From contig CANRBX010000001.1 in the NCBI GenBank assembly GCA_947628955.1, forward strand, positions 67,931-131,930: a stretch of DNA of 64,000 bases, read 5' to 3'. The notes below the pieces were generated by a model. It made no database searches. It was not told the DNA's origin and saw nothing but the letters and a program-made list of their open reading frames with translations. Below are positions 1 to 64,000 of the stretch, in pieces. Each line of letters begins with the position of its first letter. Positions within the stretch are counted from its first letter, which is position 1. The stretch comes from an uncultured Lachnospiraceae bacterium. Lineage in GTDB: Bacteria > Bacillota > Clostridia > Lachnospirales > Lachnospiraceae. Both the position numbers and the translations under genes were made by a program.

Positions 1-416
1 TTGCTGATCAGCAGGTAGGTCGGGATCAGGCCGCCGCCGAAGAACATCGTGATGACGAAAATCGCATTGAAGAAGCCTCTTCCCTTGAAGTCTGTCCTCG
101 ACATCGGGTATGCAGCGAGAAGCGTGATCGCCACAGACACAAAGGTGAATACGATCGAATAGATCACCGCGTTCTTGAAGCCGATCCAGATCTGGGCGTT
201 GGACATAACTCTCTCGTACGCCGTCAGCGTCCACTTCTCAAGGTCAAACACGATACCCTTGTTCTGAAGCGTGATCGGATCCATGAAGGAACCTACAATG
301 ATATAGGCCATGGGAATTATAATGGCTACCACGAACAGTCCGAGGAGGATATAGCCCGTCAGCAGAAGCGCCTTGTCCTGCGCGGAATAGCGGGCAAATT
401 TACTCTTTTTCTTCAT
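1..416 (-). CDS. carbohydrate ABC transporter permease, CUT1/LplC-like (3' part beyond window edge)
   Basis: Reverse-strand reading MKKKSKFARYSAQDKALLLTGYILLGLFVVAIIIPMAYIIVGSFMDP...FFGGGLIPTYLLISN; RBS upstream; directly downstream of an LplB-like gene. Confidence 0.85.
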   Translation of the reverse strand, partial: MKKKSKFARYSAQDKALLLTGYILLGLFVVAIIIPMAYIIVGSFMDPITLQNKGIVFDLEKWTLTAYERVMSNAQIWIGFKNAVIYSIVFTFVSVAITLLAAYPMSRTDFKGRGFFNAIFVITMFFGGGLIPTYLLIS

Positions 417-431
417 AATTCGCGCCTCCTT

Positions 432-1373
432 TTATAGTCCCTTGCCGTCATTCATCTTCGCGACGATCTTGTTCACAGCGAGGATGAGGATGACATTGAT
501 TACGGTGTTGAACAGGCCGACCGCGGTTGAAAAGCTGTAGTCACCGTCGATAAGACCTTTCTTATACACATATGTAGCGATGATCTCGGAAGTCTTCATG
601 TTCAGGTCTGTCTGCAGAGCGTAGGCCTTCTCGAAGCCGATGCTCATGATGTTTCCTGCCTGAAGGATGAACTGGATCACTACCATGTCCTTGATCGCCG
701 GCCACTCAACCGCCTTGATCTGCTGGAAGATGTTCGCGCCGTCGATGACCGCTGCCTCCTTCAGATCCTGGCTGGCATTGGACAGAGCCGCCGTATACAT
801 GATGGAGCCCCAGCCTGCGCCCTGCCAGATACCGCTGGCGATGTAGATCGTGCGGAATGCGGACGGCATGGTCATGAAGTTGATCTGTGTGCCGAGCAGC
901 ATGTTGACCGGGCCCGTCACAGAGAGGAAGATACGGACAATACCGCAGAGTACGATGACGGATACAAAGTTCGGCATGTACAGTACCAGCTGAACTTTTT
1001 TCTTGATCCCCTTGCTCTCAATCCTGTTCAGCAGGAACGCCAGCAGGATCGGCATCGGGAAGCCCCAGAGAAGTCCGTACACGCTCAGCTTCAGCGTATT
1101 GATCAGATACGTCATGAAGTCCGGCGAGGAAAGGAATCTCGAGAAATGCTTGAAGCCCACCCATTCGCTCGCAAGAATACCCTTGAACGGATTGTAGTTC
1201 TTGAAGGCGATCAGGATACCTCCCATCGGGAAGTACTTGAAGATGATCGTCAGGGCCATCGCCGGAAGAAGAAACAGTATGTACAGCTGCCAGTGCTGCT
1301 TCACGTATACCAGCGTGTTATGAACCCTGCCTCCTTGTGCTTCTTTTGCAGAAGCAGAAGAATTTGTTTTCAT
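432..1373 (-). CDS. carbohydrate ABC transporter permease, LplB-like
   Basis: 313 aa; PMGGILIAFKNYNPFKGI and EAAVIDGANIFQQIKAVEWPAI (EAA loop) typical of LplB-type permeases. Confidence 0.9.
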   Translation of the reverse strand: MKTNSSASAKEAQGGRVHNTLVYVKQHWQLYILFLLPAMALTIIFKYFPMGGILIAFKNYNPFKGILASEWVGFKHFSRFLSSPDFMTYLINTLKLSVYGLLWGFPMPILLAFLLNRIESKGIKKKVQLVLYMPNFVSVIVLCGIVRIFLSVTGPVNMLLGTQINFMTMPSAFRTIYIASGIWQGAGWGSIMYTAALSNASQDLKEAAVIDGANIFQQIKAVEWPAIKDMVVIQFILQAGNIMSIGFEKAYALQTDLNMKTSEIIATYVYKKGLIDGDYSFSTAVGLFNTVINVILILAVNKIVAKMNDGKGL

Positions 1374-1654
1374 ATTCTCCTCCTTTCGTCAGCGCTCTAT
1401 TTTACATTTGCACTCTTCTGAGGCCGGCTTCTCATACATTAAATTATGCATCTATAAAATACCGAGGCTGCGCTTTATGGGTTTTATAGTAGCAGATGTT
1501 AAAATAGATGTCAAGTCCATTCTTTACAGATAGACCAGATTTTTTTATTCTTTTTTTATAATTATGGTCAATTCGTACATCGAAAGTGAAAAATGCCAAC
1601 ATAATGCCTTTCTCTTTTAAACAAATTGGCGAAAAATATTCCGCGTTTTTGCAT

Positions 1655-1683
1655 TTGACACTTCCCGCACCATAGTGTATAAT
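1655..1683 (+). promoter_or_regulatory. sigma-A-type promoter for first LacI gene
   Basis: TTGACA - 17 nt - TATAAT, exact consensus, upstream of the LacI ORF. Confidence 0.75.
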
Positions 1684-1874
1684 GAATACAAAAATTCCCA
1701 TTTGTTAAATATGCACAGATTCCGCCGGATAAACGGATGTGAAAACAGCATATCAGAAAAATCTGCCCTTCCAAAGCAGATGCGAATCGCACAGGTTGTT
1801 TCATTTGCCCTAACACGTAAAACTATCTTTGAACAAATTACGACGAATTCACAAAGTACAGGAGGAACGGAACT

Positions 1875-3074
1875 GTGTCAGGCAGAGTAACGATACAGGA
1901 TATAGCAGATGCACTCGGCGTATCCAGGAACACGGTATCCAAGGCGATCAACAACACAGGGATCCTGGCGGACTCCACCAGGGAAAAGGTGCTGAAAAAA
2001 GCAGTCGAAATGGGATACAAGCAGTTTTCATATATCAGGTTTGACCAGGGCGGCAGTCCCGCCGCGGGCCGGGGAGCGCTTCCGGGCGCCGGGCTTTCGC
2101 TTGCCGCGCCGCCCCCTCAGGTCCCGTCCTTCCCTGCGGACGCAGCTTCTCAGGCCCCGGACGCCGCAGATCTCTCCCCGGCGGAGAACCGCCGGGAGTC
2201 CCGGCAGTCCTCCGGCAGCGCAGGGATGATCGCAATGCTCTCCCCGCAGTTTCTGGGGAGCTCACATTTTTCCACCGCAATGCTCGGCAATTTTGAGAGC
2301 GGGCTCGCCCGCCTCAACTACGGCTTCGCGATGTACCGCGTCAGCCGGCAGAATCTGGAGCAGAGAGTTCTCCCGGCTTCCATTAACAGGGAGACGACCG
2401 ACGGGATCATCTGTTTCGAAATGTTCGACCCCGCCTACTGTGAAATGCTCTGCGCTCTTGGGATCCCGATCCTGTTCATAGACTGCCCCTCCCCCCGTCT
2501 GGGCAGTATTTACAATGCCGATCTCCTGCTGATGGAGAACCGCACGGGCATTTTCCAGCTGGTGAAGGAGATGGCCCGGCGCGGCAAAAAAAAGATCGGC
2601 TTCCTCGGGGAATCCGACCACTGCCTTTCCTTTTATGAACGGTACATGGCCTTTCGCGAGAGCATGCTCACGCTGGGGATCCCCCTGCGCGAAAAATACT
2701 GCATCACGGGAAACAAAAACGTGCCGCTCCCCTCTTCAGACGATTACCGCGAATATCTGCTGGAAAACCTGCAGAATCTGAAGGAGCTGCCGGACCTCTT
2801 CATCTGCGCCAACGATTTTGTCGCCCTCGATGCCATGCATGTTTTAAAAAACCTTGGTATTTCTGTCCCCGATGATGTATACTTATGTGGATTCGACGAT
2901 TCCCCGGAATCCCGCGTGGTCACGCCAGCGCTTTCCACGGTCCGTATCCACAGCGAGATCATGGGAGAATCCGCAGTGTATCTTCTTGTGTCGCGCATCA
3001 AAAACCCGTCTCTGGACCACCGCATCGTCTACACGGAGACCACCCTGGTGCGCAGGGCTTCCACAGGAAACTGA
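1875..3074 (+). CDS. LacI family transcriptional regulator (paralog 1, long Pro/Ala-rich linker)
   Basis: N-terminal HTH VTIQDIADALGVSRNTVSKAINNTG; C-terminal periplasmic-binding-like domain; strongly similar to ORF at 4896-6080. Confidence 0.93.
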   Translation: MSGRVTIQDIADALGVSRNTVSKAINNTGILADSTREKVLKKAVEMGYKQFSYIRFDQGGSPAAGRGALPGAGLSLAAPPPQVPSFPADAASQAPDAADLSPAENRRESRQSSGSAGMIAMLSPQFLGSSHFSTAMLGNFESGLARLNYGFAMYRVSRQNLEQRVLPASINRETTDGIICFEMFDPAYCEMLCALGIPILFIDCPSPRLGSIYNADLLLMENRTGIFQLVKEMARRGKKKIGFLGESDHCLSFYERYMAFRESMLTLGIPLREKYCITGNKNVPLPSSDDYREYLLENLQNLKELPDLFICANDFVALDAMHVLKNLGISVPDDVYLCGFDDSPESRVVTPALSTVRIHSEIMGESAVYLLVSRIKNPSLDHRIVYTETTLVRRASTGN

Positions 3075-3128
3075 ACGGCTGAAGGGCAGCCGGAGACAAA
3101 AAGCATTCTTTTAACAGGAGGTGTCTCT

Positions 3129-3815
3129 ATGCGCGGTATTCTGACTCCGGACAATCCGGTCATGAATTTTATCACCAGGATCGTATACAGCGTCTATCTG
3201 AACATTCTGTGGTTCATCTGCTGTATCCCGATCGTCACGGCAGGCGCGTCCACCACGGCGCTGTTCTATGTGACTCTGAAAATGGTAAAAAACGAGGAAG
3301 GCAATGTCACCGTCCAGTTCTTCCGTGCGTTTAAGGAGAACTTCAGGTTTTCCACAAAGGTCTGGCTGATCATGCTCGCGCTCGGGATCGTTCTCGGCGT
3401 CGACGGGTTTGTCCTGTACCACATGCGCTTCGAAAACTGGTTCTGGGCAGTGCTGACCGCCGTCTTCATCGTCGTCGTGCTGGCATATCTGATCATTGCA
3501 ATGTATATTTTCCCCCTGATGGCGCGCTTCAGCAACACCGTGCGCATGATGTTCTTCAACGCGATCATGATCGGGATGCGCTTCCTGCTCTGCACCGCGC
3601 TGATGGCAGCCGTCTATTTCATCATGGCCTTCATTATCATCAATATCTTCACGCCCGCCGTCGTCTTCGGGGAAGGGCTGTGCGCTTTCTTATGCTCTTA
3701 TCTGCTCTCGAGGATCCTGGCCATGTGCGAGCCGCACGAGGAAACCGGGACGGAAGCCGGTCCGGACGGGGAGTCCCCCGACGGGGAATCCTCTGACGGC
3801 GAACCGCAAAGCTGA
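3129..3815 (+). CDS. YesL family (DUF624) membrane protein
   Basis: MRGILTPDNPVMNFITRIVYSVYLNILWFICCIPIVTAGASTTALFYVTLKM is characteristic of YesL/DUF624; C-terminal PDGES repeat tail. Confidence 0.85.
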   Translation: MRGILTPDNPVMNFITRIVYSVYLNILWFICCIPIVTAGASTTALFYVTLKMVKNEEGNVTVQFFRAFKENFRFSTKVWLIMLALGIVLGVDGFVLYHMRFENWFWAVLTAVFIVVVLAYLIIAMYIFPLMARFSNTVRMMFFNAIMIGMRFLLCTALMAAVYFIMAFIIINIFTPAVVFGEGLCAFLCSYLLSRILAMCEPHEETGTEAGPDGESPDGESSDGEPQS

Positions 3816-3823
3816 AGGAGGGA

Positions 3824-4582
3824 ATGCCTGTGAACCCCGGAAAAGAACCGCACAGAAGCCTTGAGTCCCTGACCGAGAAGGAAAAATGGGACAGCATGAA
3901 CAATGCCCGGAGGGCCCAGTACATCTGGGACTATTACAAGCTGCCGATCCTGATCGTCTGCATCGTCCTGTACATGATCGGCTACTCTGTCTACCGCCAT
4001 GTGACCCACAGGGATACGGTTCTGTACACGGCGCTGATCAACGTCAGTGTGGGAAGCGACCTTGAGTCGCAGATCACGGACGGCTTTCTGGCCGATCAGG
4101 AGATCGACACCGCAAAAAATATGTTCACGCTCTACTCCGGCTGGTACCTGACCGACGACGAGCTGAACGAATACCACGAATACACCTACGCAACGCGGAT
4201 GAAGGTTCTGGCTGCCATCGACAATGAGCAGCTCGATGTCGTCATCATGAACCGGGAGGCCTTTGACGCGTTTGCGCAGAACGGATATCTCTGCAATATG
4301 GAAGAGCTGCTCCGGGAAACGGATCCCGGCCTGTATGGCCAGCTGAAGGACTGCATCGTGGAAAACATGGAGATCCTGGAGGATAACGCGCAGGACCTGG
4401 TGCTCGACCCCACGCTGGAATACGTCTCGAAGACGACCGAATATCCGATGGCCGTGGATCTGTCGGATGCGGAGATGATCCGGGCCGCCGGATTTGAGGA
4501 CGCCGTATATCTCGGGATTCTCGGCAATACTCCCCGCAGGGAGACCGCCGTCACATATCTGAAATACCTGTTTTCACTCTGA
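3824..4582 (+). CDS. single-pass membrane-anchored extracytoplasmic protein of unknown function
   Basis: ORF with RBS; TM segment LPILIVCIVLYMIGYSVY followed by a soluble domain; co-directional with yesL-like gene. Confidence 0.65.
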   Translation: MPVNPGKEPHRSLESLTEKEKWDSMNNARRAQYIWDYYKLPILIVCIVLYMIGYSVYRHVTHRDTVLYTALINVSVGSDLESQITDGFLADQEIDTAKNMFTLYSGWYLTDDELNEYHEYTYATRMKVLAAIDNEQLDVVIMNREAFDAFAQNGYLCNMEELLRETDPGLYGQLKDCIVENMEILEDNAQDLVLDPTLEYVSKTTEYPMAVDLSDAEMIRAAGFEDAVYLGILGNTPRRETAVTYLKYLFSL

Positions 4583-4693
4583 GCGCTGCGCATTCAGAAT
4601 ACCTGCCGCCGCGCTTCGTACATCCGGACACCTGTTTTCGCCCTGAGCGCCGCCGCACGGCCAGAATATCTGCTGCTGTGCGCCGCCGCACAG
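4566..4693. repeat. two-copy 64-bp imperfect tandem duplication spanning the stop codon of the preceding gene
   Basis: acctgttttcactctgagcgc... repeated as acctgttttcgccctgagcgc... 64 bp later; both copies contain a TGA in the same context (YLFSL* / LFSP*). Confidence 0.7.
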
Positions 4694-4852
4694 GGCATTC
4701 TTTTACAATTCCCCTCTGCTTTTTTTCGTAAATGCACTTATTTTCTCCCTTTTCCGCCATAAAATCATCCGGATTTCCACTATTGCCCCTCCATACCGGT
4801 TCAAACGCCACATTCTTTCCGTCAGTTTGCAGAATTATTTTATTTTTTACAT

Positions 4853-4881
4853 TTGACACCCAACATACAGTCATGTATAAT
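4853..4881 (+). promoter_or_regulatory. sigma-A-type promoter for second LacI gene
   Basis: TTGACA - 17 nt - TATAAT, exact consensus. Confidence 0.8.
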
Positions 4882-4928
4882 AAGAAAAGACACGAATGTG
4901 TTTATTCAGACATGCAGGGAGATCAGAT

Positions 4929-6080
4929 ATGGCGGGAAGAGTTACGATACAGGACATTGCGGATGCGCTCGGACTTTCGAGAAACACCGTTTCCAAGGCA
5001 ATCAACAATACCGGTGTCCTCGCGGATGCGACAAGAGAAAGGATACTGCAGAAAGCAGTCGAGATGGGCTACAAGCAGTTCTCTTACGTGACCTTCGTAA
5101 ACGCCAATCACTCTGTAAAGGCCAGCCTGTCGCTCCCGTCTGCGCAGACGGAGAAGGCGGCCGCCGGGCCCGCTCCCGAAAGCATGCTCATGCAGAATAT
5201 GCACAATCAGCGGATCACCGAAGGTCCAAGGGTGATCGCGATGCTCTCGATCGGCCTGCTGGGAAGCTCCCATTTTTCTTCCACCATGATGGACAGATTC
5301 CAGATGGAGCTGTCTCTCCTGGGCTATGAACTCGTCATGTACCGCATCGGCCAGAACCACCTGGCAAGCATGACCCTGCCCTCCCCTATCACGCGTGAAA
5401 CGGTCGGCGGCATTATCTGTTTTGAGATCTTCGACCGCGATTACAGCAACATGATCTGCGACTTCGGGATCCCGGTCCTCTTCGTGGATTCCCCGGTCTC
5501 TCTGTGTGACAGCACGCTCCGCGCCGACCGGCTGCTCATGGAGAACCGCTCCAACATCTACCTGTTCATCCGGGAGATGGCGCGCCGCGGCAAACGGCGG
5601 ATCGGCTTCATCGGCAATCCGTACCACTGCTTTTCCTTCTTCGAGCGCTACATGGCCTACCTTGAGGCGCTGCACATGACGGGGCTTCCCGTATCGGAGG
5701 ATTACTGCATCCTGAAAAATCCCGATTCCGGCGTGCCGACCGCCGAGCAGTACCAGGAATATCTGGCGCTGCGCCTGAGCGACATGAAGGAGCTCCCGGA
5801 GGTCTTCCTCTGTGCAAACGACTTCGTGGCGCTCGACGTCATGAACGCGCTGCGCGGCCTGGGACTCTCCGTCCCGGACGACGTATACCTCTGCGGCTTT
5901 GACGATTCCTCCGAATCCAGGCTCGTCACCCCGCGGCTCACCACGATCCACATTCACAGCCAGATCATGGGCTTTACCGCGGTCCAGCTGCTTCTGTCCC
6001 GCATCGCGGAGCCCACCCTGGACTACCGGACCGTATATACAGAGACCACCCTGATCTACCGCGAATCCACCGGAGACTGA
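4929..6080 (+). CDS. LacI family transcriptional regulator (paralog 2)
   Basis: MAGRVTIQDIADALGLSRNTVSKAINNTG; track ORF begins at 4896 but the start aligned with paralog 1 is 4929. Confidence 0.93.
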   Translation: MAGRVTIQDIADALGLSRNTVSKAINNTGVLADATRERILQKAVEMGYKQFSYVTFVNANHSVKASLSLPSAQTEKAAAGPAPESMLMQNMHNQRITEGPRVIAMLSIGLLGSSHFSSTMMDRFQMELSLLGYELVMYRIGQNHLASMTLPSPITRETVGGIICFEIFDRDYSNMICDFGIPVLFVDSPVSLCDSTLRADRLLMENRSNIYLFIREMARRGKRRIGFIGNPYHCFSFFERYMAYLEALHMTGLPVSEDYCILKNPDSGVPTAEQYQEYLALRLSDMKELPEVFLCANDFVALDVMNALRGLGLSVPDDVYLCGFDDSSESRLVTPRLTTIHIHSQIMGFTAVQLLLSRIAEPTLDYRTVYTETTLIYRESTGD

Positions 6081-6082
6081 AA

Positions 6083-6128
6083 ATAAAGGGGCTGCCTGAA
6101 ATATATAAAAAGGGCAGCCCCTGTTATT
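6083..6128. terminator. bidirectional hairpin terminator between convergent lacI and GH32 genes
   Basis: AGGGGCTGCC ... GGCAGCCCCT stem flanked by A-rich/T-rich sequence. Confidence 0.7.
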
Positions 6129-6145
6129 ATCTGTCTCTCCGTCCC

Positions 6146-7675
6146 TTATTCTTCATTTCCTTCGGAAAGATCATATTTCACTACATTCATCCTCACGCGG
6201 CCATCCGCGAAGAAGGAAATCCCGTCCGCGGCCTGCTCCGTGTAGATCGTGGCCGTCATGACCTGTCTGCCGTCGTTCACGAAAATCTCGACGCTGAAGC
6301 GGTCGAGGATCAGGCGCAGCTTGATCCTGCCGCGCTCTGAGAGCACCTTGCTCCTGCGCTGATGGATGATCGCCCTGCGCGAGCCGGAAAACTTCCGGTC
6401 CACCTTGAGCACTTCCTCATACGGGCGGTAGCTGACAGACGTCTGGTAATCCGCGTTCTGGGCAAAGCGGATGGCAAAGCGCTGGTAGACCTTCGCCTCA
6501 TCCTCGGAAAAGACCTCAACCTCCATGTCGATCCTCCGGCCCTTCACTCCTTCCAGCCGGATCGTCCCGTCAAAGCAGACATCCTCATAGCGGACCTCAT
6601 CCCGCCTCAGCAGCTCCAGCTCGCGGATCGGCTTCTGGTAAAGACGGCCGTCCCGGACCGAGAGCTCGCGCGGCAGGCTCATCTGGCCAAACCAGTGATG
6701 ATCCCCCATCTGCCGGTGCATCGTGCAGGTATCCCAGTTCTGCATCCAGCCGATCATGACGCGCCGTCCGTCCGGGGTGAGGATCGTCTGGGGCGCGTAA
6801 AAGTCGATCCCGTAATCGACCGTCTGGTCATGCTCCTCCGTAAATGTATCTGTCTCTTCGTCGTAGCTCCCGATCAGACACAGAGTTCCGTTCCCGTTGT
6901 GGTACTCGAATCCGTGCGGAAACATATCCTGCGGGCTGACCAGCAGCACCTGCTTCCCGTCAAGCGGGAAGAAATCAGGGCACTCCCACATTTTTCCGAA
7001 GCGGTTTCTGTTCTCCGCGAGCACCTTTTTGAATTTCCACGAAAAGCAGTCCTCACTGGTAAAAAGCAGGATCTGCCCGCTTCCGTCCGCCGGGCGGTTT
7101 CCGATTACGCAGCAGTATGTACCGTCCTTCTTTCTCCAGAGCTTCGGATCGCGGAAGTCATAGATGCTGCATCCCTCCGGCAGATCCTTCGCGTCCAGGA
7201 CGGGGTTCTTCTCATATTTTTCGTAGTCCACGCCGTCCCCCACCGCGATGCACTGCGTCTGGATCTCCTTCTTGCCGCCCTCCGGCTGTATCATATTCAG
7301 AACGCCCGTGTACATCAGCAGGTGCCTGCCGTCCGGAAGCTCCATCGCATTGCCGCTGAAGCAGCCGTCCCGGTCATACGGCGAGTCCGGCGCGAGCGCG
7401 GCGGGCAGATATTCCCAGTGCAGCAGATCGCTGCTGACCGCGTGCCCCCAGTGCATCGGTCCCCACTCGGTTGCATAAGGATAATACTGATAAAACAAAT
7501 GGTATTTTCCATTATAATAGGAAAAGCCATTCGGATCATTCGTCCAGCCAACTCGCGTAGAGAGATGGAAAGCCGGTCTCTCCGCGGCCTGAATCATTTT
7601 TTCGGTAGCCTCTTCATACTTTCTCGCCTCACGTAATGTCTGGCTGCTCATTTTGATTCCTCCTGTCTCTGGCAT
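6146..7675 (-). CDS. glycoside hydrolase family 32 (sucrose-6-phosphate hydrolase / invertase)
   Basis: GWTNDPNGFSYYNGKYHLFYQYYPYATEWGPMHWGHA (WxNDPNG), DFRDPK and WECPDFF motifs. Confidence 0.93.
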   Translation of the reverse strand: MPETGGIKMSSQTLREARKYEEATEKMIQAAERPAFHLSTRVGWTNDPNGFSYYNGKYHLFYQYYPYATEWGPMHWGHAVSSDLLHWEYLPAALAPDSPYDRDGCFSGNAMELPDGRHLLMYTGVLNMIQPEGGKKEIQTQCIAVGDGVDYEKYEKNPVLDAKDLPEGCSIYDFRDPKLWRKKDGTYCCVIGNRPADGSGQILLFTSEDCFSWKFKKVLAENRNRFGKMWECPDFFPLDGKQVLLVSPQDMFPHGFEYHNGNGTLCLIGSYDEETDTFTEEHDQTVDYGIDFYAPQTILTPDGRRVMIGWMQNWDTCTMHRQMGDHHWFGQMSLPRELSVRDGRLYQKPIRELELLRRDEVRYEDVCFDGTIRLEGVKGRRIDMEVEVFSEDEAKVYQRFAIRFAQNADYQTSVSYRPYEEVLKVDRKFSGSRRAIIHQRRSKVLSERGRIKLRLILDRFSVEIFVNDGRQVMTATIYTEQAADGISFFADGRVRMNVVKYDLSEGNEE

Positions 7676-7917
7676 CTGTCTTTGATAGGGTCAAATGGTA
7701 AATAGAAAGGGTAAACTTACACACTGATCTCTGCGTAAACATACCACAAACTTGTGTGTTCGTCAACTCTTTTTTATTGCAATTTGTACAATTTTTGTGC
7801 ATTTGAAAACATGCCAGATAAAATGAATTCTTTTTGAAACTTTTGTTCTTTACGGAACACGCATCTTTCGCTATAATACTTGAGAACTCATTCTTTGTCG
7901 AAAAGAGGAAAAAAGCA

Positions 7918-8832
7918 ATGACCCTTTTTACCGTATTTTTTCAGATGCTCTCCCTGCTGATCATGATCGGCGCCGGATTCCTGGCGGCCAGGACCGGCAT
8001 GATGGACGACCACACCAACAGCCATATCTCCAGGCTGATCGTCAACATTTTCAATCCGCTGCTCGTCTTTGCCAGCGCGGCCAATTCCATCGGCCTGATC
8101 CCGATGCAGAAGCTGGTCCTGGTCGGCCTGATCGCGGTCGGAATGTTTGCCGTCTTTATCATCGTCGGGATGATCCTCGCTCCCCTTTTTGAGCGGGACT
8201 CCATGCAGAGCAGGATCTACCAGCTCATGTTCGTGTTCTCCAATCTGGGATTCATCGGGATCCCGGTCGTGTCCAGCATCCTGGGATCGCAGTACGTCGT
8301 GTACGTCACCGAATTCATGCTGGTCTACACCGTGATCTTTTACACCTACGGCGTGGCGCTGATGGATGGAAAATTCTCCCCGTCCTCGCTGAAATCCATG
8401 CTCAACCCGGGCACCTTCTTCAGTGTGGCCGCCCTGCTCATCATCCTGTTCGAGATCCGTCTCCCGGATTTCATCCGGTCCGCGGCGACCTACCTCGGCA
8501 ACGCGACCACGCCGCTGGCCCTGATCTCGGTGGGCTTCTCCCTGGCAAACTCGGACATCCGCCGGATCCTCACCAATGGAAAGCTCTATATCTTCTCCGC
8601 TGTCAAGCTGCTCATCCTGCCCCTGCTCCTGCTGCCCCTCGTGCGGCTCGTGACGGACGACGCCAGCCTGACCGCGGTCTGCATGGTCATCTTCGGCATG
8701 CCTGTCGGCAACATGCCCCTGATGCTCGGCACGCAAAAGGGAATCGACTGCACGAACTGCAGCGCAGCCATCATCCTGACGACTGTACTCTGCGTGCTGA
8801 CGATTCCCATCCTAATGGCGATAGTCGGCTGA
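7918..8832 (+). CDS. AEC family transporter (auxin efflux carrier-like)
   Basis: MTLFTVFFQMLSLLIMIGAGFLAARTGMMDDHTNSHISRLIVNIFNPLLVFASAAN; multi-TM; start chosen at MTLF rather than the longer ORF. Confidence 0.8.
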   Translation: MTLFTVFFQMLSLLIMIGAGFLAARTGMMDDHTNSHISRLIVNIFNPLLVFASAANSIGLIPMQKLVLVGLIAVGMFAVFIIVGMILAPLFERDSMQSRIYQLMFVFSNLGFIGIPVVSSILGSQYVVYVTEFMLVYTVIFYTYGVALMDGKFSPSSLKSMLNPGTFFSVAALLIILFEIRLPDFIRSAATYLGNATTPLALISVGFSLANSDIRRILTNGKLYIFSAVKLLILPLLLLPLVRLVTDDASLTAVCMVIFGMPVGNMPLMLGTQKGIDCTNCSAAIILTTVLCVLTIPILMAIVG

Positions 8833-8845
8833 TAACGGCAGGCGT

Positions 8846-10024
8846 TCAGTGGTGGAACAGGCGGATCCCCGTAAAGGCCATCGCGATCCCGTATTTGTTG
8901 CAGGCCGCGATCACATCCTCGTCGCGCACCGAACCGCCCGGCTGCGCGATGTACTCCACGCCGGACTTATGCGCGCGCTCGATGTTGTCGCTGAACGGGA
9001 AGAACGCGTCGGAGCCGAGCGTCACACCCTTCATCTGATCCAGCCAGGCGCGCTTCTCGGCCTCCGTGAACACCTCCGGCTTCTCGGTAAACACCTTCTG
9101 CCACGCGCCGTCCGCGAGCACATCCATATATTCCGCCCCGATGTAGACGTCGATCGCATTGTCGCGCTCCGCCCTCGTGATATGTCCGGAGAACGGCAGG
9201 TTCAGCACCTTCGGGCACTGGCGCAGGAACCAGTTGTCGGCCTTCTGCCCGGCCAGCCTCGTGCAGTGCACGCGCGACTGCTGTCCGGCCCCGATGCCGA
9301 TCGCCTGTCCGCCCTTCACATAGCAGACGGAATTGGACTGCGTATATTTCAGCGTGATCAGCGCGATCTTCAGATCCATCGCCGCGCTGTCCGGGATCTC
9401 CTTCTTCTCTGTCACGAAATTGGAGATCAGCTCATCGTCGATCGCGAGCTCCTGCCTGCCCTGCTCGAACGTCACGCCGTACACCTGCTTGCGCTCGATC
9501 GGATCCGGGCGGTAATTCTCGTCGATCTGGATCACATTGTAGTTTCCCTTCTTCTTCTGCCCGAGCAGCTCCAGCGCCTCATCGGTATAGCCCGGGGCGA
9601 TGACCCCGTCGGACACCTCGCGTTTGATCAGCATCGCCGTATCGCGGTCGCAGACATCGGACAGCGCGATGAAGTCGCCGAATGATGACATGCGGTCCGC
9701 ACCCCTCGCCCTCGCGTACGCGCAGGCCAGCGGGGACAGGCCGCCGCAGTCGTCCACCCAGTAGATCTTCGCCAGCGTCTCGTCCAGCGGAAGTCCCACC
9801 GCCGCGCCGGCCGGGGACACATGCTTAAAGGAAGTCGCCGCCGGAAGGCCGGTCGCCTGCTTCAGCTCCCGCACCAGCTGCCAGCCGTTGAACGCGTCCA
9901 GAAAATTGATATAACCCGGCCTGCCTGAGAGCACCCGGATCGGGAGCTCGCTGCCGTCCGCCATGTAGATGCGGGACGGCTTCTGATTGGGATTACAGCC
10001 GTACTTCAAAGCCAGTTCTTTCAT
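8846..10024 (-). CDS. phosphoribosylaminoimidazolecarboxamide (AICAR) formyltransferase, stand-alone
   Basis: MKELALKYGCNPNQKPSRIYM... KYTQSNSVCYVKGGQAIGIGAGQQSRVHCTRLAGQKADNW; PurH AICARFT domain without the MGS/IMPCH N-terminal domain. Confidence 0.9.
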   Translation of the reverse strand: MKELALKYGCNPNQKPSRIYMADGSELPIRVLSGRPGYINFLDAFNGWQLVRELKQATGLPAATSFKHVSPAGAAVGLPLDETLAKIYWVDDCGGLSPLACAYARARGADRMSSFGDFIALSDVCDRDTAMLIKREVSDGVIAPGYTDEALELLGQKKKGNYNVIQIDENYRPDPIERKQVYGVTFEQGRQELAIDDELISNFVTEKKEIPDSAAMDLKIALITLKYTQSNSVCYVKGGQAIGIGAGQQSRVHCTRLAGQKADNWFLRQCPKVLNLPFSGHITRAERDNAIDVYIGAEYMDVLADGAWQKVFTEKPEVFTEAEKRAWLDQMKGVTLGSDAFFPFSDNIERAHKSGVEYIAQPGGSVRDEDVIAACNKYGIAMAFTGIRLFHH

Positions 10025-10069
10025 AATTGTCTCCTCCTGTACTGAAATCAATCCGCGGCCACTTTGCCA

Positions 10070-10783
10070 TTACTGGTTCTTGTTGATGATCTTCGTCTCA
10101 TACTTTCCGCTCGCGATATCGATGTAGCGCACGAACAGGGACACCTTGTTGTCCTCGTTCAGGCTCGTCCACAGCATCTGCGCGAACGCCTCCATATCGT
10201 CCGGGATCGCGACCAGCTTCGGCTCGCCCTCAAAGCTCGGGAGCGGATCGCCGTCGCACTTGTACGTGTGGATGAAATGCCCCTCGCCGGCCAGGCAGTT
10301 TTCGTACGCGAACGTAAAACGGCTGCAGGCCGCCGGATTGCCGTTGCTGCTCTTGAGAATGGACATCGCGTAGCTGTACCTTCCGCCCTCGATGTGCAGG
10401 ATCCCGGAGATCCTCGGCGTGTAGTTCGGCGCGTCCGGCTCGAACTCGCGGCTGCGCAGCGTCTGCTCAAACGTCATCTGCCGGTCCATCCCCTCATAGA
10501 TCGTATCCGTCTGGTCGCCGTTCGTCACGATCGTCTTGTTGCCGAGCACGCGCACCGGCGCATAGATGATCAGGCTCGGGTCGCTCAGCTTTGACGGGTC
10601 AAACGCCTGCGTGCGGATCCCCTCGCCGTCCTCGACAAACACGCGGTTCCGGCTGTTCACGCTGCGGCCCATGATAAAATAAGCCGCGGCCGCCTTCGTC
10701 CCGTCGGCAGACCGCCCGATGATAATTCCTCTGCCCGGGTAGCTGTTCTCTCTCAGTTCCTTTTCCAAAGAAATCATTTCCAT
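10070..10783 (-). CDS. IMP cyclohydrolase, PurO-like family
   Basis: YPGRGIIIGRSADGTKAAAAYFIMGRSVNSRNRVF; adjacent to stand-alone AICAR formyltransferase. Confidence 0.85.
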   Translation of the reverse strand: MEMISLEKELRENSYPGRGIIIGRSADGTKAAAAYFIMGRSVNSRNRVFVEDGEGIRTQAFDPSKLSDPSLIIYAPVRVLGNKTIVTNGDQTDTIYEGMDRQMTFEQTLRSREFEPDAPNYTPRISGILHIEGGRYSYAMSILKSSNGNPAACSRFTFAYENCLAGEGHFIHTYKCDGDPLPSFEGEPKLVAIPDDMEAFAQMLWTSLNEDNKVSLFVRYIDIASGKYETKIINKNQ

Positions 10784-10849
10784 AGCGTTTCCTCTCCTTT
10801 TTGTGTATGTGGTAGAATAACATTATTGGGAGCGAATTGCAAGTACTAT

Positions 10850-10981
10850 TTCAGATGAGCTCTGCGGCAGGTTCAGATGGACTCCGCGGCAGGTTTAAAT
10901 AAGCTCTGCAGTAAGTTTAAATGAGCTCTGCGGCAGGCTTAAATAAGCTCTGCAGTAAGTTTAAATGAACTCTGCGGCAAG
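10850..10981. repeat. 6 x 22-bp tandem array at the azlD 3' end
   Basis: Six abutting 22-bp units (e.g. tttaaatgagctctgcggcagg); the last on + is the azlD C-terminal codons LAAEFI plus stop. Confidence 0.95.
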
Positions 10982-11275
10982 TTCCGCGATAAAGACGACC
11001 GCGCTCGAAAACATCGCCACGGTGATCAGGCTTCTGCGCCTCCAGGCCAGAATGAGGGCCGCCGCAAAGCCGGCCGCGGACGCAAGGCGGTTCGACGTGG
11101 CTGTCAGTATGGCCGGAAAGGTCATCACCGAGAGCGTCACATACGGGACATAATATAAAAAAGAACGGACAAATTTATTTTTGATCTCCCTGCGGATCAG
11201 CGTCAGGGGCAGGAGGCGGATCAGATACGTGACCGCCGCCATCACCGCGATATAGATATAGACATTCGGCTTCAT
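10961..11275 (-). CDS. azlD: AzlD family branched-chain amino acid exporter subunit
   Basis: 104 aa; MKPNVYIYIAVMAAVTYLIRLLPLTLIRREIKNKFVRSFLYYVPYVTLSVMTFPAIL; adjacent to azlC. Confidence 0.88.
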   Translation of the reverse strand: MKPNVYIYIAVMAAVTYLIRLLPLTLIRREIKNKFVRSFLYYVPYVTLSVMTFPAILTATSNRLASAAGFAAALILAWRRRSLITVAMFSSAVVFIAELAAEFI

Positions 11276-11284
11276 GGAGATTCC

Positions 11285-12061
11285 TCATTCCTTTCTGTCT
11301 GCCCTGTTGTAAATGCAGTTTTCCGTGCCCTTTTCTGTGCCGTCCGGCCGCGCCTGTCCGTTTTCGTCCGGAACCGGGAAGAGAAAGGCCGCGGCGCCCG
11401 AGATCAGCAGCGTCAGGATGATGATCCGGAAGCCCTGGGATATCTGCTTAAGCAGCGGCGCTGCCGTAAACAGCAGGCTGAGCAGCATGGAGACCACGAC
11501 GACACCGGCGATCACCCGGCTCTCGCGGGCCGGAGGGATGATGACGGCGATAAACATTCCGTACAGGGCAATGCTCAGCGCGCTGATGACGCGGGCCGGG
11601 AGCAGCGTCCCGGACACCACCCCGATAAAGGTGCCGCTCACCCAGCCGAGCGCGGAAATCCCGGTAAGCGCATAGAAATATATGGGACTCAGAGTGCCCT
11701 CCCGGCTCACCGAGACGCCGAAGATCTCGTCCGTCACACCGTAGGCGATCAGAAAGCGGTGCAGAAACGGTGTCCGGTCGGCGATCTTCTGGGAGAGGGC
11801 GCACGACATCAGGCAGTACCTCAGGTTGATCACGAGCTGCGTGACCGCCATCTCGGTCAGGGGCGCGCCGGCCGCGATCAGGGACAGCCCGGCAAACTGC
11901 CCGGCGCTCGTCAGATTGGCGGCCGAGAGCAGCGCCGCCTGCCAGGCGGTCAGCCCGGTGTTCTTCGCCATGATCCCAAAGGAAAAGGACACCGCAAGAT
12001 AGCCGAGGCAGATCGGGATCCCGTCCCGGATGCCGGCCATAAAGGAAATCCGTCGGTTCAT
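11285..12061 (-). CDS. azlC: AzlC family ABC-independent branched-chain amino acid permease
   Basis: FMAGIRDGIPICLGYLAVSFSFGIMAKNTGLTAWQAALLSAANLTSAGQFAGL. Confidence 0.9.
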   Translation of the reverse strand: MNRRISFMAGIRDGIPICLGYLAVSFSFGIMAKNTGLTAWQAALLSAANLTSAGQFAGLSLIAAGAPLTEMAVTQLVINLRYCLMSCALSQKIADRTPFLHRFLIAYGVTDEIFGVSVSREGTLSPIYFYALTGISALGWVSGTFIGVVSGTLLPARVISALSIALYGMFIAVIIPPARESRVIAGVVVVSMLLSLLFTAAPLLKQISQGFRIIILTLLISGAAAFLFPVPDENGQARPDGTEKGTENCIYNRADRKE

Positions 12062-12149
12062 GTGTATTCCTCCTCAGTGCGTTTATCTTACCATGAATCA
12101 GCCGGCTGTTCAACAATTATGGGCGATTGTTCCTGCGGAAAATATGCAG

Positions 12150-12190
12150 TAAAAAGAAACAGCCCGGCGGAAACCGGTCCGTCCGGGCTG
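12150..12190 (-). terminator. rho-independent terminator downstream of MFS gene
   Basis: On minus strand CAGCCCGG...CCGGGCTG followed by TTTCTTTTT. Confidence 0.7.
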
Positions 12191-12201
12191 CAAAGTGCAG
12201 G

Positions 12202-13386
12202 TCATCTCCGGAAGCTGCTGAGCTTCCGCTCTCTGAAGATAAAATAGAGCAGGGTCGCCGCAAGCGGCAGGATAAAGAAAAGGTACATCCTGACATACCC
12301 GGCATTCTGGGCGATCATGCCGCCGATCATGGGGCCGAGAGCCTGTCCCAGGTCACCCCCTATGTACATGGTGCTGCAGGCCACGCCACGGCGCTTCGGC
12401 GGAACCGTCCTCAGGGCTTCCGTCTGCAGGGCGGGCTGCGACATCCCCTGCGCAAAGGCTTTCACCGCTCCGGCGATCACCAGCACCGTGAGGCTGCGCG
12501 TACCGCTGATGAGAAGCAGCGACAGGATCCCGCAGAGGTAAGCCGGATAGAGGTTTTTGGCCAGGCTCCAGCGGTTTACAAGCTTTGCCATCGCGATCCG
12601 CGAAAATATGAGAACTGCCGCATTTACGGTAAAATGCCAGCTCACTCCTTCTATTCCCCGTTCTGCCATGGAGACGACCAGAAAAGCGCTGACCACTCCG
12701 TTGAGCATGGTAAAGGAAGCATTTACGCAGGTCAGTCCGATGAGCTTTGTCTCGACCAGGCTCGCTGCGGAAAACGTCTTCTGTCTTTTGAGGGCTTCCC
12801 GCTTCTTTTGAGTTCCGCGCCCGTAACGATAAGGAAACAGTACCGTTGCCGCAAACGCACAGAACAGCATGCAGCTGCTGATCAGCATACAGCTGCGGTA
12901 TCCGGCCGTCCCGCTCAGCCAGATTCCAAGACCCGGGCCGGCCGCCATTGTCACAACGGACATCACCCCGTAATAGCTGACGGCCTCCCCCATTCTCCGT
13001 TCGGGGACACACTCGCTTACCAGGACCAGACCGGCCGTACTGGATATGCCAAAACCGATCCCGTGTATCCCGCGGAAGACAAGTACCGCAGGGATACTGG
13101 GGATTACAGAATAAACCAGCTGCGAGACCGCCATGACGAGGGTAAACCAGCTGAGCATCCGCTTGCGGTTGTAATGATCCGCCATAAATCCGCTGACCGG
13201 CCTGCAGAAACAGGAAGTGAAAGCAAACAAGCCTCCCACGATTCCGCAGACGGAAACGCTGCCGCCCAGCGTTTCCGTATAGCCTGTCAAAATCGGAGTC
13301 ACCATATTGTAGCTGAGCCAGCTGAACAGATTAGCTGCCATCAGCAGCAGATACGGGCGCGTCCACAGTCTGTCCGCGTTCTCCAT
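12202..13386 (-). CDS. MFS transporter
   Basis: Multi-TM ORF; FMADHYNRKRMLSWFTLVMAVSQLVYS; RGIHGIGFGISSTAGLVLVSE. Confidence 0.87.
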   Translation of the reverse strand: MENADRLWTRPYLLLMAANLFSWLSYNMVTPILTGYTETLGGSVSVCGIVGGLFAFTSCFCRPVSGFMADHYNRKRMLSWFTLVMAVSQLVYSVIPSIPAVLVFRGIHGIGFGISSTAGLVLVSECVPERRMGEAVSYYGVMSVVTMAAGPGLGIWLSGTAGYRSCMLISSCMLFCAFAATVLFPYRYGRGTQKKREALKRQKTFSAASLVETKLIGLTCVNASFTMLNGVVSAFLVVSMAERGIEGVSWHFTVNAAVLIFSRIAMAKLVNRWSLAKNLYPAYLCGILSLLLISGTRSLTVLVIAGAVKAFAQGMSQPALQTEALRTVPPKRRGVACSTMYIGGDLGQALGPMIGGMIAQNAGYVRMYLFFILPLAATLLYFIFRERKLSSFRR

Positions 13387-14246
13387 TATTCCCAGCAGAT
13401 TCCCCGGAACCTGCGGAATCCTTCCATGCTCCGTTTTATGCTTTCCAGTTCCTCAAGCTTCGTGGCATCCTGTTCCAGTACAATATACTCGATGCTGCCA
13501 AGCTCCAGGGCCTTGTCAATGATGCTCTGGATATCCATCCGGCCGTAGCCGATTTCCGTAAAATCATCATTGCATTTGTATTGTCCGAATACCTCGCGGG
13601 TGATATAGGTATCCTCCCCCACCACATCAAACATGTTCACCGGTGTGGAAGTTTCTTTCGAAAGATCCTTCTGGTGCAGCATCCGGATCCTGGTCCCGAA
13701 ATAATCCATCATCTCCACCGGATCGTACCCTCCGCGCAGCGTCCAGAATGTATCCAGCTCCAGGTTCACATGATCCGGATCCGTGTTTTCCACGATCAGA
13801 TCCATCACTGTCCTGCCATTGAATTTCTGAAATTCCTGATAATGATTGTGATAGAGGAAGATCATTCCTTCTTCCGCGGCAATTTTTCCCATCTTCTCAT
13901 AGTACTGAACCTTCCTCATGACATCGTCATAATCTCTATAGGTCTCCATCGGATACACCAGGATCCGGTTCCCGATCTTCCGGTTGTACTCCACCACGCG
14001 TTTATAGTTGTCGTCATTGAACGGAAAAATGTGTGCGCTGATGATCCTGCTGCCGGACCCGGCCAGCAGGCCGTTCAGTTCCTCCGCGCTGACGCCGAAA
14101 CCTACTCCGTCGTCCTCGAGTGCCTTATGATTGGCTGTCTCCAGATACTTATATCCGGCCTCCGCCACCTTCCGGATCGTCCCCAGCGGATCCCGGGCCA
14201 TCGTCTTCCTCACAGAATATAATTGAATGCCGACTTTCAGTGCCAT
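13386..14246 (-). CDS. sugar phosphate isomerase/epimerase (xylose isomerase-like TIM barrel)
   Basis: MALKVGIQLYSVRKTMARDPLGTIRKVAEAGYKYLETANH; start chosen at 14246. Confidence 0.85.
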   Translation of the reverse strand: MALKVGIQLYSVRKTMARDPLGTIRKVAEAGYKYLETANHKALEDDGVGFGVSAEELNGLLAGSGSRIISAHIFPFNDDNYKRVVEYNRKIGNRILVYPMETYRDYDDVMRKVQYYEKMGKIAAEEGMIFLYHNHYQEFQKFNGRTVMDLIVENTDPDHVNLELDTFWTLRGGYDPVEMMDYFGTRIRMLHQKDLSKETSTPVNMFDVVGEDTYITREVFGQYKCNDDFTEIGYGRMDIQSIIDKALELGSIEYIVLEQDATKLEELESIKRSMEGFRRFRGICWE

Positions 14247-14344
14247 GTCTACTTTCCTCTCCCTGCCTCTCTGTAATTTTTGTTCCGCTCCGGTGAGATT
14301 CATCCGGCAGACGCAGCCCGGCCGGCAGGATTTTCGTCGTGCTT

Positions 14345-15481
14345 TCACTCCCGCACGATATGGCTGCAGATCAGATCCGCCGCAATGTGAAATCCCTTCT
14401 CCAGGCTGGAAATGCAGATCCACTCCTGCCTGGTATGCGCCTTCCCGCCCAGACACAGTCCGACCGTCACCGCCGGGATCCCAAGGGAAAACGGGATATT
14501 GCAGTCGGTCGACGCCGCGGTATAGCCGGGTGTCCTTCCCATATGCTTTTCGATCACATCGCGGCAGAATTCCTGCAGCTTTTTCTGCACCGGGTTGTCG
14601 CTACCCGTTTCCCCGCAGGGCCGTTCCCCCACCAGCTCTGTGGCAAGGTCCAGTCCCTCCGAGCGGAATTCTTTCACAATCTCTTCAAAATACTGTTTTA
14701 CCGTCTCCATGCTGCTTCTGCTGTCCGAGCGGAATTCGTAAAGCATCTCCGCCTCCTGGGCGATCGTATTCACGGAAGTCCCGCCGCTGATCCGGCCGAC
14801 ATTATAGGTCGTTTTGCTCCCGTCCTCCGGCACCCGGTACTGATACAGCCGGTTCACTATCGCACAGAGCCGTTCGATCGCACTGCGGTTCCCGAAGTTA
14901 AAATAGGAGTGTCCGCCCTCTGTCTTCACCCGGATGCGGTAGCGCATGGAGCCGACCGCCCGCGTACAGATCTCATCTATATATCCGTCAAAGGACACTG
15001 CCTGCGAGAGCACCTTCCGGTATCTTTTTATCAGGGCCCGCGAGCCCTTCAGATTTCCAAGCCCTTCCTCACAGGAATTTGCGGCAAAGATAACGCCCTG
15101 TTCCACGGCCGGCTGTTCCCTGATAAAATACCGCGCCATCATCATAAGCAGCACCAGATTTGCGGTGTCGTCCCCCACGCCCGGGGAGCGCAGGATGTCC
15201 CCTTCCTGCTCCACGTCCATCGGCTCCGTATCGGGGAAAACCGTGTCCGTGTGCGCCATGTACAGGGCGCACGGCTGCCCTTCCCGGCAGTGATACGGAT
15301 AGATCACATTCAGAGCCTCATCAATAAAAACTCCTTCCGCCCCTTCCTTCTCCAGCCAGGCCTTTACAAATTCCGCCCTTCTCTCTTCGTGATTGCTGGG
15401 GGCAGGAATGCCGCACAGCTCTTCCAGAAGTTCTTTCGCCTCTTTCAGATTTTCACAGATATAGTTCTCCACAGACTGCAT
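14345..15481 (-). CDS. M20 family metallopeptidase
   Basis: MAHTDTVFPDTEPM, GVGDDTANLVLLMMMARY, NSCEEGLGNLKGS. Confidence 0.87.
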   Translation of the reverse strand: MQSVENYICENLKEAKELLEELCGIPAPSNHEERRAEFVKAWLEKEGAEGVFIDEALNVIYPYHCREGQPCALYMAHTDTVFPDTEPMDVEQEGDILRSPGVGDDTANLVLLMMMARYFIREQPAVEQGVIFAANSCEEGLGNLKGSRALIKRYRKVLSQAVSFDGYIDEICTRAVGSMRYRIRVKTEGGHSYFNFGNRSAIERLCAIVNRLYQYRVPEDGSKTTYNVGRISGGTSVNTIAQEAEMLYEFRSDSRSSMETVKQYFEEIVKEFRSEGLDLATELVGERPCGETGSDNPVQKKLQEFCRDVIEKHMGRTPGYTAASTDCNIPFSLGIPAVTVGLCLGGKAHTRQEWICISSLEKGFHIAADLICSHIVRE

Positions 15482-15559
15482 AAAGTTTCTCCTCCGTCAG
15501 TTTAAATGATCTGCAGGCAGGACAGTATCTGATCGGTCTTTGCTGTTGGAACGGACTTA

Positions 15560-16681
15560 TTATTTTGCAAAAAATACCTCTTTCCCGGTCTCTGCGGCGC
15601 GATATATGCCTTCCAGGATCTGCGTCACCACAAATGCCTGCTCCGGCTTTACCAGCGGCTGTGTATCGTTCAGGATCGCCTCCAGCCACTGCTTCGCCTC
15701 GCACATTCCGGGATCCATCTCTTTGCCGCTGAAGTACGCGACGGCTTTCCCGGGAGAATAGTGCTCCTCCGTCAGCCTGCCGTGATGTCCCCGGTTGAAT
15801 ACAAGGCTGTCCTCCTTATTTCGGACATTCATTCCGGAATTGATCTCGGCCCCGGCCTTTGTCCCGCAAAGCGTTGCAGCCGCCTCCTTCGCACCCAGCA
15901 TATTCAGAGCCCACGAAGCCTCCAGGAAGATCGTCGCTCCGTTTTCCATCTTCACAAATCCGAAAGCCGAATCCTCCACCTCATAGGTCTTTGGATCCCA
16001 CGGACCGAAAATATTGCACTCCGCCGCTTCCTGTGAATGTCCCAGCTTATAAAACACCGAGCCGGACGCAGAATACGGCTTATAATTGTCCATCATCCAG
16101 AGCGTCATATCCAGAGCATGTGTCCCGATGTCGATCAGCGGACCGCCGCCCTGCTTTGATTTATCCGGGAATACGCCCCAGGTCGGAACGGCGCGTCTGC
16201 GGACTGCATGCGCTTTTGCAAAGTAGATATCTCCGAGCTCCCCTTCCTCACATGCCCTGTGCAGCTCCTGCACTTCCGGGCGGAAGCGGTTCTGATAGCC
16301 GATCGTGAACTTTTTGCCGGATTTTCTCCATGCGTCCAGCATTTTCTGCGCATCCTTTGTACTGTGCGCCATCGGCTTCTCGCAGAGCACATGCTTTCCC
16401 GCCTCAAAAGAGGCCACCGTCGCCGGACAATGCTCCACATTCGGAGTAAGCACATGCACCACATCGATCTCTTTGTCCTTCAGCATCTCATGGTAGTCCG
16501 TGTAAACCTTCGCATCAGGCGTGCCGAACTCTCTGGCTGCCCGTCCTGCCCGCTCTTCTATAATATCACAGAATGCCACCATTTCACACAGCTGCGGAAA
16601 TTCTTTTAAAGAAGGCAGATGCTTGTTAAATGCGATCCCTCCGCACCCGATGAATCCGATCTTTAATTTTTTATCCGACAT
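15560..16681 (-). CDS. Gfo/Idh/MocA family oxidoreductase
   Basis: LKIGFIGCGGIAFNKHLPSL; HVLCEKPMAHSTKDAQKMLDA. Confidence 0.92.
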   Translation of the reverse strand: MSDKKLKIGFIGCGGIAFNKHLPSLKEFPQLCEMVAFCDIIEERAGRAAREFGTPDAKVYTDYHEMLKDKEIDVVHVLTPNVEHCPATVASFEAGKHVLCEKPMAHSTKDAQKMLDAWRKSGKKFTIGYQNRFRPEVQELHRACEEGELGDIYFAKAHAVRRRAVPTWGVFPDKSKQGGGPLIDIGTHALDMTLWMMDNYKPYSASGSVFYKLGHSQEAAECNIFGPWDPKTYEVEDSAFGFVKMENGATIFLEASWALNMLGAKEAAATLCGTKAGAEINSGMNVRNKEDSLVFNRGHHGRLTEEHYSPGKAVAYFSGKEMDPGMCEAKQWLEAILNDTQPLVKPEQAFVVTQILEGIYRAAETGKEVFFAK

Positions 16682-16721
16682 TTTCCTGCTCCTCCCTGTT
16701 GTTAAGATTATATTTTGCTTT

Positions 16722-17612
16722 TTACCCCTTGACCGCCCCGATCGTGATCCCCTTCGCGAAATTCTTCTGGATGACCGGATACAGGATCGCGATCGGCAGG
16801 ATCCCGACCACCGCGATCGCCATGCGGACGGTCGCCGACGGAATTGTCGATGTATCTACTGCCTGTCCCACCATCGCGTTCGTGGAAAGAAACTGAATCT
16901 CCTGGATCATCCGGTTCAGCAGATTCTGGATCGTAAACAGATCCTGTCTCCTTGTCAGATAATACAGGCCGTTCTGCCAGTCATTCCAGTACAGGATCAT
17001 GGTAAACAGCGCAACCGTCGTCACGATCGGCTTCGACATCGGCACCGCAACCCTGTAAAAAATCTTAAAATCGCTTGCCCCGTCGATCGCCGCAGCTTCC
17101 AGAACCTCCTCCGGCAGGCTGGTAATGAAAAAGCTGCGCATCAGCATGATGTAGTAGCCCCTCACCAGAAGGTTCGGGATCAGAAGCGCCCATAAGGTGT
17201 CCTTGATATGAAAGGTCCCGGTATACATAAGATAGGTCGGCACCAGTCCTCCGTTAAAGAGCATCGTAAAAAAGACAAAAAACGTGAGGACATTTCTTCC
17301 CGGAAGAGCCGGCCTTGATATCGCATACGCCAGCATCGTGGTGAGCACCAGGCTGATACCCGTGCCCAGGCCGGTGACAACAAATGACATCCCGTATGCG
17401 CGCATGATCTGGCTGCCGCTTCTGATCAGATACTGATACGCCTCCAGGCTGAATTTCTCCGGCAAAAAGGAATAGCCATTGACGATCAGGGTCCCGTTGT
17501 CCGTAAAGGAAGAAATCACCAGCAGGATCAGCGGTATTATGCAGAACAGGACCAGACAGGACAGGAAAATATTGGCAAATACATTGAAAATTTTTGTTCT
17601 TTTTGATGTCAT
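16722..17612 (-). CDS. carbohydrate ABC transporter permease, LplC-like
   Basis: FNGGLVPTYLMYTGTFHIKDTLWALLIPNLL; EAAAIDGASDFKIFYRVAVPMSKPI. Confidence 0.92.
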   Translation of the reverse strand: MTSKRTKIFNVFANIFLSCLVLFCIIPLILLVISSFTDNGTLIVNGYSFLPEKFSLEAYQYLIRSGSQIMRAYGMSFVVTGLGTGISLVLTTMLAYAISRPALPGRNVLTFFVFFTMLFNGGLVPTYLMYTGTFHIKDTLWALLIPNLLVRGYYIMLMRSFFITSLPEEVLEAAAIDGASDFKIFYRVAVPMSKPIVTTVALFTMILYWNDWQNGLYYLTRRQDLFTIQNLLNRMIQEIQFLSTNAMVGQAVDTSTIPSATVRMAIAVVGILPIAILYPVIQKNFAKGITIGAVKG

Positions 17613-17624
17613 TGTCTATCGCTC

Positions 17625-18581
17625 CTAGAAAAATGCACTGTCCCTGTCGATCCTGCGCACAAGCATATTGGCACACAGCACAACAACGAATCCGACACAG
17701 GACTGGTACAGGCCGGCAGCCGCGCTCATCCCGATATTCCCCTGCTGAAGCAGGCCCCTGTACACATATGTATCTATTACATTGGTCGTCCGCAGAAGGG
17801 TTCCTGAATTCATCGGGATCTGATAAAACAGCCCGAAATCAGAATAGAAGATCTTCCCGACCGACAGCATTACCATGGTAATGATCGTGGGGCGCAGCAG
17901 CGGCAGGGTAATATAACGGATCTTCTGCCAGGGGCCGGCCCCCTCCAGCTCAGCCGCTTCATAGTAGGATTTATCGATCCCTACCACCGAGGCATAGTAG
18001 ACGATGCTGTGATAGCCCGTACTCTGCCAGAGATACACGATCACCAGTATGACCGGCCAGTATTTTGCCTCGTTGTACCAGGATACGCTTTCCTTCCCTG
18101 CGGCAGACAGTACCGTATTGTTGATAAAGCCGGATTCCGCGCTCAGGAAAGCGTATACCAGATAGCTGATGATCACCCACGATACCAGATAGGGGAGCAG
18201 AATAACGCTCTGATACAGACGGCCTGCCTTTTTGCTTCGGATCTCATTCAGGAGGATCGCCACAGTCACTGTCAGCACAGTCCCCAGGACGATAAAAGCA
18301 AGATTGTAGCAGATCGTATTCCGCGTGATGATCCATGCGTCCTTTGTCTGGAACAGGAACTTAAAATTCTTAAAACCCGCCCAGTCGCTCCCCCATATTC
18401 CTTTCTTGGCACTGAAATTTTTGAAAGCGACAACCAGCCCGCCCATCGGCACATAATTGTTGATAAGGAGATACAGCAGACCAGGCAGTGCCATCAGGTA
18501 AATGGGAATGCTGCTGATTATTCTCCGTCTCTTTCCGGATTTCATCTCCATGCCTCCAAATTCTTCCCGGTATCTGTTCAT
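17625..18581 (-). CDS. carbohydrate ABC transporter permease, LplB-like
   Basis: YVPMGGLVVAFKNFSAKKGIWGSDWAGFKNFKFLFQ; EAAELEGAGPWQKIRYITLPLLRP. Confidence 0.92.
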   Translation of the reverse strand: MNRYREEFGGMEMKSGKRRRIISSIPIYLMALPGLLYLLINNYVPMGGLVVAFKNFSAKKGIWGSDWAGFKNFKFLFQTKDAWIITRNTICYNLAFIVLGTVLTVTVAILLNEIRSKKAGRLYQSVILLPYLVSWVIISYLVYAFLSAESGFINNTVLSAAGKESVSWYNEAKYWPVILVIVYLWQSTGYHSIVYYASVVGIDKSYYEAAELEGAGPWQKIRYITLPLLRPTIITMVMLSVGKIFYSDFGLFYQIPMNSGTLLRTTNVIDTYVYRGLLQQGNIGMSAAAGLYQSCVGFVVVLCANMLVRRIDRDSAFF

Positions 18582-18600
18582 GCATCCAGAACAACCGCCG

Positions 18601-20067
18601 TTATTCTACACCGTTCGCTTCGCACCACGCATCCAGCTGGCTCTGCTTTTCATCCATGATCGTCTGCAGTCCGGCCGCGTAGAGCTGTTCGTTCATCTCC
18701 GCAAGCGTTTCCTCAGGATCCACTACGCCGCACTCAAGAGCCATCCGGTACTGGTCATATACGTTCTGCACGGCCGCGATCTCGTTGGCCACGGGAACAT
18801 TGTAGAAGCGGAATCCGAACGCCTTGCTTGTATATCCCGTCTGGTTCCATTCATCCGTCTGTTCCCAGACGTCGGGATCATTTCCTTCCCATACGTAGGA
18901 ATTAAACTCATTTCCAAAGGACCATACCATGCTTCCGAGATTGTATCCGCTGTTCATCGAATCGACGCCGTCCGGATAGCCGATCGTTCCGTCCTCGTTC
19001 TTCACATAGTGTGTTCCCTCGATCCCGTATGCCATCAGATTGATCACATCCGGATCCGTGTAGAGCAGATTCAGGAATTCCATTGCCTTCTCCGGATTGT
19101 CACAGTTTTCCGGAATGGTCCACTGCCATGTATCCTGAGTCGTCTTCAGAGAGCCGCCCACCTGGCAGTAATACACTTCATATCCTGCAGAATTGCCCTC
19201 CTGTATCTCTATGCCCGGTTTTCCAGCCTGCGTATAGGCAAACAGATTGCCGGCCTTCATCAGCGATGCTCCCGCCTCCGTGGCATTGGTAACGTCTGCG
19301 CTGAAATAGCCCTTCTGATACCAGTCTCTGAAAATATTCAGGTAATCCTTATATGCCTGGCTCTCAAACAGGTTCTCGACCACCAGGCTCTGGCCGTAAT
19401 CTCCCAGCACCCCGAATTCGTCTCCGAGCTTATCCCAGGCACGGTTAAACTGCAGCGGGGAATACCCAGGCGAGTAAGGCGCCAGCACCGTCATATTTGG
19501 CTCCTTCTCATGCACCGTTGCAAACGCTTCCCCCATTTTTTCATAGGTATCGATCGAAGCCGGGTCGATACCGTATTTATCGCAGATGTCCTTGCGGAGA
19601 ATGAATCCGCCCATGCCCTGCACGGCGTCGCACTTGATCGGGATACAGTACAGCTCACCCTCAAACTCACCGCACTTCAGAAGCTCATCTCCGAGCACCT
19701 CCTTAATACCCTGCCCGTACTCGTCGATCAGATCCCCGAGAGGCTTCAGCTGTTCGCTGGCAACCGCCGGTGTGACAACAGTCGACGTCGCTCCCATAAC
19801 ATCCAGCTTCTCGTCCCCGGAGAGCATGAGCGTCGTCTGCTGCTTGTAGGATCCGGACGGAATGACCAGCAGCTCCACCTCAGCGCCGATCTTCTCCCGG
19901 GTGATCTCATTCAGTTTCTCTTCAACATCCAGAAGGTCCGCCGGAGCCGTTCCGAAAACACGGAACGCTACCACCAGTTTTTCCGGTTCCTCTGCAGCAG
20001 CCTGTACGCCGGCCATACCCAGCATCATCGTGCCCGCCATGAGCAAAGATAGTATTCTCTTCTTCAT
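18601..20067 (-). CDS. extracellular solute-binding protein, LipO/LplA-like
   Basis: Signal peptide MKKRILSLLMAGTMMLGMAGVQAAAEEP; DUF3502-like C-terminus; next to LplBC permeases. Confidence 0.88.
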   Translation of the reverse strand: MKKRILSLLMAGTMMLGMAGVQAAAEEPEKLVVAFRVFGTAPADLLDVEEKLNEITREKIGAEVELLVIPSGSYKQQTTLMLSGDEKLDVMGATSTVVTPAVASEQLKPLGDLIDEYGQGIKEVLGDELLKCGEFEGELYCIPIKCDAVQGMGGFILRKDICDKYGIDPASIDTYEKMGEAFATVHEKEPNMTVLAPYSPGYSPLQFNRAWDKLGDEFGVLGDYGQSLVVENLFESQAYKDYLNIFRDWYQKGYFSADVTNATEAGASLMKAGNLFAYTQAGKPGIEIQEGNSAGYEVYYCQVGGSLKTTQDTWQWTIPENCDNPEKAMEFLNLLYTDPDVINLMAYGIEGTHYVKNEDGTIGYPDGVDSMNSGYNLGSMVWSFGNEFNSYVWEGNDPDVWEQTDEWNQTGYTSKAFGFRFYNVPVANEIAAVQNVYDQYRMALECGVVDPEETLAEMNEQLYAAGLQTIMDEKQSQLDAWCEANGVE

Positions 20068-20199
20068 CGTCTTTCTCCTTTTCTTATTATTTGCTTCATT
20101 TTCTCAAATGCTGCTGTTATCACTTTACCACTTTGCACCGGTTTTTCAGTATTACTATTCCGTCAGAAATTATAATATTTCTGTTCTCATTTCCGCTTT

Positions 20200-21795
20200 T
20201 TATACACTTTGCACAATGCCTTTCTCCCTTCTGAACTTTCCAGGCGACATTCCGTATCTTTCCCGGAAAACCTTCGTGAAATAGGCCACATTTGCGTAGC
20301 CCGTCTGGTATGCGATATCACCAACCGGCTTATCTGTCTCTATCAGCAGCCTTTTTGCTTCTCTCATCCTGCACCGGATGATATATTCCGAAAGAGAAAC
20401 TCCTGTCTCCTGGCGGAAAATCCTCGACAGATAATCCGGGCTCAGAAATACGTTCTCCGCCAGCGTCTTCCTGTCCAGCTCGTCGCCCAGATGCTCTGCA
20501 ATAAACCGTATTGTCCGCTCTGCCACGGTATTGTAATTCTGCGCCATCCTCACATAGTGCTCAAGCTTTCCGACCATATAAAGGATCCATTCACGGAATT
20601 TTCTCACAGAAACCGTCGCATTCTGGTACTGCTGCATGGATTCCCCGTCCTGAAAAAGCAGATGTGCCTGCAGGCCCTTCTGCGCGGCGGCCACATAAAA
20701 CAGCTGCTGAAAATCATGAAACAGCTGCTCAAGGATCTCCCGGTCGATCCTCTTTTCATGGACCGCTGCCGTCAGATATTTATCCATCTCTTCCGCACAC
20801 CGTCCGTACCTCTGGTTTTCCAGAAGCTCCGCCCACTCATCCATCGGAGGTTTTTTGTAGTCCGCCGCACGCCTTTTTTCGCTGATCCGATAAATTCCGG
20901 GCTGTTCGGTCACATTCTCCTTTGCCGCCCGCAGAAGGCACTGATACTGGCATGCGAGCTCTCCGGCCTCCAGAAACTCGCCCAGGTATCCGGATATGCC
21001 TGCGCTGCGTTTTCTGCGGCACTCTTTTATATAGCTGAGGAGTTTTTTCTCCAGGGCATCCCTGTACTGTCCGAAGTCTCCGGCATAGCTCACGATCGTC
21101 AGCAGCAGCTGTTCGTTGTAGGCGAGCACCACCTGGTCCCAGTCGTCAAAAACCATCTGCTTCAGTTCTTTCTGAAGCTCTTCTCCCCGGGTGATCCAGC
21201 CCGTCCCGCCGTCCTCCCTGTGAATCTGAAGCAGGATCGGCAGATACCTGTTTTCCTCAAAAAATACCAGATGCTCCCGGCGTGCCTGTTCCTGGATCGT
21301 CCTGCTGTCCGGTTCAATCTCCTGCTCCAGAACCTCTCTCCAGAATCTGTGGACGCGCTTTTTTTCATTTGCATTCCAATACCCGGCAAGTATCTGGTTC
21401 TGCTCCTTTTCCTGCTCCTCCCTCACTTTCTGTACGGCGCGCGCGAAAGTATCCGCAAGGGCTGCCTTATCTGCCGGCTTCATCAGATAATCCATCACTC
21501 CGAGCTCTATCGCCTGTTTGGCGTACTGAAACGTCGCATAGCTTGTAAGAAGGACGCAGACCGGGCGGTAGTTCATCTCGCGCACCCAGCGCAGCAGCTC
21601 CAGCCCGCTTCCCTTCGGCATCTCCACATCGGATAATATAATGGCGACCGGCTGCTCCCGGAGCACCTTCTGAGCCTGTGCCATGCTGTATGCGGAAAAA
21701 ACCCGGTCCACGCCAAGGCTCTTCCAGTCGACGCAGCACCTGATCCCCTCCACACACAAAATGTCATCGTCTACCAGCAGCACATTCATCTGCAT
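20200..21795 (-). CDS. response regulator with AraC-type HTH (YesN-like)
   Basis: MNVLLVDDDILCVEGIRCCVDWKSLGVDRVFSAY receiver; C-terminal LSPDYLSRIFRQETGVSLSEYIIRCRMREAKRLL HTH. Confidence 0.92.
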   Translation of the reverse strand: MQMNVLLVDDDILCVEGIRCCVDWKSLGVDRVFSAYSMAQAQKVLREQPVAIILSDVEMPKGSGLELLRWVREMNYRPVCVLLTSYATFQYAKQAIELGVMDYLMKPADKAALADTFARAVQKVREEQEKEQNQILAGYWNANEKKRVHRFWREVLEQEIEPDSRTIQEQARREHLVFFEENRYLPILLQIHREDGGTGWITRGEELQKELKQMVFDDWDQVVLAYNEQLLLTIVSYAGDFGQYRDALEKKLLSYIKECRRKRSAGISGYLGEFLEAGELACQYQCLLRAAKENVTEQPGIYRISEKRRAADYKKPPMDEWAELLENQRYGRCAEEMDKYLTAAVHEKRIDREILEQLFHDFQQLFYVAAAQKGLQAHLLFQDGESMQQYQNATVSVRKFREWILYMVGKLEHYVRMAQNYNTVAERTIRFIAEHLGDELDRKTLAENVFLSPDYLSRIFRQETGVSLSEYIIRCRMREAKRLLIETDKPVGDIAYQTGYANVAYFTKVFRERYGMSPGKFRREKGIVQSV

Positions 21796-21844
21796 GATCC
21801 TTCCCCCTCTCCGCTCAAAAACCATCCCTGTGACGGATACCATA

Positions 21845-23581
21845 TCAGAGATCCGGCAGACGCATGACAATAAATGCGCCTCCTGTTTCCGGATGGTTGG
21901 AAAAGGTAATCCGCCCGTTTCCCTGATACAGCAGCCCGATCCTCTGAACCACATTGCTGATCCCGTAATGCTCTCCTTTTTCATCAACGATCCTGCTGCC
22001 GTCCTGCAGGCATTTCAGCACATCTTCGGCAAACCCGTCGCCATCATCCCAGATTTCGATCCGGATCCCCCGGTTTTCTTCTTCGTAGCGTATCTTCAGA
22101 TAAATGTTGCACGGTTCTCCGGGCACCGCCTGATATTTAACTGCATTTTCTATAAAGGTCTGCAGGATCAGAGGCGGTACTCTCACGTCCAGTGCCCTGT
22201 CCTGAATATCAAAATGCGTGCAGATACTGTCCCCGAAACGAAGTTCCTGTATCTTCACATAATTTTCGACATATTCTGTCTCCTTTCTCAGCGAATCAAG
22301 CGTATTTCCCTCCATGGTATAGCGCAGATGGATCCCCAGATATTTCGTCATCTTCTGAATCAGCTCATTCCGGCCGACCATAGACAGGCTGTTGATCACA
22401 TTCAGACAGTTAATATAGAAATGAGGATTGATCTGAAGCTTCAGATACTGCAGTTCTGCCTTCTGGCGCTGCATTTTTTCTTCATACACATCAATTTTCA
22501 GCATTTTGATCTGCTGGATCATATGGTCAAAGGTTTTGTTTACCGCAAGAAATTCCTCGCAGTCCCCATCCTGCTCCAGGCGTACCTCCAGATCCCCCTC
22601 ACCCAGCTTCTTCATCGCGTCTGTCAGCTCGTCCAGCGGACGTATCAGCCACCTTTTTATCACTGCCGCAAAGAAGATCAGAAAAACGCTGATCCCAAGA
22701 ATCAGCCACAAAAACAGCGCATTCAGGGACTGCAGCTCCCCGAGGAACTGCTTTTCCCGCGCCATGAACACCAGACTGTAATCTCCCCTGCGGGAGGGAT
22801 GGGAAAGCACCAGATACTTTTCTCCGCCGCCTGCTGTCATCCGGAAGGATCCCTGGTCCTTCAGCTGCAGCGGCCGGTCCGGGACGGGCGCACTGTCTCC
22901 CAGCTCCCGCCCGTCGTTCTGAAAGAATGCCAGATACTCCGCTTTATCAAAACCGGCCTGGCGGATTTTTTCCAGAAGCTCCGTCACCCGGACATATCCT
23001 CCCATATAAGCGCTGCGAAGTGAGAAGAATTTTATCAGGAAATATTCTCCGTCCACGGATATTCCGAACCATTTCCCTTTTTTCTCCTTCGGCACATTGT
23101 CGCTCACCATCTCCCGGATCTGGTTCTTCACCGCTGTCCTCACGCTGCCGGACACACTGTACTTCGCAGCATCCATATAGACGTCCGCATCTTTAAAATA
23201 GACAAACAGGGTATCCATGTAACTGTAGGAGGGAATCGCATTTTCCATACTCTTTTTCAGCCTCTGCTGGGCCGTATAGTATGCGATGCTTTCGTCCTTC
23301 CGTTCACTCATCGTGAAATCATTCGACATCTGCAGGCCGACCCAGTAATTCTCTACATCCTCAAATGCCTCGTCCACCTGATTCATATAGAGGGACAGCA
23401 GCTTTTTGTTTGTATTGACCACCTGCTGCCGGACCACCTTTGCCGAATACCAGCTGCTGAAGAACAATGCCAGCAAAAGCAGAAGAATGACCGCAGAGAT
23501 TAAAAATATGATACGGTATCGGATCGATTTTCTGCGGCTGCCATCTTTTCTGAAGCGGATCTTATCTGTTGTGTTCCTCAT
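21845..23581 (-). CDS. sensor histidine kinase, YesM-like
   Basis: HAMP-like ELTDAMKKLGEGDLEVRLEQDGD; LQYLKLQINPHFYINCLNVINSLS; HATPase. Confidence 0.92.
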   Translation of the reverse strand: MRNTTDKIRFRKDGSRRKSIRYRIIFLISAVILLLLLALFFSSWYSAKVVRQQVVNTNKKLLSLYMNQVDEAFEDVENYWVGLQMSNDFTMSERKDESIAYYTAQQRLKKSMENAIPSYSYMDTLFVYFKDADVYMDAAKYSVSGSVRTAVKNQIREMVSDNVPKEKKGKWFGISVDGEYFLIKFFSLRSAYMGGYVRVTELLEKIRQAGFDKAEYLAFFQNDGRELGDSAPVPDRPLQLKDQGSFRMTAGGGEKYLVLSHPSRRGDYSLVFMAREKQFLGELQSLNALFLWLILGISVFLIFFAAVIKRWLIRPLDELTDAMKKLGEGDLEVRLEQDGDCEEFLAVNKTFDHMIQQIKMLKIDVYEEKMQRQKAELQYLKLQINPHFYINCLNVINSLSMVGRNELIQKMTKYLGIHLRYTMEGNTLDSLRKETEYVENYVKIQELRFGDSICTHFDIQDRALDVRVPPLILQTFIENAVKYQAVPGEPCNIYLKIRYEEENRGIRIEIWDDGDGFAEDVLKCLQDGSRIVDEKGEHYGISNVVQRIGLLYQGNGRITFSNHPETGGAFIVMRLPDL

Positions 23582-23817
23582 ATTACCACACTCTTTCATC
23601 CTCGCGACAATACAATACACGTGCTCCATTATGTATTATTATAATCCTTCTCCTTCTTCCAACTACACCTTCTTTTTGTTTTTTATACGCATTTCTTTAC
23701 AAAAGGTAAAGTTATGCGTATAAAAAGGCCGTCTGTGCGCAAAAAAAGAGCCGCCGCAAAACAGCGATCGCAAGAATCTCTGTCTCACAGCAGCCCTCAG
23801 CCCCTGTATCGGTGATT

Positions 23818-24657
23818 TTATTTTCCCGTCGCGGTACTCTTCCTGAATTCCGTCGGATTCATCCCGCACTCTCTGCGGAACAGCTTATTAAAGGTCTTTA
23901 TATCGTGAAATCCGGACTGATAGCAGATCTCCGTGATGGAGGCCTCCTCCGTCATCAGGAGCCACTTTGCCCTGTCGATCCGCAGCCTCTTCACATATTC
24001 CTGAAAGGTGATCCCCATATGCCTGCTGAAGTATCTGGACAGATAGGCGGCGTTAAACCCCACCGCGTCCGCACAGCTGCGCAGCGTCAGCTCCTTATAA
24101 TAATTCAGGGCAATGTATTCCAGGATATCCTTCAGCTTCGCCATCTTATCATACTGCTTCGTCTTTTCCTTCTCCGGAAACTGCCTTACCGCGATCAGCA
24201 CCAGCTCGCAGATCAGTGTCTTCACGGCAAAGATCCATGCATAATTTTTATTCTGAATCTCCCTGTACAGCTGTTCAATGATCCGGCGGACCGCCTCTTT
24301 GTCCTCAGGAGCCCAGCAGCGGCTGGTCAGCACCCTCTCCCCCAGTTCCCGCTGGGCCCACAGCCCCTCGTCGCCCCTCTCGATGCTTCCGATCATCTTC
24401 AGATCCACAAGCAGCGCCAGGCGCTCACAGTCCTGCCCGCTTTTTCCGATGCTGTGGCTGGTAAAAGGCGGAACGATCCAGATATCCCCTTCTTCCAGAT
24501 CAAAGGATTCTTCCTCTGTCGTCACCCTGAGGTCCCCTTTTTTCACCTGCAGGATCTCCATTTCCTGATGACAGTGATTCATAAACGGAAGGTTTCCCTT
24601 CATGACGGTGCCTCTGATCGGATACGGGCGCCTTCGCACATCTGTTTCGTAAATCAT
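23818..24657 (-). CDS. AraC family regulator with N-terminal cupin
   Basis: NHCHQEMEILQVKKGDLRVTTEEESFDLEEGDIWIVPPFTSHSI; C-terminal AraC HTH. Confidence 0.9.
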   Translation of the reverse strand: MIYETDVRRRPYPIRGTVMKGNLPFMNHCHQEMEILQVKKGDLRVTTEEESFDLEEGDIWIVPPFTSHSIGKSGQDCERLALLVDLKMIGSIERGDEGLWAQRELGERVLTSRCWAPEDKEAVRRIIEQLYREIQNKNYAWIFAVKTLICELVLIAVRQFPEKEKTKQYDKMAKLKDILEYIALNYYKELTLRSCADAVGFNAAYLSRYFSRHMGITFQEYVKRLRIDRAKWLLMTEEASITEICYQSGFHDIKTFNKLFRRECGMNPTEFRKSTATGK

Positions 24658-24684
24658 GTTCCTGCTCCTTCTGTCAGCTTTGCC

Positions 24685-27600
24685 TCAGCCGGACTCCTGC
24701 CCGCTCAGCGTCCGCACCGCCGCGATCAGCTCCTGCGCGAGCTTTATCATGTTCTCATTCTCCTTCGACGCGGTGCGCGTCCGCGTGTACGTGAAGTAGG
24801 GGTTCGTGTCGATCGTAAAGCGGAGCTTTCCCCGGTAAAATTTGAGCAGGCCGTCGATCTTTGTCGTGTCAATCTGCGCCTTCTCAAACATGACGATCTT
24901 CACCTCGCCGCCCTTCTGCATCAGCTCCGTGATATACGCCTCATGCGCGAGGGAGCGCATCCGCGCGATCAGAAGCAGGTTCTGCACGGAGCGCGGCGGC
25001 TCGCCGAAGCGGTCCATCAGCTCCTCGAGCATGTCGTCGTACTCATCCTCGCTCTGGATCGCGGCGATGCGCTTGTAGATATCAAGCTTCTGAAATTCGT
25101 TGCGGATATAGGTGTCCGGGATGAACGCGTCCGCATCCAGGTCGATCGAGGTCTCGTAATCCTCCTGCGGCACGGCCTGTCCCTGGACCTCGCGCACGGA
25201 TTCGTTCAGCAGCTTGCAGTACAGGTCGTAGCCGACCGCCTCCATGTGGCCGTGCTGCTCGCTGCCGAGCAGGTTGCCTGCGCCGCGGATCTCCAGGTCG
25301 CGCATCGCGATCTTGAAGCCGCTGCCGAGCTCCGTAAACTCGCGGATCGCGGAAAGGCGTTTCTCCGCGACCTCCCGGAGCATCTTGTTGCGGCGGTACA
25401 TCAGAAACGCGTAGGCCGTGCGGTTCGAGCGCCCTACGCGCCCGCGCAGCTGGTAGAGCTGCGACAGGCCCATGCTGTCCGCGTCGTGGATGATCATCGT
25501 GTTGACGTTCGGGATGTCCAGGCCGGTCTCGATGATCGTCGTCGAGACGAGCACGTCGATGTCGCCGTTGATAAAGTCATACATGATCTTCTCGAGCTCG
25601 TGCTCCTTCATCTGCCCGTGCGCGAACGCGACCTGCGCCTGCGGCACGAGCGCGGCGACCGTGTTCGTCATCTCCACGATCGAATCCACGCGGTTGTATA
25701 CGTAGTAGACCTGGCCGTTGCGCGCCAGCTCGCGGCTGATGGCCTCCCGCACCATCTCCTCGTTGTACTCCATCACGTAGGTCTGGATCGGCACGCGCTC
25801 CTGCGGCGCCTCCTCCAGCACGCTCATGTCGCGGATCCCGACAAGGCTCATGTGCAGCGTGCGCGGGATCGGTGTCGCGGTCAGCGTCATCACGTCCACG
25901 TCCGTCTTCAGCTGCTTGATCTTCTCCTTGTGGGCGACGCCGAAGCGCTGTTCCTCGTCTATGATCAGCAGGCCCAGATCCTTATACTCAACATCTTTGG
26001 AGAGCAGGCGGTGCGTGCCGATGACGATGTCCACGATGCCCTTTTTCAGATCGGCGACCGTCTTCTTCTGCTCCGCGGCGGAACGGAAACGGCACATCAG
26101 GTCGACGCGCACCGGGAAATCCTTCATCCGCTGCACGAAGGTGTTGTAGTGCTGCTGCGCCAGGATCGTCGTAGGCACCAGGTAGGCCACCTGCTTGCCG
26201 TCCTGCACGGCCTTGAACGCCGCGCGGATCGCGATCTCCGTCTTGCCGTAGCCGACGTCCCCGCAGATCAGGCGGTCCATGATCCGCGGGCTCTGCATGT
26301 CCTGCTTGACCGCGTCGATCGCCAGAAGCTGGTCCTCCGTCTCCTCAAAGGGAAACATTTCCTCGAACTCCCTCTGCCAGACCGTGTCCTCGCTGTAGAC
26401 AAAACCGTCGCTGCGCTGCCGCGCGGCGTACAGCTTCACAAGATCCTGCGCGATCTCCCGGACCGCGGTGCGCACGCGCGTCTTCGTGCGGTTCCACTCC
26501 TGGGTGCCCAGCTTATTCAGCTTCGGCGTCTTCGCGTCGCTGTCCGCGTATTTCTGGATCACATCGAGCTGGGTCGCAGGCACGTACAGGCTGCTGCCCC
26601 CCGCGTACTCGATCTTCATGTAATCCTTGGTAACCCGGTCCACCTCGACCTTCTCGATGCCGCGGTAGATGCCGAGCCCGTGATTTTCGTGCACGACATA
26701 ATCGCCGACCGAGAGCTCCGCAAAGCTCTGGATCTGCCGGCCCTCGTACCGTCTGTGCCTCTTCTTTTTCTTCTTCTGCTGCCCGAAGATATCGCTCTCC
26801 GTGATCACCACAAACTTGATCAGCGGATACTCATAGCCCCGCTGCGCGTTTCCGTATGTGACGAGCACCTCCCCGGGCTGTACCTCGCGCCCCTCGTCCT
26901 CCGTATAGAAGCTCGTCAGCCCCTCCTGCAGCAGATCGCCGGCCAGGCGGCTGCCGCGCGTGCGGGACGCCGCGAGCAGGATCACGCGGTACCCCTCCCG
27001 TTTCCACCTGTGCAGATCCCGCACCAGGTACTCAAAACTGTTGTTGTAGGAGTTGACCGAGTGCACCGTCAGCCCGTATTTGCCCGAGACTGTCCAGGGA
27101 GCGCGCGCGTTTTCCAGCGTGCACAGGCCCACGGCATTTCTCCGGCAGACCGCCGCCGCCAGTTCATTGCACGAAAAAAGCAGCCCCGTCTGTCCCGGAA
27201 GCACATACCCTTTCTCCAGCCGGTGCTCCATGCTCTCGCGGAACTCCGCCTCCACGGCCTGCGCGGACTCCAGCATCCGGTTTGGCTCATCCAGAAACAG
27301 AAGCGTCGTATTTTTGTCAAAATAATCCAGGAAGGACGTCCGCCCCGGCAGGAAATAGTCGATGAACGCCTCCATCGAGAGGGGCTCGCCGAACTCCTCG
27401 ATCTGGTCCCGGCAGTCCTGCAGCAGGCCGCGGATCCGCGACGCTTCCTCCGTTTTTCCCGCCTCGCGGAAGAGCTTTTCCGCCCGGGACGCCTCCTTTT
27501 TCAGGCGCTCCAGGGCCGCCTTCCTCTGCGCGGCGTCCGGGATCAGCTCCGCTGCCGGATAGACGCGCACCGACTCCAGGTTCTCGATCGAGCGCTGGCT

Positions 27601-28308
27601 CTCCACGTCGAAGCTGCGGATGGAGTCGACCTCCTCGCCCCACAGCTCGATGCGGACCGGATTTTCCTCGGTCAGCGGGAAAATGTCAATGATCCCGCCG
27701 CGGACCGCAAACTGTCCCGGCCCCTCCACCTGCCCGGTGCGCTCATAGCCGAGCTGCACAAGCTCGCGCTTCAGCTCCCCGGTGTCCAGCTCGCAGCCGC
27801 TGTCGATCACCATGATGTGGTCCTTCCAGTCCTCAAACGGCGTCAGATGGTTCATGCAGGCGGCCATCGTCGTGATGACCGTCACCTTCCTGCGCTCCAC
27901 GAGCGCCTTGAACACGGAGATCCTCTGCTGCTCCAGCAGGTTGCTGTGGATATCCGCCTGAAAAAAAATCAGGTCCTTCGCCGGAAAATACAGGACATCC
28001 CGGTCAAAGAATCTGTAATTCTCGTAGATCTCTTTCGCGCGCAGGTCATTGTAGGTGATGATCAGGGACGCGCAGGGCACGTCCGGAAGCTGCGTCCCGC
28101 TTCTCCAGCCGGGCCCGGCAGTCCCGTCTGCGCGCGCATGCGCCCGCCTGACCACCTCCTGGAACTCCTGCCCGGCACAGTAGATAAAATGCGACTTCTG
28201 CGAATCGATGCAGCCCGTCACCTGAAGCATCCCGCGGTTGCCCGCCAGCTTCCTGCTGATCTCTTCAAATTCTCCCAATTGCTGCATGGGCGCCAAAAAT
28301 GCTCTCAT
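24685..28308 (-). CDS. mfd: transcription-repair coupling factor
   Basis: 1207 aa; RecG-like helicase core ([42 protein letters not shown]) and CarD/RID-like domain ([19 protein letters not shown]). Confidence 0.97.
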
Positions 28309-28907
28309 GAATTCTCCCTTTCCTGAAGGTGTGCCTCTGTACGCGCTGTATTAAACTCGTTCATGACGCGCTCCGGATCCTCCGTCAGGAGCATCGCCGC
28401 GGCCCGCGCCGCGCGCTCAAACGCGTCCTCCATCCCCGGGCGCTCACTCTCCGGAAAACGGCTCAGAACGTAATCCGCCAGATCCCAGCCCTCCGGCTTC
28501 GCGCCGACGCCGATCTTCACGCGCAGGAACACCTGTGTCCCGAGATGCTGAATAATGCTCTTCATGCCGTTGTGGCCGCCGGCGCTGCCCTTTCTGCGGA
28601 TGCGCAGCTGCCCCGGCGCCAGGCTGATATCATCGTACAGGACGATCAGCCCTTCCTCCGGATCGACCCGGTAAAAATCGCAGGCCGCCCGCAGGCTCTG
28701 CCCGCTCAGGTTCATGTACGTCAGCGGCCGGAGCAGGAGAACCTTCTGTCCCTCAATCATTCCCGTGCCGCACTGTGCCTGGAATTTCCCTGAATCGAGG
28801 GGGATCCTGTAGTGCTCCGCCAGGCGGGCGACCGCCTCAAATCCGGCATTGTGGCGCGTGTGCGCATACTTCGGCCCCGGGTTTCCGAGACCCGCGATGA
28901 TATACAT
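28305..28907 (-). CDS. pth: peptidyl-tRNA hydrolase
   Basis: MYIIAGLGNPGPKYAHTRHNAGFEAVARLAEHY; overlaps mfd start by 4 nt. Confidence 0.95.
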   Translation of the reverse strand: MYIIAGLGNPGPKYAHTRHNAGFEAVARLAEHYRIPLDSGKFQAQCGTGMIEGQKVLLLRPLTYMNLSGQSLRAACDFYRVDPEEGLIVLYDDISLAPGQLRIRRKGSAGGHNGMKSIIQHLGTQVFLRVKIGVGAKPEGWDLADYVLSRFPESERPGMEDAFERAARAAAMLLTEDPERVMNEFNTARTEAHLQERENS

Positions 28908-28943
28908 AAGCTTTTCCTCCTGTCCGGCCTGGTTTTTCTGCCC

Positions 28944-28979
28944 CGCTTCTTCCTCATGTTTGGACTTTTGACCCTGGCA
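28944..28979. repeat. partial/internally deleted derivative of the 176-bp dispersed element
   Basis: cttcctcatgtttg|gacttttgaccctggcatgatg joins two segments that are ~40 nt apart in the full element immediately to its right. Confidence 0.6.
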
Positions 28980-28988
28980 TGATGTTAA

Positions 28989-29164
28989 AGTCAAATGATG
29001 CCATACGGATTGTTCCGTGCTTCGCACTCCCACAATCCTGCCCAACATTCGGAATCCATGGGGCCCCTGCCCCATTTCTTCCTCATGTTTGGGCGGGTCA
29101 CTAAGTCATAAAACCACTTCCGCGCAAGCGCTTCGTGGTTTATGACTTTTGACCCTGGCATCAT
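28989..29164. repeat. 176-bp dispersed structured element, copy 1
   Basis: agtcaaatgatgccatacggattg...gacttttgaccctggcatcat; same length as copy at 55192-55367 with 6 differences; internal hairpins; ATGATGCCA ends inverted. Confidence 0.95.
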
Positions 29165-29311
29165 CATATCACCCAGAAATGTTTTCGTCCATAAAAATGT
29201 GTCGTCTCCGCTTTTGTTCATATTGACAAAATAATTGTATCTTTTCCTTGTAATTTTTACAATAGTATGATAACATCTTTGTACAGCTTTTAAAAATTTA
29301 AATTAAGGAGG

Positions 29312-30580
29312 ATGAAAATGAAAAGATCGAAAATTATTGCATCAGTGATGTGCGCCGTTATGGCGGTTGCAATGTTCTCCGCCATGGCCGTCACAGCCGG
29401 TGCAGAGGAAGAGGTGACGATCCGCTACGGTCTCTGGGATTCCAACCAGGAGCCGACGCTCCGTGCGATCGCGGATAAGTTCGAGGAACAGAATCCGAAC
29501 ATCAAGGTGGAGATCGAGCTCACGCCGTACAAGGATTATTTCACAACGCTTGAGACGGCGGCCACGGGCGGCACGGCTCCCGATGTGTTCTGGATGAACG
29601 CTCCGAACGTGACGAAATACGTGCGCGGCGGCATGCTGACAGAGCTGAGCGACTACATCGCAGGCTCCGAGACCGTTGCGAAGGAAGATTTCCCGGAGAG
29701 CCTGATCAACCTGTACACGGTTGACGGCGGCTGGTACGGCATGCCGAAGGGCTTCGACACCGTGGCAGTCTGGTACAACAAGGAGATCTTCGACAACGCG
29801 GGCGTCGCATATCCGACCGACGACTGGACATGGGACGACTTCGTGAGCATCGCCGAGCAGCTGACCGATACCGACAACGGCATCTACGGCGCAGCGGTAC
29901 AGCTCGACGAGCAGGCCGGCTGGTACAACACGATCGGCCTCTTCGGCGGCTACGTGATCTCTGACGACAAGAAGACCTCCGGCTTCGGCGACCCGAACAC
30001 GATCGCGGGCATTCAGTGCTGGAAAGACCTGATCGACAAGGGCGTTTCCCCGTCCTACGCACAGCTGAGCGACACGAGCAGCAACACGATGTTCGAGTCC
30101 GGCAAGCTGGCAATGCAGTGGAACGGCTCCTGGGCGGTTCCGGAGTACATCGGCATCGACGAGATCAAGGACAAGATCGACGTCGTGGCTGTCCCGAGCG
30201 TGAACGGCGAGAAGTCCTGCGTCATCCACGGTCTTGGCAACGTGATCTTCGCGAAGTCCGAGCATCCGGACGAAGCGTGGAAGTTCGTCGAGTTCCTTGG
30301 CGGCAAGGAGGCCATGACAATGCAGGCAGAGGCTGCCATCGATATCTCCGCGCGGACAGAGACGACCTCCATCTGGGTTGACGCCCATCCGGAGTACAAC
30401 CTTCAGGTCTACATGGATGCGGCGCAGTACGCTTATCCGTACCCGGCATCCGCGAACACCTCCGCATGGCAGAGCCCGATGTACGACGAGGTCTATGCGG
30501 CGTTCAACGGCGACAAGACGGTTGAGGAAGCGTGCGCAAGCCTCGAGGCTACCATGAACGACGCTCTTGCGGCTGAGTAA
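29312..30580 (+). CDS. sugar ABC transporter substrate-binding protein (CUT1)
   Basis: Signal peptide; EEEVTIRYGLWDSNQEPTLRAIADKFEEQNPNIKVEIE...GTAPDVFWMNAPNVTKY. Confidence 0.93.
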   Translation: MKMKRSKIIASVMCAVMAVAMFSAMAVTAGAEEEVTIRYGLWDSNQEPTLRAIADKFEEQNPNIKVEIELTPYKDYFTTLETAATGGTAPDVFWMNAPNVTKYVRGGMLTELSDYIAGSETVAKEDFPESLINLYTVDGGWYGMPKGFDTVAVWYNKEIFDNAGVAYPTDDWTWDDFVSIAEQLTDTDNGIYGAAVQLDEQAGWYNTIGLFGGYVISDDKKTSGFGDPNTIAGIQCWKDLIDKGVSPSYAQLSDTSSNTMFESGKLAMQWNGSWAVPEYIGIDEIKDKIDVVAVPSVNGEKSCVIHGLGNVIFAKSEHPDEAWKFVEFLGGKEAMTMQAEAAIDISARTETTSIWVDAHPEYNLQVYMDAAQYAYPYPASANTSAWQSPMYDEVYAAFNGDKTVEEACASLEATMNDALAAE

Positions 30581-30623
30581 GCACAGGTGCGCAGATACAA
30601 CTGAAAAGCTCTGATAGAAATGT

Positions 30624-30660
30624 GCCGGACTGTTTCATTTTGGGACAGTCCGGCTTTTCT
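30624..30660 (+). terminator. hairpin terminator/attenuator between SBP and permease genes
   Basis: GCCGGACTGT...ACAGTCCGGC followed by TTTTCT. Confidence 0.75.
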
Positions 30661-30774
30661 GATAACAAAGGAGGTTCCGGGGCTTCCTTTGCTGCCAGAA
30701 AACCCCGGCAGGACAGCGACAGGAAACAACCAGAGGGCAGCGTCCGCGCCCGCATGCAGAAAGGAGTTGAAAGC

Positions 30775-31692
30775 ATGTCAAACAAACCTGCGAAACCCGC
30801 CCGCAGAACCGCCGCCTTCCGCAGGAAGGACTGGTTCTGGGGCTATGCGATGATCGCGCCCGTCACGATCGGCCTCGCGATCTTTTACGTCTACCCGTTC
30901 TTCGTCACATTCTATAACAGCTTTCTGAAGATCGGAGCCTTCAACGTCAGCTCATGGGGCGGGCTGGTGAACTACAGGCGGCTGTTTCAGGACGCCTCCA
31001 TGTGGAACACGCTGCGCAATACGGTCCGCTACGTGATCTTTACGGTGCCGGTCACGATCTTCCTCGCCCTGATCGTCGCCGTGATGCTGAATCAGAAGAT
31101 CAGGGGCAAATCGGTCTACCGCGTGCTCTATTTCCTCCCCTACGTCACGATGGCGGCGGCCATCTCGATGGTCTGGAAATGGATGTACAACGGGGATTAC
31201 GGCCTCCTCAACTATATCCTCGGATTTTTCGGGATCGAGGGAAAGCGCTGGCTGACAGAGACCTCGATCGCGCCGTACGCGATCATCATCGTGACGATCT
31301 GGAGCGGCATCGGCTACAACATGATCATCCTGCTCGCCGGCATCCAGGGGATCTCGTCGATCTACTACGAGGCGGCCCGCATCGACGGGGCCAGCCAGTT
31401 TACGATGTTCTTCAAGATCACGCTTCCGCTCGTGACGCCGACGCTGTTCTTCCTGATGATCACAAACCTGATCAGCTCGTTCCAGATCTTTGACACGATC
31501 TACATGATGATCGGAAAAAACACCGTTGTACTGGAGAATACGCAGAGCATTGTCATGTATTTCTACCGGAATGCTTTTGACCTCAATGACAAGGGCTATG
31601 CGTCCGCGATCGCCATGCTTCTGTTCTGCCTCATCATGATCATCACCGCGATCCAGATGGTGCTGCAGAAGAAGTGGGTTCACTACGAGTAA
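30775..31692 (+). CDS. sugar ABC transporter permease (CUT1, MalF-like)
   Basis: WFWGYAMIAPVTIGLAIFYVYPFFVTFYNSF; EAARIDGASQFTMFFKITLPLVTPT. Confidence 0.93.
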   Translation: MSNKPAKPARRTAAFRRKDWFWGYAMIAPVTIGLAIFYVYPFFVTFYNSFLKIGAFNVSSWGGLVNYRRLFQDASMWNTLRNTVRYVIFTVPVTIFLALIVAVMLNQKIRGKSVYRVLYFLPYVTMAAAISMVWKWMYNGDYGLLNYILGFFGIEGKRWLTETSIAPYAIIIVTIWSGIGYNMIILLAGIQGISSIYYEAARIDGASQFTMFFKITLPLVTPTLFFLMITNLISSFQIFDTIYMMIGKNTVVLENTQSIVMYFYRNAFDLNDKGYASAIAMLLFCLIMIITAIQMVLQKKWVHYE

Positions 31693-31707
31693 AGGGGGCG
31701 TGAGAAA

Positions 31708-32529
31708 ATGAAAAAGACATGGAAGCTTGCACTGGTTCACGTGGTGCTGATCTTCGGCGCCATCATCATGATCATCCCGTTCGCATGGATGATCCTCACC
31801 GCCTTCAAGACGCAGGGCGAATCCATCCAGGTGCCGGTCGTCATTTTCCCGTCAAAGCTGCGGTTCGACGCCTTCCTGGACGTGTTTGCGCGCCTGCCCT
31901 TCGGATCGGCCTACATCAATACGATCATCTCGGCGATCGCGACGATCGCCGCGCAGCTCATCATGTGCTCGATGGCCGGCTATGCGTTCGGCCGGATCGA
32001 ATTTCCCGGCAGGGACCTCATTTTCGTGGCAAGCCTGTCCGTGCTGATGATCCCCTCGACGCTGTTCATCCTGCCGCAGTACCTGATCATCCAGAAGATG
32101 GGGCTTCTGAACACCCTGCCCGCGCTGTTTATCCCGAACCTGTTCAGCGCGTTCGGCACCTTCCTGATGCGTCAGTTCTACATGAGCCTGCCCAAGGAGC
32201 TGGAGGAGGCCGCAAAGCTTGACGGCTGCAACCAGTTCAGGATCTACTGGAGGATCATGACGCCTCTGGTCAAGCCGGGCCTGACCGCTCTGGCCATCAT
32301 CACGCTGCGCCTCGCGTGGAACGACCTGATGTGGCCGATGGTCGTCAACAAGTCCACCAACAAGATGACGCTCTCCGCGGTGCTTGCGAACCTGACCGGG
32401 CAGTACAGCACGACGTACCCGACGCTGATGGCCGGGTCGCTGATGGCGATCATCCCGATGGTCGTGCTGTTCGCGGTATTCCAGAAACAGTTCATCGAGG
32501 GTATTGCGTTTACCGGCACAAAAGGGTAG
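31708..32529 (+). CDS. sugar ABC transporter permease (CUT1, MalG-like)
   Basis: PFAWMILTAFKTQGESIQVP; EEAAKLDGCNQFRIYWRIMTPLVKPGLTALAI. Confidence 0.93.
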   Translation: MKKTWKLALVHVVLIFGAIIMIIPFAWMILTAFKTQGESIQVPVVIFPSKLRFDAFLDVFARLPFGSAYINTIISAIATIAAQLIMCSMAGYAFGRIEFPGRDLIFVASLSVLMIPSTLFILPQYLIIQKMGLLNTLPALFIPNLFSAFGTFLMRQFYMSLPKELEEAAKLDGCNQFRIYWRIMTPLVKPGLTALAIITLRLAWNDLMWPMVVNKSTNKMTLSAVLANLTGQYSTTYPTLMAGSLMAIIPMVVLFAVFQKQFIEGIAFTGTKG

Positions 32530-32561
32530 GATAGAAGAAAAAACGCAAAGGAGGATTTCTC

Positions 32562-34469
32562 TTGGAACTTGTCAGCAGGTCCCAGAAGCAGTCACTTATT
32601 TTCGACGAATCCCGCCTGCACTTCTCCGTCCGGACGGAGGACGACGTGTGGGCGTGGGACAGCGGGTACCGGCCCCGGCTGGTGCTCGACGGAACCGATG
32701 TTTATTTTGAGGATGCGGCCGCCATAGAGCACACCGCTGAGCAAAGCGGCGTGGGGACGGGCATCCGCAGCCGGTACGAGGGTTTTTCCGTGCAGGGGAA
32801 AACCCTCCGCACCGCGTTTGAGACATTTGTGTGGATGGAAGAATCCACGGGCGACGTCTACTTCGAGTGGATCCCCCTCGAGGACGGCGGAGCGATTTCA
32901 AGAGTGTACTGGCCCGGCCCCATGGCGTTCGATCAGGGAAGGCGGGACTGGTACACTTTGTTGACGGAAAGACAGGGCATCCTGCTCCCGAACGACTGGG
33001 AGACCGCGCTGACGAAGCTGTGCTTCGACGGGATGTTCCAGACCGCCGGGGCCTATATGCCCTGGTTTTCGCAGATCCGCGAGAAGCGCGGCTATATCGC
33101 GATCGCGCTGACGCCGTGGAACGGCATGGTCTCCGTCGACCACCCGGCCGGCGGGCCGTACACGCACGTGTCGGCGAGCTGGGAGCCGAGCCTCGGGCGC
33201 ATGGACTACAGGCGCTGCCTCCGCTACAGCTTCCGCGGCGACTGCGACTACAACGACATGTGCAAGATCTACAGGCGCTACGTCTTTGAGAACGGGCTCG
33301 CCGCCACCCTCAGCGAAAAGGCCGTGCGTCTCCCGCTCATAGACAGCCTGATCGGCGCCGCCTTCGTACACAAGGGGATCAAGACCAGCGTCAGCCCGGC
33401 CTCCGATTTCTTTGACCCGGAAGCGCCGGAGAAAAACAACTCCCTGACGACATTTGAATGCCGCGCGGCTGAGATGGAGGAATACCGCCGGCTCGGTGTG
33501 AAAAAGCTCTTCCTGCACCTGGACGGCTGGGCACAGCCCGGATACGACAATAAGCATCCGGATTACCTGCCGGCCTGCGAGGAAGCCGGGGGCTGGAGCG
33601 GCCTGAAGCTGCTCGCAGACACGCTCCGCCGGCTGGGATACCTGTTCTGCCTGCACGACCAGTTTCGCGACTACTACAGGGACGCCCCCTCCTACTCGGA
33701 CGATTACGCCTGCCGTCTGCCCGACGGGGCGATCCCCGGGCACGCGCGCTGGGCCGGCGGGCCGCAGTCCTACCTCTGCGCGAGCCAGGTCCCGTATTTT
33801 GTCCGCAGGAATTACCGCGAGATCCGCAGCCACGGCATAACGCCCGACTGCGCCTACCTGGACGTCTTCACCTGCAACGAGGGCGACGAGTGCGCGAATC
33901 CGCGCCACGCGACGACCCGGCGCAGCTGTTACGAGTACCGCGGCAGGAGCTTCGACCTTCTGACAGCGGACGGGATCCTGCCCGGCTCGGAGGAAGTCGC
34001 CGACTGGTCGATGCGCAGCCTCGTCTTCTGCCACTACGCTCCGTATGAGTTCATGATGGATGAGCCGGGAAGCGCGCGCGCAGGCGTCGGCGTCCCGCTG
34101 TTCAACCTCGTCTACCACGACTGCGTCATCATCCCCTGGATGATGGAGCGCGTCAGCGAGCAGGAGGATTACATGCTCTACGCCCTGCTGAACGGAGGCG
34201 CGCCGTATCTGGAGCGGGCCGCCGCATACCCGAACATCGACGGCGCTTTTGAGGACCGCTTCCCCTTCTCCGCGCAGGAGCGGGTCCGCCGGTGCGCAGA
34301 GGTGACCGCCCTTCAGGAGAAGGTCGCAAAGCTGGAAATGCTCCGGCACGAGTTTGTCGGCGGGGACCCGCAGGTACAGCGGACCGTCTTCGCGGACGGC
34401 ACGGCCGTAACCGTCAGCCTGCGCGCAGGAAGCTATGAGATCACAACTGCTGACACGGACGTCAGCTGA
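32562..34469 (+). CDS. large glycoside-hydrolase-like protein (possibly DUF5696-type TIM barrel)
   Basis: 635 aa, TTG start with RBS; KKLFLHLDGWAQPGYDNKHPDYLP, YLDVFTCNEGDEC; embedded in sugar ABC / oxidoreductase operon. Confidence 0.5.
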   Translation: MELVSRSQKQSLIFDESRLHFSVRTEDDVWAWDSGYRPRLVLDGTDVYFEDAAAIEHTAEQSGVGTGIRSRYEGFSVQGKTLRTAFETFVWMEESTGDVYFEWIPLEDGGAISRVYWPGPMAFDQGRRDWYTLLTERQGILLPNDWETALTKLCFDGMFQTAGAYMPWFSQIREKRGYIAIALTPWNGMVSVDHPAGGPYTHVSASWEPSLGRMDYRRCLRYSFRGDCDYNDMCKIYRRYVFENGLAATLSEKAVRLPLIDSLIGAAFVHKGIKTSVSPASDFFDPEAPEKNNSLTTFECRAAEMEEYRRLGVKKLFLHLDGWAQPGYDNKHPDYLPACEEAGGWSGLKLLADTLRRLGYLFCLHDQFRDYYRDAPSYSDDYACRLPDGAIPGHARWAGGPQSYLCASQVPYFVRRNYREIRSHGITPDCAYLDVFTCNEGDECANPRHATTRRSCYEYRGRSFDLLTADGILPGSEEVADWSMRSLVFCHYAPYEFMMDEPGSARAGVGVPLFNLVYHDCVIIPWMMERVSEQEDYMLYALLNGGAPYLERAAAYPNIDGAFEDRFPFSAQERVRRCAEVTALQEKVAKLEMLRHEFVGGDPQVQRTVFADGTAVTVSLRAGSYEITTADTDVS

Positions 34470-34507
34470 CAGCACAACAGCCGCCTGGCGGCAGAAACGA
34501 GGAAAAT

Positions 34508-35533
34508 ATGAAAGTTGGCATGATCGGTGTGGGCGGCATGGGCTCCACACACAACAGCGCCGTAAAGGTGCTCTCTGAGACAAAAGATATCGCTGTGACG
34601 GCGATCGCGGACGCGACGCCGGAAAACCTGCAGAAGGCGGCCGCCCTCTGGCCGGACGCACATACCTATGCCGACGGCATGGAGCTGCTCGAAAAGGAGG
34701 AGCTGGACTGCGTCCACATCTGTACCCCCAGCTACATGCACGCAGATTTCGCAGTAGCTGCGATGGACAGGGGACTCCATGTGCTGACGGAAAAGCCGAT
34801 GGCCCTGACGGAGGCGGACTGTGAGCGGATGATCGCGGCAAGAGACCGCAGCCATGTTCAGGCCATGGTCGGACACGTTGTGCGCTTTTTCCCCGAATAC
34901 CTCTTCCTGAAGGAGGCGTATGAAAAAGGAACCTACGGAAAGCTGAAGAGCCTAGTGATGCAGCGTCTCAGCCAGAATGTGCTGTGGGGCTACCAGAACT
35001 GGTTCCAGGATGAAAAGAAGAGCGGTTCCGTGGTGCTGGACCTCCACATCCACGACGCAGATTTTCTCCTGTATATGCTGGGCCAGCCGGAGGATATCAG
35101 CGTGCAGGCGACCGCCTTTGACTCGGGGATGATCAACCAGGTGGTCACCACCTACTCCTACCCGGGACTTTTTGTGACCGCGGAGGGCCTCTGGGACACG
35201 ACCCCCGTGCTGCCCTTCCACCCGTCGTACCGGGCCTACTTTGAAAACGCCACAATCACCTACGACGGGTGCGAACATCCGTCCGTGACGGTCCGCAGGC
35301 GCGACGGGAGCATCGAGACTCCGGAGCTTAAGACAGAATCCGCTCTGGATACGTGCAGCTCCGGCATCAATATCAAGTCGCTCGGCTCCTATTTTACAGA
35401 GATTTCCTATTTCTATGACTGCCTTGAGAAAAACATCCGCCCGGATATCGCGTCGCTCGAAGAGGCCGCCGCATCCGTGAAGCTCATGCTGCGCGAGCTT
35501 GAGCTGGCACACAGGGCCTGCAGACAGGATTAA
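34508..35533 (+). CDS. Gfo/Idh/MocA family oxidoreductase
   Basis: MKVGMIGVGGMGSTHNSAVKVLSETKD; HVLTEKPMALTEADCERMIAARD. Confidence 0.93.
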   Translation: MKVGMIGVGGMGSTHNSAVKVLSETKDIAVTAIADATPENLQKAAALWPDAHTYADGMELLEKEELDCVHICTPSYMHADFAVAAMDRGLHVLTEKPMALTEADCERMIAARDRSHVQAMVGHVVRFFPEYLFLKEAYEKGTYGKLKSLVMQRLSQNVLWGYQNWFQDEKKSGSVVLDLHIHDADFLLYMLGQPEDISVQATAFDSGMINQVVTTYSYPGLFVTAEGLWDTTPVLPFHPSYRAYFENATITYDGCEHPSVTVRRRDGSIETPELKTESALDTCSSGINIKSLGSYFTEISYFYDCLEKNIRPDIASLEEAAASVKLMLRELELAHRACRQD

Positions 35534-35640
35534 AGCAGGAGATAATTAGGCGAAAGATTGAAAAGCAGAAGATCTCAAAACGAACAATCCTGAAACGGAA
35601 GATCCTAAAACGGATAATCCCGAAACGGAAAATTGAAAAA
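35521..35640. repeat. 8 x 15-bp tandem array starting at the stop codon of the Gfo/Idh gene
   Basis: cagacaggattaaag/caggagataattagg/cgaaagattgaaaag/cagaagatctcaaaa/cgaacaatcctgaaa/cggaagatcctaaaa/cggataatcccgaaa/cggaaaattgaaaaa; first unit holds ...GAT TAA. Confidence 0.85.
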
Positions 35641-35674
35641 GGAACCGGGATTTCACAGGAAAAAGGAGGAACCC

Positions 35675-36496
35675 ATGAGAGTTGGTGTGACAGTAGATCT
35701 GGCAAAAGACAAAAGCCTGGAGGGGCAGCTCGCAAGGCTGAAGGAATTCGGCATGAACAGCTGCCAGCTCGTCTGCTGGGAGAGAGACCTGCTGACGAGA
35801 GAGACCGCGGACCGGGTAAACGCTGCCATGGAAAGATACGGCGTGGAGATCACCGCGTTCTGGTGCGGCTGGGAGGGCCCGCGGGACTGGAATTTCTACG
35901 ACGGACAGCTGACGCTCGGCCTCATCCCCGAGGCCTACCGCTTCCGCAGAATGGAGATGCTGATGGAGGGCTCCGATTTCGCGTCGTGGATCCATGCATC
36001 GGATCTGGCGACACACGCCGGGTTCATGCCGGAGAATCCCTACGACCCGAACTATCCGGCTGTCCTCGTCGCCCTGAAAAAGATCGCGCGAAAGTGCCGG
36101 GAGAACGGCCAGTATTTTCTCTTCGAGACCGGCCAGGAGACCCCGGTCACGCTTCTTCGTGTCATTCAGGACATCGGCACGGACAATGTCGGGATCAACC
36201 TTGACCCCGCGAACCTGATCATGTACGGCAAGGCCAACCCCGTCGACGCCCTCGACGTGTTCGGGAAGTACGTGCGCGGCGTCCACGGCAAGGACGGCTG
36301 CTACCCGACCGACGGCCGCGAGCTCGGCCCGGAGGTTCCGCTCGGGGAGGGAAAGGTTGATTTTCCGCGCTTCATCGCCCGGCTGAAAGAGACCGGCTAC
36401 GACGGCGACATCACGATCGAGCGCGAGATCACCGGCGAGCAGCAGAGCCAGGATATCATCCGCGCAAAGCAGATCCTGGACGGGCTGATCCGGTGA
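35675..36496 (+). CDS. sugar phosphate isomerase/epimerase (xylose isomerase-like TIM barrel)
   Basis: MRVGVTVDLAKDKSLEGQLARLKEFGMNSCQLVCW; NVGINLDPANLIMYGKANPVDALDVFGKYVRGVHGKDG. Confidence 0.88.
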   Translation: MRVGVTVDLAKDKSLEGQLARLKEFGMNSCQLVCWERDLLTRETADRVNAAMERYGVEITAFWCGWEGPRDWNFYDGQLTLGLIPEAYRFRRMEMLMEGSDFASWIHASDLATHAGFMPENPYDPNYPAVLVALKKIARKCRENGQYFLFETGQETPVTLLRVIQDIGTDNVGINLDPANLIMYGKANPVDALDVFGKYVRGVHGKDGCYPTDGRELGPEVPLGEGKVDFPRFIARLKETGYDGDITIEREITGEQQSQDIIRAKQILDGLIR

Positions 36497-36585
36497 TCAT
36501 TCACGCAAAGCAGATTCCGAACAAACTGATCCGGTAACCATTCACGCAAAGCAGATTCCGGACAAATTGATCCGGTAAAAAATGG
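36463..36585. repeat. 3 x 41-bp tandem array spanning the stop codon of the isomerase gene
   Basis: cgcaaagcagatcctggacgggctgatccggtgatcattca repeated twice; copies still read AKQIPNKLIR* and AKQIPDKLIR*. Confidence 0.93.
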
Positions 36586-36630
36586 GCAGGAGCTGCCGCG
36601 AAACGATATTTTGCAGCAGCCCCTGCCCTT
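36584..36630. terminator. bidirectional terminator hairpin between convergent genes
   Basis: GGGCAGGAGCTGC ... GCAGCAGCCCCTGCCC. Confidence 0.65.
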
Positions 36631-36662
36631 ATAAACTCACTTCAGTTTTTCTCTGGCTGATA

Positions 36663-37748
36663 TCAGTCGTAAAGAAGGATGGCGATGTCTTCGTCCTCGA
36701 TGTTCTCGCTGTTGTACCACTTGGAGCCGGTGTCCACGTCGGATACTTCCTCGCCGTTTGCAGCTGCCACTGCCAGCTCTACTGCCTGGTAGCCCATCTG
36801 ATACGGATCCTGTGTCACGGAGCCGAAGAACTGTCCCGCTGCGATGGCCGCTTTCTGGGTGGAGCCTGCGTCAAAGCCTACTACGTAGATGTCCTTATAC
36901 TTGCCGTTCTCCTTGTCGAGGTCTGTGGCGTCTGTCGTCGCGCTGATCACGCCGTTGACCGCATCCTGGTTGCCTGCGAACACTGCCACCAGATTGTCGG
37001 TGGAGAAGATCGCGTTTGCCGCGGACTGGATGTCTGCCTGGCTCGTGGAAGGCGGAACCGTCACAACAATCTTTACCTTTGCCGGGTTCTCGGACGGAAT
37101 GGTCCATTTCTCCTGGCCGGATACGTCAACCGCGCCCTCAAGTCCGTCAAGCGCCTCAAGATCTGCCTTCATCTCGGCGATGAAGCCGTCCACACGCTGT
37201 ACGATAGAACCGGACGTAGCGTCCTGAGCCAGAATGCCGATCACAGTCGGAGCGTCCTCTGTGCCTGCCAGGATCGCTTCCTGGAATCCCTCGTCTGCAG
37301 CCAGGTTGGAAGCCACGTTGGCGCCTGCCACTGCGTTGTCTGTCGCCGCCGTCGCCAGAACCGCGCCGGTCGTGTCGCCCGGAACGCCGGAGTCAAAGCC
37401 GATCACCGGGATTCCCTCTTCCTTTGCGTTCGTCAGAGCTTCCTCGAGGGCGCTCGGATCACATGCCGCCAGAACGATCGCGTCCGGTTTCTGGTTGATG
37501 GCCGCTACCACCTGCTCTACCTGCTGGGATACGTTGCTCTCCGCATCCGGCCCGTTTGTCGTCACGGTGACGCCCAGATCCGTCGCCGCATCCTCAGCGC
37601 CCGCGAAAGCCGCCTGATAGAACTGGTTCTGATAGCTCTTGGAGATGATGATGATCTCTTTGTTGCCCTCGTCCGCCATCGCGGTGAGGCCGCATGCTCC
37701 CATTACCATGGTTGCGCAAAGGAATGCGCTGATTGCCTTTCTCTTCAT
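36663..37748 (-). CDS. sugar ABC transporter substrate-binding protein, RbsB-like (CUT2)
   Basis: Signal peptide; NKEIIIISKSYQNQFYQAAFAGAEDAATDLGVTVTTNGP. Confidence 0.92.
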   Translation of the reverse strand: MKRKAISAFLCATMVMGACGLTAMADEGNKEIIIISKSYQNQFYQAAFAGAEDAATDLGVTVTTNGPDAESNVSQQVEQVVAAINQKPDAIVLAACDPSALEEALTNAKEEGIPVIGFDSGVPGDTTGAVLATAATDNAVAGANVASNLAADEGFQEAILAGTEDAPTVIGILAQDATSGSIVQRVDGFIAEMKADLEALDGLEGAVDVSGQEKWTIPSENPAKVKIVVTVPPSTSQADIQSAANAIFSTDNLVAVFAGNQDAVNGVISATTDATDLDKENGKYKDIYVVGFDAGSTQKAAIAAGQFFGSVTQDPYQMGYQAVELAVAAANGEEVSDVDTGSKWYNSENIEDEDIAILLYD

Positions 37749-37834
37749 GTTGATAAAACCTCCTCTTAATTTTATTTTACCGGAAGCCGCCCCGGCCGCC
37801 GTTTCCCAAAAGCCGGAGCTTTCCCGGATAATTA

Positions 37835-37930
37835 ACTTTTCTTTTTAACGTTTCTTTCCGGTTTTTCTTTTTCGTTTTTCTTTTTCGTTTTTCTTTTTTC
37901 GCTTTTCTGTTTCGCTCTTTCCGCTTTTCA
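37835..37930. repeat. homopurine/homopyrimidine ~12-14-bp tandem repeat
   Basis: Repeated tttttctttttcg on + strand between rbsC-like 3' end and rbsB-like 5' end. Confidence 0.85.
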
Positions 37931-37954
37931 TTTACTGCAGCGGCATGACGCAGA

Positions 37955-38956
37955 TCAGGCTTTCTTCATCTTTCTCATCCGGATCACGTCCAGGAGCACC
38001 GCCAGCAGTACGACCACGCCGATCAGCACCTGCTGCCACTGCACCGGAAGGCTCATGGAGAGAAGTCCGGTCTTCAGGACGCTGATGACGAACACGCCCA
38101 GGATCGTTCCTGAAAGGGAACCGATGCCGCCCGACAGAGAAGTTCCGCCGATGACGCACGCGGCGATCGCGTACATTTCCTGGCCGTTTCCGGTCTGAGG
38201 CGTGATCGTGCTGTAGGTGGCCGCGTAGATGATGCCGGCCAGCCCTACGAAGAAGCCATTCACGATGTAGACCAGGATCTTCCAGTTCTTTGCCTTGATG
38301 CCGGAGAGCTCTACGGCCTCCTCATTGCTGCCGATCGCGTAGGTGTAGCGCCCGAGCACGGTCTTGTTCAGCAGGATCCACGCCACGATGAAAAACAGGA
38401 CCAGCCAGATCGCGCCCACCGGGAAGCCGTTGTTCTTGTAAACCACCCGCTTGAACCATCCGTCCTCCGACGTGAGGCTCGGGTATGTCTGCGTCTGCAC
38501 CTTCGCGACGACCGAGCAGATGCCGAGGGAGATAAACTGTGTGCCCAGCGTCGCGATGAACGGCGGAAGCTCAAGCTTGCCCACCAGCAGGCCGTTGAAC
38601 ACGCCGAACAGGATCGCCGCCAGCATGACGACCAGCAGGCAGAGCAGGATCGGCAGGTGCCAGACGTTGTACGCCACGCCGCCGATCAGCGCCGAGCCGA
38701 CCATTACCGTGCCGGACGACAGGTCGATGCCTCCCGTGATGACCACGAAGGTCATGCCGATCGCCAGAAAACCGATGTAGTAGGAGGAATCCAGGATGCT
38801 GACAAACGTATCCGTCGTCAGGAAATGTCTTCCGAAGATACCGAAAAATATGTACAGAACCACCAGCGCGCCGACCGCAATCACCTTCTGCAGTCCGGGG
38901 CCTGTAAGGTAAGCCACAAGGTTGCTTTTCTCTTTTCCCATGTTATTTATCCTCAC
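37955..38956 (-). CDS. sugar ABC transporter permease, RbsC-like (CUT2)
   Basis: ITGGIDLSSGTVMVGSALIGGVAYN; GKLELPPFIATLGTQFISLGIC; AACVIGGTSLSGGIGSLSGTILG. Confidence 0.93.
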   Translation of the reverse strand: MRINNMGKEKSNLVAYLTGPGLQKVIAVGALVVLYIFFGIFGRHFLTTDTFVSILDSSYYIGFLAIGMTFVVITGGIDLSSGTVMVGSALIGGVAYNVWHLPILLCLLVVMLAAILFGVFNGLLVGKLELPPFIATLGTQFISLGICSVVAKVQTQTYPSLTSEDGWFKRVVYKNNGFPVGAIWLVLFFIVAWILLNKTVLGRYTYAIGSNEEAVELSGIKAKNWKILVYIVNGFFVGLAGIIYAATYSTITPQTGNGQEMYAIAACVIGGTSLSGGIGSLSGTILGVFVISVLKTGLLSMSLPVQWQQVLIGVVVLLAVLLDVIRMRKMKKA

Positions 38957-40457
38957 TTTCCGGCTTCGTCGCCAGTGTCATAATACTCTCCTGATCCGCT
39001 TTTGCGATATCCAGCTCGCCCGTCTTTCTGCCCTCGCACATGACCACCACGCGGTCGCTCATGCGCAGCACCTCAGTCATGTCCGAGGAGACCATGATGA
39101 TGGACTTTCCTTCTGCGACCAGCTCATCCATCAGATTGTAGATCTCCGCCCTGGCGCCCACATCGATGCCTCTCGTCGGCTCGTCAAAAATCAGGATGTC
39201 CACGTTGCGCAGCAGCCACTTGGCTATGACCACCTTCTGCTGATTGCCGCCGGAGAGGTTCTTCACCATCTGCCGGATCGTCGGCGTCTTCGTCCTCATC
39301 TTGTCGATATAGGTCCGCGTCTCATCCGCGCACTTCTTTTCCTGCACGAAGCCGCCCTTTGTCAGCTTGTCGTACGAGGGGAGCACCGTATTGTCCGTGA
39401 TCGACAGCCCGAGGATCAGCCCGTAGCGCTTGCGGTCCTCGGAGAGGTACCCGATCCCGCAGCGGATGGCGTCCCGCCCATGGCGGATCCTGCACTCTTT
39501 TCCGTTGACCAGGATCTCCCCGCCGTCGCGCGGATCCGCGCCGCAGATCAGGCGCATGGTCTCCGTCCTTCCGGCCCCGACCAGCCCCGCAAATCCCAGG
39601 ATCTCGCCCTTATGCAGCTGGAAAGAGACGTCCTTCACCTTGGAGGACCGCAGGTGCCTCACCTCCAGCACCACCGGGCTTCCCGGCTTCACGTTGCTCT
39701 TCTGCTTCGGCTCCTCAAGGATCTCACGGCCGACCATCAGGCGGATGATGTCGTTGACGCTGCACTCTGAGACGTTCAGCGTATCGATGTATGCCCCGTC
39801 GCGCATGACCGTCACACGGTCAGCCACACGCATGATCTCTCCCAGACGGTGAGAGATAAAGATGATCGATACGCCCTTGCTGCGCAGGCTGTTCATCTTC
39901 TCGAACAGATCCTCCGCCTCTGCCTCCGACAAAGCCGCCGTCGGCTCGTCGAGGATCAGCACCTTCGTATTCTGAAAAGACATCGCCCTCGCGATCTCCA
40001 CCATCTGCGCCTTGCCGACAGACAGTGTCTTCAGCAGATCCTTCGGCGACACATGGATGTCAAAATCGTCGATCAGCGCCTGGGCCTTCTCGTTGATCAC
40101 CTTATCCGAGCAGAAAAATCCGTCCGACTCACGGCCGATAAAAATGTTCTGGGCGACCGTAAGGTCATTCATCATGTTCAGCTCCTGGTGGACGATGGAG
40201 ATACCCGCGTGCTGCGCCTCGCGGATACTGCGGAAATGCACCGGTTTCCCGTCAAACAGATATTCCCCGTCATAGCTCTCATAGATGCCGGTCATGATCT
40301 TTACCAGCGTTGACTTTCCCGCCCCGTTTTCTCCAATCAGTGCGTGTATCTCGCCCTCTTTTAAGGAAAACTGACAGTGGTCCAGCGCATGCACTCCCGG
40401 AAAATATTTGTCAATATTCTTCATCTCCAGGATCACTTTTCCGTCATGTCCCGTCAA
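38943..40457 (-). CDS. sugar ABC transporter ATP-binding protein, RbsA-like (CUT2)
   Basis: Two ABC domains; IGENGAGKSTLVKIMTGIY; LSGGNQQKVVIAKWLL; TTG start behind GGAGGTGG at 40457. Confidence 0.93.
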   Translation of the reverse strand: MTGHDGKVILEMKNIDKYFPGVHALDHCQFSLKEGEIHALIGENGAGKSTLVKIMTGIYESYDGEYLFDGKPVHFRSIREAQHAGISIVHQELNMMNDLTVAQNIFIGRESDGFFCSDKVINEKAQALIDDFDIHVSPKDLLKTLSVGKAQMVEIARAMSFQNTKVLILDEPTAALSEAEAEDLFEKMNSLRSKGVSIIFISHRLGEIMRVADRVTVMRDGAYIDTLNVSECSVNDIIRLMVGREILEEPKQKSNVKPGSPVVLEVRHLRSSKVKDVSFQLHKGEILGFAGLVGAGRTETMRLICGADPRDGGEILVNGKECRIRHGRDAIRCGIGYLSEDRKRYGLILGLSITDNTVLPSYDKLTKGGFVQEKKCADETRTYIDKMRTKTPTIRQMVKNLSGGNQQKVVIAKWLLRNVDILIFDEPTRGIDVGARAEIYNLMDELVAEGKSIIMVSSDMTEVLRMSDRVVVMCEGRKTGELDIAKADQESIMTLATKPESEDK

Positions 40458-40621
40458 GATACCCACCTCCCTCTCCTTTTTTGGATCCCGCATCCCGGGC
40501 GGTTCTCCCGCGGATACGGCTCTGTCCGTTCCTGAACAGTTATCGGGATCATTATAAAAGAAAAGGGCTGCGCGCGCATCTGCCAAGTGTCACCAGTTTT
40601 CCGTAATTTTTGTCACAAAGA

Positions 40622-40659
40622 AAAATGACAATTATCACATCCCGGATAACTGTCATTTT
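40622..40659. promoter_or_regulatory. imperfect inverted repeat upstream of rbsA-like gene (operator or hairpin)
   Basis: AAAATGACAATTATC acatcccg GATAACTGTCATTTT. Confidence 0.5.
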
Positions 40660-40710
40660 GCTCATGGAGACGCCCTGCCTTTTTGCGGCTGTCACGTTGA
40701 TGCCATTGTC

Positions 40711-42009
40711 TCACCCATTGTTCAGATAATTGTTGATCTCCCGCTGCAGCATGATCATGGAGACAGGGATGTTTTTCTCACTGTCCGTCGCCTGCGCCAC
40801 CCCGTCGCTGCACATCGAGAGCGCCGTCTCATACTTGCGGAACTGCGGGACGGCCACCGCCTTCGAGAGGATCTCATCCGTCAGAGCAGCGGATATCCCT
40901 GGCTCTTCCTCCTCCCGGGTATCTGCCGCGATCTTTTCCACTGCCTCCCTCAGGACGGGCAGGCACATCGTCCGCTGCGCCACCTCGCCCTGGGTCTCCT
41001 CCCCGTAGGAGATAAATTTCAGAAGCTCCCAGGCGGCCTCCCTGTTGGGGCTGGCGGCGTTGATGCCGATCAGCAGTGTCTCCAGCTCCGAGATGTTGTC
41101 ACCCTGCGGCCCGGCCGGCATCGTGACGCAGGTCCAGTCAAAATCCGTATAGCGCTCGATCTTCCACGGGTACGTCTTGTACGTGCGGAAATCCGAATAG
41201 CGCATCGGGCAGAACACGACGTTTCCGTCCTCAAAATTCCTGTGCTGGAGCACCATGTCCTCGTTAAGCATCTCCAGGCGGTAGAGGAAGTTCACCGCGT
41301 TGATCACCTTCCAGTCGCCCATGTAGTTCATGGTCCCCATCTTGTCAAACAGCACAGCGCCGTTGGAATACGCCGCATCCTTCCAGGTATAATCGCAGAA
41401 GCCGAACTGGTCCAGCTTCCCGTTCTTGTCGGTGTCCTTCGTCGTCAGGCGGCAGATCGCGTGGAAATCGCTCCAGAGCCAGGAGTTTGTCGGAAGATCG
41501 ATCCGGTTGCTCTCCAGCAGATCCGTGTTGACGCCCATCAGCGTCAGATTGCACTCCCAGGGCAGCGCGTACTGCTGCTGCTCATACTGGCCGGATTCAA
41601 GCACTGCATCGTAATAATCCCCGCGGCGAAAACCGTCGTCCTTTTCGATGAGCTCCTCCAGATTCAGAAGCGCCCCCTTGGCGGCCAGGCTGACAAAATC
41701 CTCCTCCGCGATCACAAACACATCCGGGGCCGTGCCCTCCAGGAGCTGCCCTGCCAGCCATTCCGAATAGTCCGCCTTCTGCATCCCGCTCTCGTATTCG
41801 ATCTCCAGCTCCGGATGGAGCTCGTCGAACCCGGCGACCGCCTCCTCGAGCACCCGCGCGGACTTGTCGTCCGGGATCTCCCAGTTGCTGTCCGAAAACA
41901 TGCCGAACTTCAGCGTCCGCTGCCCCTGATGGGCGCATCCGCTTAAAAGCGCCGCCATAACCGCCGCGCCGGCCGCCATCACGGCCCTGCTCCATCTCTG
42001 CCTGTTCAC
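40711..42009 (-). CDS. extracellular solute-binding lipoprotein (CUT1-type SBP)
   Basis: GTG start; lipobox AVMAALLSGC; ISRYTLKFGMF-like mature start and GTAPDVFVIAEEDF. Confidence 0.82.
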   Translation of the reverse strand: MNRQRWSRAVMAAGAAVMAALLSGCAHQGQRTLKFGMFSDSNWEIPDDKSARVLEEAVAGFDELHPELEIEYESGMQKADYSEWLAGQLLEGTAPDVFVIAEEDFVSLAAKGALLNLEELIEKDDGFRRGDYYDAVLESGQYEQQQYALPWECNLTLMGVNTDLLESNRIDLPTNSWLWSDFHAICRLTTKDTDKNGKLDQFGFCDYTWKDAAYSNGAVLFDKMGTMNYMGDWKVINAVNFLYRLEMLNEDMVLQHRNFEDGNVVFCPMRYSDFRTYKTYPWKIERYTDFDWTCVTMPAGPQGDNISELETLLIGINAASPNREAAWELLKFISYGEETQGEVAQRTMCLPVLREAVEKIAADTREEEEPGISAALTDEILSKAVAVPQFRKYETALSMCSDGVAQATDSEKNIPVSMIMLQREINNYLNNG

Positions 42010-42071
42010 CTGGCCGCCTCCCCGGGATGCCCTCTCCCGCACGGGTTCCCGCGCCGTTTTTCCTCCGCCGC

Positions 42072-42749
42072 TCATATCCCGTCGTCCCTGTCTTCCGTGA
42101 CCACGCCGGTCTGTACGGCCCAGATCGCAAGCTGCGTCCGGTCGCGCAGATCCAGCTTGCGCAGAATATTGCTCAGGTAATTGCGCACGGTCCCCTCGGA
42201 GAGCGCAAGCTTTCCCGCGATCTCCTTGTTGGACAGCCCGCGCCCCACCTGCTGGATCACGCGCCACTCGTTGGAGCCGATCTCTTCAATGCCGCGCTTC
42301 TCCACCTGGATCGTCAGGTTCGCCTTGGCCATCCGCGAAAACTGGCGCACCACCTTTGATGCGATGTCCTCGTTGATCATCGCGCTCCCGCTGTTGACCT
42401 TGTGGATCGCCGACACCAGCTCGTCCATCGAGATCCCCTTCAGGAGGTAGCCGCTCGCGCCGTCCCGCAGCGCCTTGAAGACGTATTCGTCGTCGTCAAA
42501 GGTTGTCAGGATAATGATCTTGACGTCCGGATAATTGTCCTTGATGATCTTCGTACAGGTGACGCCGTCCATCTCCGGCATCCGAATGTCCATCAGCACA
42601 ATGTCCGGCTTGTTCTCCCGGATCGACCGGATCACATTTCTCCCGTTGCCGACCACATCCGTGATCTCCAGCTCCGGTTTGCTGCCGAGCACGATCCGCA
42701 GGCTCTCGCGGATCAGCTCCTGATCATCCGCAATCAACACTTTTATCAT
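42072..42749 (-). CDS. NarL/LuxR-type response regulator
   Basis: MIKVLIADDQELIRESLRIVL; RGLSNKEIAGKLALSEGTVRNYLSNILRKLDLRDRTQLA. Confidence 0.94.
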   Translation of the reverse strand: MIKVLIADDQELIRESLRIVLGSKPELEITDVVGNGRNVIRSIRENKPDIVLMDIRMPEMDGVTCTKIIKDNYPDVKIIILTTFDDDEYVFKALRDGASGYLLKGISMDELVSAIHKVNSGSAMINEDIASKVVRQFSRMAKANLTIQVEKRGIEEIGSNEWRVIQQVGRGLSNKEIAGKLALSEGTVRNYLSNILRKLDLRDRTQLAIWAVQTGVVTEDRDDGI

Positions 42750-44069
42750 TTATTTTCCCCACCTTATCGGAATTTTCGCTGTGATGACAAAGCCGTCGCT
42801 CCCGTCATACTCCAGAGTTCCATTTATCATCCGGATGCGCTCCGCCATGTGGCGCAGCCCGAATCCCTTCTTCACATTCTCGCAGCCGGTACCGTTATCC
42901 CTCACCTGCACGATCAGGATATTGTAATCCCGCGTCAGGCTCACCCAGACCTCGGAGGCCCGGCCGTGCCGGATCGCATTTGTGATGCCCTCCTGCACGA
43001 TGCGGTACACCACTTCCTCTTCGTCCTCGTCGAGCTCCAGCGGGGAGGCCCCGTTCTCAAAATGGATCTTCGCGCTGGAGGTCAGCCCGGTCTCCCTGAT
43101 CATCCGGCGCAGCGCGTCCTCAATGTCCGCCTGCTCCAGAACGTCCGGCCGCAGGGCGTTCACCGAACGCCGCACCTCCGTCATGCCGCGCCGCGCCACA
43201 TCGCTGATGAGCTGCAGCTGCTCCTTCGCCCGCCCCGGCTCGTATTCCTCCAGGGTGAGGCACGCGTCGATCCCGGCGATAATGCTGGTGAGCGAATGCC
43301 CGAGCGTGTCATGGATCTCCCGCGCCAGGCGGTTCCGCTCCCGGGTCTGCGCCATCTTTTCCACCATGCTCGCCTGATTCTGGAGCCGCACGTTCGCCTC
43401 CCGCAGCTGGCTGTTGGCACGGTCAAGCTGCTGGTTCAGAAGCTGTACGCGCTCGTTCTCCACGACCTGCAGCCGGATCAGCAGCGTCATGTAAAACAGA
43501 AAGATCAGGTTGTTGACCGAGGCCAGGATGCTCTTGAACGCCGACAGGTACATGCGCACACTGGAATTGTAGTACGACAGGTATGCCTGCATCGACACGA
43601 CGCCCTCGTTGCCGCCGAACACGACGTCAAATTCCGTCAGCACATAGACCAGAAACAGGAGGCCGACGGAGGTGATCTTGGTCTTGCTGTTGCTCCAGTA
43701 CTTCATCAGATCGGCGATCACCACCAGCCAGACCGCATTCACGTCAAAGTTCAGGGCCCAGATGATCCAGAGGCTGACCGCCGCCTCCAGCAGGGCGAAG
43801 CAGGCAAAGCTCAGGTTTGTGTTGACGGTTCGCGCGTGAACCGCCATCAGAAGGAGCAGCAGCGCATAGCCCGATATGGAATAGAGCGGCGTCTTCCACG
43901 GCTCTCTGGGCACCCGCTCCAGCATGTTCAGAAAATCCCTGGCCCCCAGCGACCACGACAGGCGCAGCGTCGTCACCACCACCACCGACGACACGAGCAG
44001 GATCAGGATAAAATTGATATTTTTCATTATTACGCGGAAGTAATGCAGCGTCTCAGAATCCTTCATCAT
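42750..44069 (-). CDS. membrane sensor histidine kinase (HisKA_3/NarX-type)
   Basis: RNRLAREIHDTLGHSLTSIIAGIDA; RIVQEGITNAIRHGRASEVWVSL; multiple TM segments. Confidence 0.9.
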   Translation of the reverse strand: MMKDSETLHYFRVIMKNINFILILLVSSVVVVTTLRLSWSLGARDFLNMLERVPREPWKTPLYSISGYALLLLLMAVHARTVNTNLSFACFALLEAAVSLWIIWALNFDVNAVWLVVIADLMKYWSNSKTKITSVGLLFLVYVLTEFDVVFGGNEGVVSMQAYLSYYNSSVRMYLSAFKSILASVNNLIFLFYMTLLIRLQVVENERVQLLNQQLDRANSQLREANVRLQNQASMVEKMAQTRERNRLAREIHDTLGHSLTSIIAGIDACLTLEEYEPGRAKEQLQLISDVARRGMTEVRRSVNALRPDVLEQADIEDALRRMIRETGLTSSAKIHFENGASPLELDEDEEEVVYRIVQEGITNAIRHGRASEVWVSLTRDYNILIVQVRDNGTGCENVKKGFGLRHMAERIRMINGTLEYDGSDGFVITAKIPIRWGK

Positions 44070-44148
44070 AATCTCCGTTCCGCCGCCCCTGCGCCTGCGG
44101 TGCAGGCAGCGGTGAAAATCTGTTTTCTGCGCGGCAGGTTCTGTCTTC

Positions 44149-45111
44149 CTACCACTTATCAATATCGTAGGCGTCGATCGTGTTCTTCGTGATCAGCTTG
44201 ACCGGGAGCAGCACTTCGTCCTCCACGCTGCCGCCACTGATGAGCCGGTACATGCACTCCGCGGCCCGGCTGCCCATCTCCTCCGGGTACTGCGCCATCG
44301 TCACGGCCAGCTTCCGCGACTTGACCATCGCCTTTCCCGCCGGGCTTCCATCCACGCCCACGACCCATTTTATGCCGCCGATCCCGTCGCGGTCCAGCTC
44401 CGCCAGCGCGCCCAGCGCGGCGGGATCGTTGACCGCGAACACCGCGTCGAATGCACAGCCGGAATCCACTATGGCTTTCATCGCCTCCATGCCCTGCTCG
44501 ATCTGACCCGCACACTCCTCCCGGGCCGCCACTGAAAAATTCCCGTTCTTCTCAAGCGCGTCTTCAAAGCCCTGCACGCACTGTTCTGCCGCCAGGACGC
44601 CGTTCTGCACGAGCAGGGCGACCCGGGCGCTGTCGCTCTGGGCCATCAGGTAGTTCGCCAGCTGCTCCCCTCCGCTGTAGCGGTCCGTCATCACGACACA
44701 GTCCACAGCGGACTCGTCCGAGACGCCGGTATCCACGGCCACGACAAACACTCCCCGCTTCCTTGCCTCTTCCAAAGCGGGGAGTACGCCCTCACTGTCC
44801 ACCGGGTTGATAAACAGCCCCCGGATGTCCTGGTCAAGCAGACGCCGGATCTGCTCGTTCTGTTTTTCCTGATCCATCTCCGAGTCCCGGGCCAGAAGAA
44901 TGTCTCCGTTCCCCTCCACCACAGAGCTGATCTCGTTATTCAGTACGCTGTAATAGGAATTATTCAGATCTCTGTAGCAGGCTCCGAGCCGGACGCTCTT
45001 CTCCATCTGATCCGCAGAAAAATCCTTCCCGGAGAACGCAAAATATGCGACTGCTGCACAGATGCACAGATTGAGCAGAAGCAATCCCGACAGATATATC
45101 TTCCTGTTCAT
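44149..45111 (-). CDS. membrane-anchored sugar-binding protein (LacI/RbsB-like periplasmic domain)
   Basis: N-terminal TM anchor MNRKIYLSGLLLLNLCICAAVAYFAF; GLFINPVDSEGVLPALEEARKRGVFVVAVDTGV. Confidence 0.85.
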   Translation of the reverse strand: MNRKIYLSGLLLLNLCICAAVAYFAFSGKDFSADQMEKSVRLGACYRDLNNSYYSVLNNEISSVVEGNGDILLARDSEMDQEKQNEQIRRLLDQDIRGLFINPVDSEGVLPALEEARKRGVFVVAVDTGVSDESAVDCVVMTDRYSGGEQLANYLMAQSDSARVALLVQNGVLAAEQCVQGFEDALEKNGNFSVAAREECAGQIEQGMEAMKAIVDSGCAFDAVFAVNDPAALGALAELDRDGIGGIKWVVGVDGSPAGKAMVKSRKLAVTMAQYPEEMGSRAAECMYRLISGGSVEDEVLLPVKLITKNTIDAYDIDKW

Positions 45112-45446
45112 GACACGTTACCTCTTTCAAAGCGGATCACCTGCTCCGTAATTTCTGCGATGTCCGGCGGCCGCCCGTCCCGATGCGGACTGTGCCGCCA
45201 TATGATCCTTCGTTTTTAGTATTATCATCTTAACGTAATTTTTTTATAATATCAATTGACAAAAGTCATATCTTTGCCGTTTTCGCACAATTTGATCCCC
45301 GGAAAAGTTTTCTCCGGCATATGATAAATTAATTATTTTATCAGTTATATCTTATAAAATCATGTTTTTTCGGTTGTTTTTTCATCGTATTCCGTATATA
45401 CTAAGATCAGCTGCAGAAAGAGCTGCAGAAAGGAGGCTGATTTTCT

Positions 45447-46661
45447 ATGATTAAGAGGGAAACTTATATGAGCCGGATCCGCCCGTTCATCGGGAATGAC
45501 CTCGTCAAAGTCATGACCGGCATACGCAGAAGCGGAAAGTCTGTCATGCTGGAGCTGATAAAAGAAGAACTGACCGAATCGGGAGTCCCTGCCGGGCAGT
45601 TTATCTCCATCAATTTTGAGGATATGAGGAACACGCGCCTCCTCACCGCAGACGCGCTCCACAAAGAAATTATGAAAAGAGCAGAAAAAATTGAAGGGAA
45701 GGCATACCTGTTTTTCGACGAAATTCAGGAGGTCGCGGACTGGGAGAAGTGCATCAATTCGCTCCGTATCTCCCTCGACTGTGACATATACATCACCGGT
45801 TCAAATGCAAAGCTCCTGTCCGGAGAACTTGCGACGTACCTCGGCGGGCGGTATGTGGAATTTGTGATCTATCCGTTTTCATTCTCCGAGTTTCTGGAGC
45901 TCTATCACACGGTTGACCCGGACGCCGCAGTGCAGCAGTGCTTCCAGAAATACCTTGTCTCCGGCGGGATGCCGTATCTCGCAAATCTCCGCTACGCCGA
46001 GGAGCCGTCCCGGCAATACCTTACGGATCTTTTCAGCTCCGTGCAGCTCAAGGATATCGTCAGGCGGAACAAAGTGCGCGATGTCGATCTGCTCGAACGG
46101 ATCATCGCCTACGCAATGGCCAATATCGGAACTACTTTTTCCGCAGCCTCTCTTGTAAAATTTCTCAAAAGTGAGCGGCGCACCGTGGCGGCAGAGACTG
46201 TGCTCAACTACATCAGATACTGCTGCGACGCCTATCTTCTTTTTCAGGTCAAAAGAGAGGATCTGCAGGGCAGGCAGATCCTCGCGTCCAATGAGAAATA
46301 CTATATCGCGGATCACGGCATCCGGGAGGCTGTGTTCGGCGGAAACATGCGGGACATCAACCTGATCCTTGAAAACATCGTCCACATGGAGCTTCTGCGG
46401 CGCGGATACCGGATTACAGTCGGCAGGTTCGGAAACCGTGAAATAGATTTTGTCTGTCACCGGCACGGAGAAAAGCTCTACGTGCAGGTCGCCTATCTGC
46501 TTGCCACGGAAGATACGGTCAGGCGGGAATTCGGCGTTTACGACCTCATACGGGATAATTACCCGAAATACGTCGTCACAATGGATGAGCTCGACATGAG
46601 CAGGAACGGCATCAAACACAGAAACATCCGCGATTTTCTGACCGCCGGAGAATGGAACTGA
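45447..46661 (+). CDS. ATP-binding protein (AAA_14 / DUF4143 family)
   Basis: VMTGIRRSGKSVMLELIKEEL; FFDEIQEVADWEKCINSLR; C-terminal GNREIDFVCHRHGEKLYVQVAY. Confidence 0.9.
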   Translation: MIKRETYMSRIRPFIGNDLVKVMTGIRRSGKSVMLELIKEELTESGVPAGQFISINFEDMRNTRLLTADALHKEIMKRAEKIEGKAYLFFDEIQEVADWEKCINSLRISLDCDIYITGSNAKLLSGELATYLGGRYVEFVIYPFSFSEFLELYHTVDPDAAVQQCFQKYLVSGGMPYLANLRYAEEPSRQYLTDLFSSVQLKDIVRRNKVRDVDLLERIIAYAMANIGTTFSAASLVKFLKSERRTVAAETVLNYIRYCCDAYLLFQVKREDLQGRQILASNEKYYIADHGIREAVFGGNMRDINLILENIVHMELLRRGYRITVGRFGNREIDFVCHRHGEKLYVQVAYLLATEDTVRREFGVYDLIRDNYPKYVVTMDELDMSRNGIKHRNIRDFLTAGEWN

Positions 46662-46718
46662 TAAAAGCGATGCCATTCTTCCCGGCACTGTTTTTCCCGG
46701 CGCCGGTCTTTTGGTGTC

Positions 46719-47459
46719 CTAAACGAACCGTTTTTTCAGTTCTTCAAATTTTTCCGCGGTCAGCAGTGCGTCCTCCTTTCTGCCCTGGAAATGCACCACG
46801 TACGTCCACCTCCCGTACGGCTCGATCCGCCGGATGCGCGAGAGGTTGATGATGTACGACTTATGGCTGCGCATAAACTGCTCCGGATCCAGCTTTTTCT
46901 CCAGCTCAGAGAGGCTGGCCGACGTGACGTAGCTGTCCTTTTCCGTGCAGATGACGGTTGCGTTGTTCTCGCGCTGAATCAGCACAATGTCCGGGATGGA
47001 GATAAAGCTCATGCTCTCCTTTCCCTTCACGAGCAGACGGTCATGCCGGTATTCCGGCTTGAACACCTTCTCCTCCGGCTCAAAACCGTCTGCCTGCTGC
47101 AGGGAAACGATGCGGTCCAGCGTCCGGTTGACGCGGTCCACGGCAAACGGCTTGACCAGATAGTCAAACGCGTACAGCTCAAATGCCTCCGGCATGTACT
47201 CGGCGTGCGCCGTCGCAAAGATGATCTTCACCTTCGGATCGAGATCCGTAAGAACCCGCGCGCACTCAATCCCGTTCTGTCCCCTGATCCCGATATCCAG
47301 AAATACGACCTCCGGCTTCTCCCGGTGAAACGCAATGACCGACTCCGCCAGCTCATCGCACTCCGCGACGACCTGAAACTCTTCATGCTTTTCTATGATT
47401 TTTCTGAGAAGGAGCCGCATCCCTGCCTCGTCCTCAATCAGCATCACCCTGATCGCCAT
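46719..47459 (-). CDS. LytTR family response regulator
   Basis: MAIRVMLIEDEAGMRLLLRKIIEKHEEFQVV; C-terminal LytTR domain (SHKSYIINLSRIRRIEPYGRWTYVV). Confidence 0.92.
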   Translation of the reverse strand: MAIRVMLIEDEAGMRLLLRKIIEKHEEFQVVAECDELAESVIAFHREKPEVVFLDIGIRGQNGIECARVLTDLDPKVKIIFATAHAEYMPEAFELYAFDYLVKPFAVDRVNRTLDRIVSLQQADGFEPEEKVFKPEYRHDRLLVKGKESMSFISIPDIVLIQRENNATVICTEKDSYVTSASLSELEKKLDPEQFMRSHKSYIINLSRIRRIEPYGRWTYVVHFQGRKEDALLTAEKFEELKKRFV

Positions 47460-47479
47460 ACCGCCTGTCTCCCCTTTTC

Positions 47480-47667
47480 CAATTTTTATCCTGCCGGCCA
47501 TTCTTCCTGATCTTTCGGTAGTTTTCTTATTTTTCCGACCGTTTCCTCTGTCTTTCGGCCGTTTCCTTAGTCTTTCGGACATTTTCCCGGTTTTTCAATC
47601 ACTTTCATATTCTTCTGGCCGCTGCTTGTCTTTCGGACATTTTTTACCCTTCTGAGCCTGTTCTTAC
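47480..47667. repeat. ~9 x ~20-bp degenerate tandem array starting at stop codon of 47664-48185 gene
   Basis: gtctttcggccgtttcctta/gtctttcggacattttcccg/... ; first units contain CAGAAGGTAA / CAGAAGGGTAA on minus strand. Confidence 0.75.
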
Positions 47668-48185
47668 CTTCTGCCCGCTCTCATTTCGGCGCGCCTTCTC
47701 CACCGTTTCCGCGCGACTGGCTCCCCGAGGATCTCCGCCCAGACCACCGCCGCATGCAGGTCCGTCTGTGCGGCGCCTCTGTACAGATCTGCCGGCTGCC
47801 GCGGCTCTGCCGGACTGCTCTCTGCCGGACTGTTTCCTGCTCTCTCTTTTCCGGCTTTATTCGCTTCCGCGGTTTCCTGCCCCGGACTTTCTTTCTCCAG
47901 GTTATCCTTCCCCAGGCTCTCTTTCTCCGGTCCTTCTTTTTCCGGGCTTTCTTTCTCCGCCTTTCCCTTTTTCGCCTTCTTCTTCCCGGATGTTTTCAGC
48001 CCGGCCGCCTTCTGGTCTTCCTTTTCGTCCTTTTTCTTCTTTTTCGGCGCCGGAACCGGCTGGAAGGCGCTCATGGCCTGCTTCCTCGCCCAGTTCGGCA
48101 TCCGCGATCCCATTCCCGTTTTTGCTCCCATCATGTCCAGATTCTGCTGGAAGGGGAACAGGTTGTTCTGCAGAAATATTCCCAT
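47664..48185 (-). CDS. hypothetical basic/acidic linker protein in NfeD-FloA operon
   Basis: MGIFLQNNLFPFQQNLDMMGAKTGMGSRMPNWARKQAMSAF; EKESP pentapeptide repeats; VVWAEILGEPVARKRWRRR C-terminus; RBS at start. Confidence 0.7.
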   Translation of the reverse strand: MGIFLQNNLFPFQQNLDMMGAKTGMGSRMPNWARKQAMSAFQPVPAPKKKKKDEKEDQKAAGLKTSGKKKAKKGKAEKESPEKEGPEKESLGKDNLEKESPGQETAEANKAGKERAGNSPAESSPAEPRQPADLYRGAAQTDLHAAVVWAEILGEPVARKRWRRRAEMRAGRR

Positions 48186-48196
48186 AGGAGACTCCT

Positions 48197-48342
48197 TTCT
48201 CCGGCACTGCATTTCGCCGGAGCCCTGCGCCCTTCTCCGACATCACATCCCGCCGGAGCACTGCGTCCTTCTCCGACACTGCATTTCGCCGGAGCCTTAC
48301 TTGCTTTTCTGAGACATCGTATCCCGCCGGAGCCTTACCTGC
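48197..48342. repeat. 4 x 36-bp (one 38-bp) tandem array starting at the floA stop codon
   Basis: ttctccgacatcacatcccgccggagcactgcgtcc-type units; minus-strand copies AGCAGGTAAGGCTCCGGCG and AGCAAGTAAGGCTCCGGCG. Confidence 0.93.
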
Positions 48343-49312
48343 TCAGGCTTTTGTTCTCCGCGTTCTGTCCGCCGATCGTCTCCCGCATGTCTGTATCCGC
48401 CCGGATGTTCTGCATCTCATAGTAATCCATCACGCCGAGCCTGCCCTCACGCAGCGCATATGCCATGGCCTTCGGCACCTCCGCCTCCGCCTCGACGACA
48501 TAGGCCCGCATCTCCTGCTCCTTCGCGACCGCCATCGCACGCCGCTCTTCGGCCTTCGCCTGAGCGATATTCTTGTCCGCCTCGGCCTGCAGGCTCTGCA
48601 GCTGTGCACCGATGTTGCGCCCCACGTCGATGTCGGCAATGTCGATCGACAGGATCTCAAATGCCGTCCCGGAATCCAGGCCCTTGCCGAGCACACGCTT
48701 GGAAATGTCATCCGGGTTCTCGAGAACCTCCTTGTGGGACATCGCCGAGCCGACCGTGGTGACAATGCCCTCTCCGATCCTCGCCAGCACAGTGGCCTCC
48801 CCTGCGCCGCCGACCAGGCGCTCCAGATCCGCGCGCACCGTCACCCTCGCCTTTACGAGAAGCTCAATGCCGTCCTTCGCCACCGCGGATACCATCGGAG
48901 TCTCGATGACCTTCGGGTTGACGCTCATCTTTACCGCCTCCAGGACGTTGCGCCCCGCCAGGTCGATCGCCGCGGCCTTCTCAAACTTCAGGTCGATTCC
49001 CGCGCGTGCGGACGCGATCAGCGCATTGACCACATTGTCCACATTGCCGCCTGCCAGGTAGTGCGCCTCCAGCTGGTTCACGCTGAGATCCAGCCCGGCT
49101 TTCCTCGCCTTGATCAGCGGCATCACGATCTTGGCTGGCCGGACACGCCGCAGCTTCATTCCGATCATATTGAAGATGCTGATCCTCACGTTCGCGGCCA
49201 GCGACGACACCCACAGCCCCACCGGGACGAACACAAAAAACAGAACGATCAGCAGCCCTGCGATTCCCAGCAGCACGATCCACACCAGATTGTTTAATAT
49301 CAGCTCACTCAT
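48335..49312 (-). CDS. floA: flotillin-like protein FloA
   Basis: [66 protein letters not shown]. Confidence 0.95.
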
Positions 49313-49808
49313 GTCTCTTTCCTCCTAACTTTCTCACGATCAGTCTGGAACCCTCCACCTTGATGATCTCGATCTGCGCGTCCCGCGAGATGTACTCCCC
49401 CTCACTGACTACGTCAAAATTGACATCGTCGAAGATTCCGACGCCGGAAGGCCGCAGATCCGTCCCGGCCGTCCCGCGCTTCCCAAGCAGATACTTGAGG
49501 TCGTTCGAGCTTATGTACCCCTTGGCGCTCTCCAGCTCGTCCTCAAGAATGATCGGCGATTTCAGCTTCCCCCGCGACAGCAGGGAAAGGATCACCGCCA
49601 GCAGGATCCCCAGAAGCGCCAGCACCGCAAGCGTAATGATCACCGCCTCCATCACGGAATCTGCCAGCAGGAACACTCCCGCCACCAGGCAGATGATCCC
49701 GCTCACGCCCGGCACGGAAAATCCGGGGAGCACCATCTCGATCCCGACCAGCACAAAACCGGCGATCAGAAGCAGAATGCCTGCCACGCTTAAAATCTCC
49801 ACCGCCAT
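49305..49808 (-). CDS. NfeD family protein
   Basis: [52 protein letters not shown]; adjacent to floA. Confidence 0.88.
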
Positions 49809-50024
49809 CTCCTCCTTTCTCCATGGCTGAACTGCCGTCACATTCCCGGTACCTCTTCGCCGGATCAGCGGAGGGCGTGTCCGGAAAATGCTTCTGACCG
49901 GCAGCCGCCCTCCGTTCTGGCTACAGTGTACTCCGTTTTCAAAAAAGAAAAAGACATAACCTGCAAACGATACAATCTTCCTTTTCACCTGTCATTTTCC
50001 GGGTGCGAAATGACAGCCGCCCCG

Positions 50025-50855
50025 TCATCTGTCCGCCCGCTTCGGCAGTGAGAACAGGAACGAGGTTGCCTCCGGGCCGCTCTCCACACAGATACTTCCC
50101 CCGGCCTCCTTCAGCGCGGAGGCGACGATCGCCAGGCCCATCCCGTGCCCCTCGCCCGTCTTCGTCGTGAAGCCCGGCCCGAAGATCAGCTTTCTCTGTG
50201 CCTGCGGGATCTCCGGCCCGTTGTTCTGCACGCGGAACAGATACTCGTCCCGGTTCTCGCCGATCTGCAGGCGGATCTGCTTTTCACCCTCTCTCTGCCC
50301 GACCGCCGTGACCGCATTGTCGATCAGGTTTGCCAGAATCTTGCACAGCTCCCACGGCTCTACCGAGAGCTCCCCGAGCTGTGTCCCCACCTCAAGATAG
50401 AAATCGATTCCCTGGCGCTCCGCGGCCTCCAGCTTGGCCTGCAGAAGCGCGTTCACCGCGGGCTGCGAGGTCTTCAGCGCGCGGCTGACCTTCATGATGT
50501 CCCGGAAGACCGGCTCCAGATAATCTCTGGCGCTCTCAAATTCTCCCAGTTCCAGCAGGCCGTGTACGACCTGCATCTGGTTCAGATAGTCGTGGCGCTG
50601 CTCGCGCAGCCTCAGGTTCAGCTGCTCCAGGTTTTCCAGGCTCTCCGCATAGTATTTCCTCTGGTAGCGGATCAGCGAGTACACCTCCGCCAGCGACAGC
50701 AGGCTGCTCACCAGTATGACGCAGACCGACAGGGTCAGCATTTCCTTCGAATAGGAAAGCCACCCGGCCCGCAGGGCGAGCAGGATCCCCAGCCCCAGCA
50801 CGAATTGCAGCGTGTTGACCAGAAACAGCATCCTGGCCAGTTTTTTTATCGACAT
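50025..50855 (-). CDS. sensor histidine kinase, Spo0B-type (SPOB_a) dimerization and HATPase
   Basis: REQRHDYLNQMQVVHGLLELGEFESARDYLEP; LANLIDNAVTAVGQ; GHGMGLAIVASALKEAGG. Confidence 0.87.
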   Translation of the reverse strand: MSIKKLARMLFLVNTLQFVLGLGILLALRAGWLSYSKEMLTLSVCVILVSSLLSLAEVYSLIRYQRKYYAESLENLEQLNLRLREQRHDYLNQMQVVHGLLELGEFESARDYLEPVFRDIMKVSRALKTSQPAVNALLQAKLEAAERQGIDFYLEVGTQLGELSVEPWELCKILANLIDNAVTAVGQREGEKQIRLQIGENRDEYLFRVQNNGPEIPQAQRKLIFGPGFTTKTGEGHGMGLAIVASALKEAGGSICVESGPEATSFLFSLPKRADR

Positions 50856-50993
50856 AACGCAATATTCCTCCGATTTTTTAAATTATAATTCATTTTCTGC
50901 GAAATCGTCAATACAGGACGCCGCGCCGCGAAGTGCGTGATTGCAAATTTCCGGGAAAGCGGTATAATCAGAGCAGAAAGGATGTGACCTGTT

Positions 50994-51806
50994 ATGAAAG
51001 TGGGATTTATCGGATGCGGAAATATGGCTTCCGCGATCATCGGAGGGATTCTGAGAGACGGGCTTGTCCCCGCAAATGAGATCATCGCCTCCGCGCTGCA
51101 CGAAGAAACGCTCGCACGCGCCTCTGCAGCCTTCGGCATACAGACTACCCTATACAACCGGAATGCGGCAATGGCGGATATCATTTTCCTCGCGGTCAAG
51201 CCCCAGTTCTATGATGAGGTCATTCATGAGATCCGGGACTGCGTCACAGAGCACCAGCTCGTCGTCTCCATCGCCCCCGGCAAGTCGATCGCGGCAGTTA
51301 CGGAATCGTTCGGCAGGGAGATCAAACTGATCCGCGCAATGCCGAACACTCCGGCGATGATCGGCGCAGGCGTCACCGCCGTGTGCTCCTCCTCCAACGT
51401 GACCGAAAAGGAGCAGGGCGCGGTGCTGCGGCTTCTGCAGGCGTGCGGCACCACGGAGGTCATGCCGGAACGCCTTCTCGACGCAGTCGTCGCGGTGAGC
51501 GGGAGTTCCCCTGCCTACGTTTTCATGATGATCGAGGCCATGGCCGACGGCGCGGTCCGCGACGGGATCCCGCGCACTCAGGCGTACCGGCTGGCCGCAC
51601 AGGCTGTCCTCGGCAGCGCAAAAATGGTGCTCGAGACCGGAAAGCATCCCGGCGAGCTCAAGGACATGGTATGCTCCCCGGCCGGAACGACGATCGAGGC
51701 CGTCGCCGCGCTTGAGGCCTCCGGCTTCCGCAGCGCGATCCTTGACGGCATGAAGGCCTGCAGCGACAGGACCGCCGCGATGTCCCGGCCGCAGCCGCAG
51801 AGATGA
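50994..51806 (+). CDS. proC: pyrroline-5-carboxylate reductase
   Basis: MKVGFIGCGNMASAIIGGIL; RAMPNTPAMIGAGVTAVC; VSGSSPAYVFMMIEAMADGAV. Confidence 0.95.
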   Translation: MKVGFIGCGNMASAIIGGILRDGLVPANEIIASALHEETLARASAAFGIQTTLYNRNAAMADIIFLAVKPQFYDEVIHEIRDCVTEHQLVVSIAPGKSIAAVTESFGREIKLIRAMPNTPAMIGAGVTAVCSSSNVTEKEQGAVLRLLQACGTTEVMPERLLDAVVAVSGSSPAYVFMMIEAMADGAVRDGIPRTQAYRLAAQAVLGSAKMVLETGKHPGELKDMVCSPAGTTIEAVAALEASGFRSAILDGMKACSDRTAAMSRPQPQR

Positions 51807-51900
51807 ATGAACCGGATTCCCGCCCCAGCCACACAGATGAGCAGACCGGATTCCCGCCCCCGGCCGCGCAGTGCACAGATGAGCCGGATGGTTTTCCGGG
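51790..51900. repeat. ~3 x 34-35-bp tandem array spanning the proC stop codon
   Basis: agccgcagagatgaatgaaccggattcccgcccc / agccacacagatgagcagaccggattcccgccccc / ggccgcgcagtgcacagatgagccggatgg. Confidence 0.85.
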
Positions 51901-51967
51901 CGCAGTGCGGCAGGCAGGGATCCGTTCTGCAGCGCCCTGTGCCCTTCGCGGCGATTAAGGGAACCGC

Positions 51968-52780
51968 TCATCTCTGCAGATCGCCGAGCGTCCCGAACGT
52001 ATAGCCCATCTCCTCCCATCTCGTCAGCAGTTCATCCAGGATTGCGGCGTTTGTGGATGAGGTATTATGCAGCAGCACGATCGCGCCCGGGTGGATGCGC
52101 CCAAGCAGCTTTTCAAACGCCTCCTCCCGGGTCGGCTGTCTGTCCTCGTACCAGTCCACATACGCAAGGCTCCAGAAGAAAGTCTGATATCCGAGCTGCT
52201 GCGCCATCTTCAGATTGCTCTCGCTGTATCTGCCCTGCGGGGGACGGTAGAAATGCGACAGCTCCTGACCCGTCGCTTCGGCAAAAACCGCCTCCAGATC
52301 CCGGATTTCCTTTGCAAATGACTCCATATCCGACAGCTTCGTCATGTCCGGATGGTGCATTGTGTGGTTCCCGACCGTGTGCCCTTCGGCAAGCATCTGC
52401 CTCACCAGCTCCGGATTATCCTTAACGAAATTCCCCACAACAAAAAATGTCGCGTGGACGCCGTGCTTTTTCAGCGCTGCCAGGATCGCCGGCGTGTTCC
52501 CATTCTCATAGCCGCAGTCGAACGTCAGCCGGATGATCTTTTCCTGCGTGTCCTGCGCATACCACGCGTCGTACTGCGCAAGCTCTTCACAGGTAGCGTT
52601 GCCCACGGGCTTCTCCCCCTCCTGCTGAAAGCTCAGTCCCCAGTTTCCCTCCGCGGACGCGGGGGAGCTCTTCCCCTCGCCGTTCAGCCGCGCCGCCAGC
52701 CGGCCCGCAAAAAAAGCAGCGGTAAACAGAACGATTACCGCCGCTTTCCTCAATGAAATTCTCTCTCTGATCCTCTGCAT
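51968..52780 (-). CDS. polysaccharide deacetylase (PdaA-like)
   Basis: IRLTFDCGYENGNTPAILAALKKHGVHATFFVVGNFV; GNHTMHHPDMTKLSD. Confidence 0.9.
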   Translation of the reverse strand: MQRIRERISLRKAAVIVLFTAAFFAGRLAARLNGEGKSSPASAEGNWGLSFQQEGEKPVGNATCEELAQYDAWYAQDTQEKIIRLTFDCGYENGNTPAILAALKKHGVHATFFVVGNFVKDNPELVRQMLAEGHTVGNHTMHHPDMTKLSDMESFAKEIRDLEAVFAEATGQELSHFYRPPQGRYSESNLKMAQQLGYQTFFWSLAYVDWYEDRQPTREEAFEKLLGRIHPGAIVLLHNTSSTNAAILDELLTRWEEMGYTFGTLGDLQR

Positions 52781-52882
52781 GCTCTGCCGCTCCGAATGCT
52801 TCTCTCACAGCAGTCTATGTCCGCAGTGCAGGAATTATACATGCCTTTTACAGACGCCAGGATATCTTTTTTATGGACGCTT

Positions 52883-54598
52883 TTACTGCGTCGTCTGCCC
52901 GATGTTGTCCTGGATCACCTGCCAGACGCTGTCCTTCTCGTTGCCGAGCACCCACGCCGCGATGCCCCCAAGGTCATACTGGCTGACCAGCGCCGCACGC
53001 TGCGCGATTGAACTGTCGTCCTCAAGCCAGATCTGGCAGAACCGGCCCTCCGCATCCGTCCACTCGGCATACTGCTGGCCGGTGCTCTCATCGTAGACGG
53101 GGGTCACGCCATTCTCCGCGAGAAGCTGTTCTGCATATTTCATGGAGACAGCCTCGCTGGTCACCTGCTGCGTGCCGTCCTCGAGCGTCTGCGTGTACCA
53201 GAGCCTTGAGTAGAACGGGATCCCGCTGATCAGCTTCTCCTTCGGCATCTCGGTCAGCATATTTTCAATGCCGGTGATCTCAAAGTCCATTGAGGCCACG
53301 CTGCCGACAATGTCAGAGCCCGCATAGTGCTCGTCGTAGCCCATGACCATCACATAATCGCAGACTGCCCCCAGCTCGTCCCGGTGATAATGCCTCGAAA
53401 AGTCCATCGGAACCGGCACATCCACGGACAGCACGATCTGGTTCTTCCTGCACAGGATCGAGAGCTCTCGCATAAACTGCGCATAATCGTAGCCCGCCTC
53501 CTGGGCGATCCCCTCGAAGTCGATATTGATCCCGTCGAATCCAAGCTCCAGGGCCTGTCCGACCAGATAATTCTGCACGGTCTGGCGTGCCTGGCGCGAC
53601 GCCAGAAGCGCCGTTGTGCTGACATTTTCGCTGAAATTGCTGATCAGCGCCCACACCTGGAGCCCCGCCGCATGCGCGCGCTCCACGTAGGAGGCGTCCG
53701 CGAAGGACTCGATATTTCCCGCATTGTCGCTCAGGAAATACCAGGTCGGCGAGATCACGTTCACCCCGCTCATTGCCGCAATATCCTCTTCAAGCTCCGC
53801 GTTCATCCCCGGATAATCGATCTGATGCCACACAAGGTTCACGCGCCCCTCCTGATGGATGGACGGATACTCGCTGTGATAGTAGGTTTCTGTGACCACC
53901 GTGCTGACGGAACCCTTCAGGCATCTGTTCTTCACGTAGCCGATGTAGCCGTCCGGCGTGACAATCTGCGACCACTTTTTCATCTGGTCCAGAACCGTGA
54001 CCTGCGTCCCCGACTCCACTGTCGTCAGGATCGGGCTTTTGATCCCGCCCTGGTAGCGCACGGCGCTGTCCCGCCTCATCTGAACCGCCCGGATCTCCGT
54101 GGTCCCAAACGTCACCATCACGCGCGGCGGGCCGTCGAACACTTCACACCTGAGATCCGAATACTGCTGCAGAAAGTTTGCAGAAAGAAACATCCCGGCA
54201 GACGTCGTCTTCAGGATCTCATATCCCGCGTCAAAGCTCTCCCCGTCCACGGTATAGGCAGCGCTGTCCGGCGCAAACTCAAAGATCTGCTCTGCGGTCG
54301 TAAACAGCAGCAGCCCGACCGAGGCATCCCAGTGGAAACGCGGGTTCAGCTCACGCTGCACCAGAGTATAATCCAGATAAACGCTTCCGTCCAGGATCAG
54401 CGCCCGCTCCTGCGCCATATGGTCCTGCACGATCACCGCCGCCTCGTTTTCGCCAAGCGTACCGAAATAATCCTCCGCGCTCATGTGCTTCCCGCTCGGG
54501 ACGTATTTCACAAGGCATACGATAAGGATCGAGAGTATTCCGAGCCCTGCGATCACCGCCGCAAGCAGCCGGAACAGAGTATTTTCCGTCTTCTTCAC
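52883..54598 (-). CDS. SH3-domain glycoside hydrolase family 18 protein
   Basis: GFDGINIDFEGIAQEAGYDYAQFMRELS (DGxxxDxE variant); SH3-like TVESGTQVTVLDQMKKWSQIVTPDGYIGYVKNRCL. Confidence 0.9.
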   Translation of the reverse strand: MKKTENTLFRLLAAVIAGLGILSILIVCLVKYVPSGKHMSAEDYFGTLGENEAAVIVQDHMAQERALILDGSVYLDYTLVQRELNPRFHWDASVGLLLFTTAEQIFEFAPDSAAYTVDGESFDAGYEILKTTSAGMFLSANFLQQYSDLRCEVFDGPPRVMVTFGTTEIRAVQMRRDSAVRYQGGIKSPILTTVESGTQVTVLDQMKKWSQIVTPDGYIGYVKNRCLKGSVSTVVTETYYHSEYPSIHQEGRVNLVWHQIDYPGMNAELEEDIAAMSGVNVISPTWYFLSDNAGNIESFADASYVERAHAAGLQVWALISNFSENVSTTALLASRQARQTVQNYLVGQALELGFDGINIDFEGIAQEAGYDYAQFMRELSILCRKNQIVLSVDVPVPMDFSRHYHRDELGAVCDYVMVMGYDEHYAGSDIVGSVASMDFEITGIENMLTEMPKEKLISGIPFYSRLWYTQTLEDGTQQVTSEAVSMKYAEQLLAENGVTPVYDESTGQQYAEWTDAEGRFCQIWLEDDSSIAQRAALVSQYDLGGIAAWVLGNEKDSVWQVIQDNIGQTTQ

Positions 54599-54871
54599 TG
54601 TACTTCCCCTTTCGCCGCACGCCTCCCGCAGGGCTGCGCACAGCTCATGTTATCTCAGACATCTTACCACAGGATTGCCGGGGCCGCCATCCGCTTCGGA
54701 ATTTCTTTATAAAAAAATAAGAAAATGCATAAAGGGGAAACCGGTATGCCGGCTGCTTTTCCTTTCTCCGGCGTGCCGTCCGGCCGGATCCCAACGGCAG
54801 TTTTCCCGAACGCGCGTCCGGAGGTTCCATGGTGGAAGCCTCCCGGGGTCCGCTCTGAAAACTGCGCCGGA

Positions 54872-55129
54872 TCACCTCCGCAGCCGCCAGGGTTTTGAAT
54901 TTTCCGAAACCCGGATAAAATGGATCTCCGCGATCCGATCCTGCTCGTCCCCGACAAAATCCCTCATGTAGTCGGAACCCTCCGCGAGCATGCACGCCTC
55001 GACGATATCGTCGGCCCTGCTCGGGCGGTTCCCGAGGTAAAGATGTGTCCCTTCTCTTTCGTAATCCCGGAGCTCTCTCCACAGAGAGTATGCCCGGTTT
55101 TCAGGTCTTCCTTGTCTCTTTTTCTCCAA
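54872..55129 (-). CDS. small hypothetical protein
   Basis: MEKKRQGRPENRAYSLWRELRDYEREGTHLYLGNRPSRADDIVEACML; TTG start at 55129 with GGAGG 6 nt upstream. Confidence 0.55.
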   Translation of the reverse strand: MEKKRQGRPENRAYSLWRELRDYEREGTHLYLGNRPSRADDIVEACMLAEGSDYMRDFVGDEQDRIAEIHFIRVSENSKPWRLRR

Positions 55130-55191
55130 TTTTTTCCTCCGGCGCTGCAAATTAAACTGAGAGGTGCGATCGTGATATATTATGACGTTGG

Positions 55192-55367
55192 AGTCAAATG
55201 ATGCCATACGGATTGTTCCGTGCTACGCACTCCCACAATCCTGCCCAACATTCGGAATTCATGGGGCCCCTGCCCCACTTCTTCCTCATGTTTGGGCGGG
55301 TCATTAAGTCATAAAACCACTTCTGCGCAAGCGCATCGTGGTTTATGACTTTTGACCCTGGCATCAT
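55192..55367. repeat. 176-bp dispersed structured element, copy 2
   Basis: Aligns gap-free with 28989-29164 with 6 substitutions. Confidence 0.95.
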
Positions 55368-55749
55368 ATTATTACCAGTCTATGCAGCGCGGACTGCAAT
55401 AATGTCAGAATCAAATGCGCCGTGCGGATGGCCCCATACTGCGCCCTCCGGCCCATTTAATAAATTATTTACTTGCGCAAAAAACAGAAATTGATTATAA
55501 TGCGTAAAAGAAGCCAGAAAGATATGTGGGAACATTTCGCCGCGGGAATGTACAGTGCATGGTGCAGAAGACGGCTGCCTCGCTTCCCTCCTTTCCTCCG
55601 GAATATAAAAACAGGCGGATGAACCTCACATACTTTCTGATGTATATTATAATTAATATGTTGAAATTTTTCAAGTCTTTTTTTCAAAAAATATGCCCTG
55701 TTTTCGCACAGGTTGGAACGGAATGGCGCAACTGTAACATTTTATCCAC

Positions 55750-55779
55750 TTTACATATCGGTACAAATGCGTATATAAT
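55750..55779 (+). promoter_or_regulatory. candidate promoter for mecA-like gene
   Basis: TTTACA - 18 nt - TATAAT. Confidence 0.5.
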
Positions 55780-55823
55780 AATAGTGATACCAGTGTAATC
55801 TCACCGGGTAAGGAAGTGATTGA

Positions 55824-56603
55824 ATGAAGATTGAAAAACTTAACGACAGGCAAATTCGCTGCACCCTGACAAGAGAAGATCTTGCGGACAGAAAGATCAA
55901 ACTGAGTGAATTCGCATACGGTTCTGATAAAGCAAAAGCACTTTTTCAGGATATGATGCAGGTTGCCGCCCAGGATTTTGGTTTTGAAGCGGACAATACT
56001 CCGCTTGTCATAGAGGCAGTACCTATCTCCATCGACTCACTGATTCTGATCATCACAAAAGTCGACGATCCGGAAGAACTTGACACCAGATTTTCACGGT
56101 TCTCGCCTGAGGATCCCTCGCGTGAGGACGGCTACTCCCTCTCTGATCTCAGAGACCGGATCGAGGGCGCCGACGACATTCTGGGGCTGATCCGGAAGAT
56201 CTCCGAGGCCCGCAAGCGTGCGGCTGCACAGCAGGCCCAGAACGCGGCGCAGACAGCCGAAGCCGCACAGACAGCGGATCCTGCCGAGGAGGACGAGGAA
56301 GTGCGCCGCCTGACACGGTTCTACCTCTTCCACTCGCTCGACGACGCGATCCGCGCTTCAGGCGTGCTCGGCCCCGTCTACGACGGCCCGAACGCCCTGT
56401 ACAAGAACCCTGAGAGCGGCGATTATTACCTGCTGCTTGAGAAGGCCGGGAGCTCCGCGGAGCAGTTCAATAAGATCTGCAACGTCCTCTCCGAATATGC
56501 CGCATCCTGCAAGTTCACGCCGGGCATGGAGGCACATTTCTCAGAGCACATGGAGACCATTCTCGCAGACCACGCGCTGCAGACCCTGCATCAGCTGAGA
56601 TGA
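55824..56603 (+). CDS. mecA: adaptor protein MecA
   Basis: MKIEKLNDRQIRCTLTREDLADRKIKLSEFAYGSDKAKALFQDMMQVAAQDFGFE; FYLFHSLDDAIRAS. Confidence 0.92.
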   Translation: MKIEKLNDRQIRCTLTREDLADRKIKLSEFAYGSDKAKALFQDMMQVAAQDFGFEADNTPLVIEAVPISIDSLILIITKVDDPEELDTRFSRFSPEDPSREDGYSLSDLRDRIEGADDILGLIRKISEARKRAAAQQAQNAAQTAEAAQTADPAEEDEEVRRLTRFYLFHSLDDAIRASGVLGPVYDGPNALYKNPESGDYYLLLEKAGSSAEQFNKICNVLSEYAASCKFTPGMEAHFSEHMETILADHALQTLHQLR

Positions 56604-56754
56604 CCGGTTCTGCCGGCAGGCGCACGGCAGGCGCTCCCGCCTGTCAGTATCTCCGAAACACGTTACAATAAAAGATAAGCACAGATTTTATGCGGCAGGA
56701 AACGGCTTTCACATTTCAGTGTGACACGGTCTTTTCTGCCGCATAAAAAATATC

Positions 56755-56823
56755 ACAGGGGCTTCCGCAAAGCTGCACCGTCCGGATATACCGGAACGGG
56801 GGTTTTGCAAAAGCCCCTGCCGT
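56755..56823 (-). terminator. hairpin downstream of nrdD
   Basis: AGGGGCTTTTGCAAAA...GCTTTGCGGAAGCCCCT followed on minus strand by GTGATATTTTTT. Confidence 0.5.
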
Positions 56824-56980
56824 ATCTTCTGCCGGCCCTGCCTGCTTCTGAGGCACCCTCCGGCATTTAATAAATCTTTTGTTCAATTTTTTAATCTTTT
56901 GCCTGTTCAATTTTTTGTCTGTTTGAACCGTTCTGTCTGCGCAGCTGTGCAGATCCCTTCATCCGCGCAGATTCTTCTGT

Positions 56981-59569
56981 CTACGCGTTTGACACAAGCC
57001 GGTCGACGTAGCGCTTGATATTGGACGCGTTGACATATCTGTCGACGACTCCGTCATGAAGCACGATCAGCGTCGGAGCCTGCATGACCCCGTACTGGCT
57101 GACCAGATCCAGGTTTTCCTCCGCATCCACCAGCTCATACGGCTCGTCCTTCAGCATCTCTTTTGCGATCCTGCAGTTCGGGCAGGTCTTCGTCGTAAAC
57201 AGGAAGCGCGTCTCCTGCCCCTCCGGGGCCTGCGCTCCGGTCTCTGCGGCCTGCGCCGCCTCCGGAATCTGCGCTCCGGCCTTTGCACCCTGCATCGCCT
57301 CCGGGGCCTGCGCTCCGGCCTTCGCACCCTGCACTGCCTCCGCTCCGGCCTTTGCAGGCGCGTCCTGCCGTCCCTCAGAGTCCATGCCGGGCACGGTCAC
57401 ACTGACACCCGCGCGGTACATCGGCTGCTCCTGCGCGGACGCGCCGCCCCTCTTCAGGCGGGAGTTCGGGATGTCATAGAGCCTGCGGTCCGCAAACTCC
57501 TGCGTCTTTCCGTCATTCCAGTTCTGCACCGGACGATAGTAGCCGGTGATCCTGCTGTAGACCTCCGTCGGCTCGCCGCAGATCGGGCAGGTCTTCTGCT
57601 CGCCGTCCAGATAGCCGTGGGAACGGCAGATCGAATAGGTCGGCGACATCGTGTAATAAGGAAGCCTGTAGTTCTCCGCAATCCTGCGCACCAGCGTGGC
57701 CGCAGCCTTCCAGTCCGGAAGCCGCTCGCCGAGGAACGCGTGGAACACGGTGCCCGATGTGTACAGCGTCTGCAGCTCGTCCTGAATGTCGAGCGCGTCA
57801 AAAATATCTGACGTGAAGTTCACCGGAAGATGCGAGCTGTTCGTGTAGTATGGCGTCTTGTCCTGCGTCGCGCCCGGGCCCGGATTCACGACTCCGACCT
57901 CTCCGCCGGCCGTAATGATATCCGGCCAGCGCGCCTTGTCATGCTTCGCCAGACGGTACGTCGTGGACTCTGCCGGCGTCGCCTCGAGATTGTAAAGGTC
58001 GCCGTACATCTCCTGGTACGTGACAAGCCTCTCCCTCATGTGGTTCAGGACGTCCTTCGCGAACTGCTGCGTCTCCGGATGGGTCAGATCCCTGCGCAGC
58101 CAGTTGGCGTTCAGCCCGGCCTCGTTCATGCCGATCAGGCCGATCGTAGAGAAATGATTGTCGAACGTGCCGAGGTAGCGCTTTGTATACGGGTACAGTC
58201 CCTCGTCGAGAAGCTTTGTGATCACCTCTCTCTTGATCTTCAGGGAGCGCGCGGCCACATCCATCATGTGGTCCAGCCTGCGGTAAAAATCCTTTTCATT
58301 CGAAGCCAGATAGGCGATGCGCGGAAGGTTGATCGTCACCACGCCGACACTGCCCGTGCTCTCGCCAGAGCCAAAGAATCCGCCCATCTTTTTGCGCAGC
58401 TCACGCAGGTCGAGGCGCAGGCGGCAGCACATGCTGCGCACGTCGCTCGGCTGCATATCGCTGTTGATATAGTTTGAGAAATACGGCGTGCCGTACTTCG
58501 CCGTCATCGTAAACAGAAGCCGGTTGTTCTCTGTCTCGGACCAGTCGAAATCCTTCGTGATCGAGTAGGTCGGGATCGGATACTGGAAGCCGCGGCCCTC
58601 CGCATCGCCCTCGATCATCGTCTCGATGAAGGCCCGGTTGATCATGTCCATTTCCTTTTTGCAGTCCTTATAGCAGAAATCCATCTCTCTGCCGCCCACG
58701 ATCGCCGGGAGCTCCGCCAGGTCGTTCGGCACCGTCCAGTCGAGCGTGATATTCGAGAACGGGGCCTGAGTGCCCCAGCGGCTCGGCGTATTCACACCGT
58801 AGACAAAGGACTCAATGCACTTCTTCACCTCCGGATACGTCAGGTTGTCCGCCTTCACAAACGGAGCCAGATACGTATCAAACGAGGAAAACGCCTGCGC
58901 GCCTGCCCACTCATTCTGCATGATCCCGAGGAAATTCACCATCTGGTTGCACAGCACAGACAGATGCTTCGCCGGTGCGGACGTGATCTTGCCCTTGATC
59001 CCGCCGAGCCCCTCCTGGATCAGCTGCTTCAGGGACCACCCCGCGCAGTAGCCGGTCAGCATAGAAAGATCGTGAATGTGGATGTCCGCATTGCGGTGCG
59101 CATCCGCGATCTCCTGGTCATAAATCTCGGACAGCCAGTAATTCGCCGTCACCGCGCCGGAATTGCTCAGGATCAGGCCGCCCACGGAATATGTGACGGT
59201 CGAATTTTCCTTTACACGCCAGTCCTCCACCTTCACATAGCTGTTCACGATCTCCTTGTAGTCGAGGATCGTGGACTTCATATTGCGGATCTTCTCGCGC
59301 TGCTTGCGGTAGAGGATATATGCCTTCGCGACCTCGGCATATCCCGCCTGGATCAGCACCTGCTCCGCGCTGTCCTGCACGCTCTCGACATCGATCAGGC
59401 CGTCCCTGATCTTCTTCTGGAAATCCGCCGTCACGCGGAGAGCCAGCAGATCGATCATATCGCTGTTGTACTCCATCTGCTGCGCGTCAAATGCTTTTTC
59501 AATCGCTCCGCTGATCTTAGCCAGATTAAACTCGGCAATCTCACCGTCGCGCTTTACTACTTTAAACAC
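56981..59569 (-). CDS. nrdD: anaerobic ribonucleoside-triphosphate reductase with C-terminal thioredoxin/glutaredoxin-like domain
   Basis: ATP-cone MFKVVKRDGEIAEFNLAKISGAIEKAF; CPICGEPTEVYSRITGYYRPVQNWNDGKTQEFADR; C-terminal LFTTKTCPNCRIAKEMLKDEPYELVDAEENLDLVSQYGVMQAPTLIVLHDG. Confidence 0.95.
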   Translation of the reverse strand: MFKVVKRDGEIAEFNLAKISGAIEKAFDAQQMEYNSDMIDLLALRVTADFQKKIRDGLIDVESVQDSAEQVLIQAGYAEVAKAYILYRKQREKIRNMKSTILDYKEIVNSYVKVEDWRVKENSTVTYSVGGLILSNSGAVTANYWLSEIYDQEIADAHRNADIHIHDLSMLTGYCAGWSLKQLIQEGLGGIKGKITSAPAKHLSVLCNQMVNFLGIMQNEWAGAQAFSSFDTYLAPFVKADNLTYPEVKKCIESFVYGVNTPSRWGTQAPFSNITLDWTVPNDLAELPAIVGGREMDFCYKDCKKEMDMINRAFIETMIEGDAEGRGFQYPIPTYSITKDFDWSETENNRLLFTMTAKYGTPYFSNYINSDMQPSDVRSMCCRLRLDLRELRKKMGGFFGSGESTGSVGVVTINLPRIAYLASNEKDFYRRLDHMMDVAARSLKIKREVITKLLDEGLYPYTKRYLGTFDNHFSTIGLIGMNEAGLNANWLRRDLTHPETQQFAKDVLNHMRERLVTYQEMYGDLYNLEATPAESTTYRLAKHDKARWPDIITAGGEVGVVNPGPGATQDKTPYYTNSSHLPVNFTSDIFDALDIQDELQTLYTSGTVFHAFLGERLPDWKAAATLVRRIAENYRLPYYTMSPTYSICRSHGYLDGEQKTCPICGEPTEVYSRITGYYRPVQNWNDGKTQEFADRRLYDIPNSRLKRGGASAQEQPMYRAGVSVTVPGMDSEGRQDAPAKAGAEAVQGAKAGAQAPEAMQGAKAGAQIPEAAQAAETGAQAPEGQETRFLFTTKTCPNCRIAKEMLKDEPYELVDAEENLDLVSQYGVMQAPTLIVLHDGVVDRYVNASNIKRYVDRLVSNA
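57220..57365. repeat. in-frame ~39-bp repeat in nrdD linker
   Basis: VQGAKAGAQAPEA / MQGAKAGAQIPEA / AQAAETGAQAPEG. Confidence 0.85.
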
Positions 59570-59627
59570 TTCAAACCCCTCCCAAACTCAGTAAAACAAA
59601 ACTGCATGATTCCATCGGGTATCATTA

Positions 59628-59679
59628 TATCACTGCATATATGGTTAGTCAATGGAAAACCCACTACATATATGTGTCA
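59628..59679. promoter_or_regulatory. candidate pair of NrdR boxes upstream of nrdD
   Basis: CACTGCATATATGG and CACTACATATATGTG with 31-bp start-to-start spacing. Confidence 0.6.
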
Positions 59680-59725
59680 ATTTTATTACATATACAACAT
59701 CTTGTAGCAGGAAAATCCGGTTTTC

Positions 59726-60967
59726 TCATACGCTCATGTAGATGTCCTTCGGCACGTACGCGCGCACAAAGATCCCGTCCGCCTGATACGCCTCCTCGAG
59801 CAGCTCTCCTTTTCTGCGGATCAGCTGAATCACCCCGGCCCGGTCGTACGGATACAGGCGCTCGATATAGATCTTCTGCGCGCGCAGGATCTCGCTGAGC
59901 GCCAGGCGCAGCTCGTCCATACCCTCTCCGGTATGCGCGGAGCAAGGGATGCATTTTTCCGCGCGGAAATCCCGGAATGTCCGCCGGTCCAAAAGCAGGT
60001 CCTGCTTGTTGAACACCGTGACCACCGGCTTGCCCCCGGCGCCCAGCTCCGAGAGCGTCTCATACACGACCTGCATCTGCGCCTCCATCTGCGTACTCGA
60101 CGAATCCACCACATGGATCAGGATGTCCGCACAGCAGACCTCCTCAAGCGTGCTCTTAAACGCCTCCACCAGATGATGCGGCAGCTTCCGGATGAATCCG
60201 ACCGTGTCCGTCAGCAGGATCTCCTGCCTGCCGGGCAGCCGCACGATCCTCGTCGTGGTATCCAGCGTCGCAAACAGCTTTTCATCCTCCATAACGTCCG
60301 CTCCGGTCAGGGTCCGGAAGAGCGCCGATTTTCCGACAGAGGTATATCCCACCAGGGCCACGATCTTCTGCTGCGTTTTCCTGCGCTGCGCGCGGATCAG
60401 CTCACGGTGCCGGATCACTTCCTCAAGCTCGCGCTTCAGATGGCTGATCCTTGTGCGGATCACGCGGCGATCCGTCTCCAGCTTCTTTTCACCAGGTCCC
60501 CTCGTACCAATGCCGCCGCCCAGTCTCGACAGCGAATTGCCCAGACCCGTCAGCCTGGCCGCCCGATAGCGCAGCTGCGCCAGCTCCACCTGCAGCTTGC
60601 CCTCGCTCGACGTCGCATGGCGCGCAAAAATATCGAGGATCAGAAGCGTGCGGTCCATCACCTTGCAGTCAAGCTCCTGCTGCAGGTTGTTCAGCTGCGC
60701 GGGGCTGAGCTCGTCGTCGCAGATGATGCCCGTCGCCTCTGTCTCAAAAAGGAGGTTTCTCACCTCCTCGATCTTTCCTTTTCCGATATAAGTGCCCGGG
60801 TGGATGCTCTCACGGCGCTGGATCAGCATCCCCGCCACCTCGGCGTCCGCCGTGCGCGCCAGCTCCCCGAGCTCCCTGACGGATTCCTCTGTGTCGTCCC
60901 CGGCATCAGCCTGCACCCCGACCAGGATCACCCGCTCCCGTATCTCGTTCCTCATCGTATCCTGCAT
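59726..60967 (-). CDS. hflX: GTPase HflX
   Basis: GGIGTRGPGEKKLETDRRVIRTRISHLKRELEEV; VALVGYTSVGKSALFRTLTG; DTVGFIRKLPHHLVEAFKSTLEE. Confidence 0.95.
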   Translation of the reverse strand: MQDTMRNEIRERVILVGVQADAGDDTEESVRELGELARTADAEVAGMLIQRRESIHPGTYIGKGKIEEVRNLLFETEATGIICDDELSPAQLNNLQQELDCKVMDRTLLILDIFARHATSSEGKLQVELAQLRYRAARLTGLGNSLSRLGGGIGTRGPGEKKLETDRRVIRTRISHLKRELEEVIRHRELIRAQRRKTQQKIVALVGYTSVGKSALFRTLTGADVMEDEKLFATLDTTTRIVRLPGRQEILLTDTVGFIRKLPHHLVEAFKSTLEEVCCADILIHVVDSSSTQMEAQMQVVYETLSELGAGGKPVVTVFNKQDLLLDRRTFRDFRAEKCIPCSAHTGEGMDELRLALSEILRAQKIYIERLYPYDRAGVIQLIRRKGELLEEAYQADGIFVRAYVPKDIYMSV

Positions 60968-61033
60968 TTTCCTTCTCCACCTTGTCCCTGCAGGGCAGAC
61001 CGGGCCGGGGCGCTCCATCCTTCCGGTTCCCGG

Positions 61034-61391
61034 AACCGCCCCGGCGGCGGCATCCGTTTTCCCGCAGAGTTTTCAGCTCCCGGCGCCGACGCCCATTCTC
61101 CCGCAGGGTTTTCAGTTTACGGTACCGGCGCCTGTTTTCCAGGCCAGATCCTCAGCTCCTGGCACCGGCGCCCATTCTCCCGCAGGGTTTTCAGTTTACG
61201 GCACCGGCGCCTGTTTTCCAGGCCAGATCCTCAGCTCCCGGCGCCGGCGCCCATTCTCCCGCAGGGTTTTCAGTTTACGGCACCGGCGCCTGTTTTCCAG
61301 GCCAGATCCTCAGCTCCCGGCACCGACGCCCATTCTCCCGCAGGGTTTTCAGTTTACGGCACCGGCGCCCGCTGCCCGGCAGTGTTCTCAG
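61034..61391. repeat. ~9 x 39/40-bp tandem array with 79-bp higher-order period, starting at the stop codon of the TPR gene
   Basis: tcag markers at 61073, 61112, 61152, 61191, 61231, 61270, 61310, 61349, 61388 (alternating 39/40 bp). Confidence 0.95.
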
Positions 61392-62503
61392 CGCGTCGCC
61401 AGAAACGTCCATTCGCGCGCGCCGGCCTCGTCCGCCGGATAGCGCCGGACGTACTCCTGCGCCTTTGCCTTCGCCGCCACAAAATCCTGTTTCTTCTCGT
61501 AAGCTACGATCTCATTAAAGTACAGCTCCTGCCTGTCGCCGGAATCCAGTGCCAGCCCCTCCGCGATATGGGAGAGCGCCAGATCGTAATCCCCGCTGGC
61601 GATCGCGCAGAGCGCGAGTCCGTTGCAGACCACCGTACTCGTCCCAAACTCTTCCTGAATCTGCCGATATGCCGCCTGCGCATGCACATAATCCTCAAGC
61701 GCCAGATAAACTCTCCCCAGCAGATACATGGCGGGCTCGTATTTCGCCCCCGCCGGCTCCATCAGCAGCAGCTGCGCCTGCTCATAGTCCTCAAGATAAT
61801 AGTAGATCCGCCCGCGGTTGTAATAATGTTCCATATCCTCGCCCTGAATCGCAAGCGCGCTCTGCAGATACTGACTGCCGAGCCCTGAAAGATTCCGCTT
61901 CCGGTAGCACTCATAAATGTCCAGATACAGGTCATAATCCTGGCTGCGCAGAGCGGTCGCGGCGTCAAAATCGGCCTCCGCTTCCTCCGGCATATCCTCG
62001 TACAGCCAGCTTGCGCCCCGCAGGAAATAGGCGTCGGCATCCTCATGCTCCTCCAGGATGCGGTCACATGTGGCGACGGTCTCCTCATAATCTCCGGAGC
62101 GGTACTGGGCAGTGGCAAGATACAGCTCGATATCCAGGACATTTTCCTTCATTTTACTGTCCGCACTCTCAAGCGCGGCCTCAAAGGCCTTTCCCGCATC
62201 CTCATACTGCGCCAGGCCCATGTATGCCAGACCGAGCCCGCGGTAGGCCAGCATCTGCTCTTCCCCGTCCCGGGCCGCCTCCGCAAAGAGCAGCTGCGCC
62301 TGCTCATACTCCCCGGCCTCCAGGGCGCTCACGGCTTCCAGCGTCTTGGCGCCGGTCGCGCCGCCCATCTCGCAGCCGCCGAGCAAAAACAGACTTCCCG
62401 TCAGACAGACAAGCAGGATTTTTCTAAGATGATTATCCGTTCTCATAATTTTATCCCCCGCACTCCAGAGATTTATCATAGCATAAAAGTGCAGAATAGG
62501 CAA
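61388..62503 (-). CDS. tetratricopeptide repeat lipoprotein
   Basis: Lipobox-like LTGSLFLLGGCEMG; TPR motifs (LAYRGLGLAYMGLAQYEDAGKAFEAAL; ALAIQGEDMEHYYNRGRIYYYLEDYEQAQ). Confidence 0.82.
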   Translation of the reverse strand: MPILHFYAMINLWSAGDKIMRTDNHLRKILLVCLTGSLFLLGGCEMGGATGAKTLEAVSALEAGEYEQAQLLFAEAARDGEEQMLAYRGLGLAYMGLAQYEDAGKAFEAALESADSKMKENVLDIELYLATAQYRSGDYEETVATCDRILEEHEDADAYFLRGASWLYEDMPEEAEADFDAATALRSQDYDLYLDIYECYRKRNLSGLGSQYLQSALAIQGEDMEHYYNRGRIYYYLEDYEQAQLLLMEPAGAKYEPAMYLLGRVYLALEDYVHAQAAYRQIQEEFGTSTVVCNGLALCAIASGDYDLALSHIAEGLALDSGDRQELYFNEIVAYEKKQDFVAAKAKAQEYVRRYPADEAGAREWTFLATR

Positions 62504-62613
62504 TATCGCTACTGTTCTTCCCGGCTATTCTGTGATAAAATGATTATTACGATTTTTTCAAAAATTCCCGTTAAAGACCTGCGCCGCCTGCGGGCGGCAG
62601 AATGGAGAGCCAT

Positions 62614-64000
62614 ATGAACTTTAAAAAGACCAGATTTGCCGCCGCATTTGCCGGGATCATTCTCTCCGGCAGTCTTCTTGTCTCATCTGCCGAATCTGCC
62701 TTCCCGGATCTCGAGATCATCTCGATCGATGAAATTCCTTCGCCGCAGACGAATCCTCAGACGGAAGCACAGACAAAGCCGCAGACTGAGGCTCAGACGA
62801 AACCGCAGACTAAGCCACAGACCGAAGCCAAGGTAAAGCCACAGACCGAGGCTCAGACGAAGCCGCAGACCGAAGCGCAGACGAAACCGCAGACTGAGGC
62901 TCAGACAAAACCGCAGGCCGAAGCCAAGGTAAAGCCACAGACCGAGGCTCAAACAAAACCGCAGACCGAGGCTCAAACAAAACCGCAGACTGAGGCTCAG
63001 ACGAAACCGCAGACTGAGGCACAGACAAAGCCGCAGACGAAACCGCAGACTGAAGCCAAGGTAAAGCCACAGACCGAGGCTCAGACAAAACCTCAGACCG
63101 AGGCGCAAACGAAACCGCAGACCGAGACACAGACGAAACCGCAGACTGAGGCGCAGACAAAACCGCAGACCGAAATCAAGACCACGCCCGGAACGGTATT
63201 TGTGGTCGATGGGCGCCCGGAATCAGAAAAATCCGAAACAGAGGCAGAATCTGAAACTGAAACAGAATCCGAATCGGAAACGGAATCCGAAACAGAAGCA
63301 GAAAAAATCCCGGCACAGATGACGCCGGGAGTGTATGAGATCGCAAGCGCCCAGGACCCGGATCTCGTGCTTGACGTCTGTTACTGTACGGTACAGCGGA
63401 CGGACAGCCATATGCTCCAGCTGTACCACTCTCTTGACGTCAATCAGCAGAAATTTTATCTGGAGGCCCTCCCGCATGACCGCTACCGGCTCAGTGTCCT
63501 GCACACCGGGGAGGCGATGACCGCCTCCGGGGATGACGCGGCTGTCTCCATGGCCACAATGAACCGTTCCGACGAAAATCCGGCCGTCTCCATGGCCGCA
63601 ATGAACCGTTCCGGCGAGAGTCCGGCTGTCTCCATGGCCGCAATGAACCGTTCCGGCGAAGACCCGGCCGCGGCGCAGTCCTGGACACTGGAAAAGGCGG
63701 ACGGAGACGCCTGCTACATCCGCTCCGAAAGCGGAAAATATCTGACGCTGGACGATGCCGACGCATGGGCCGGAGTTCCCGTGGTTCTCTCAGAATTCAG
63801 CGGGGAATACAATCAGATGTGGGAATTTCTTCCCTCCTGGATCAGCGCGGACGATACAGCCGATACCGATCCGGCGAACCCCTACGTGAAGAGCGGGCGC
63901 TGCAGCGGGCTTGCGCTCACCCTGCAGTTCGGAACCGAAACGGAAGCCCTGACGGCCGCCGCCCTTGCTGAGCATATGGTCGCCTCGGACGGGCATGAGC
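62614..64000 (+). CDS. secreted repeat protein: (KPQTEAQT)n linker, acidic linker and ricin-type beta-trefoil-like domain (3' truncated by window)
   Basis: Open frame from ATG 62614 with RBS-like ggagag; signal peptide MNFKKTRFAAAFAGIILSGSLLVSSAESAF; not in ORF track because no stop occurs before the window edge. Confidence 0.8.
   Translation, partial: MNFKKTRFAAAFAGIILSGSLLVSSAESAFPDLEIISIDEIPSPQTNPQTEAQTKPQTEAQTKPQTKPQTEAKVKPQTEAQTKPQTEAQTKPQTEAQTKPQAEAKVKPQTEAQTKPQTEAQTKPQTEAQTKPQTEAQTKPQTKPQTEAKVKPQTEAQTKPQTEAQTKPQTETQTKPQTEAQTKPQTEIKTTPGTVFVVDGRPESEKSETEAESETETESESETESETEAEKIPAQMTPGVYEIASAQDPDLVLDVCYCTVQRTDSHMLQLYHSLDVNQQKFYLEALPHDRYRLSVLHTGEAMTASGDDAAVSMATMNRSDENPAVSMAAMNRSGESPAVSMAAMNRSGEDPAAAQSWTLEKADGDACYIRSESGKYLTLDDADAWAGVPVVLSEFSGEYNQMWEFLPSWISADDTADTDPANPYVKSGRCSGLALTLQFGTETEALTAAALAEHMVASDGHE
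62750..63185. repeat. in-frame (KPQTEAQT/KPQTEAKV) minisatellite
   Basis: ~24-bp units cag ac(n) gag gc(n) cag ac(n) aa(r) ccg repeated many times. Confidence 0.95.
63538..63670. repeat. in-frame 3 x 42-bp repeat in a beta-trefoil-like domain
   Basis: VSMATMNRSDENPA / VSMAAMNRSGESPA / VSMAAMNRSGEDPA. Confidence 0.95.

Follow-up and report, generated by a model that had tools for sequence, protein, structure and literature searches.

RF01699 (Clostridiales-1 RNA) repeats of a Lachnospiraceae genome read as MITE-type elements with IS1182-related ends

The window analyzed here, a stretch of 64,000 nucleotides from an uncultured Lachnospiraceae bacterium, contains two copies of an intergenic repeat with several hairpins, and the question arises whether such a repeat is a mobile element of the MITE or the REP/BIME kind or a member of a family of structured RNAs, which were the options left by a sequence-only reading of this DNA. 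As that reading had stated, positions 28989-29164 and 55192-55367 align without gaps and with 6 differences (97% identity, E 1.5e-79), and the flanks of the two stretches do not align with each other. The stems it named were present, together with the change between TTC and TAC in a loop and the replacement of a C/T mismatch by a T-A pair. The 176-bp repeat was borne out, but its extent had to be corrected. The full unit comprises 184 bp (28980-29163 and 55183-55366) because an outer inverted repeat sits to the left of the previously proposed start. The 184-nt units have fold energies of -90.9 kcal/mol (copy 1) and -95.0 kcal/mol (copy 2), corresponding to z = -9.6 and -9.7, respectively, against dinucleotide shuffles. 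Gap-free alignment, blastn match, and fold z-scores rule out a chance similarity of the two copies.

A repeat of the RF01699 family

Both copies match the whole Rfam 15 model RF01699 (Clostridiales-1 RNA; model positions 1-166) on the minus strand, each with a score of 141.9 bits against a gathering cut-off of 48. The matches, obtained with the Rfam model and for copy 1 also by alignment, extend from 28996 to 29163 and from 55199 to 55366. RF01699 was described by Weinberg et al. 2010 (PMC2864571) from Clostridiales and the human gut, and the table row for the family in that paper lists it as likely structured, not cis-regulatory, and not a riboswitch. Compared with the family described there, both window copies display a full-length match and the same fold. 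The structured-RNA option was therefore correct in that the repeat belongs to a known family, and by the same match the repeat is, as a sequence family, already catalogued and not new.

The window's own assembly (G000) is a draft of 3.5 Mb in 136 contigs. Instead of only two copies, it contains 23 RF01699 matches above the cut-off, which rules out a simple recent duplication. Using blastn, 46 matches including partial ones were obtained in this assembly, many of them consisting of the 3' hairpin end or the 5' end alone. RF01699 occurs above the cut-off in 33 of 60 genomes (own genome included) and, at E 0.001, in 3 of 25 genera. Positive genomes have 1 to 38 copies each, and relatives overall 0 to 38, a very uneven distribution such as a mobile element gives. 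No match to an RF01699-like element was obtained in the plasmid sequences searched. Eleven weak-to-moderate RF01699-like matches occur in short unannotated fecal records named 'Bacteriophage sp.' (including MT837342.1 and MT837314.1), which could be bacterial DNA.

The neighbors of copy 1 are pth on one side and an ABC-type solute-binding gene on the other, and copy 2 is located upstream of mecA beside a small unclassified frame. This frame (window 54872-55108, minus strand) has no Pfam match and extends back into the end of the element. None of 34 copies lies inside a called gene, and the distance to a gene is often <50 bp. The orientation of these copies to their neighbors is mixed (12 ++, 10 --, 5 -+, and 5 +-).

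Element ends, target duplications, and insertion sequences

Side-by-side comparison of flanks demonstrated that conservation exceeds the end of the Rfam model, with TGATGCCAGGGTCAAA at one end and TTTGACCCCAACATCA at the other end outside the closing stem P1. The 184-bp unit is bounded by imperfect terminal inverted repeats of 16 bp (TGATGyynGGGTCAAA). The left terminal repeat also provides the 5' strand of P1 as well as that of arm 1, and at the right end complementarity to the left end occurs twice in a row, first in the 3' strand of P1 and then in the outer terminal repeat. Copy 1, delimited like copy 2 by flank comparison and fold, occupies 28980-29163 on the minus strand in RNA orientation, with the left repeat TGATGCCAGGGTCAAA at 29148-29163 (minus strand) and a diverged right repeat, TGATGTTAAAGTCAAA, at 28980-28995 (plus strand). 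It is abutted by a 34-bp remnant of another copy (28946-28979, minus strand), recognized by flank comparison and by a blastn match to C1:96868-96893, and because of this remnant copy 1 lacks a target duplication. Copy 2 (55183-55366, minus strand) carries TGATGCCAGGGTCAAA at 55351-55366 (minus strand) and TGACGTTGGAGTCAAA at 55183-55198 (plus strand) and is flanked by the target duplication TATTA at 55178-55182 on the left and 55367-55371 on the right.

A search by element ends located 36 complete elements, which measure 63-267 bp and in most cases 184 bp. Of these, 21 show exact target duplications of at least 5 bp (5-6 bp), most of which read TNNNA, while the remaining 15 have no clean duplication. 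When left flanks were paired with the right flanks of other elements as a control, duplications occurred in 39 of 1260 pairs (3.1%). A joined-flank search of the genus identified an empty counterpart for a member of a sister subfamily with TGATAC ends (L149): the occupied site at G030:C132 has TTATAA on each side, and the empty site has a single TTATAA in three other genomes (G064, G013, and G012). The flanks of G030:C132 are split in G065:C28 as well. This precise empty site with a duplication belongs to the sister subfamily and not to the subfamily of the window. Empty counterparts also exist for L169 and L079, with a short duplication and no clear duplication, respectively. The element is absent from the pth loci of 11 relatives. 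Relatives share pth with the window at 71-80% but do not share the intergenic DNA.

Several further observations concern the copies and their surroundings. Mini forms of 61-119 bp (G000:C5:12582-12642, L022, L092:114-232, L132, and L134) have lost some or all of the interior but not the terminal repeats, and some of them are flanked by target duplications. Several RF01699 elements of the window's own genome (L040, L041, L043, L047, L049, L058, and L060) contain, at varying points, another palindromic repeat, GGTGCTGAGCGCCAGTGGCGCTCGTTCAGCACCGACCGAAGCGGAGCG, of about 50 bp, which L047 has twice. The core motif of this repeat is present about 26 times in that genome. Two further dispersed repeats of the genus are found in the flanks of copies. 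At the 3' end of one gene, two species (G009 and G032) have what seems to be a shared insertion (L159 and L201), so that some insertions appear to be old and kept.

A pattern search for the terminal motif in inward-facing arrangement was performed on 47 same-genus genomes. Two loci, G006:C273 and G067:C336, have such motifs about 1.87 kb apart, and the insertion sequences enclosed have one long frame each, of 536-553 amino acids. The ends of L124 and L125 are TGATGCTGGGGTCAAA and TGATGTCGGGGTCAAA, as in the element, and those of L139 are variants. The encoded transposase has the Pfam domains DDE_Tnp_1_6 and DUF772. Its best NCBIfam match is IS1182 (4e-36, 125 bits), which is below the cut-off of 270, and we therefore refer to it as IS1182-related only. 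At G063:C82, a 60%-identical transposase is enclosed by the terminal motif at its bounds with TCTGTA on both flanks, and a degraded insertion sequence at G006:C103 has TTAAGCA at its flanks. At 1e-20, the transposase was detected in 4 of the 47 genomes, and no homologue was found in the window's own draft assembly. Thus, the transposase with matching terminal repeats suggested as a check exists in same-genus genomes but not in the genome's own assembly; a same-genome autonomous partner is, however, not strictly required for a stranded MITE. The MITE-like option gains support from the 184-bp unit with its terminal repeats, the target duplications, and the insertion sequences with matching ends. 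The shared ends suggest that the transposase would act on the 184-bp element.

MITEs derived from IS1182-family elements are already known as such; the ISMac2-related elements of 160-169 bp (PMC3852290), for example, are likewise short multi-copy units with ends resembling those of an IS1182-type element and with short or no direct repeats. The window type differs in its duplications of 5-7 bp and in its interior, a covarying RNA fold common to subfamilies. IS1272 of the IS1182 family (PMC5678879) is similar in its related transposase family and its 16-bp terminal repeats, but is reported to replace stem-loop targets without duplications, whereas the window type duplicates targets resembling TNNNA. 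The BOX and RUP repeats of pneumococci (PMC3049150) are alike by description, being interspersed, intergenic, modular, and foldable.

Other RF01699 subfamilies have kept the fold and differ in their ends. In subfamilies lacking the terminal inverted repeats, for which insertion into palindromes of the kind reported for IS1272 was considered, flanks are complementary over at least 4 bases in 14% of cases compared to 0.8% of controls, but much of this looks like a P1 longer than modelled. A third subfamily, represented by L157 (G035), is absent without a duplication from G009:C98 and G064:C3, indicating that it was gained or lost in another way. In L155-L157, L173, L175, L178, L186, L200, L202, and similar copies, P1 is for instance TAAAAG or GAAAGC; TTTAC precedes these copies, and an additional hairpin resembling GGTGCCTGCGAAGCAGGCATGAAAGTTTA comes after them.

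RNA fold and rival explanations

The RF01699 fold consists of the closing stem P1 and three arms, of which arm 1 mostly has a CUUG loop and arm 2 a predicted tandem-GA internal loop. In 30 diverse copies, two-sided (compensatory) changes occur at 25 of 30 predicted pairs. Ninety-five percent of cells are paired, and sliding the partner strand reduced this value to 27-47% (at most 46.5%). For P1, which has 26 different stem starts, pairing reaches 98% compared to 60% in controls. The motifs ATGARNA, GAAT, and GCTTGC are present in 91, 87, and 63 of 93 copies, respectively, and the natural reading of the first two is a tandem G-A mismatch predicted between invariant A-U/U-A and G-C pairs. G-U pairs are few overall, and on the RF01699 strand they slightly outnumber A-C in P1 and P4 (14 vs 3). 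These counts are suggestive; they favor, without proving it, selection that acts on the RNA and not on a hairpin in the DNA. Taken together, the strong covariation, the tandem-GA motif, and the mostly CUUG loop are more than a plain palindromic MITE needs.

These features would suit an amplified family of trans-acting small RNA genes whose mobility is incidental, as would the conserved unpaired motifs and the excess of G-U in P1 and P4. However, such genes would hardly vary between 0 and 38 copies among relatives, carry terminal repeats and target duplications, or occur in numerous partial and nested forms; in addition, promoter-like matches upstream of copy 1 are weak and G-U pairs are scarce, and we regard this explanation as improbable. 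Another rival is a cis-acting signal, such as a terminator, a riboswitch, or a leader of another kind, retained at certain genes. The intergenic position of the copies, often <50 bp from a gene, and the direction of the Rfam strand at copy 1 towards pth would agree with it, but copies occur in all four relative orientations, we saw no neighbor genes common to them, the RNA strand is devoid of a terminator-like hairpin with a T run, and the cited table row of Weinberg et al. 2010 scores the family as not cis-regulatory. Based on the lack of orientation bias, a cis-regulatory role was rejected, and its probability is very low.

The REP/BIME-like option, an element of this or the IS200/IS605 type moved by a Y1 transposase, has in its favor the presence of hairpins and one subfamily that is preceded by TTTAC and inserted without duplication. 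No Y1 (RAYT-type) transposase matched in the window's own assembly at 1e-5, nor was one found in G031, G035, or G012, all of which have copies. Rfam scans of seven Y1 loci revealed no RF01699, the pattern search yielded a single weak hairpin match in 30, TTTAC is missing from the empty site of L157, and the window type carries terminal repeats and duplications. Since neither the Y1 search nor the pattern search nor the scan of Y1 loci provided a link, this origin was rejected for the window type as very improbable.

Proposed mechanism and meaning

We consider it probable that the repeat is a MITE with the RF01699 fold inside. The 184-bp unit with its imperfect 16-bp terminal inverted repeats would be a DNA element that is not autonomous; an IS1182-related insertion sequence would supply, in trans, the transposase that moves it, and insertion would duplicate about 5-7 bp of the target, mostly TNNNA. 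Since the same ends occur on same-genus insertion sequences and the transposase is absent from the genome's own assembly, the window copies are probably of MITE type and stranded without a transposase. A transposase of this type would have moved them, and they would now be immobile in their own genome. Not every RF01699 element moves by the IS1182-type route with duplication, because the L157 subfamily was inserted without one.

Why the fold has been kept can be answered with low confidence. On read-through, a compact and self-contained RNA domain might make insertion near genes cheap, so that well-folding copies would survive, an explanation that we give somewhat less than an even chance. More tentatively still, RF01699 could be a mobile RNA domain, with one covarying fold combined with different ends and insertion modes and with the RNA raising the survival of its carrier.

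The new part of these results is that RF01699 in this genus is read as making up the body of elements of MITE type whose ends are IS1182-related. In the main text of Weinberg et al. 2010 (PMC2864571), mobility of the family is not mentioned and the terms transposable, mobile, and selfish do not occur, and on the basis of that text we found no earlier description of its spread as a mobile element. RF01699, which is filed as a small RNA gene, would need to be reinterpreted as forming the body of such an element, and annotations that count these loci as sRNA genes would then be misleading. The family may also offer a case for asking why an elaborate RNA fold is retained by the passenger of a transposon. 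This case is testable, since one fold is shared by subfamilies that differ in their ends and since related genomes provide both occupied and empty sites.
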